From IMG/VR virus record IMGVR_UViG_3300020187_000254, positions 1 through 21,907 of that record: a DNA stretch of 21,907 nucleotides, one strand, 5' to 3'. This document shows positions 1 through 21,907 of this stretch, piece after piece. Origin of the DNA: a virus. Every line of letters starts with the position of its first letter. Position 1 is the first letter of the stretch. The position numbers and the translations under genes were made by a program. The notes beneath the pieces are model-generated. The model worked only from the letters and a program-made list of their open reading frames with translations, had not been told where the DNA came from and did no database searches.

Positions 1-3000
1 CTCACCCCAGTAAACATTTTTTCCAGTTTCATAACCATAAACACCCGAAACACTTGCATGACCTGATTCGTGAGGAATTCTCCAGTAGGTAGTACTTCCA
101 TCAATTCTTAAAGGAGGAGTTGTTACATTAATGTAATCTCCACTGCCCCCACCGTATGCGCTTGTTGCTGTAATAGCCCCACTAGAGATAGTTCCTATGT
201 TGGTTAGGTTTCTACTAGAGTCTATGACCTCCGTAAGAGAACCGCCCATCATTAACCCACCTGAGTTTATAAGAACTCCAGTAGAGCGAGCTTGGAATAT
301 TGTTGCACCACCAATTAAAAGATTTACCGCTCCCGATGCATTTAAATCTGCCGAAACACTGTCAGAACCAAGATCAAGATAAGTGTTATTGGTAGCACTG
401 CTGTAAAGTATCCTTGCCTTCATATCAAGGGTTGTTTCAATATTACTATTGCTATCAAGAGTGCCTGTCAGGGTTCCACCCGCTTTCGGCAATGCGGCAT
501 TGGCTGTAGTGTTAGCTGAGTTAGCGGTGTTAGTTGTAGTAGTTAATATTCCATCCCTTGTAGATATGTCTACTCCATCTACGGTTCCAGTTACGGTAAT
601 GTTGCCACCTACATCTAAACTGGGTGTAGTTAGCTTGTGGCTGAAATCAAACTTGTCGTTAGTTGAGTCCCACAAGATTGTCGCGTTAGTTGTGGAATTA
701 ACCGCATCCTGAATGGTGATACCTGCACCGTTAGCATTCGCTGACGAATCGCCAGTAGAGTAATTTAAGGTAATGTTTTTATCTTTTACATTTAAATCAT
801 CAGTATCAACAGTTGTCGTTGTTCCTTGGACAGTAAGATTACCTTCAATAACTAAATTATCCTCGAAGGTATGATCGCCTGTAATGGTGCTGTCAAGGTT
901 TAGTGTAGCTACACCGCTTGTAGCGCCACCGTTTAGGTTGGTTCCTGCCACTACACTAGTTATATCACCTGTACCAGCCGCCTGAGTAATCTCTCGGTTG
1001 TTTGGGTCGTCATTTACAACAGTAAAACCAGTTGCTCCGTTATCTTTTATAGACAAAACACGAGGCCAATTATTCATTATGTTATTTAGTGTTGAGTCGT
1101 AACTTGTGTCTGTCGTTGACAATAAAACTCTAAAGTATACTGCCCCAGTTGCGTAGGTAGATGTGTTTTCAAGAACACGATCACCATCTGCGTTTAAATT
1201 ACTAACACTTGCATAATTGGTTATGTTTACTTCTGCTTGTGTTGCAAAGTTTGTTGTACCTGGGGGGACGTAAGCTGTGGACTCTACCAAGTAAGTCGTT
1301 GCTGAAGTACTGCCGCTTGTTACCTTTGTAAATGTTTGTGTCACTAAATCGCTAAATCCGCTTGTTCCAGATGTAGTTGATTTTTGTAATGCAAGCGTAA
1401 AGTTGTCTGGTATATCTGCAATGGCATCTGCTACTGAAGCCGCTGAACCGCCTGTAACTGACCCTGTAGATAAGCCAGAAAATAAGTTTGACGCTTTTAC
1501 GGTAATTGTAAGTGATGAGCTTGTTGTCAAATTTACCTTTAACGCATTTAGCCCTGTCCCAGTTAAATTATAATTATTGCTAGTTTCAAAAACATTTACT
1601 CTTGATTGAGTGTTTGTCGCTATCTGGGAGTAAGCAAGGTCTGTAAAACCATCCGCGCCAAAATAGGCACTGGCGCTACCGTCCTGAAGATGCATACCCT
1701 TGGCTGTAAGCGTTCCATCTTTGTGGATTTTAAACTTAGCTGACTCAGGCGTAGAACTACCTACCCACAAACGATAATCAGAAGCAGTGCTTAAAGTAAT
1801 TGTGTCAGAACTATTAGTACCAATAGATATTTGCGGAGCAGTACCAGATACAGTTACCTCAGTTGCTTTTAACGCTCCACTTTTAGTAACAAAGAAAGGT
1901 GCAGAGGCTCTGTTGGCGAACGTATTACCTGCCCAAAACCGCACATCATCCGCGCTAGATGCAACAGAGGACAGCCCCATAGTGTTAGCGGCATCTTTTA
2001 GGTAAGTACCTGCAATGTCAAAACCGCCAATCTCGCCTGTATTGGCTACGATCTCACCACGAATAGTTGCTTCTTCAAATTCAACCGCACCGCTTTTTTG
2101 TATTTTCCAACCTGATGAACCAGAAGAATAATTTGTTGATTGCAATGTAGCGGCAATTTGATTAATTTCAACAGCTTCATCTGCAATTTGGCCTGTATCA
2201 ACAGCATCATCAGCAATCTGATCGGTATCAACAGCATCATCAGCAATTTGATCGGTATCAACAGCATCATTAGCAATGCCACCGACAGGAACTTGCGTTG
2301 TTGTCGCGTTAACAATGGAACTGTATACAGGGTTGCCAGAACCATCTTTTGTTGCATTGCCGCTATAATCAACAGACCTTAGCTTATAGTATCGGGTTAC
2401 TCCAACCGCTAGATTAGTATCAGTAAAGTTAGTTCCTGCACTTTTCCCGATTACGGCATAAGTACCACTAGAGGAAGTTGAGCGATAAACGTCAACGTGA
2501 CTAAAATCAGCAACAGTAGGATTAGTCCAATTAATAGTTATTTGTTCAAATTCACCACTTGCAGAAACAAGTGAGGGAGCAGATGGGGCGGTGGTATCAG
2601 TTGCAGCAGTTGGCGTTGCATCTCTTGTTAGACTTTGAACACCTAAACCATTAACAGCTTTTACGCGAACATTGTAGGACGCACCATCTTGCAAATTAGT
2701 TATTTGGAATGGAGACGTTCTTGTTGCTTGGGAAAGGTAATCACCTGACCCTGTTCTCCACTCAACTATGTAATGATCGACAAAGGCATCAACAGAGGCA
2801 GGCCAAGTAACGCTAAAATAAGGTCTGAATGTACCATCTTCACCCATATAGCTATCAGGGGCAACGGCAATACTTGCAGGTCTTTCGGTAAAGCTGCCGT
2901 CATATAGATCAACTTCACCTCCACCTAGAAAAACCTCTTCATCAGTAGAACTCCAATCCCACACAGAGGATGCGGTTTCTATTGCTTGCACATTAATAAT

Positions 3001-4470
3001 TATTTCACCAGAACTATCAAAACTTGTTGAATAGCCAGTAACCTCAAATACTTTTTGGCTATACCCAAGTCGAGCATTGGTAATATTAATATTATCGCCT
3101 ACGTTAAATCTTAAAGCAGACAGGTTACAAGCCATCGTAATAGCTTCTTGCTGCCTGGATCGCAATAAAGCAAGCCGCGCAAGTCTTTGAGCGCGTATGT
3201 TATTCACTGTTAAAGGCAGTGGCATATCAAGATAAATCTGTTCGTCATCTTCTGCTAAGAATAATGACGCAGTACCTGAACCTGATCCTGCTCCTGTTGC
3301 TGTAAAATTTAAACCAACGGTATTTGCAGACGCACCGATTGCCGTAAAGTCCGTTCCGTCGATAGTTAATATTTTATAGCGATCACCTGTAACAAAAGAC
3401 CCTGCTGTAGTTTTTGATAATTGTGCAGGGTAATCAGCTAAAACGTAGTTATCTTCTTCAGACAGAAACACGCCTTTTACTGCATTGTATCCGTTGCGTC
3501 TTGACTGTTTAGTTTGTACTTTAATTTCGCCAAGTATTTGTGATTCATCAATAGTTACCGTTGGCGCAACGTATTTACCTGCATGAATCTCAAATTTACC
3601 ACTAGCATAAATTAAACGCCCAGCCATCGAACCAACCATTAATTCAATGTTTGATTTTAACGAATCGCCAGTATCAATAACTCCGTCTATCGTATAACGT
3701 GGCTGAGTCCCACCTGCGGCTAGAGCGACAGTCTCATTACATACGCCAAAAGCGGTGTTGATAGAAGCAATATTAGATGCCGACTCGCCTAAACCATACT
3801 TAGTGTCAGTTAAATAATCTCTTAAACACAATGCAGGGTTCTGCGACCATACAGGAGAGGAGTTATTAGGATGCCAAACCTTTTTGCCGCGTACCACACT
3901 AGAGATATTTGGCAGACCTTGGGCAAATTTCTCTTGGTCATAAGTTAGCTTGACCACCATGTAAGCGGTATCGAGTAGTATATGATTAGATGTCCATTTT
4001 GTAGATGCGTTATCTAAGCCTGAATCTACTGTTGTTTGATTACCTAAATGGAAACTTAAATCAACATAAGGTGAAGTGCTTGAATTTCCATTCGTAGCCC
4101 AAGCTGATGTGAAATTACCACCACTCCAAATCTTTTCATCGTTAAACCAGACTTCTTCATAGGCATCTATCTCATGCCCTGCAATCGCAGTAACCAACCA
4201 GAGGTATTTGTTATCAGTGCCAGTAGATTCAAGGTAGACAACATTGCCGCCCACACGCGCACGACCATAAATAATTTTGCGAGAGGATGCTGCATCTCTG
4301 GTCATTACAGATCGGCCACCCATTTGAGCGCCTAAATCTAGCTTTGGCGTTAAAGCGCGCGTGATCATCGACATACCAGCAACAATGCCAAAAGCTAACC
4401 AGCTAAACGCCCCTGTCACTATAGCCGTTGATGCGCCCGCTACAATTCCTGCAATTAACGATAGTGCCAT
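1..4470 (-). CDS. J-like tail tip / central fibre protein, partial (3' end outside window)
   Basis: An open frame of 1490 codons starts at ATG 4470, a few bases after the GNAT stop codon, and runs off the left edge without a stop. It probably forms the tail tip and contacts the host receptor. Residues 2-38 are hydrophobic (MALSLIAGIVAGAS start). Residues about 45-500 resemble the N-terminal and hub part of gpJ-like proteins. Two fibronectin type III-like domains follow (about 530-720), then four 10-residue repeats (731-770). A segment of the type GWKIQKSGAVEFEEATIRGE (about 785 on) is typical of phage tip proteins. The distal part (about 1190 on, with NLTVQGTTTTVDTDDLNVKD) matches the style of marine and cyanophage fibres, and a glycine/serine/threonine-rich fibre region follows. 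Family assignment rests on architecture and order after the tape measure; the tip function is inference. The receptor-binding C-terminus is not in the window. Confidence 0.85.
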   Translation of the reverse strand, partial: MALSLIAGIVAGASTAIVTGAFSWLAFGIVAGMSMITRALTPKLDLGAQMGGRSVMTRDAASSRKIIYGRARVGGNVVYLESTGTDNKYLWLVTAIAGHEIDAYEEVWFNDEKIWSGGNFTSAWATNGNSSTSPYVDLSFHLGNQTTVDSGLDNASTKWTSNHILLDTAYMVVKLTYDQEKFAQGLPNISSVVRGKKVWHPNNSSPVWSQNPALCLRDYLTDTKYGLGESASNIASINTAFGVCNETVALAAGGTQPRYTIDGVIDTGDSLKSNIELMVGSMAGRLIYASGKFEIHAGKYVAPTVTIDESQILGEIKVQTKQSRRNGYNAVKGVFLSEEDNYVLADYPAQLSKTTAGSFVTGDRYKILTIDGTDFTAIGASANTVGLNFTATGAGSGSGTASLFLAEDDEQIYLDMPLPLTVNNIRAQRLARLALLRSRQQEAITMACNLSALRFNVGDNINITNARLGYSQKVFEVTGYSTSFDSSGEIIINVQAIETASSVWDWSSTDEEVFLGGGEVDLYDGSFTERPASIAVAPDSYMGEDGTFRPYFSVTWPASVDAFVDHYIVEWRTGSGDYLSQATRTSPFQITNLQDGASYNVRVKAVNGLGVQSLTRDATPTAATDTTAPSAPSLVSASGEFEQITINWTNPTVADFSHVDVYRSTSSSGTYAVIGKSAGTNFTDTNLAVGVTRYYKLRSVDYSGNATKDGSGNPVYSSIVNATTTQVPVGGIANDAVDTDQIADDAVDTDQIADDAVDTGQIADEAVEINQIAATLQSTNYSSGSSGWKIQKSGAVEFEEATIRGEIVANTGEIGGFDIAGTYLKDAANTMGLSSVASSADDVRFWAGNTFANRASAPFFVTKSGALKATEVTVSGTAPQISIGTNSSDTITLSTASDYRLWVGSSTPESAKFKIHKDGTLTAKGMHLQDGSASAYFGADGFTDLAYSQIATNTQSRVNVFETSNNYNLTGTGLNALKVNLTTSSSLTITVKASNLFSGLSTGSVTGGSAASVADAIADIPDNFTLALQKSTTSGTSGFSDLVTQTFTKVTSGSTSATTYLVESTAYVPPGTTNFATQAEVNITNYASVSNLNADGDRVLENTSTYATGAVYFRVLLSTTDTSYDSTLNNIMNNWPRVLSIKDNGATGFTVVNDDPNNREITQAAGTGDITSVVAGTNLNGGATSGVATLNLDSTITGDHTFEDNLVIEGNLTVQGTTTTVDTDDLNVKDKNITLNYSTGDSSANANGAGITIQDAVNSTTNATILWDSTNDKFDFSHKLTTPSLDVGGNITVTGTVDGVDISTRDGILTTTTNTANSANTTANAALPKAGGTLTGTLDSNSNIETTLDMKARILYSSATNNTYLDLGSDSVSADLNASGAVNLLIGGATIFQARSTGVLINSGGLMMGGSLTEVIDSSRNLTNIGTISSGAITATSAYGGGSGDYINVTTPPLRIDGSTTYWRIPHESGHASVSGVYGYETGKNVYWGE
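2161..2280 (-). repeat. Four tandem 30-bp units in the tail tip gene (10-residue repeat)
   Basis: Four in-frame 30-bp units encode GIANDAVDTD, QIADDAVDTD, QIADDAVDTG and QIADEAVEIN, followed by QIA. The first three are nearly identical at the DNA level; the fourth has drifted. Alternating hydrophobic (I, A, V) and acidic positions suit a trimeric fibre stalk. They sit between the second fibronectin-like domain and the distal fibre region, so they probably act as a linker or stalk. Unit number may vary by recombination. Confidence 0.9.
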
Positions 4471-4472
4471 AC

Positions 4473-4937
4473 TTAACCCTTAAAGCATTTAGAGTAAATG
4501 CGCTCTATTAAATTAAATCCCATACCAAGCATTAAGCTATCAAATGGGATATGAACTTTAGTATTGATGTTTAAAAGAGAGATGCCATTTTCACGGCAAT
4601 GATCTTCTGCGAATTTAATTAATTTGTAACCCGTTGCCCCTGCCCTAGAATCAGGCAACACGAAAACAACATCATTATTTGCAAAGACATGATCTTTGTA
4701 ATGAAGGCTTTGTGATACAACCAGTACACAATAGCCAACTAACTCGCCTTGATTTCTGGCAGTGAATATTCTTAGTATCCCTGCTGCATCTAACTCTGCG
4801 TACTTCTCCCAATCAGGATTTAATTTAATTGTTCCTTGATTAAGAGCAACTAATTTCCAGTGTTTTTCTAGCAGAGGTTTAATATCTTCTTTTACGTTAG
4901 CTAGGCATTCGTGAGCGATAATCAAGCTGTATTCCAA
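4473..4937 (-). CDS. GNAT-family acetyltransferase-like protein in the tail cassette
   Basis: The 154-residue product looks like a GCN5-related N-acetyltransferase. It has a beta strand ending GELVGYCVLVV (about 64-74), the acetyl-CoA segment VVFVLPDSRAGATGYKLIKF (90-109) with an R-A-G-A-T-G turn close to the R/QxxGxG/A consensus, and a C-terminal GMGFNLIERIYSK (138-150) typical of GNAT ends. The start overlaps the upstream gene by 16 nt (ATGGAATACAGCTTGA), so translation is probably coupled. It occupies the place between the gpL-like hub protein and the J-like protein, where lambda has K and I. The substrate is unknown; it could modify a tail protein or a host component. The fold call is reasonably firm, the role is not. 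Confidence 0.75.
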   Translation of the reverse strand: MEYSLIIAHECLANVKEDIKPLLEKHWKLVALNQGTIKLNPDWEKYAELDAAGILRIFTARNQGELVGYCVLVVSQSLHYKDHVFANNDVVFVLPDSRAGATGYKLIKFAEDHCRENGISLLNINTKVHIPFDSLMLGMGFNLIERIYSKCFKG

Positions 4938-5572
4938 CTACCATTATTACCTGCACCACCATTAACGCCAGAACCTCCTGCACTACCACCTGCTGCGCCT
5001 GTTGCTCTTCCCCAGATAATTTCTTTCTCTACAATGGCAGTTACAAACTCAAAGCCTTTGTCTGTAGGGTGATCAATCTTTTGATCTTCTGCTGTATAGC
5101 GTCTAATTTTTGATCGCTCAAAGGCAATAAGTTTATTCTCTACAGATACCGAAATAGTTGAGGAATCCCCTCCCTCAGTAATTGTCATAATATCCATAAA
5201 TCCTGAAAACATGACCGTTGGATCAGCTATTAACGAACCTGAACTATCAAAAGCACCTAATGCCACAGTAAGTGGTCTGCCTTGGTACTGATGATATTTA
5301 GCAATTACTAAAAATTCAGATTTAAGTCCTGTAATTGAAACGCTAATGCCAGCCGCAGAAAGGTCTGAACTTTCTGCAATCTCACCAATTGATAAAAGAT
5401 CGCCAACACCAGTGTAGGTATTGCCCCCATAAGCAAGATCACCAACACCCGACCACACATTTAAATAACTAGGAGAATCATTTGAATCAAACTGCATTCT
5501 GACAAAGTAAGCTGGTCGAACAACATCAGCAGTTGTTACACTAACCATTCCGCTTGTTAAATCACGACTCAT
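4922..5572 (-). CDS. Minor tail / hub protein, DUF2163 (BR0599)-like
   Basis: This 216-residue protein begins MSRDLTSGMVSV and carries the pattern VRPAYFVRMQF, SYLNVWSGVGDLAYGGNTYTG, GDLLSIGEIAES and GISVSITGL, familiar from a widespread siphovirus tail protein family (DUF2163-like, in the place of lambda gpL). It likely joins the distal tail ring to the J-like hub. The C-terminus (about 193-213) is a glycine-rich tail (GAAGGSAGGSGVNGGAGNNG), probably flexible. The ATG overlaps the preceding stop by 4 nt (ATGA). It ends inside the GNAT start, so tail-tip genes form a tightly coupled block. Family recognition is from memory of the motif pattern; a profile search would settle it. Confidence 0.7.
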   Translation of the reverse strand: MSRDLTSGMVSVTTADVVRPAYFVRMQFDSNDSPSYLNVWSGVGDLAYGGNTYTGVGDLLSIGEIAESSDLSAAGISVSITGLKSEFLVIAKYHQYQGRPLTVALGAFDSSGSLIADPTVMFSGFMDIMTITEGGDSSTISVSVENKLIAFERSKIRRYTAEDQKIDHPTDKGFEFVTAIVEKEIIWGRATGAAGGSAGGSGVNGGAGNNGSWNTA

Positions 5573-6132
5573 AACGCTTCCTCACAGGCAAAAGTAAAAC
5601 CATACAAAGATGTAGAATTGATTGACCAACCAACATCATTTGAGGCCATTCGCCAAAGGCTTTTTGGCAAATTAAAAATAAGAGACTGACCGCTTGCAAT
5701 AGCAAGTCTTAATGGGGGTTGAAATGATAAAGTGCCAGCGCCAGCAGATTTGTCAGCAGTTACCATGTATAAATAACTGCCATGCTGAAAGTAAGTCCCA
5801 GCACTAACCGCTGATGCGGTTGATGTCGTTGTTAAAGATTCTGCTCTTATAGCAGTCGCACCAGATGTTGTTGCACTGGCTGTGCTAGTGTGTAGAGGGT
5901 TGCCAAAGGTAAAGGTGTTTTCGCGGCCTTTAAGTCCAACAATAAAGGCTTCTACCGATCTTGCTTGTTCATGGCTTAATGGAGGAAGGGATACTTCAGC
6001 TTCCCATCGCGCGCCCTGATGAGCAAACACTTGAGTATCTAAAGTAAAGGGTGATTCTGAAACTGCAACGACTCGCTTTAAGCGCATAGTCATATTCTGC
6101 ACAGCTACAGAAGGGAAAGATAAGGTTGTCAT
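5569..6132 (-). CDS. Distal tail-like minor tail protein
   Basis: The 187-residue product starts 3 nt after the tape measure stop, with GGAG at the tape measure end as ribosome-binding site. The N-terminus (MTTLSFPSVAVQNMTMRLKR) and RWEAEVSLPPLSHEQARSVE with NTFTFGNP (about 73-80) are typical of small beta-rich proteins found directly after the tape measure in siphoviruses, where lambda has gpM. A central Ser/Thr/Ala-rich stretch (about 82-112) looks like an inserted loop. It likely forms the ring at the tail end that connects tube to hub. Function is inferred from position and general sequence character. Confidence 0.6.
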   Translation of the reverse strand: MTTLSFPSVAVQNMTMRLKRVVAVSESPFTLDTQVFAHQGARWEAEVSLPPLSHEQARSVEAFIVGLKGRENTFTFGNPLHTSTASATTSGATAIRAESLTTTSTASAVSAGTYFQHGSYLYMVTADKSAGAGTLSFQPPLRLAIASGQSLIFNLPKSLWRMASNDVGWSINSTSLYGFTFACEEAL

Positions 6133-6135
6133 TGA

Positions 6136-8328
6136 TTATGCTCCAGACATTGCTTTAGAGAAGTTACCACCACGCAATCGAGCATCAGCTACTGCACCTT
6201 TAGCCGCTTGAGCAATCTGAGGCATCAACGTTACAATTTCGGCTCGGACAGTGCTTTGTATGCCTGTAGTGACGTTAATAGTTTGATTAACAGTAACAGC
6301 AGAGCCAGAATTACCGCCAACAGCATTTTTAAGGTTTTCATTGGTAGCAATACGGCCTGACGTACCCATTGTCAGAAGTTCTGGGCCACGCTCACCGACA
6401 AGATAGGATTCACCGCCTCTGACTTGACCGCCTAATGCTCGACCTCCAGCAATAGCTGTACCAGCAACAATACCAGCAGAGGCATAACCCATTGCTTTAA
6501 TGCCTGAAACAGACGCAAGCCATGCAAATGGCCCACCAATAGCTGCTTGGGTTGAGGCTACTAATGCCGCTTGTTCTGTCGCAACAATTATTTGAGCAAT
6601 TGCTATTGCTTTTTGTATGGCAAATAGGATTTTAGCTTCTTTAGAGCCTTCTTCGGCAATACCATGAAGACTTGTTGCTATGTTTTGCGCGGATTGCAGG
6701 GCTTGATTTTCAATTGTTGCTTTTGCTGCTGCAAGTGCTTTAGCTTCTGCAATCTCTTTATCACTGTCTGCTTTTCGGCTTTCCGCATCTTTTTCTCTTA
6801 ACTCTTGTCTTTTTTGTTGCGCTGCTGTCTCAATGTCTAAAATTGCTTGAGCGTGTTCTTCTTTACTTATTTTTTCTAAAGCAAGTTGCTCGTTCTCAAA
6901 GTTAATCTTTTCCTGTTCTATTGAGTTAATTAAAGCCAGTTCGTTCATTGCATTTTGCGATAACCGCAATAATCTGTTTTGAGTATTTGCTTTTTCTGCC
7001 GCAACTTTTTTAGCTTCGGCATCTTGACGATTTTTTTCACGGAGTGCTTCGGCATCTGTCCTAATTTTTTCAGCTTTTACAGCAACATCCATTTCTCTTG
7101 CTAAATTATCTTCAGCAGTTTTAATTTGCAACCCTGATGCACCAGCGTCTTTTAATGCTTTTAGTTTTTCTGCTTGTTGTAGTTTTAATAGCTCAACACC
7201 TTTAAAACCAACTTTGTTTAAATTAGCAGTTATAGAAATTATTTTTTCGTCGTTCTTTATCTTTTCTTTATCTAGCTCAATCTCTTCTTTCTTTTTAACA
7301 TTTTTTGCTATTAAACCGTCAATCGTTGTCTTTTGGGTTGCAGTAGCTTCTTTATATGCTTGACTTCCCCTTATAACCGCTTCTTCGGATTTACCTGTAA
7401 CTCTTATTTCTTCATTTAAACTAGCTATTAAATCTTCTGTTCTTGTTGTTAAATTATCGACAGCTTCTTGCTTCATTTCAATTATTGCTGTTTGACGCTC
7501 AATTTGTTGACCTAATAGTAATTGCCTTTTTGCAAAATCCTCATCTGATTCGCTTACTTTTGTTTGTTGGATTACTCCAGGTTGTCCGCCAAATCCAGTA
7601 ACAGTAGTTTTTTGACCTCTTTCTAGTTCGGCATTTAAATCAGCTAAATTTTCTTTTGCATTTCTAATTTCTTCAGTGACCAGAAATCTTTGGAATGCTT
7701 GTGCGGCTGGCCCTAAATCGTCAAAATTATCTCGCAATGTTTTAGCATCATCAGCTAACTCTTTCATAGCCTCGCCAGTTCCAATTAACGAGTTATATAA
7801 AGTACCACCAATCATTGCTCCAAATGCTACTAAAGCACCAAGTACAGCACCTCCAGGCCCAAAGATAGAAGCCATTTGCGGCCCCTGTTGACCAATAATA
7901 GTAAAGGCACTTGTTCCCATTTGCGCTTGAACTGCTACGTCTTGTAACTGCCATGAAACTTGCTGCATAGAGCCGCGCATAGCTCTAAATGGCCCACCAG
8001 TTGCCCCTGCTGACATAGCAGCATCTTTTACTGCTTTAGCTTGTTTTTTGGCTTTGTCAGCAACCTCCATTGAAGATCGCGCTAATGCAAGTTGTTCTTT
8101 TGTAGCCCCTGCATCTTTAAGCGCAAGCAGTTTTACTTCGTTAGCACTTAATCCAGCGGCTTTTGCCTGTTGCTTAAAATCATCATTTAATTTTTCTGTT
8201 GCTTTTTCTAGCCGAGCAACCTTTGATTCCGTTTTTTCGCCAGTTGTCCCAAAATCCTTTAAATTCTTGGTTCCCTCTTTTACTTCGTCAGTATTAACGC
8301 CAACTATTAGCTCAGTTTTATCAACCAT
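6136..8328 (-). CDS. Tail tape measure protein
   Basis: At 730 residues this is the longest complete gene in the window. It is alpha-helical and coiled-coil-rich, with long Lys/Glu/Ala runs at about 20-110 and 300-540. Hydrophobic segments lie at about 140-185 (SAFTIIGQQGPQMASIFG and the following Gly/Ala-rich stretch) and about 570-635. The C-terminal motif GGESYLVGERGPELL (about 640-654) is a common signature of phage tape measures. It sets tail length and is ejected with the DNA; 730 residues at about 0.15 nm each would give a tail near 110 nm, an estimate only. Its ATG overlaps the end of the frameshifted chaperone frame by 8 nt (ATGGTTGA). The weak site AAGAG precedes it. Confidence 0.93.
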   Translation of the reverse strand: MVDKTELIVGVNTDEVKEGTKNLKDFGTTGEKTESKVARLEKATEKLNDDFKQQAKAAGLSANEVKLLALKDAGATKEQLALARSSMEVADKAKKQAKAVKDAAMSAGATGGPFRAMRGSMQQVSWQLQDVAVQAQMGTSAFTIIGQQGPQMASIFGPGGAVLGALVAFGAMIGGTLYNSLIGTGEAMKELADDAKTLRDNFDDLGPAAQAFQRFLVTEEIRNAKENLADLNAELERGQKTTVTGFGGQPGVIQQTKVSESDEDFAKRQLLLGQQIERQTAIIEMKQEAVDNLTTRTEDLIASLNEEIRVTGKSEEAVIRGSQAYKEATATQKTTIDGLIAKNVKKKEEIELDKEKIKNDEKIISITANLNKVGFKGVELLKLQQAEKLKALKDAGASGLQIKTAEDNLAREMDVAVKAEKIRTDAEALREKNRQDAEAKKVAAEKANTQNRLLRLSQNAMNELALINSIEQEKINFENEQLALEKISKEEHAQAILDIETAAQQKRQELREKDAESRKADSDKEIAEAKALAAAKATIENQALQSAQNIATSLHGIAEEGSKEAKILFAIQKAIAIAQIIVATEQAALVASTQAAIGGPFAWLASVSGIKAMGYASAGIVAGTAIAGGRALGGQVRGGESYLVGERGPELLTMGTSGRIATNENLKNAVGGNSGSAVTVNQTINVTTGIQSTVRAEIVTLMPQIAQAAKGAVADARLRGGNFSKAMSGA

Positions 8329-9003
8329 AATTATTAATCTCTTGAGAGTGTAAAGCGTCTAAAACAGTAATAGCCTCTACCTCAAATGACGAAAGTTCAC
8401 CATAAATCTGCATATAAGCAGTAATTTGAGGATAAGTAATACAATCTGGCGCAGAATTTTTTAGTGCGACAAAAATAGACCACAAATATATTAATTTTGG
8501 GTCTAACTTGGGCGCATCTTCTAATTCTTTGGGTTTTTTACCAATAGACTTGGCAACTTGATTAAGATTATCAATACGACTGACTTTTGAGCCTTTATCA
8601 TAGCCACGCGACCAAAATTGCCACTTGGCATACTTAGATAGCTCATTAATCAGCCTTTGATAAAATTTTTCCGGTCGGACACAAACGCATCAATTTGACT
8701 TGCGACACTAGGGGCATTAACGTACAAATCTCTAGCGGCTTCTGGCGAGAAAGGTATTTCTTTTTGCCCTTGAGACAGTCCACGCCATGCTTTAGTAATG
8801 GCAACAATTAGATCAATTTCACCACCCTCTTCTTCAGCAATCAACTTTCTATGATATGCCCTTACAGCCGTTCTATAAGCCTTAGAATCAACACCCTGAA
8901 TGGTTATATAGAAATCGGTTTCTTTGCCGTCTAAGGGGCTTACAATGCGTATTTCAGCCCCTTCCTCATGTGCGTCTACTGTATATAGCGTATTAATGTC
9001 CAT
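8321..9003 (-). CDS. Tail assembly chaperone, -1 frameshift product (G-T type)
   Basis: After the slippery site at 8668-8662 the -1 frame stays open for 113 codons, until TGA at 8323-8321, just past the tape measure ATG. Reading 114 codons in frame 0 and then the -1 frame gives a protein of about 227 residues; the joint reads DRKNF-YQRLINELSKYAKW. The T part includes SRGYDKGSKVSRIDNLNQVA and ends ALHSQEINNYG. It has no good start codon and ribosome-binding site of its own near its 5' end, and it exactly fills the 320-nt space between the short chaperone stop and the tape measure. Lambda gpG/gpGT and most siphoviruses make the same pair to coat the tape measure during tube assembly. The frame and site are seen; use of the frameshift is inferred from the family. 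Confidence 0.87.
8650..9003 (-). CDS. Tail assembly chaperone, short (G-type) form
   Basis: The 117-residue protein lies between the tube protein and tape measure, the standard place for the G chaperone. It is acidic and small (MDINTLYTVDAHEEGAEIRI), with IQGVDSKAYRTAVRAYHRK (about 36-54), a pattern seen in this family. Normal termination is at TGA 8652-8650. Its ribosome-binding site is the GAGG of TAGATCGAGG at 9019-9010, a dispersed copy of the repeat clustered near the holin. It is expected to be made in excess over the frameshifted form and to bind the tape measure before tube polymerisation. Confidence 0.88.
   Translation of the reverse strand: MDINTLYTVDAHEEGAEIRIVSPLDGKETDFYITIQGVDSKAYRTAVRAYHRKLIAEEEGGEIDLIVAITKAWRGLSQGQKEIPFSPEAARDLYVNAPSVASQIDAFVSDRKNFIKG
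8662..8668 (-). promoter_or_regulatory. Programmed -1 ribosomal frameshift site A-AAT-TTT
   Basis: Codons AAA-AAT-TTT-ATC near the end of the short chaperone frame contain the heptamer A AAT TTT, a canonical X XXY YYZ slippery site. It stands four codons before the frame-0 stop, and the -1 frame opens directly into the T domain. I see no strong stem-loop immediately downstream. Confidence 0.85.
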
Positions 9004-9008
9004 TTTAA

Positions 9009-9028
9009 TCCTCGATCTATGAAATTAC
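9009..9028 (-). repeat. Dispersed copy of the TAGATCGAGG element, acting as chaperone ribosome-binding site
   Basis: On the minus strand the tube gene stop TAA is followed by TTTCA and TAGATCGAGG, then ATTAAA and the chaperone ATG. GAGG is well placed as Shine-Dalgarno sequence. The 20-bp block agrees in 19 positions with the array unit at 19914-19933, including the adjoining TAA stop codon. Confidence 0.85.
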
Positions 9029-9936
9029 GCTGGTACGCGAGTAATTTTGATTTGTGATGCATCGCTAGAGTTATAGAGAGCAACAAAATCTAAAGTTACT
9101 GTAATTGCTCCAGGGCCGCTAACTTCAGGGTTGCCAGAGTTATACTTTACTTTAGGTAACAGCACGATGTAGTCATTGCCAGCCGCATCAGTCAACGTAA
9201 ACTGTATTGCAGATGTAGTTTCAGCAACAAACTTGTCTAACAAGGTTGTATTTTCAAAATAAGCAGTAACAGAACCTGTAACGCTTGATTTACCAATAGA
9301 CGGTAAAAGCGTGTCAGCAGAGCCAACAACATAAAGTGCTTCCATACCGTTATCAATGTTTAACTCAAGTGCAGTAATAATTGCGATTGCTGAACCACCT
9401 TCAGTGATTGAACCTGAAAAAGAGTCAAAAGGTGCGGTTGTAGATTCAGCACTGTAAGTAGCACTACCTAATGCAGAGCCTGATGTTGTAAAACCAGAGC
9501 CAATAATGCCAAATGAGCCAGTTACCATTGAATTTGGCGCAACAGATAGCGACATTGTGTTAAATTGACACCCTGTAGAACGCAAATACTTACCAATATC
9601 TTGATGGTGACGCTCAACAGTGTAGCTTCTACGTGTTGTGCCAGCTTTTAGGACGTGTGTAGCCCAAGAACCGCACAAAGTAGCTTCTAAAAGTGCATCT
9701 AAACCGCCATAAGACAGTTCAAAGTTAATATCACCCGTTACAGACTTGTTTCCATGTCTAAAATGGGCAACCTGTCGATCTTCACGCAATTCTTCTGACT
9801 CAACTGCATCTTTTGACAGACCTAAAGTTGTTCCAGTGTGACGAATTGGCGTAAATGAAGGATTAGTTGGAGTTGTTCCAAATGTTGCTTCAACAACATA
9901 GGATAGATTGTGGCGTGAGCCAGTAGCGATAGTCAT
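9025..9936 (-). CDS. Major tail tube protein
   Basis: The 303-residue product is beta-rich, with alternating Ser/Thr/Gly/Val, and lies between the tail terminator and tail chaperones as expected for the tube subunit. The N-terminus (MTIATGSRHNLSYVVEATFG, then TPTNPSFTPIRHTGTTLGLS) is typical of one phage tail tube family. GDINFELSYGGLDALLEATL (about 73-92) and the C-terminal NPEVSGPGAITVTLDFVALY (about 269-288) also match the family style. Hexameric rings of this protein should stack around the tape measure. The ribosome-binding site CGAGGT lies in the last codons of the upstream gene. No extra Ig-like domain is visible at the C-terminus. Confidence 0.88.
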   Translation of the reverse strand: MTIATGSRHNLSYVVEATFGTTPTNPSFTPIRHTGTTLGLSKDAVESEELREDRQVAHFRHGNKSVTGDINFELSYGGLDALLEATLCGSWATHVLKAGTTRRSYTVERHHQDIGKYLRSTGCQFNTMSLSVAPNSMVTGSFGIIGSGFTTSGSALGSATYSAESTTAPFDSFSGSITEGGSAIAIITALELNIDNGMEALYVVGSADTLLPSIGKSSVTGSVTAYFENTTLLDKFVAETTSAIQFTLTDAAGNDYIVLLPKVKYNSGNPEVSGPGAITVTLDFVALYNSSDASQIKITRVPA

Positions 9937-9939
9937 ATT

Positions 9940-10356
9940 TTACCTCGGAGTTACATGAGCCATATAGTTAATAGAGAGTGAAATAATGAAACGATCTTCG
10001 TCCCGTATTCCTGTGTTTCTTGATACATTGCCAAGCCGTATGGTTTTTCCATTGCTAGACAAATCTGTACCACGTTTAAAATGGTCGGCTATTGCATCGG
10101 CTTTTGTTTCTGCTTCGCCACGCCCTTTACCACTAGGCGCAAATATATCTATTTGGTAGATTCCTATATATTCGTCGATTCCGCTTGTTCCTAATGCCGC
10201 TTGAGTTGTCAAAGCTGGCAAAATAGTAGGACGCAAATAAAGCGTATCTTTTACAGGAGTAAATACTGTGTTTTCCCATGCAATAGGCGATGACCCTGCA
10301 AGGGTGTTTAATCTTGAATCTAGCGCGGAACTTATGTCTGCAAATATTGTACTCAT
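9940..10356 (-). CDS. Tail terminator protein (DUF4128-like)
   Basis: This 138-residue protein starts in a 4-nt ATGA overlap with the upstream gene. The N-terminus MSTIFADISSALDSRLNTLA and the segment IGIYQIDIFAPSGKGRGEAE (about 64-83), followed by ADAIADHFKRG, fit the gpU-like tail terminator family that caps the tube and binds the connector. Its position directly before the tube gene supports the role. The call comes from pattern and order. Confidence 0.78.
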   Translation of the reverse strand: MSTIFADISSALDSRLNTLAGSSPIAWENTVFTPVKDTLYLRPTILPALTTQAALGTSGIDEYIGIYQIDIFAPSGKGRGEAETKADAIADHFKRGTDLSSNGKTIRLGNVSRNTGIRDEDRFIISLSINYMAHVTPR

Positions 10357-10796
10357 GCCGCAACCTTTGATTTTGCTTTGTTAAACATTTGGTCAAATTT
10401 AGCAATTGAAATGCGAACCATTCCCTGTGGCGCTTGCGATGAATGCGCGCCATATTCTATTCTTTGTGCATAAGGCAAAAGATTAGTAAGAAAGATAGCT
10501 TGATCTGGAGCAGAACTTGCAATGACTGATCTCATTGCCGAAATTGTTGCTTCCTCAGACTTGTCTTCAAATGACCACATTCCAGAAGCGGGTGAACCTA
10601 ATGTGCATTGCCAATTGCTTTTTAAATTACCAGGGACGTAATCTGCTGGAGGTTTGCTTTTCCACAAAGACGGATCACCAACAGGCGTTTGCTTGATGAT
10701 TTCGGAAAATAACTCAACAGCTACTTCTTTAGGGGTTTCAACAATAAATGCAGTGGCTTTATTAGTAAATTGTTTAAGATCGGCAGTGAAGGTCAT
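10353..10796 (-). CDS. Tail completion / neck protein, HK97 gp10-like
   Basis: I place the start at ATG 10796 (MTFTADLKQFTNKATAFIVE), giving 147 residues; an upstream in-frame TTG at 10832 would add 12 residues with no family resemblance. TPVGDPSLWKSKPPADYVPG (about 39-58), GNLKSNWQ, and then LPYAQRIEYGAHSSQAPQGM (about 106-125) are the classic pattern of the HK97 gp10 / minor tail completion family. It likely helps join the head connector to the tail. The start lies 23 nt inside the previous gene and has a poor ribosome-binding site, so it probably depends on translational coupling. Confidence 0.82.
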   Translation of the reverse strand: MTFTADLKQFTNKATAFIVETPKEVAVELFSEIIKQTPVGDPSLWKSKPPADYVPGNLKSNWQCTLGSPASGMWSFEDKSEEATISAMRSVIASSAPDQAIFLTNLLPYAQRIEYGAHSSQAPQGMVRISIAKFDQMFNKAKSKVAA

Positions 10797-11130
10797 AAAA
10801 AACGTCCGTACCCGATGGGGATTCTGTTGCAACGCTCATAACCCGATATGTAACCGAGTCAAACGTTAACGTGTCATTAATAACTGGGACTGTGACCCCT
10901 GATTGCGCTAATAAACGCACATCATTGTCTTGAATGTTGTCTCCAGCCTTTTCAAAGGCGTTAAATTGCGCTCTTACAGCCTTTAACGTGTAATTGGTAC
11001 TTGAACCTGTCGAATATGCACCAGTTGCAGGGTTAAATGTACGTCCAGACAGTCGAGTAATGACTGCATCCGCACCAAAGTTAGTAATTAACTGGGTGGC
11101 CGTTTTTTTTAACGAGTTGTAATCAAACAC
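10774..11130 (-). CDS. Head-tail stopper / joining protein
   Basis: The 118-residue frame begins with GTG at 11130 (GTGTTTGATTAC), overlapping the previous stop by 8 nt (GTGTTTGA). Small beta-rich proteins of this length, with a segment such as NDTLTFDSVTYRVMSVATES (about 85-104) near the end, sit between adaptor and gp10-like genes and plug the connector in lambda- and HK97-like phages. I do not recognise a precise family; the role is inferred from gene order and size. Confidence 0.65.
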   Translation of the reverse strand: MFDYNSLKKTATQLITNFGADAVITRLSGRTFNPATGAYSTGSSTNYTLKAVRAQFNAFEKAGDNIQDNDVRLLAQSGVTVPVINDTLTFDSVTYRVMSVATESPSGTDVFYDLHCRS

Positions 11131-11593
11131 GCTTCACCATCTTCGATCTATGGGTTAATTTAGCTAACTTGGTATCGACAGCCTTTAAAAAAGTCACGGC
11201 TCTAGCTTGTTGGGCATATTCAACCTCTAAGCTGCCAACTTTCTCTTTTACTGTCTCTCTTGCTTGATTATCAAGTGGATCAACGCCAGCACCTACGGCA
11301 ATAGCGGTTTCCATTTGAGCATCTTTTAATAATTGGGGGATTTCGTTATTTTCAATGTAATAGTTGTTGACCATTACGCCATAACGGGGCCACATAAGGG
11401 CTTGCGCTTCTGTACCCTTAGTACCTAAAAAATCTTTACTTTCTATGTAATCCATCGCACGAATTAGCAATACAGCCGCAGTTCCAGTGACCGTAAGACC
11501 TCGATCTGATGCATAGGTAGCTAACTCAGCCTCACTCGCATAAGAATTAGCAGTAGTAGAGCCTGAACCTGTTTCAACGACGATTGTTGCCAT
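11123..11593 (-). CDS. Head-tail adaptor, annotated in many phages as 'DnaT-like ssDNA-binding' protein
   Basis: Translation probably starts at ATG 11593 (MATIVVETGSGSTTANSYAS), preceded by TTGAGGTT; eight extra codons upstream lack a site and would run into the terminator. The 156-residue product carries the N-terminal pattern ETGSGSTTANSYASEAELAT and AAVLLIRAMDYIES (about 37-50), which I associate with a phage family often labelled DnaT-like. Its place right after the coat gene argues for a connector adaptor rather than a replication role. The gene comes immediately after a terminator, so its level may be lower than that of coat. Confidence 0.75.
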   Translation of the reverse strand: MATIVVETGSGSTTANSYASEAELATYASDRGLTVTGTAAVLLIRAMDYIESKDFLGTKGTEAQALMWPRYGVMVNNYYIENNEIPQLLKDAQMETAIAVGAGVDPLDNQARETVKEKVGSLEVEYAQQARAVTFLKAVDTKLAKLTHRSKMVKRV

Positions 11594-11605
11594 AATAACC
11601 TCAAT

Positions 11606-11634
11606 AAAAAGCCCCACCCCCGAAAGGATGAGGC
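11606..11634 (-). terminator. Intrinsic terminator after the coat gene
   Basis: On the minus strand GCCTCATCC pairs with GGGTGGGGC (nine pairs, two of them G-U) around the loop TTTCGG and is followed by TTTTT. The wobble pairs make it effective only on the minus strand. It lies 10 nt after the coat stop and 13 nt before the next ATG. Confidence 0.85.
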
Positions 11635-11643
11635 TAGTCTTAT

Positions 11644-12795
11644 TTAACCAAGTAACAATGCAGTATGCTCTGGCTTGATGTTTTTAACACCCCAAGCTAG
11701 ACCAACTTCATAACGTACTTTTCTGTAGCCTTTGTACATGGAGAATTCCATGCTAAGACCTGATCGTGGATCAGTAATCACGATTACATCTGATGCCATG
11801 TCACCCTCTTGAGGACGGGCTGGCGCACGCGCAGCAAGAACAATCGCAGAGCGATTAAATGCCATGTTACGTGCAGATGCAGCAACAATAGTAATTGCTT
11901 TGTCACCAACAGGAAGTGCTTGTTGCAATCCTGGGGCAGCAAGAACAATAGTTGCACCAGATACAGCACCAGCACCAGTAACTACAACGTACTTGTTAGA
12001 ATCGCCAGCAAAAGTGATTACATCACCAGCTAGGATAGTTCCAGTACCAGCAGCTTTTAGTACGATGCTAGTAGAACCAACAGCGTGTCCAGCAGTAGTA
12101 ACAGCATTAGCAGAAGTACCAACAGCAGCAACAGTATTAACCTGTGCAGACTCTCGGATAGGCATTCCGTTAATGTCCAAAAGGACACCTTGACGCAAGA
12201 TAGAATCACTTCCAGCATCAGCAACGTTTGCTTGCTTGCCTAACAGGTTTACACCAGCAGCAGTGTTAATCACTAACTGGTTGTCCTGTAGAGGCGCACC
12301 ATTGTCTTTCAGGATTCTAAGTGCATTTGAAGCATCAGTGTAGTCGTTAGCTGTTCCAAATGGAGTAGTACCAGCAGCACCGTGAGCGCGAGAGAAAGTT
12401 GACTGCAAACCACACAGATCAGTTTCTACTTCGTTGGTCACAGCACGAATAGCCTGTGCAATTTTGTTAGCACGTACACTTCCGTATCCAGCACCAGTGT
12501 TCAGACCTTTTTGATCTTCTCCGTTAAAACCAAACTCAGCCGCACGCGACTTAGTAATAGTAATATCGGTAAAACCAGAAGTCTGCCCAGTAGGATCAGG
12601 TACAACCATTGCTGGGGTGATGTTTCCAACGTTTCCAGCAGGTTCAACATCAACACGAATAGCTTGCCCAACTTGAGCAGTATTTGCAGATGCGTTCATA
12701 GTAGCGGATGGGATCATTCCAGTTAATTCTCTAGAAACAATGTCCAACGCTTCGTAAATTTCGGGGACTAGACCCGTAATAGTATTCTCAGCCAT
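11644..12795 (-). CDS. Major capsid protein, P22 coat (gp5)-type
   Basis: The 383-residue product resembles the P22 coat family. The N-terminal part has NTAQVGQAIRVDVEPAGN (about 38-55) and GFNGEDQKGLNTGAGYGS (about 89-106), followed by NKIAQAIRAVTNEVETDL (110-127). Residues about 222-306 form a Gly/Ala/Val-rich stretch (AGDVITFAGDSNKYVVV within it) at the same place as the P22 insertion domain. The C-terminus (DPRSGLSMEFSMYKGYRKVR, about 342-361) is typical of the HK97 P-domain ending in this family. It forms the icosahedral shell with the scaffold encoded just upstream. AAAGGT precedes the ATG. A strong terminator right after the gene suggests the expression of scaffold and coat is set apart from the connector and tail genes. 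Confidence 0.88.
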   Translation of the reverse strand: MAENTITGLVPEIYEALDIVSRELTGMIPSATMNASANTAQVGQAIRVDVEPAGNVGNITPAMVVPDPTGQTSGFTDITITKSRAAEFGFNGEDQKGLNTGAGYGSVRANKIAQAIRAVTNEVETDLCGLQSTFSRAHGAAGTTPFGTANDYTDASNALRILKDNGAPLQDNQLVINTAAGVNLLGKQANVADAGSDSILRQGVLLDINGMPIRESAQVNTVAAVGTSANAVTTAGHAVGSTSIVLKAAGTGTILAGDVITFAGDSNKYVVVTGAGAVSGATIVLAAPGLQQALPVGDKAITIVAASARNMAFNRSAIVLAARAPARPQEGDMASDVIVITDPRSGLSMEFSMYKGYRKVRYEVGLAWGVKNIKPEHTALLLG

Positions 12796-12809
12796 GTTAA
12801 ATTACCTTT

Positions 12810-13457
12810 TTAATAAACAGTGCCGCCAGATTTGATGTATTTCATTCTGTCGGCTGGATTAAACGCCTCAAATTCAGCGCGTGATTTAGTTTTTGCGGCA
12901 CTGCCACTATTGTTGCCACCAGTAGCACCGCCACCAGAAGATTGATTGCCCTTTAGGAGCGAGGCAAACCGTGAATCATTCTGGAATTCGTTGCGTAAAT
13001 CGTCCAAAGATGAAATTGTTAGGTTGCCATTACCATCAGTCACCTTTAACTCACCTTCCTGATATTTCAGTCGGGTATTGATAAAAGTGCTTAATAGGTC
13101 AACATTTGAACCCTCGGCTAAATCAGCCGCTATTTTCATAGCAGCATTACCTTTTTTCTCGGTTTCGATCGTGCCTTGCAGTTCGTTTAACGTTTGTTGC
13201 GTTGTTTGAAGTTTCTCGGAAGATGATTTGTACAAAGACTCAAAATCACCGCTTTCTTTTGCTAAACGGTCTTTATCCGCTATCGCATCAGCCTCGGCCT
13301 TGCGCTTTGCTTCTTTTGCGCTTTTGGTTTCGGTTAGTAATTCATCGTTTTTGTTTTTGACTGCTTGAAACTGGTTAGATAATTCCTCGTTAGAGACTTT
13401 TAAGCTGTTAATTTCTTCTTGCAGTGCATTTACATCTACTTCGTTTTCTTCACTCAT
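12810..13457 (-). CDS. Capsid scaffolding protein (GP20-like)
   Basis: The start chosen is ATG 13457 (MSEENEVDVNALQEEINSLK), which has AAGGT eight bases upstream; ten extra upstream codons would run through a hairpin. The 215-residue product is an acidic N-terminal coiled coil (about 5-100, heptad-like Leu and many Lys/Glu). A Gly/Ser/Asn linker (about 174-188) follows, then a basic tail ending FNPADRMKYIKSGGTVY, a typical scaffold C-terminus that binds coat. It directs procapsid assembly and leaves before DNA packaging. It sits just before coat, with a 14-nt spacer. Confidence 0.87.
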   Translation of the reverse strand: MSEENEVDVNALQEEINSLKVSNEELSNQFQAVKNKNDELLTETKSAKEAKRKAEADAIADKDRLAKESGDFESLYKSSSEKLQTTQQTLNELQGTIETEKKGNAAMKIAADLAEGSNVDLLSTFINTRLKYQEGELKVTDGNGNLTISSLDDLRNEFQNDSRFASLLKGNQSSGGGATGGNNSGSAAKTKSRAEFEAFNPADRMKYIKSGGTVY

Positions 13458-13472
13458 GGGTATTACCTTTTT

Positions 13473-13525
13473 TTGGTCACAAACCAAGCGGCCACAGACC
13501 GCCTCATATCAAGGGACTAGCCCTT
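13473..13525 (-). promoter_or_regulatory. Three tandem hairpins in the scaffold-capsid leader
   Basis: On the minus strand three perfect short stems follow each other: AAGGG-CTAGT-CCCTT (13525-13511), GCGG-TCTGTGG-CCGC (13502-13488) and TTGGT-TTGTG-ACCAA (13487-13473). The last ends directly before the A-rich AAGGT ribosome-binding site. Such a leader could stabilise the abundant capsid mRNA or control translation; neither is shown. Confidence 0.55.
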
Positions 13526-13572
13526 AAATTCTTAAATATTTGTCTTTGGAGCGACTTAATTAAAAGTCAAGG

Positions 13573-13602
13573 AAAAAGACCTGCACGAAACAGGTCATTT
13601 TT
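13573..13602 (-). terminator. Intrinsic terminator between portal and scaffold
   Basis: GACCTG-TTTCGTG-CAGGTC followed by TTTTT on the minus strand forms a 6-bp perfect stem with a U tract. The plus strand also has ATTTTT after the stem, so it may act in both directions. It would separate the terminase-portal transcript from scaffold-capsid, unless polymerase is Q-modified. Confidence 0.8.
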
Positions 13603-13860
13603 GTGTATTTCTGTGAGGGTTTTTAGTTAATTTAAATAGGGTTATAATGCTAACGGTTTAGTTAGTTATGGCCTTAAATGTAAAAATTCACTCGCGCTTT
13701 ATGAATAGAAACGCTCATACGATCTTTCTGTCTAGTCTATTATGAGGTCTGATTTTGGCGCGCTATTAATAAGTGGTTGCATTTTCTTGGCTCTACTTAC
13801 TAAACCCATAGGCAGAAAGGTCACTTAATATTAGTTCGGCACTTTTAGCTCAGTTTTGGG

Positions 13861-15333
13861 CTATTGATTGCCGATCTCTTGTTCTACGGGTATGACAGGC
13901 TCTATTTCGACGACTTCTGCATCGCTATCAATCTCTTGGTCGGTGCGTTCAGCATCTAATATGTTGCCCTTCCGCAGTAGGTCACGAATATCAGTTTTAC
14001 CGATTACACCTCGATCTTGCAGAACCATTGCTTGCGCTAACATTTGAGGGTCAATAGTCGCATCGTAGAATTCTTTGTTGATGTCTAGGGTAATGTCACC
14101 CTCACCGCCCATAAATTCACCAAGCCATGAAAGGGCTTTTTTAAACCCCTGTTCAACGTTAACAATTAATGAGCCTAGTTTAGAATTTTGACCAGCAAAT
14201 CGAATCTTTGCCGCTTCCGCTGTTTCCGAACCTGTAGAGTCTTGAATAATGCGCGTACCAATTTTGACCATTTGTTCTTCTTTTAACTCCATACCTCGCT
14301 CTGGCATCTGATTCGGTGCAGCTTGGAGTAGTGATGCATTAGCATCAAGGGGCAGTAACAGGCCAGATCGGGAACCAAGTTCTATACCATTGCTAAAATT
14401 ATCATCAGCCCATGATTGCGTTAAACCAGCAATGACAGGGGTTGGCTGGCCTACAATAAAACTAGATTCCTCATAGTCAGCAGAGTTTCTATAGTGAGCA
14501 ATATTGACTTCTGCTATGTCATATAGGGGGGCTTTATCAGATGTCTCATCGTTATTAACAGAGCCTATGAACTCAAACGGTATTACATCCCATGTCGAGC
14601 CGTTAGATTTTCGGGGTACGATGTCATCAGAGACTAGCTGGTTGTTCTCATCGTATAGTCTTTGGGTGTAGACACCCTCAACCAGTAACAAAACGCGGTG
14701 GTACATACAATGTTCTACGTCGAACGGATCGCTATCAAGGGGTTCTATCCTTGGCTCTTGCAGCACAACCAATGTTAATTGTTTGACCCCGTTTACAACT
14801 TCACAACGCCAATTAATGACAGATTCTGCTGGATAGGCTAATAGCGAGGCTTGGAGACCAGCGGTAGAGACTTGTGCTTGTGTTAGCCCTTCCTCAGTCT
14901 GCGGATAATCTACTAGCAGACCATAACGCCCTGTTAAGAGAGTGTCGGACGCTGCATCTTTAATCATTTGATCAAGGTGCAACCCGTTACCGTTTGCGTT
15001 TTCTAGTAGGTAATCTATGTTTTGGGGTAGTTCAATTTCGGTAGGCTTGCGGAATACCATGCCCAGCATACCCTCTTTGGTATGGCTGACAAAGTTTACA
15101 AAGTTTGCACGGCTTCGGTAGGCATCGTATCTTACTTGGTTATCATCGCTACCATCACGGGCATTGGGCGCTGGAAGGTATGCCGTGCCAGCAGCAGACC
15201 CAATACCGCCAGAATATAACGTTCTAGTGCTTCGACGGGTTTTAATTGCTGTTGCGCCTTCATCGCAATCGCGCACTAGTTGCCATGTCTCTATATTCTT
15301 CTCATAGTCTGCGTTTTGCGTATCTACTGGCAT
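13861..15333 (-). CDS. Portal protein (DUF4055-type)
   Basis: The 490-residue product follows TerL directly. It has the features of the DUF4055 portal family: an N-terminal YDAYRSRANFVNFVSHTKEG (about 69-88), GMVFRKPTEIELP (about 91-103), then DAASDTLLTGRYGLLVDYP (about 126-144) and ESVINWR (about 169-175). APLYDIAEVNIAHYRNSADY (about 269-288) follows in the middle. It has an acidic C-terminal tail (about 455-485). The dodecameric portal is the DNA entry pore, the docking point for terminase and the nucleus of procapsid assembly. ATG 15333 comes 3 nt after the TerL stop. A terminator and a 400-nt gap follow. Confidence 0.9.
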   Translation of the reverse strand: MPVDTQNADYEKNIETWQLVRDCDEGATAIKTRRSTRTLYSGGIGSAAGTAYLPAPNARDGSDDNQVRYDAYRSRANFVNFVSHTKEGMLGMVFRKPTEIELPQNIDYLLENANGNGLHLDQMIKDAASDTLLTGRYGLLVDYPQTEEGLTQAQVSTAGLQASLLAYPAESVINWRCEVVNGVKQLTLVVLQEPRIEPLDSDPFDVEHCMYHRVLLLVEGVYTQRLYDENNQLVSDDIVPRKSNGSTWDVIPFEFIGSVNNDETSDKAPLYDIAEVNIAHYRNSADYEESSFIVGQPTPVIAGLTQSWADDNFSNGIELGSRSGLLLPLDANASLLQAAPNQMPERGMELKEEQMVKIGTRIIQDSTGSETAEAAKIRFAGQNSKLGSLIVNVEQGFKKALSWLGEFMGGEGDITLDINKEFYDATIDPQMLAQAMVLQDRGVIGKTDIRDLLRKGNILDAERTDQEIDSDAEVVEIEPVIPVEQEIGNQ

Positions 15334-15336
15334 AAG

Positions 15337-16575
15337 TTAACTCACAAATTTTATAGAAAGGCTGGCGGCTGGTTTGACCACTGGCATTTCGTAGGCTATT
15401 GGATACGTCCCAGCATCGGGGAGGTGATCCAGATTAGATTTTTTATCGGGCGCTCCGTTAGCGTCATAGGCTAATTGTTCAAGACAACGGGCAAACTCAG
15501 GGCAGAGTAACTCGTTAACCTTTACCAGCCCTTTATCAAATGCAACGTTTGCAGCTATAACCCTATCTTTGACTAAGGGGTTTGACTTGTGGGCGTATAC
15601 TGCAAGCCCTGCTGACTGCAATAGGCTTATGTCTGACACTGAGGCATCCACTGTCTTGCGGCTTGCGCCACTCGCATCAGGATAGACGCGGATATGATGT
15701 TTGGGGTATTTCTGTTTGATTGTTGCTATTAGTTCAGGCGTGTCATATATGCCCGTTAGCTCATCGACTGCGTGCCATACGTTATCGCGTACGACATAGC
15801 AAACACCACTCATATTGGTCACGTTGAAATCAACACCGATTGCGATGCGGTCGCGTGGTTGTATCGTTTCACGGCTTGCACATTTCTTGCGCTCGTATGA
15901 CTTGTATACCGTACCAGAGAATAGGTTAACGAATTGACCGTTAAGGTATGCGGCTCTAAGTTCAGGGTTGTATGTATCTGCCAGGGAGTCAATATATCCC
16001 TCTGGTAAATTAGTCTCGTTATCGTATGTGCTGGCCTGAACTAATCCATAGTTGGCTGTTTGATCCATAACAAACCGCTGATAGACGAATTTATAGCCTT
16101 CCGGTGTAGTAGTAACCGATACTCTATTCGGGGCATCTTCCCAGCGTAAACGGCCAATTATTTTATTCCACGCAAGAGAGGCTTTATTCGTATCCATAAC
16201 GTCGATCTCATCGACTAGGGCATTGCCTACCTTAAAACCTACAATTGTCTGTGGTAGCTGCATAGAGCGACAAATAACCGTGCCGCGATAGGTTCGACCA
16301 TTATAGTAGTGTACTTCTTTGTTGCCTTCTCTTATCTCAACCCTCAGACCACAAGCCGCTGCAACCTGCTCTGCTGTTACATAATAGATGTCTCTGATCT
16401 GTGGATAGGACGGGGCAAAGTAAGCCTGGTTAATCTTTGGATACTTCCAAAAGTCTAAGCATTGAGCCACACAACCGATGAACGTTTTCCCCGATCCATA
16501 GCCAGCAACAAAAGCGCGGTACTTATTATCAAGGTTTAAAAACTTACCTTGTGGAACGTTTACTGATATATCCAT
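15337..16575 (-). CDS. terL: Terminase large subunit (packaging ATPase/nuclease)
   Basis: This 412-residue protein carries a Walker A motif AGYGSGKT (24-31), Walker B ALVDEID (119-125) and the coupling motif SVTTTPEG (153-160). The RNase H-like nuclease domain shows acidic residues at GVDFN (D249), YPDASGAS (D300) and NLDHLPDAG (D383/D387). It pumps DNA into the procapsid and cuts the concatemer. The ATG overlaps the TerS stop by 1 nt (TAATG), so the two subunits are co-translated. All expected catalytic motifs are present; length is on the short side for a TerL. Confidence 0.96.
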   Translation of the reverse strand: MDISVNVPQGKFLNLDNKYRAFVAGYGSGKTFIGCVAQCLDFWKYPKINQAYFAPSYPQIRDIYYVTAEQVAAACGLRVEIREGNKEVHYYNGRTYRGTVICRSMQLPQTIVGFKVGNALVDEIDVMDTNKASLAWNKIIGRLRWEDAPNRVSVTTTPEGYKFVYQRFVMDQTANYGLVQASTYDNETNLPEGYIDSLADTYNPELRAAYLNGQFVNLFSGTVYKSYERKKCASRETIQPRDRIAIGVDFNVTNMSGVCYVVRDNVWHAVDELTGIYDTPELIATIKQKYPKHHIRVYPDASGASRKTVDASVSDISLLQSAGLAVYAHKSNPLVKDRVIAANVAFDKGLVKVNELLCPEFARCLEQLAYDANGAPDKKSNLDHLPDAGTYPIAYEMPVVKPAASLSIKFVS

Positions 16576-16955
16576 TAATCAGCTTTACGCGCATCAACTA
16601 TCTCTACCTGTACGCTTTGAGGGGCTGCCCTTTCTTGATCTGCCTCGTTATCGCCCTCGCTCCACTTAAAGCGGTTAGCAAAATACAGTTTGATTAGGCT
16701 TTGGCTACTATCTGAGGCACGGCTTTGCATCATGTCTAAAAACTTGTATTCCCAATACGCCTCGCCAGCTTCTCGCGCGCGCGTAAATGTGTCTGAAAAG
16801 TCGTCATTATCTTCTGCCCATTTGTAAATAGTAGACCTTGCAACGTTTAGCTTTCTCGCTACTTGGACAACAGATAAACCCTCATCCATTAAATCAAACA
16901 CAAGCGCGCCTATGTCTTTTGTGTATTTCGTGGGTCGTCCTATTGGTTTTGACAT
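16575..16955 (-). CDS. terS: Terminase small subunit
   Basis: The 126-residue product starts MSKPIGRPTKYTKD and has a helix-turn-helix at about 27-50 (LSVVQVARKLNVARSTIYKW). An alpha-helical oligomerisation region follows (EAYWEYKFLDMMQSRASDSS, about 67-86, then LIKLYFANRFKW). This is the layout of Sf6 gp1-type small terminases that recognise the packaging site. AAGGT lies 7 nt before the ATG. It is the first gene of the structural block, divergent from the plus-strand cassette. Confidence 0.88.
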   Translation of the reverse strand: MSKPIGRPTKYTKDIGALVFDLMDEGLSVVQVARKLNVARSTIYKWAEDNDDFSDTFTRAREAGEAYWEYKFLDMMQSRASDSSQSLIKLYFANRFKWSEGDNEADQERAAPQSVQVEIVDARKAD

Positions 16956-17084
16956 AACTAGACCTTAAACGGGCCTCAATTGCCCGAAATAGCTGAAAAT
17001 AAATGTATTTTATTGCATTTTTTCTTGTATCTTTAATGTATTTTAGGTACACTAAATGTATAAACAGAAAAGGATTAAAAGATT
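16956..17084. promoter_or_regulatory. Divergent control region between terS and the plus-strand cassette
   Basis: The 129-bp AT-rich region holds AATGTATTTTA twice (17002-17012, 17035-17045) and AATGTATA once (17055-17062), all in the same orientation, a layout expected for regulator-binding sites. A likely plus-strand promoter is TTGTAT (17025-17030), 17 bp, TACACT (17048-17053), with the second and third repeats in the spacer and near the start point. A hairpin CGGGC-7 nt-GCCCG (16970-16986) stands in front of terS; with only TTT behind it on the minus strand it would be a weak terminator. I find no convincing minus-strand promoter for terS. Confidence 0.45.
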
Positions 17085-17339
17085 ATGAAACAGTTACCAG
17101 ATCACCCTATCCAATGCCCAGATGATTTGAATTATCTTTCTAGCTTTAACGCTTACTTAATGGATAACAATCCAGCCAATGAGCCTTGCGATGATTGGAG
17201 CGTTGATTCTAATAATCTTCCCCCCGTTTCACCTATTGAAGTTGCCGAAATGCAACACGAAGTCGAAGCACGTTTAAACCGTGAAGCTGACATTCAACGC
17301 ACCTTAAACCGATACGACAAACGATGGGGGTCTAAATAA
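17085..17339 (+). CDS. Unknown 84-residue acidic protein, first gene of the cassette
   Basis: ATG 17085 follows an AAAAGGATT ribosome-binding site. The protein (MKQLPDHPIQCPDDLNYLSS) is acidic in its first half, with a C-terminal helix rich in Glu and Arg (EVAEMQHEVEARLNREADIQ, about 52-71). I do not recognise a family. It stands just behind the likely early promoter and before ArdA, and its stop overlaps the next start by 1 nt (TAATG). By position it may be an early host-takeover or anti-defence protein, which is inference. Confidence 0.7.
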   Translation: MKQLPDHPIQCPDDLNYLSSFNAYLMDNNPANEPCDDWSVDSNNLPPVSPIEVAEMQHEVEARLNREADIQRTLNRYDKRWGSK

Positions 17340-17443
17340 TGGACGCTTTAGCTATTGCCTTATCTTTCAGTTTTTTAATTATGGCGGCTTTATCGTCGCT
17401 TATTCATCTAGTAAACAAATACTTTAAAGGGGTAAACAAATGA
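17339..17443 (+). CDS. 34-residue single-pass membrane protein
   Basis: A short frame, MDALAIALSFSFLIMAALSS followed by LIHLVNKYFKGVNK, starts in a TAATG overlap with the gene before and ends in an ATGA overlap with ardA. Residues 3-24 form one hydrophobic helix, followed by a basic tail, so it should be an inner-membrane peptide with the C-terminus in the cytoplasm. The tight coupling on both sides argues that it is real. Function unknown; superinfection exclusion or a membrane helper is possible. Confidence 0.7.
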   Translation: MDALAIALSFSFLIMAALSSLIHLVNKYFKGVNK

Positions 17444-17934
17444 GCAATATTACTTACCACAGTCTGTCGGATTACGTGGGCGGCAAATGCATTAGCAAAA
17501 CTTTTGAATTAGATCACGTTACTTTTGAAGTTCATCAAGAAGAAATTAGCGAGTGGCTAACCTCTATCACTAAAGAGCGCAAAGATGGAGAAATCCGCGA
17601 AGAATGGATTGTCTGCGATTATGAAGATATACCGCACGAATATGTCGGAGAATACCACATTGATGAGTCTTTTTTTCACCTTATGTCAGCTATTGACAAC
17701 TCTCATTACGACGCTGAAGTTTTCCACGCTGGCGTTTCTCTCGGTCTTAGTATCGAAAATATTGAAGATAACTATTTTGGTTATTTTTCCGATGAAACCG
17801 AATTGGGCGAAATGTGCGCGGATGGCTTAGAAATTCCCGACAACATTCAGCCTTATTTTGACTATGAAGCATACGGGCGCGCTTGCTCCTATGATTTCAT
17901 GGAATCCGACGGCCACTATTTCTTTAACCATTAA
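17440..17934 (+). CDS. ardA: ArdA-type antirestriction protein (DNA mimic)
   Basis: The 164-residue length is that of ArdA (about 165). The N-terminal SLSDYVGGK (8-16) corresponds to the family's LxxYNxGxL. The signature region follows: ENIEDNYFGYFSDETELGEM (106-125) and EIPDNIQPYFDYEAYGRACS (131-150), ending in DGHYFFNH. The composition is extreme, with 37 Asp/Glu against 7 Lys/Arg, as needed to mimic the charge of B-form DNA. ArdA dimers occupy the DNA groove of type I restriction-modification enzymes and block restriction, often also methylation. ATGA overlap with the membrane peptide gene and AAAGGGG serve its start. The early position fits the need to act soon after DNA entry. Family membership is recognised from motifs; activity is not shown. 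Confidence 0.9.
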   Translation: MSNITYHSLSDYVGGKCISKTFELDHVTFEVHQEEISEWLTSITKERKDGEIREEWIVCDYEDIPHEYVGEYHIDESFFHLMSAIDNSHYDAEVFHAGVSLGLSIENIEDNYFGYFSDETELGEMCADGLEIPDNIQPYFDYEAYGRACSYDFMESDGHYFFNH

Positions 17935-17944
17935 GGGGAAAATT

Positions 17945-18229
17945 ATGACTATCCAGCACTTACCAATGCCTGTAATTGATAACTTTTTAAACGGTGACCC
18001 TTGCGCCATTGGCCCGTTTCGATCTGATGGCGAATACCTATATCTAAATAATGACGCTATCGCATACCGAGACAAATCGGGCAAAGTTTTCAGAATGCAG
18101 CAACCTTCCGCAACACCACCACCTAAAAAGCCGCTTTTTAATCGTTTCATTTCGCTTTTTTCTTGGCCGTTTATCGTTTCATGGTTTGCGGTCACAATCA
18201 TTTTTTTACTTATCACTAACATTTTTTAA
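17945..18229 (+). CDS. Unknown 94-residue protein with C-terminal membrane anchor
   Basis: The start at ATG 17945 (MTIQHLPMPVIDNFLNGDPC) has AAGGGG at the right distance, overlapping the end of ardA's stop region; the open frame extends upstream into ardA but without a site. Residues 1-54 form a small soluble part (GPFRSDGEYLYLNNDAIAYR, 23-42), then a Pro/Ser linker (about 54-63) and one hydrophobic helix (about 72-92) at the extreme C-terminus. This is a tail-anchored layout with the soluble part in the cytoplasm. No family recognised. Confidence 0.75.
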   Translation: MTIQHLPMPVIDNFLNGDPCAIGPFRSDGEYLYLNNDAIAYRDKSGKVFRMQQPSATPPPKKPLFNRFISLFSWPFIVSWFAVTIIFLLITNIF

Positions 18230-18239
18230 GGGGTCAATT

Positions 18240-18416
18240 ATGAATATTAACGTTAAAGAAAAGCCAGATTATTTGGCAACGGTTGAAACGCAATTAAATA
18301 ATATAGCCTGGCATTTACAAGTGTGCAGAGAATCCGACTGCGCGCCAGTTGATGCCGTTATAAAAATGCATATAAAAGCCGCGCACTACGCGCTAATGCT
18401 GCACGATAACCAATAA
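18240..18416 (+). CDS. Unknown 58-residue protein
   Basis: ATG 18240 lies behind AAGGGGTCAATT. The product MNINVKEKPDYLATVETQLN continues with NNIAWHLQVCRESDCAPVDA and ends HYALMLHDNQ; it looks mostly helical. Shape and size resemble many small early phage proteins without known function. Stop and next ribosome-binding site are fused in TAAGGGG, as at other junctions of this operon. Confidence 0.7.
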   Translation: MNINVKEKPDYLATVETQLNNIAWHLQVCRESDCAPVDAVIKMHIKAAHYALMLHDNQ

Positions 18417-18427
18417 GGGGTTAACTA

Positions 18428-18592
18428 ATGCTTAAAATAACCGATGATTTGTATCGAGAAAGTGAATTCTATCAATGGCTAGAAAAACGCCCTGCTAATG
18501 TTTATTGTGATTACAATCCGCATTACGTTGATATGGGGGGCACTAGGGTAACAATTACATTCACAATTGATGATGAAGTAATCGAAGAATAA
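18428..18592 (+). CDS. Unknown 54-residue acidic protein
   Basis: The frame starts at ATG 18428 behind AAGGGGTTAACTA and encodes MLKITDDLYRESEFYQWLEK, a middle part PANVYCDYNPHYVDMGG and an acidic end TFTIDDEVIEE. It is the last gene before the internal terminator. No family recognised. The strong site and consistent spacing support it as a real gene. Confidence 0.68.
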   Translation: MLKITDDLYRESEFYQWLEKRPANVYCDYNPHYVDMGGTRVTITFTIDDEVIEE

Positions 18593-18612
18593 ACCCACCT
18601 CTTAACCACTAC

Positions 18613-18634
18613 AGCCCCTTAAATGGGGCTTTTT
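18613..18634 (+). terminator. Intrinsic terminator inside the cassette
   Basis: AGCCCC-TTAAAT-GGGGCT followed by TTTT forms a perfect 6-bp stem with a U tract on the plus strand. It separates the ardA half of the operon (17085-18592) from the XRE half (18678-19750), so the second half needs readthrough or its own promoter. Confidence 0.85.
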
Positions 18635-18677
18635 GGGTGCAAATACTTTATTATCCGCCAATAAGGAGCATTATATT

Positions 18678-18968
18678 ATGAAAATCAAAACACATAGAGT
18701 AAATAAATCAGGTCTTGAAATGATTCGACAAGAGTTACTTTCTAAATGCAAGCCGAGCGTTTTTGATGGTTGGCTTGACGATGATTTGATCAATAGCAAA
18801 AGTGCACAAGAAATGCTAGGCGCTTGGGCTAGTGAAATTGAATCGGCGCTCGATGCTGGCAATGGCGATTTTGTGGAAATAAGTTCTTCTGACACAAAGT
18901 CAGGCCATGTTGAACATTTAGAAATAGATGACAGCGGCATTGATGTTGGGTTTGAACAGTATGAATAA
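18678..18968 (+). CDS. Unknown 96-residue acidic protein
   Basis: ATG 18678 has the strong site AAGGAG. The protein (MKIKTHRVNKSGLEMIRQEL) has a basic N-terminus of about 12 residues, a helical middle (SAQEMLGAWASEIESALDAG, about 38-57) and a strongly acidic C-terminal third (HLEIDDSGIDVGFEQYE). It is the first gene after the internal terminator. No family recognised; the acidic C-terminal part could be another protein-binding or DNA-mimic surface, which is speculation. Confidence 0.75.
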   Translation: MKIKTHRVNKSGLEMIRQELLSKCKPSVFDGWLDDDLINSKSAQEMLGAWASEIESALDAGNGDFVEISSSDTKSGHVEHLEIDDSGIDVGFEQYE

Positions 18969-19233
18969 AACCGCTGATTATGTTAACCGCTTAGTCGATA
19001 ACAACGCATTAAATGCCAAATTAACAGCAAAACAAAAGACCGTTAAAAAGGTAGAGGCTGCCTTATCTGAGGGCATTTTCAACAAGTGGCAATCGTATAG
19101 CCTTGTTTTTAGCTTAGTTGATAAACGCAAAATTACCCTACGTAAAGTCTGCGAGATTGCCGAATTAAACGGCATTCCTTCAGAGGTCATTAAAATGCGT
19201 CGAAGGGATTTAAATCAACTCAATAAAGGCTAA
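18961..19233 (+). CDS. Unknown 90-residue basic protein
   Basis: The ATG lies within the last codons of the gene before (8-nt overlap ATGAATAA). The product begins MNKTADYVNRLVDNNALNAK and is Lys/Arg-rich, with a helical pattern in KITLRKVCEIAELNGIPSEV (about 57-76), which could be a helix-turn-helix, and a basic end KMRRRDLNQLNKG. A nucleic-acid-binding role is plausible. No family recognised. Confidence 0.7.
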   Translation: MNKTADYVNRLVDNNALNAKLTAKQKTVKKVEAALSEGIFNKWQSYSLVFSLVDKRKITLRKVCEIAELNGIPSEVIKMRRRDLNQLNKG

Positions 19234-19235
19234 TA

Positions 19236-19391
19236 ATGATTAAAACCGTAATTCCCAATGCTGAGATCAGGGACGCTGCGCGCGATCTTATAGCCTCTCT
19301 AACGGCTGATGGCTGCACAGATTCACATTTTCTGGCAGAACTTCAAAAACTAGCAGACGGGCAACCAATGCCAAAAAAGGTTAAAAAATGA
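19236..19391 (+). CDS. Unknown 51-residue protein
   Basis: ATG 19236 follows the previous stop by 2 nt with AAAGG upstream. The product is MIKTVIPNAEIRDAARDLIA, SLTADGCTDSHFLAELQKLA and a basic tail PMPKKVKK. It ends in an ATGA overlap with the next gene. It looks like two amphipathic helices. Function unknown. Confidence 0.62.
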   Translation: MIKTVIPNAEIRDAARDLIASLTADGCTDSHFLAELQKLADGQPMPKKVKK

Positions 19392-19561
19392 AACTATCAA
19401 ACGATGAACTAATTAAAATAATCACCGAAAACGCCCACAGGTTATGTATTTTTTATATAACTGATGAGGGGGGCCATTTAGAGTCTTTAGATGTAACCAA
19501 CCCTGCATCCATCAACGGGAACTCTATCCAGTTAAACTGCGAAACAACAAAAGGCGATTAA
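19388..19561 (+). CDS. Unknown 57-residue protein
   Basis: The frame starts in the ATGA overlap with the gene before and ends directly at the XRE start (TAAATG). The product MKLSNDELIKIITENAHRLC continues IFYITDEGGHLESLDVTNPA and ends LNCETTKGD. No family recognised. Continuous coupling with its neighbours supports it. Confidence 0.62.
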   Translation: MKLSNDELIKIITENAHRLCIFYITDEGGHLESLDVTNPASINGNSIQLNCETTKGD

Positions 19562-19750
19562 ATGGAAAACGAATTTATTAGGGAGGCGCGTTTTAAGTTG
19601 CGCCTGACACAAGAAGAACTAGCGAACCAATTAGGCTGCACTAAACAAACGATACATTTTGCAGAATCAGGCAAACGGGACGCAAAAATCACGTTACTGC
19701 TAGCAATTGAATGTTTATTAAGACGCGCTGGCAAATGGCCTATAAATTAG
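19562..19750 (+). CDS. XRE/Cro-type helix-turn-helix regulator
   Basis: The 62-residue protein is little more than a single HTH_3 domain: RLTQEELANQLGCTKQTIHF (about 14-33) contains helices 2 and 3, with Q-T-I-H as the recognition part, and LLAIECLLR closes the fold. Small XRE proteins like this (Cro and DUF-like regulators) dimerise on operator DNA. As last gene of the cassette it could repress the promoter at 17025-17053 or bind the repeat array that begins 26 bp after its stop. Both are inference. Confidence 0.85.
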   Translation: MENEFIREARFKLRLTQEELANQLGCTKQTIHFAESGKRDAKITLLLAIECLLRRAGKWPIN

Positions 19751-19758
19751 GCTTTTTT
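19738..19758 (+). terminator. Intrinsic terminator overlapping the XRE stop codon
   Basis: GCCTA-TAAAT-TAGGC followed by TTTTTT on the plus strand; the TAG of the stem is the stop codon of the XRE gene. A second U run follows closely (19762-19769). Confidence 0.75.
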
Positions 19759-19775
19759 GGCCTTTTTTTGTGTCT

Positions 19776-19924
19776 ACCTCGATCTAGCGGCAAATTTTGC
19801 CTTTTTTCGTACCCACCTCGATCTAGTGGCAATCTTGCGTGCCTGTAAACTACCTCGATCTAGCGGCAAACCACCTCGATCTATTAAAGCACCTCGATCT
19901 AGCGGCAACGTGTACCTCGATCTA
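19776..19924 (-). repeat. Array of six direct repeats, TAGATCGAGGT
   Basis: The plus-strand sequence ACCTCGATCTA occurs six times without mismatch, at 19776, 19815, 19852, 19873, 19891 and 19914 (start to start 39, 37, 21, 18 and 23 bp). Four copies (1, 2, 3, 5) continue G(C/T)GGCAA, giving an 18-bp unit; copies 4 and 6 continue TATTAAA and TATGAAA. Every unit holds GATC and TCGA, and the 18-bp type also CTAG. The array lies in the 179-bp space between convergent operons, with T-rich DNA at its left side. Possible roles are replication-origin iterons, binding sites for a phage repressor or the neighbouring XRE protein, or a packaging site. Regular spacers of CRISPR type are absent. No known phage site with this sequence comes to mind. 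Confidence 0.95.
19789..19807 (+). terminator. Second terminator, built on the first array unit
   Basis: GGCAA-ATT-TTGCC followed by TTTTTT on the plus strand. The left arm GGCAA is the end of the first 18-bp repeat unit. With the terminator at 19738 it stops plus-strand transcription before the minus-strand lysis genes; nothing comparable faces the other way. Confidence 0.6.
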
Positions 19925-19929
19925 TGAAA

Positions 19930-20097
19930 TTACTTGCGCTTAATTACATCTTGAACGGTTTTGCTTTCATATATGCGAATGCCTAACCAAATAATTGTAA
20001 AAAGACTTGCTGTTGGCGGCAACCAAGTAGCTAACGACATGATACCAGTGCTTGCAGCGGCTATATCAATCAAATCTTTGTCCTGATTATCCAACAT
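19930..20097 (-). CDS. Holin, small single-helix type
   Basis: The 55-residue frame starts at ATG 20097 inside the end of the endolysin gene (11-nt overlap, ATGTTGGATAA). An acidic N-terminus (MLDNQDKDLIDIAAAS) precedes a hydrophobic stretch (about 18-42, SLATWLPPTASLFTIIWLGI within it) and a charged end RIYESKTVQDVIKRK. This WLP...IWLGIRIYE..TVQ pattern is common in small holins of marine and T7-like phages. It would form the inner-membrane lesion that releases the endolysin. No spanin gene is seen next to it. Its stop is followed by TTTCA and the first array unit. Confidence 0.78.
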   Translation of the reverse strand: MLDNQDKDLIDIAAASTGIMSLATWLPPTASLFTIIWLGIRIYESKTVQDVIKRK

Positions 20098-20545
20098 AAG
20101 GCTCACCGAAATCCAAGGAGTCTGTATCAAACAGAATCGCCTCACACCTCCGTCTACGAGTCAGCCCTGCTAGGACTTTACCGCTTGCCTTGTCCCATCT
20201 TACGATTTGCTCAGATACTTTGTCGTACTTACCTTCGTTTAACACTTTAAGCAACGTACTCGATCTTAAATTTCCACACCCTAAATTAAACGTCCATGAC
20301 AAAATCGCATCCCATTGATGCTGATTTAGTTCAACAGTCACAAGGCTTTCAACCTGAGATTCTATTTCTTCAATATCTTGTATAAGCAATTCATCTGCTT
20401 TTTCTTGAGAAATCTCACCGTTTTCGATCACATTTCTTGTGTGACCCCAACCCCAGGTTAAAACACCCCCAGCGCATTCGTAGGCTTTAAGTTCACAGCC
20501 CTCAAAATGCTTAATCAGGTCTAAACCTGCTGCGGAAGTTTTCAT
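20087..20545 (-). CDS. Endolysin, T4-type lysozyme (GH24)
   Basis: The start at ATG 20545 (MKTSAAGLDLIKHFEGCELK) gives 152 residues that begin exactly as GH24 lysozymes do. Its AAGG site is only 2 nt away, and an in-frame GTG at 20626 would add 27 residues of no family character. Catalytic Glu is E15 (HFEG). Thr is T30 and His is H35 in TWGWGHT, matching T26 and H31 of T4 lysozyme. The position of the catalytic Asp (T4 D20) is Cys24 (AYECAGG), as in some other phage lysozymes. DAILSWTFNLGCGNLRSSTL (about 79-98) and RWDKASGKVLAGLTRRRRCE (about 116-135) complete the fold. No signal peptide, so it needs the holin encoded next. Confidence 0.93.
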   Translation of the reverse strand: MKTSAAGLDLIKHFEGCELKAYECAGGVLTWGWGHTRNVIENGEISQEKADELLIQDIEEIESQVESLVTVELNQHQWDAILSWTFNLGCGNLRSSTLLKVLNEGKYDKVSEQIVRWDKASGKVLAGLTRRRRCEAILFDTDSLDFGEPYVG

Positions 20546-20652
20546 TACCTTATGCCTGTGTTGTAGTTTGGCAGACCCACGACATATAAGGGGATTTTGT
20601 CGCTTCAATCGGTCTGCACAGGTCACTCTTGTAAAAAGAGCCGCCTAAAAAC

Positions 20653-20677
20653 AAAAAAACCGCCAATGAAGGCGGTC
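20653..20677 (-). terminator. Intrinsic terminator in the late leader (tR'-like)
   Basis: On the minus strand GACCGCC-TTCATT-GGCGG is followed by TTTTTTT. A GC-rich stem of five to six pairs and a seven-base U tract make it strong. It would end the pR' transcript after about 65 nt unless the polymerase has been modified by Q. Confidence 0.9.
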
Positions 20678-20724
20678 TTAAAGAGGAGGTCAGCCGAAAA
20701 ATTTAGAAAACGGCTATGCTAGAA

Positions 20725-20753
20725 ATTAAATCATATTTTTGATTGACTGTCAA
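20725..20753 (-). promoter_or_regulatory. Sigma70 late promoter (pR'-like)
   Basis: TTGACA (20753-20748), a 17-bp spacer and TTTAAT (20730-20725) on the minus strand give a near-consensus promoter 27 bp after the Q stop. Q-binding elements of lambdoid phages lie between -35 and -10; the spacer here has AATCAAAAATATGA. Confidence 0.85.
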
Positions 20754-20780
20754 TACATACAGTGGTTATTTATACAGTTA

Positions 20781-21314
20781 TTACCTCAATCTATTAAATA
20801 TTATGTGATTAATTGTTTCATCTCTTTCAGAATGTTTACTTTGCAATAATGCAAACCGTTTTTTCCATACTTTTCTTGATTGAAATAACGTTACACCTAA
20901 TATTTTAGCCAAATTTCTTTCGCTTACTGTTCGATTGCCAAGTCCGTTACAAGCGCCACAAATTTCAACTTTTGACATTAGTTTTATCTCGCCAACCCCT
21001 TTACATCGTTTGCACTTATAGGGGTTTATAGCAACTTCTAAGGCCGCAAGCGCAAGAACCGCAACCGTTCTATTAGTTTCCTCTTTATTAAGCTTAAAAC
21101 CGCACTGAATGGCCTCTTTTACGGCAAGTGCGTTCAACTCTGCCCTACTGTTGTTGTCTAAGGCAAACTTGCTCAAACTATACAGATACGTCAACCTATC
21201 AAGACCTGTTAAGCAAGCCGCTATATCTTGCGATGTCAGCCTACCTAGCCCCGTCGATCTAACTGAATCCATTGGTGGAGCGCCTGGAGCAAGCATTGCC
21301 ATCAACTCACTCAT
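20781..21314 (-). CDS. Q: Late antiterminator Q
   Basis: I start at ATG 21314 (MSELMAMLAPGAPPMDSVRS), which overlaps the gene before by 8 nt (ATGAGTGA), giving 177 residues; lambda Q has 207. Two CxxCxGxG knuckles, CKRCKGVG (101-108) and CGACNGLG (119-126), form the zinc-binding site of Q. The C-terminal part (WKKRFALLQSKHSERDETIN, 150-169) matches lambda Q in layout (W..TVKPLYDALVVQCHKEES). The helical stretch NRTVAVLALAALEVAINPYK (81-100) precedes the knuckles as in Q. Q loads on RNA polymerase paused near the late promoter and lets it pass terminators. The promoter and terminator found right behind the gene support the call strongly. The last codons (AATAGATTGAGGTAA) contain a diverged copy of the array repeat. 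Confidence 0.88.
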   Translation of the reverse strand: MSELMAMLAPGAPPMDSVRSTGLGRLTSQDIAACLTGLDRLTYLYSLSKFALDNNSRAELNALAVKEAIQCGFKLNKEETNRTVAVLALAALEVAINPYKCKRCKGVGEIKLMSKVEICGACNGLGNRTVSERNLAKILGVTLFQSRKVWKKRFALLQSKHSERDETINHIIFNRLR

Positions 21315-21525
21315 CAACAACAGCCATTGTAGGGTTATGGGCTGCAACATCATCTTCAGATGGAGGTAATTGTTTCATTCTTACCATAATTTCATCAGAA
21401 AGCCCTCGCAATGCGTTTGATCGCACATCACCTTTAGCGGTTCTCATAATATTCCAGTATTTGGAAATTAAGTCATACCAATCATTGTCTAAACAGGCGT
21501 TAAAATCAGCTTCAAAATCAACCAT
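21307..21525 (-). CDS. Unknown 72-residue acidic protein upstream of Q
   Basis: ATG 21525 lies behind AGCGAGGATTGATA and overlaps the previous stop by 8 nt (ATGGTTGA). The product starts MVDFEADFNACLDNDWYDLI, has a helical middle (ISKYWNIMRTAKGDVRSNAL, about 20-39) and an acidic end PPSEDDVAAHNPTMAVVDE. No family recognised. Translation is coupled to Q, so it may be another early regulator. Confidence 0.72.
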   Translation of the reverse strand: MVDFEADFNACLDNDWYDLISKYWNIMRTAKGDVRSNALRGLSDEIMVRMKQLPPSEDDVAAHNPTMAVVDE

Positions 21526-21685
21526 TATCAATCCTCGCTTTTCTATCTAACATTGCCCCTATAAACTTTTGTATTGCCCTTATATCTTTAACCGTAAAAT
21601 CTTTTTTAAGTTGGACGGAGGCTGTTGCTGTGTTCAGCCCTATTTCAAATAGTTCTTTAGGTTTTTTTTCTGTTAGGTTAGTCAT
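21518..21685 (-). CDS. Unknown 55-residue basic protein
   Basis: The frame starts at ATG 21685 behind GGAG and overlaps the gene before by 8 nt (ATGACTAA). It encodes MTNLTEKKPKELFEIGLNTA, ATASVQLKKDFTVKDIRAIQ-like helical sequence, and ends LDRKARIDNG. The amphipathic helix KDIRAIQKFIGAMLDRKA (about 33-50) is the main feature. It fills the space between metallophosphoesterase and the 72-residue gene without gaps, which supports it. Confidence 0.68.
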   Translation of the reverse strand: MTNLTEKKPKELFEIGLNTATASVQLKKDFTVKDIRAIQKFIGAMLDRKARIDNG

Positions 21686-21907
21686 TTTTTTCTCCATTAA
21701 TGCGATCAGGGTTGACGGTCACTCTGCTGTCCTCGCCATATTCTTCTGAAAGAACTACGCAAGTCATAGATCGTGATGAACCAAATCCCGAACTTGCGTG
21801 CCAGCTATCTGGATTTGCCAACACATTCCACACCTCAAAGACCATGCCCCCCTGCTCATGCACTTTTTTATGATGAAGGTGACCCAGCCATCCAAACCGA
21901 TACTTAG
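21678..21907 (-). CDS. Metallophosphoesterase (calcineurin-like), C-terminal part
   Basis: The frame is open to the right edge, so only the last 75 residues are seen; an in-frame GTG at 21863 is not the true start. KYRFGWLGHLHHKKVHEQGG contains the GHLHH block (about 21884-21870), the metal-binding GHxH motif that ends the catalytic domain of calcineurin-like phosphoesterases. The following WNVLANPDSWHASSGFGSSR and SMTCVVLSEEYG match the C-terminal beta strands of a phage branch of this family (PSL..SW...SG pattern). Such phage enzymes lie among replication or nucleotide genes and may act as DNA exonuclease or phosphodiesterase. The substrate cannot be told from this part. Confidence 0.7.
   Translation of the reverse strand, partial: KYRFGWLGHLHHKKVHEQGGMVFEVWNVLANPDSWHASSGFGSSRSMTCVVLSEEYGEDSRVTVNPDRINGEKND

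Follow-up and report, generated by a model that had tools for sequence, protein, structure and literature searches.

What does a ten-base sequence do when it stands once within a phage tail operon, where it can serve as a ribosome-binding site, and again in an array behind a holin-like gene? The sequence is TAGATCGAGG. The window, that is the whole stretch of DNA analysed here, comes from IMG/VR as a linear virus fragment 21,907 bases long.

The window contains seven exact copies of TAGATCGAGG, all of them on the minus strand (9010-9019, 19777-19786, 19816-19825, 19853-19862, 19874-19883, 19892-19901 and 19915-19924). The lone copy at 9010..9019 lies between the TAA stop of the gene for the tail tube protein (Phage_tube_2; 9025..9936, minus strand; PF18906, E=5.6e-62) and the ATG of the tail assembly chaperone (8650..9003, minus strand; phrog_313, E=1.3e-16). 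Its GAGG is at Shine-Dalgarno distance and serves the chaperone start, the junction reading GAGG-ATTAAA-ATG, a good Shine-Dalgarno arrangement.

The other six copies form an array with short modules between them (19777..19924, minus strand; starts at 19777, 19816, 19853, 19874, 19892 and 19915). The copy at 19915..19924 (minus strand) follows the stop of a holin-like gene (19930..20145, minus strand; named by position and size, without a family match) as TAA-TTTCA-TAGATCGAGG. The last gene of the convergent operon, encoding a 62-aa HTH_3 protein (19562..19750, plus strand; PF01381, E=5.9e-9), ends 26 bp from the array. Direct comparison bears out the original prediction that the blocks after the tube stop and the holin stop differ in one base, as TCCTCGATCTATGAAATTAC (9009-9028) and ACCTCGATCTATGAAATTAC (19914-19933) agree at 19 of 20 positions. 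The array, although outside the block on which that prediction centred, forms the bulk of the phenomenon. The convergent small-gene operon also encodes an anti-restriction-like protein (phrog_14321; 17440-17934, plus strand).

When up to two mismatches are allowed, TAGATCGAGG has 30 matches in the window, compared with 10.8 ± 3.4 in shuffles, and none of 100 shuffles reaches 30. With one mismatch there are five copies, at 11141, 11499, 14009, 20784 and 21252, all five on the minus strand. Thus, the weaker copies that had been listed earlier do exist, at slightly corrected coordinates, but not all of them count, because the one at 11499 sits where a coding sequence is conserved: in six contigs of the sister clade (tube ~77% identical) the matching codons contain exact TAGATCGAGG, and the tube junction has none. 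The copy at 20784..20793 (minus strand), which reads TAGATTGAGG, falls within the final codons of the Q-like gene; it is identical in L001, L002, L003 and L005 and absent in L161, L164 and L168. Behind the Q-like gene is a likely late promoter, TTGACA-17-TTTAAT (20725-20753, minus strand), conserved in L001-L003 and L005. As had been claimed for the opposite strand, GATCGAGG is absent from plus (0) and occurs 9 times on minus.

Viral contigs were scanned with the endolysin, the tube protein and the DNA pattern, which yielded 173 loci. The family consensus, TAGAYCGRGG, has 146 copies in 25 representative contigs, all on one strand per contig (146:0). Read backwards it occurs once in these contigs, and 300 letter permutations of it have a mean of 1.0 and a maximum of 15 occurrences, making the enrichment ~146-fold. 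Both the strand bias and the excess, for which the original prediction had proposed a whole-genome scan, are therefore clear. Among 30 related records searched with TAGAYCGAGG, none has both orientations. The left flanks of the element are of few types (TTGCCRC, TTTAA and TTTCA), and the base 3′ of it is T in 124 of 136 copies in a 23-contig set. No named phage has the array by blastn, the best tube and terminase relatives being <60% identical, and tube alignment against genome_contigs found no relative. Rfam had no match in the window, L249 or L161, and no tRNA was found in nine sources.

According to open reading frame (ORF) maps of the relatives, copies follow the holin and the tube gene, precede the DUF7936 gene and flank a small basic ORF (MGYKK...) that ends the late operon; in some relatives, copies are also found at the start of Q. 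In L188, copies also lie around the HNH gene near the integrase, among minus-strand genes and in the same genome orientation; in L182 and L190, the SSB gene contains a pair of elements in antisense, reading PRSSSQPPRSSSQ, at the linker that precedes the DDDIPF tail. Because the local genes at these SSB and int/HNH copies run opposite, the orientation of the element follows the genome, not local transcription. One strand throughout was expected and is seen, but the copies are not confined to late transcription.

The small ORF is lysine-rich (MGYKK..KPK..KK) and lies between two elements (L174 3284-3362; L161, reoriented, 3462-3552; L256, reoriented, 3156-3246), and a remnant of it occurs in Porticoccaceae genomes too. 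In L174 3372-3600 and L161 (reoriented) 3555-3800, short direct repeats flank a tRNA-like stretch (ACCGATCATA or ACTGGTCAAA); differing with the integrase type, these repeats are likely integrase arm sites.

When 19 arrays were compared side by side, the modules between elements were seen to be drawn from a common pool that includes TTGCCAC, TGCTTTAA, TACACGTTGCCRC, TGGTTCGACCTGGC and others, and the payloads to include whole ORFs (CsrA-like, HNH and others). One slot, with constant flanks on both sides, is empty in L165, L169 and L173 and elsewhere holds one of four payloads, namely a 139-aa ORF (L161 and L172), a 76-aa ORF (L162, L171 and L168), a 122-aa CsrA-domain protein (L167; PF02599, E=2.8e-15) or a 141-base stretch (L164). 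The 122-aa protein (L167 1125-1574) has its CsrA domain at residues 75-121, and its N-terminal half is CsrA-like by eye.

Homology between phages stops at the right edge of the element (+9..+14) in 47 of 138 elements versus 0-16 for shifted windows, and begins at the left edge in 35 of the 138 versus 0-9, where related contigs share events and the top shifted values probably come from neighbouring array copies. In bacterial copies, homology stops at the right edge in 19 of 42 elements versus 0-2 for shifted windows.

The bacterial copies belong to Porticoccaceae. When bacterial genomes were scanned for paired elements, the one convincing match was a Porticoccaceae MAG (UBA4026); paired-pattern matches in distant bacteria of genome_contigs (L206, L207, L209 and L210) were judged to be chance or coding repeats. 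The exact 12-mer CTAGATCGAGGT is found in 25 of 112 Porticoccaceae genomes, nearly always in 1-2 copies. It is multi-copy in a few, within islands, where the copies share one strand at the spacing of genes (in G065:C16, eight copies fall within 6.7 kb) and head promoter-driven gene cassettes. The island repeat is ~48 bp long, has a sharp right edge after TAGATCGAGGT, and is absent from viral contigs in this bacterial form. Read on the other strand, 22 of 24 copies consist of CCTCGATCTA, 8 nt, TTGACT, 16 nt and TATGAT, a promoter-like pair directed toward the cassette gene; in 17 of the 24, an ORF starts 46-164 nt from the element edge. G064 and G065 have common cassettes in different order, the change coming directly after the element. 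An empty chromosomal site was sought for L254, and homology stopped 58 bp before the element. Because phage end-remnants (L255, L256, L260 and L217) are present in the same element-bearing genomes, Porticoccaceae is, judging from MAGs, probably the host family of these temperate tailed phages. Among the literature results listed, none reports the motif or such cassettes in Porticoccaceae/SAR92.

We conceived that TAGAYCGRGG is a polar junction element where cassettes are gained, lost and exchanged, and our confidence in this stands about halfway. The element would be a seam between DNA blocks, both in the temperate tailed phage clade and in the Porticoccaceae islands, with crossovers occurring in it or at its edge. 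The genomes directly show that phages and bacteria share the element, its fixed orientation, the modular arrays, the several payloads of one slot and the homology breaks at its edges; that exchange at the element produced the seams is inferred. Because of where the crossovers would fall, units of payload plus element could be gained, dropped or rearranged without ever changing orientation, and because the copies are direct repeats, exchange would preserve that orientation. The fixed genome orientation, even at the antisense SSB and int/HNH copies, agrees with direct-repeat exchange. The agent may be either short-homology annealing of the phage ERF type or a site-specific recombinase. ERF-family annealing acts on short homology, and these phages encode an ERF annealing protein (PF04404).

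Several points count against the junction element. Ten bp is short for ordinary homologous recombination, and the model lacks an account of how the element arrives at new places such as the tube junction and the SSB linker. The bacterial breaks may stem from exchange anywhere within the 48-bp repeat or from repeat-to-repeat alignment. In addition, two observations at the promoter-like pair and at the tube junction of the sister clade lead to the main rival.

According to this rival, the element is a binding site of a phage or host regulator, as a stoperator-like roadblock, an operator or a titration array, and repeat exchange is a by-product. We find it possible but rather unlikely. The fixed 8 nt to TTGACT-16-TATGAT, with an ORF start not far beyond, agrees also with a regulator site; the element is asymmetric, in one orientation and mostly near stop-start junctions, and a 17-bp spacing recurs. 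At the tube junction, where the element-bearing clade has the element, most relatives of 74-78% tube identity have a GC hairpin instead, in many cases with a T run, and this suggests a possible role of the junction in transcription. However, with up to one mismatch the immunity switch, placed from HTH genes without mapped early promoters, has no copy in four phages (L161, L174, L175 and L177) and one 1-mismatch match in a fifth (L176). Moreover, phage copies lack an adjoining promoter, two sites are antisense to local genes, and payload edges coincide with element copies.

The same findings weaken the likeness to stoperators that had been suggested before. Cluster A mycobacteriophage stoperators are asymmetric 10-13 bp sites in one orientation at short intergenic places (PMC3029335, PMC9283540), and our element is likewise asymmetric, one-way and mainly intergenic. 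But stoperators, at which the bound immunity repressor stops elongation, are used as operators at promoters near the repressor switch, where the element has almost no copy, and they are oriented with local transcription, whereas the element is antisense in SSB (L182 and L190) and at int/HNH (L188), and its sites bound modules.

It is also conceivable, though doubtful, that crossovers at TAGAYCGRGG belong to a dedicated cassette-shuffling system, neither IntI/attC nor phage att, that is common to Porticoccaceae islands and temperate phages and ferries cassettes between hosts in fixed orientation. Integron attC arrays resemble what we see, being tandem small-gene cassettes of accessory genes with same-direction repeats, shuffled as gene-plus-repeat units with exact borders, so that homology breaks at the repeat edge. 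On the other hand, the integron integrase (TIGR02249) exceeds the cutoff in 0 of 8 Porticoccaceae genomes. The conserved core here is TAGATCGAGGT, with no GTTRRRY in the conserved stretch, and there is no conserved hairpin, AGCCC/GGGCT arms not being kept across copies (by eye). Also unlike integrons, the bacterial cassettes carry their own promoter-like pair, and phage modules go down to 7-8 bp.

Tyrosine integrases adjoin some arrays, and their homologs elsewhere lack the element. The element was also considered as the att core of a P4-type integrase: it directly adjoins the 3′ end of close homologs in L281, L288 and L285 (variant in L289) but not in L282, L283 and L284. Because it adjoins only some close homologs, it is not the fixed att site of that integrase, and the first cassette simply follows. 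In G051:C4 (L311), 936-3759 contains two different divergent tyrosine integrases, with the element and the first cassette gene behind the rightward one.

That the element has no function of its own and, as a neutral or selfish repeat, spread through slippage and unequal exchange seems quite improbable. Identical tandem modules (a 27-bp unit in L170) and very short modules, such as TTGCCAC and TGCTTTAA, would be produced in this way. Such spread accounts poorly for a core that is near-exact in 146 copies with variable flanks, and for the same junctions being retained over 84-100% tube identity.

The ribosome-binding role, from which the question arose, was examined by listing the junctions of 27 element-bearing relatives (84-100% tube identity) and counting them by hand. 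The element at the tube-chaperone junction is kept across these relatives, often as two copies next to a separate Shine-Dalgarno sequence: 12 of the 27 have the window-like GAGG arrangement, and 15 have 1-2 copies (some degenerate) upstream of a separate TAAGG or AGAGG nearer the start. Overall, the relatives come close to the pile-up of gene-junction elements that the original prediction offered as an alternative. In several phages the last copy is 6-7 nt before the ATG of the chaperone, the DUF7936 gene or the MGYKK small ORF. By sequence, the element contains the Shine-Dalgarno core GAGGT, which pairs with 16S rRNA, and the spacing is good in ~12 contexts; copies landing just before an ATG therefore double as Shine-Dalgarno sequences, as at 9003 in the window. 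However, an ATG lies 3-10 nt downstream in only 15 of 125 distinct contexts. Given this count and the 15 relatives with a separate Shine-Dalgarno, ribosome binding, which had been assumed from the copy serving the chaperone, is real at some places but secondary overall, a side effect at a few.

A start-associated translation element, with the motif as an extended Shine-Dalgarno sequence and the array as its relic, is thus very unlikely, especially as TAGATC has no pairing with 16S rRNA and bacterial copies read away from the gene that they stand before. The start-associated sequences of Cluster K phages are asymmetric repeats with a Shine-Dalgarno core, in one orientation and without a palindrome (PMC3203893). 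Our element shares with them the core, but nearly all of them stand 3-7 bp ahead of a start codon, compared with ~1 in 8 here, so the likeness suggested earlier fails in its near-universal feature.

A hairpin, attenuator or attC-like role in RNA is also unlikely, because the element folds no better than shuffles (fold z of 0.56, -1.64, 0.78 and 0.58 at element junctions, 0.16 for the array), unlike the sister-clade junction hairpins (three examples, z near -3). Most sister-clade phages (L108-L142) have such a strong hairpin, in many cases with a T run, behind the tube gene, and the element-bearing clade lacks it.

A genome-polarity signal (Chi-like or packaging/segregation-like), required in one direction along phage DNA, would explain an orientation set by the genome and not by the local gene, but is highly improbable with copies that are clustered rather than spread and, in Porticoccaceae, not broadly frequent, the multi-copy cases being islands.

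For the polar junction element, the closest known system in function is the boundary (linker) sequences of lambdoid phages, short conserved sequences at module borders that were proposed to permit module swaps by general recombination (PMC3029335). As there, a short conserved sequence here lies exactly at the borders of exchanged modules; the differences are that a single 10-bp sequence recurs at ~8 places, that its orientation is strict, and that it also occurs in arrays and bacterial islands.

Thus, a ten-letter one-way sign marks the swap seams of a marine phage family and heads gene cassettes in Porticoccaceae. Payload swapping between copies and the presence of the same element in the cassette islands go beyond what was first noticed. 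The seams themselves would arise by exchange at the element, through ERF annealing or a recombinase as candidates. The role of short conserved linkers in phage mosaicism has been disputed for decades, because at most borders no such linker can be detected. In this clade the linker is visible, repeated, polar and common to cassette islands of the likely host family, which makes the linker idea testable. If a dedicated enzyme is involved, the system would resemble integrons without belonging to their family.

Follow-up and report, generated by a model that had tools for sequence, protein, structure and literature searches.

The virus record IMGVR_UViG_3300020187_000254, a linear sequence of 21907 bases (the window, analysed here at its full length), raises the question of how late transcription reaches the packaging genes and of what turns off the genes lying across its path. 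On the minus strand, the genes for a Q-like antiterminator, a lysozyme and a small lysis protein are followed by a gap and then by terS, terL and the portal gene. The gap (16956-19929, about 3 kb, from the end of the lysis gene at 19930 to the start of terS at 16955) holds 11 genes on the plus strand. The initial annotation named terS as the next minus-strand gene past the lysis genes, as is the case, since every gene called in 17085-19750 is on the plus strand. It proposed that polymerase modified by Q runs through the gap and silences the opposing genes by antisense RNA and collision, giving an early-to-late switch without a dedicated repressor. That description did not include a promoter on the plus strand, a possible regulatory role for the HTH gene that ends the cassette, or a repeat array.

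Features of the late region

The features of the window are listed in Table 1. Searches for close relatives among named phages by megablast gave none, and Q was also without a match there. The best identity of TerL was 54%, to Escherichia phages, one of them a Kagunavirus, and no TerL relatives were found in the genome collection searched. A family search with the small lysis-module gene gave no match, and an Rfam search of the window returned no RNA family.

Table 1. Positions, strands and supporting evidence for the features of the late region and the antisense cassette.
Feature	Position	Strand	Evidence
terS, small terminase	16575-16955	-	phrog_309, 4.3e-17; PF20901, 37.6 bits
terS leader hairpin	16970-16986	-	by eye; stem varies yet pairs in several relatives
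Cassette promoter TTGTAT-17-TACACT	17025-17053	+	relative place among loci (see text)
Candidate operator TTTAATGTA-N7-TACACTAAA over core promoter	17032-17056	+	inverted repeat, 8/9 positions pair
c1, first cassette gene	17085-17339	+	comparison of 14 cassettes
c3, ArdA antirestriction protein	17440-17934	+	PF07275, 57.1 bits (cut-off 27)
Conserved mid-cassette terminator	18613-18630	+	terminator scan, relatives
c11, 62-aa HTH_3 protein, candidate cassette repressor (Aca-like)	19562-19750	+	PF01381, 36.3 bits (cut-off 23)
Terminator overlapping c11 stop codon	19737-19753	+	terminator scan; conserved in relatives
Array of 6 exact TAGATCGAGGT repeats (plus strand ACCTCGATCTA)	19776-19924	-	convergent gap; strand-polar
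Small lysis-module gene	19930-20145	-	holin-like by position only; ORF kept beside lysin or Q in relatives
Endolysin (phage lysozyme)	20087-20626	-	PF00959, 152 bits
tR'-like terminator below late promoter	20656-20679	-	terminator scan
Q-type late promoter TTGACA-17-TTTAAT, conserved spacer TCAATCAAAAAT	20725-20753	-	sole pattern match in window
Q-like antitermination protein gene	20781-21353	-	phrog_127, E 1.3e-7

Late promoter and transcription of terS

The Q-type promoter pattern had one match in the window and none in 100 shuffles. Segments below Q were supplied by 16 loci, two of which yielded identical segments, leaving 14 distinct ones; by eye, the spacer motif [TC]CAA[TC]CAAAA was kept in 13 of these, the exception being L114. 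A T-tailed hairpin was seen, again by eye, at the place of tR' in 10 of the 13 promoter-bearing segments, and the remaining three end before that place. The locus has the anatomy of a Q-dependent late operon, with a Q gene, a promoter with a conserved spacer and a terminator just downstream, and Q presumably acts here by antitermination. A hidden Q-type late promoter for terS was considered and rejected, as the motif occurs only at the position given in Table 1.

The gap was then considered from the side of terS. The terminator scan gave two weak sites on the minus strand and five on the plus strand (shuffle mean 1.43, sd 1.09 per strand); minus-strand sites in 12 relatives were weak and had no shared place across types. 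The claim that no minus-strand terminator lies in the gap was therefore borne out, in that the two sites are weak, unconserved and near shuffle level. The same holds for the claim that no convincing sigma70 promoter precedes terS: the best minus-strand site in the 122-nt region of the window scored no better than shuffles (p 0.66), and in 20 loci, window included, the best sites were scattered 14-128 nt from terS.

With neither a conserved terS promoter nor a conserved minus-strand terminator, read-through from the late promoter would be the simplest route to terS expression. Given the conserved Q-type promoter and terminator, and the same gene order in the relatives seen, late polymerase running through into terS, as the initial annotation had it, is the best reading, and late transcription probably crosses the cassette antisense to reach the packaging genes. 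It is unlikely that terS instead has its own promoter of a type missed by the scan, in which case late transcription need not cross the cassette. The scan was limited to sigma70, and parts of the leader next to terS are conserved, with a hairpin in which pairing changes occur (the hairpin has too few T for a good terminator); against such a promoter, the best minus-strand sites have no fixed place in the 20 loci and the Q-type motif is found once only in the window.

Composition of the antisense cassette

Fourteen cassettes were compared, all of them antisense to terS. The c1 family was present in 14/14, the c4 family in 13/14 and the c11 HTH family in 12/14 (missing from L013 and L018). The 14 contigs together held 59 gene families, 27 of them found in a single contig; in these counts family F4 is an ORF lying across the repeat array that is probably no gene, and one single-contig family includes unread letters. 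An ArdA antirestriction gene was found in 7 of the 14 cassettes. Most other cassette proteins scanned had no family match, and NCBIfam gave no known anti-CRISPR family among the 10 cassette proteins scanned (c1-c7 and c9-c11).

Judged by gene content across these contigs, 17085-19750 is an accessory cassette of variable content between fixed ends. It has the marks of a moron in a late operon, namely a promoter of its own (recognized by position), terminators, insertion within an operon and a content that varies among relatives. A conserved stretch (GGGTG...) follows the mid-cassette terminator (18613-18660), with no clear promoter behind it; this region may tune the level of c11.

Repeat array in the convergent gap

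Allowing up to two mismatches, TAGATCGAGGT had 23 matches in the window, against 3.4 expected. The arrays of relatives have the same orientation, which is that of late transcription; in the L040 and L044 phages the copies use the variant TAGATCGGGGT. In several loci, copies of the motif outside the array coincide with the ribosome-binding site of Q or a structural gene. Of 156 distinct places, 19 have, 3-12 nt downstream, a start codon opening an ORF of 40 aa or more, and some of these ORFs run over the array itself. In the window, a copy with one mismatch (9009-9019) is at the ribosome-binding site of the gene at 8650-9003(-), and the motif precedes Q in L007, L008, L011 and L017.

In L017, a CsrA-family gene (PF02599, 56.5 bits) lies between array copies, 4048-4417 nt from terS on the cassette strand; L018 and L008 have a different gene (F24) at that position. 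Elsewhere in the late region of the window, three to four direct repeats of 30 nt were noted at 2153-2272.

The c11 protein

A further 20 viral contigs carry homologues of c11, with identities of 60-98%; named phages gave weak repressor-like matches only. The alignment of the protein with 434 repressor and Cro spans residues 6-40, or nearly so. Its AlphaFold model (pLDDT 92) places helix 3 at residues 28-36, and fold matches, none with E below 0.001, included P22 c2, 434 Cro and Aca2. The protein is conserved at its ends and variable around helix 3. From these features c11 is predicted to be a 434/P22-type repressor that binds at, and represses, the cassette.

As with the regulators of acr-aca operons, c11 is small and has an HTH_3 domain scoring above the cut-off, and its gene is the last conserved one of the cassette. 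We refrain from calling it an Aca, as the search gave no known acr gene and its binding is a prediction.

Cassette promoter, candidate operator and co-variation with c11

In 16 of the 20 loci (window included), the best plus-strand promoter in the region between terS and the cassette occupied the same relative position. The score in the window alone does not beat shuffles (p 0.37) and single scores are mostly at shuffle level, so that it is the fixed position that carries the evidence. Inverted repeats were found within the core promoter in the window and in several other types; their centre and spacing vary between types, the best repeats differing in centre, and the operator is no single clean motif.

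The c11 sequence was compared with the core promoter by an exact Mantel test. L004 represented the window, L022 and L026; L011 represented L042, L014 represented L133, and L012 represented L020. L106 and L040 have identical c11, and L106 was taken. Loci were left out if they had no c11 (L013 and L018), if the terS end was missing (L007, L023, L024, L108 and L114) or if the c11 end was missing (L043 and L027-L036, other than L034, whose contig is also that of L008). With 8 independent haplotypes only, and with slices and word lengths picked after looking, the recognition region of c11 (residues 26-42) correlated with the core promoter (r 0.45, 94/40320 permutations, P = 0.002), against P 0.10 for the N-terminal and P 0.11 for the C-terminal part in the same comparison. 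As a control, the terS-side leader was compared with the recognition region (P 0.89). For the recognition region, P stayed within 0.0008-0.029 across all 15 settings. The C-terminus also correlated with short words of 11 (P 0.007-0.017) and at core 60, word 15 (0.024), and the N-terminus with some long words (20, or 17 at core length 40; P 0.015-0.039).

In the pair L008 and L014 the recognition region is identical (17/17) and a promoter word is shared at 13/15 positions, with different N-termini; this common word sits on opposite strands and at different places. The pair L004 and L106 is a misfit, sharing 94% of the recognition region and a promoter word at only 12/15.

These results bear on two other accounts. 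It could be that the off-switch consists of late antisense RNA together with colliding polymerases, with no dedicated repressor. The conserved antisense placement and the lack of a conserved minus-strand terminator make late antisense RNA likely, but co-variation of a cassette-borne protein with the promoter is unexpected if no protein reads that promoter, and we regard this account as quite improbable. The postulate of a switch free of a dedicated repressor is contradicted by the co-variation of the c11 recognition helix with the core promoter. Alternatively, c11 might have its target elsewhere than at the cassette promoter, as an antitoxin or in some other regulatory role, its co-variation coming from shared ancestry of whole cassettes. 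Its best weak NCBIfam matches, far below cut-off, include HipB- and MqsA-type antitoxins; against this, the neighbouring c10 (family F14) occurs in 3/14 cassettes, compared with 12/14 for c11, and the terS-side leader does not co-vary with c11. This account is, on the whole, rather unlikely, and an antitoxin role as such was rejected, c11 not being tied to one partner gene.

A local exchange at both cassette ends

Shared ancestry was further weighed on a natural swap. Around the promoter, L009 is close to L022 and L004, yet its c11 is of another type, with 68% identity to the window protein and unlike that of its neighbours. Between L009 and L022, the sequences immediately flanking c11 are nearly identical on both sides, as is the sequence between promoter and terS. 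Differences between these two were concentrated in the core promoter (8/32, against 4/128 beside it; Fisher P 3e-4), which was not so for the A-type pair L022 and L004 (2/32 against 12/128; P 0.82). The swap is thus local at both cassette ends, which argues against shared ancestry of whole cassettes. By sequence comparison, the core of the promoter and the recognition helix of c11 have changed together, about 2 kb apart, and such joint change is what the model of a cassette-borne repressor predicts.

Discussion

We consider it probable that the locus is an antisense moron of the anti-defence type placed in a late operon, repressed by c11 and crossed by late transcription. The sigma70-type promoter (17025-17053) would fire the cassette, presumably early. 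c11, encoded by the last gene, would then bind the inverted repeat over this promoter and shut it down, as Aca proteins do. Late transcription would begin at the single Q-type promoter (20753-20725) and pass tR' once Q is made, and the RNA would continue via the lysis genes and the repeat array, then antisense through the cassette, to terS, terL and the head genes. Late antisense RNA may further silence the cassette, as a second layer. Of the interpretation first put forward for this DNA, late read-through into terS is retained and the absence of a dedicated repressor is given up.

A literature search found no description of this layout. Parts of it have precedents. In phage lambda (J02459), an ORF that follows Rz on the opposite strand (46459-46752(-)) is presumably bor, and late RNA is generally taken to cross bor. 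The present cassette is likewise a moron opposite to the late-gene strand, between lysis and packaging genes. To our knowledge the bor locus is a single gene with no HTH autoregulator, whereas here there are 11 genes, including an HTH protein.

The c11 cassette resembles acr-aca operons in its small accessory genes and the small HTH gene downstream, so far as those operons are described in PMC9410906. The candidate inverted repeat within the core promoter may be a further likeness, with the variation in centre and spacing between types given above. Aca proteins are presented there as small HTH repressors whose genes close acr operons and whose binding sites are inverted repeats in the core promoter; Aca6, 7 and 9 are HTH_3 proteins of 65-69 aa (PMC9410906, Table 1). 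Unlike in those operons, no known acr family was found here, and c11 was matched to no Aca family.

The ant moron of P22-like phages, in the account of PMC2629481, is a variable cassette that sits within the late operon and brings its own repressors; late polymerase is believed to read through it to the tailspike gene, affecting the level of tailspike. On that account, the present locus is like the P22 immI region in having a variable cassette in a late operon, here with a candidate repressor and probably read through. The P22 cassette precedes the tailspike gene and carries mnt, arc, ant and sar, whereas the one described here lies between lysis and terS, with ArdA-type genes and one HTH protein. 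Given the P22, acr-aca and lambda precedents, the layout therefore joins known kinds, and by analogy it seems to resemble known phage cassettes more than a repressor-free switch.

One further idea is offered tentatively, and we hold it to be doubtful. The c11 repressors and their operators might form interchangeable specificity groups, like those of phage heteroimmunity, such that, in a shared cell, an incoming phage of another group would still activate its anti-defence cassette despite the repressor of the resident. Selection would keep exchanging helix and operator jointly, at opposite ends of a cassette that late RNA crosses antisense.

Most of the cassette families scanned are without known function, and the c1 and c11 ends offer an anchor for finding anti-defence genes in uncultured phages. 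The cassettes also lend themselves, as a natural series, to tests of how repressor and operator change in step, and they offer a case of genes on which a protein repressor may act alongside late antisense transcription.

Follow-up and report, generated by a model that had tools for sequence, protein, structure and literature searches.

We propose that the six direct repeats at positions 19,776 to 19,924 of the window (the whole 21,907-nt stretch of viral DNA that was analysed) are probably clustered junction sites at which gene cassettes recombine, with a role comparable to that of an integrase-less integron array (CALIN). The repeats look like docking points because the same 11-base site joins one-gene cassettes in related phages and in bacteria of the family Porticoccaceae. 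In the phages, the repeat is exact, has one polarity in each record, coincides with the breakpoints between modules, and bounds a slot that holds alternative cassettes. The same core also bounds cassettes that are common to genomes of the host family.

The array and its surroundings

A sequence search of the window bears out the initial annotation's description of the array. There are six exact copies of ACCTCGATCTA on the plus strand, starting at 19776, 19815, 19852, 19873, 19891 and 19914 (spacings of 39, 37, 21, 18 and 23 bp), and copies 1, 2, 3 and 5 have the 18-bp extension G(C/T)GGCAA. By arithmetic, about 0.01 copies of the exact 11-mer are expected by chance in 22 kb, so the claim that chance would not give even one also stands. 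If up to 2 mismatches are allowed, the window contains 23 matches to the core, as compared to 3.4 +/- 1.9 in shuffled sequences. The features are:

9009..9019, plus strand: variant core TCCTCGATCTA
19562..19750, plus strand: XRE-family regulator of 62 amino acids, the upstream neighbour (open reading frame list and family match)
19738..19758, plus strand: predicted terminator-like GCCTA/TAGGC hairpin and T run that end the plus-strand operon (read from the sequence)
19776..19924, plus strand: slot A, with six direct 11-bp cores ACCTCGATCTA and five spacer modules (sequence search; about 15 relatives aligned)
19776..19793, plus strand: site 1, G-type, core and GCGGCAA
19815..19832, plus strand: site 2, G-type, core and GTGGCAA
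19852..19869, plus strand: site 3, G-type, core and GCGGCAA
19873..19890, plus strand: site 4, T-type, core and TTAAAGC, a 7-bp stub
19891..19908, plus strand: site 5, G-type, core and GCGGCAA
19914..19929, plus strand: site 6, T-type, core and TGAAA, adjoining the stop codon of the ORF on the lysis side (minus strand)
19930..20145, minus strand: small ORF adjoining the endolysin, a putative holin (from position and hydrophobicity only; no family match)
20087..20626, minus strand: endolysin (phrog_7)
20783..20793, plus strand: variant core ACCTCAATCTA, which overlaps the stop codon of the gene for the Q-like antiterminator (20781-21353)

The array lies between convergent genes: a plus-strand operon that ends in the XRE gene (25 bp before the array starts) and the lysis genes on the minus strand (the putative holin's stop codon is 5 bp past the array). 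In relatives, the gene cassettes of slot A begin at their 5' end with the TTAAA that is seen in site 4. In the aligned relatives, the right flank of site 6 is constant and its left flank is variable. Both near-copies, at 9009-9019 and 20783-20793, are on the same strand as the array.

The window virus (a 21.9-kb record) is a tailed phage, as it has terminase, portal, and tail genes. The group is temperate, since its relatives have an integrase gene and a tRNA-type attP. No GenBank phage matched positions 17000-21907 of the window by blastn.

Modules and cassettes in related phages

The 18-mer is present in 31 stretches of IMG/VR contigs. Related phage contigs, which are fragments, have 3-7 copies at slot A and further copies at other intergenic places. 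Of these, slot B follows int, slot C separates late genes, and slot D precedes the Q-like gene; there are others. Across 21 phage records, 139 of 139 sites (with at most 1 mismatch) are on one strand per record, and the reversed control pattern was not found in these records. The neighbouring genes vary in orientation, so the polarity follows the genome and not each neighbouring gene; most slots nonetheless adjoin minus-strand transcription units. In a sister lineage the core is ACCYCGRTCTA, with layout and polarity unchanged. In 18 distinct slot-A arrays, 86 of 94 cores are exact, but this conservation is biased upward because the records were found using the exact core. A single array (L014) accounts for six of the eight variants; because variants mix within this array, a strict overlap-identity rule is not obeyed. 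Lone matches without arrays (L140-L142 and L160/L161/L163) were treated as chance.

When slot A is aligned by its cores, units of core plus spacer are gained or lost whole, with breakpoints at the 11-mer. The spacers are of GYGGCAA types, the 7-bp stub TTAAAGC, or, in some phages, a whole cassette. A phage cassette has the order core, TTAAA..., ribosome-binding site, one ORF on the core's strand, a short tail, and the next core. The ORFs that some phages hold in slot A are single and promoterless. L046, L034 and L028 have nothing in the slot between GTCGAACC-core and core-GCGGCAA; this slot holds a 139-aa ORF in L050 and L033, a 76-aa ORF in L013 (the same gene is also in L026), and 151 bp without a long ORF in L017. 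Slot A of L025 holds a 122-aa ORF, and this cassette (L025:1170-1538, minus strand) encodes a CsrA-domain protein (Pfam, E = 3e-15). A Pfam search with the other two phage cassettes gave no match.

The initial annotation held that scrambling of the array in close relatives with intact genes would speak against a functional element. Such scrambling does occur: L026 and L022 share 98.9% identity across 1855 bp rightward and 96% across 96 bp leftward, and differ by core-bounded modules, among them a 272-bp cassette. However, the scrambling is modular, with its breakpoints at the 11-mer.

Modules are also found in more than one slot. A micro-ORF that begins with MGYKK is in slot A of L010 and in slot B of other phages (96% identity over 55 bp). 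A 137-aa cassette lies between cores in slot B of L040, L156 and L157. The lysine-rich 17-aa micro-ORF MGYKKAAKPKKKPKVKK lies on the minus strand between two cores (L046:13955 region, L016, L071 and L010), and its length variants differ by an in-frame 12 nt (81 vs. 69 bp from core to core). When the phage cassette proteins were searched elsewhere, only the same phage group matched.

We also note that the core occurs twice, in frame, within the 3' part of the SSB gene, in a 21-nt repeat that encodes PPRSSSQ (L051:6025-6429 and L038), and that the relative L046 has adjacent DNA methyltransferase and PAPS reductase genes (5104-6914, minus strand).

The same core in Porticoccaceae chromosomes

When genome contigs were scanned for the motif, one of five matches was in Porticoccaceae bacterium UBA4026. 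The other four (Nitrosospira, Hyphomicrobiales, Binatota and Acidimicrobiia) had no shared context and look like chance. Across the order (195 genomes), the 18-mer was found in only one metagenome-assembled genome, which was already known. The 11-mer is in several draft genomes of Porticoccaceae, where it forms tandem arrays of one-gene cassettes with core-GCCCTGATTTGACTGG and promoter-like -35/-10 elements before each gene; the core lies at a fixed spacing of 8 bp upstream of the -35-like box. This promoter element was found in 20 of 110 genomes (with at most 2 mismatches). A promoter-based search that did not use the core showed low information upstream and a rise at the first base of the core. 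Three cassettes are each present in two genomes and are 93-95% identical from core to core; outside the cores, identity is 55-67%, as compared to 56% for random DNA. No cassette was seen to be common to phage and host.

Arrays of this kind include tandem small genes (cupin, SnoaL, DUF1330, DoxX/MauE-like, and unknown) in L074 (G242:C16), L075, L073, L043, L076 and L081, and most of the small genes in these Porticoccaceae arrays have the same promoter directly after the core. Some cassette arrays abut the 3' end of genes with a shared dockerin-like C terminus, EEIEAHLETL (L078, L113, L121 and L072).

Porticoccaceae are likely to be the hosts of this phage family because two chromosomes (G241 and G242) contain a tRNA-His or tRNA-Lys sequence followed by the phage family's int-side end.

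Recombination at the core would be the simplest account of the mechanism. Each 11-bp core (ACCTCGATCTA, or the corresponding core of the sister lineage) would be the joint between successive modules. The modules would be of two kinds: bare spacers, about 6-48 bp long, which represent empty sites and stubs, and single-gene cassettes, which begin with core-TTAAA and are followed by core-GYGGCAA. A site-specific recombinase would act at the core and would be supplied by the host, and the window's six sites would be an unoccupied landing platform.

By genomic association, the best candidate for this recombinase is the P4-type tyrosine integrase of the host arrays. In 6 of 20 loci of its homologues, which were found without reference to the site, the core or the cassette promoter is nearby, and in two of these loci the stop codon of the integrase lies in the core. 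The integrase and the cassettes also tend to occur in the same genomes (8 shared, of 16 and 19, in 110 genomes; P ~0.001). Only distant homologues of this integrase were found in viral contigs (34-41%), and the integrase was not seen to be flanked by direct att repeats. A complete tyrosine-recombinase site would be expected to be longer than this asymmetric 11-mer. In the fullest copies, inverted arms around TCGATCT appear to resemble the core site of a tyrosine recombinase. The arms TTGCCACC-TCGATCT-AGTGGCAA are complete in L072 (5179) and most copies have only the inner CC/GG; similarly, the arms TTGCCAC/GTGGCAA are complete in some copies only.

More tentatively, and with somewhat more doubt than confidence, we suggest that Porticoccaceae have an undescribed, non-integron system of cassette capture, in which the core is double-stranded and 11 bp long and the enzyme is probably a P4-type tyrosine recombinase. 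Because their temperate phages would carry platforms of host-type sites, cassettes could pass between phage and host. The classical way in which bacteria stockpile single-gene cassettes is the integron. If our suggestion is true, then a family of ocean bacteria shares with its temperate phages a second cassette system with a different joint; phages would offer cassettes a natural route of transfer, and the short-range exchange of modules between phage genomes would have a testable explanation. As each site is a short, exact sequence, other genomes can be screened for the system, and laboratory plasmids would allow it to be assayed. The initial annotation knew of no described phage element with this sequence, and in the literature that we covered (which included few subscription papers) we likewise found no described counterpart, nor any description of the phage group or of such arrays in Porticoccaceae.

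Other explanations and known systems

The main rival is that the motif is associated with gene starts, because in several genes the phage site also occupies the ribosome-binding position. Read on the minus strand, TAGATCGAGGT would be a ribosome-binding linker (stop codon-TTTCA-TAGATCGAGGT-6 nt-ATG) that is common to several late genes. At these short boundaries, homologous or annealing recombination would exchange modules, and slot A would consist of linkers left behind by gene loss. The motif does end 4-6 nt before the start codon in four slots: before the MGYKK micro-ORF, a 100-aa gene (which is preceded by tandem copies 17 nt apart), the Q-like gene, and the window ORF 8650-9003. For this last ORF, the minus strand at 9009-9019 reads TAGATCGAGGA, which is the ribosome-binding sequence and is 5 nt upstream of the ATG. 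The consensus of the left flank, RACC|ACCTC, resembles the 3' end of 16S rRNA, and the phages encode an exonuclease and SSB. However, there is no conserved start codon after the slot-A copies, Shine-Dalgarno pairing does not need TAGATC, and 11 bp is short for homologous recombination. Also, in the host cassettes the core is placed 8 bp ahead of a -35-like box and away from the start codon, and yet it bounds modules. The host arrays and slot A, which lacks starts, are thus left unexplained. We consider this explanation to be unlikely, although association with gene starts may be a second role of the motif, or its main role in the phages.

The Start-Associated Sequences of Cluster K mycobacteriophages (PMC3203893) are similar in being short asymmetric repeats, mostly in one orientation, with copies a few nt before start codons that include the Shine-Dalgarno stretch. 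But nearly all of those are at gene starts and they are absent from the host, whereas here most copies are in an array without start codons, and the 11-mer is at cassette joints in host chromosomes.

It is less likely still, with perhaps a small chance of being right, that the repeats are dispersed asymmetric operators (stoperator-like or P1 C1-like) that are bound by a transcription-controlling protein of the phage or the host. The sites are polar and intergenic, with several loci per genome, and the fixed 8 bp between the host core and the -35-like box could be explained in this way. The initial annotation had considered a repressor array, with the XRE protein as a candidate for binding, but the XRE gene is missing from L020, L026 and L029, which do have the array. 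Furthermore, no promoter is evident in slot A, and operators alone would leave the breakpoints at the core and the alternative cassettes in one slot unexplained. The stoperators of mycobacteriophage L5 (mentioned in PMC3203893) are likewise polar, asymmetric, dispersed, and intergenic, but here there is no known binding repressor, modules swap at the repeat, and the host copies bound cassettes.

An iteron replication origin or a packaging (cos/pac) site, both of which had been suggested previously, now seems highly improbable, and as with the repressor array, neither fits the evidence. The array does have dense direct repeats with GATC, and it lies between lysis and terminase genes. But the terminase small subunit is 2.8 kb from the array, and the replication-initiator gene of relatives (L046:8199-8942) is kilobases away. 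A single-locus iteron origin would not account for the copies beside the integrase and late genes. More broadly, there are many loci with copies, and in the host chromosomes the unit is not near any gene for replication or packaging; spacing and copy number vary freely among close relatives.

We give almost no credence to the idea that the phage's own tyrosine integrase uses the 11-mers as arm-type or core sites. One cluster is about 100 bp from attP and downstream of int, but attP is a separate sequence: a 27-49 bp tRNA 3' end (His, Lys, or perhaps another in L012) between int and slot B (L046:13600-13900, L049, L051, L016 and L012). Slot B itself was rejected as the attP, which is the adjacent tRNA end. 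The direct repeats beside attP differ among phages (for example TGACCAGT, TGATCGGT, or TGTCGGA) and are probably the arm-type sites of Int, while the core is constant. The core is also identical across integrases that diverge widely (from 95% identity to no match), and in relatives the slot-A cluster is about 10 kb from attP.

Two further comparisons are to P4-type islands and to integrons. Genomic islands with P4-type integrases also have an integrase that adjoins a short attachment-like repeat, and here the repeat forms the integrase's stop codon in two cases. The differences are that here there are many integrase-free single-gene cassettes in tandem, that the repeat is not a tRNA end, and that no direct repeats were seen bounding the integrase element.

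By the tests that we ran (for IntI and for attC-like hairpins), the system is not an integron. None of 6 host genomes had a match to IntI (TIGR02249) over the cut-off, although these drafts may be incomplete. Folding of 105 sites, using 24 bp of left flank and 10 bp of right flank for each, gave no signal of attC-like hairpins relative to mononucleotide shuffles (mean z = 0.0). The core ACCTCGATCTA lacks GTT and does not match the crossover box GTTRRRY, and similarity between cassettes breaks at the core. On the other hand, tandem single-gene cassettes are exchanged between genomes at the site. Integron arrays and phage CALINs (PMC9892861) also have tandem polar sites and one-gene cassettes that are mostly in one orientation, and they include integrase-free arrays in phages and cassettes that are common to several genomes. 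The system described here differs from them in that the joint is an 11-bp asymmetric core and in that the host cassettes carry their own conserved promoter.
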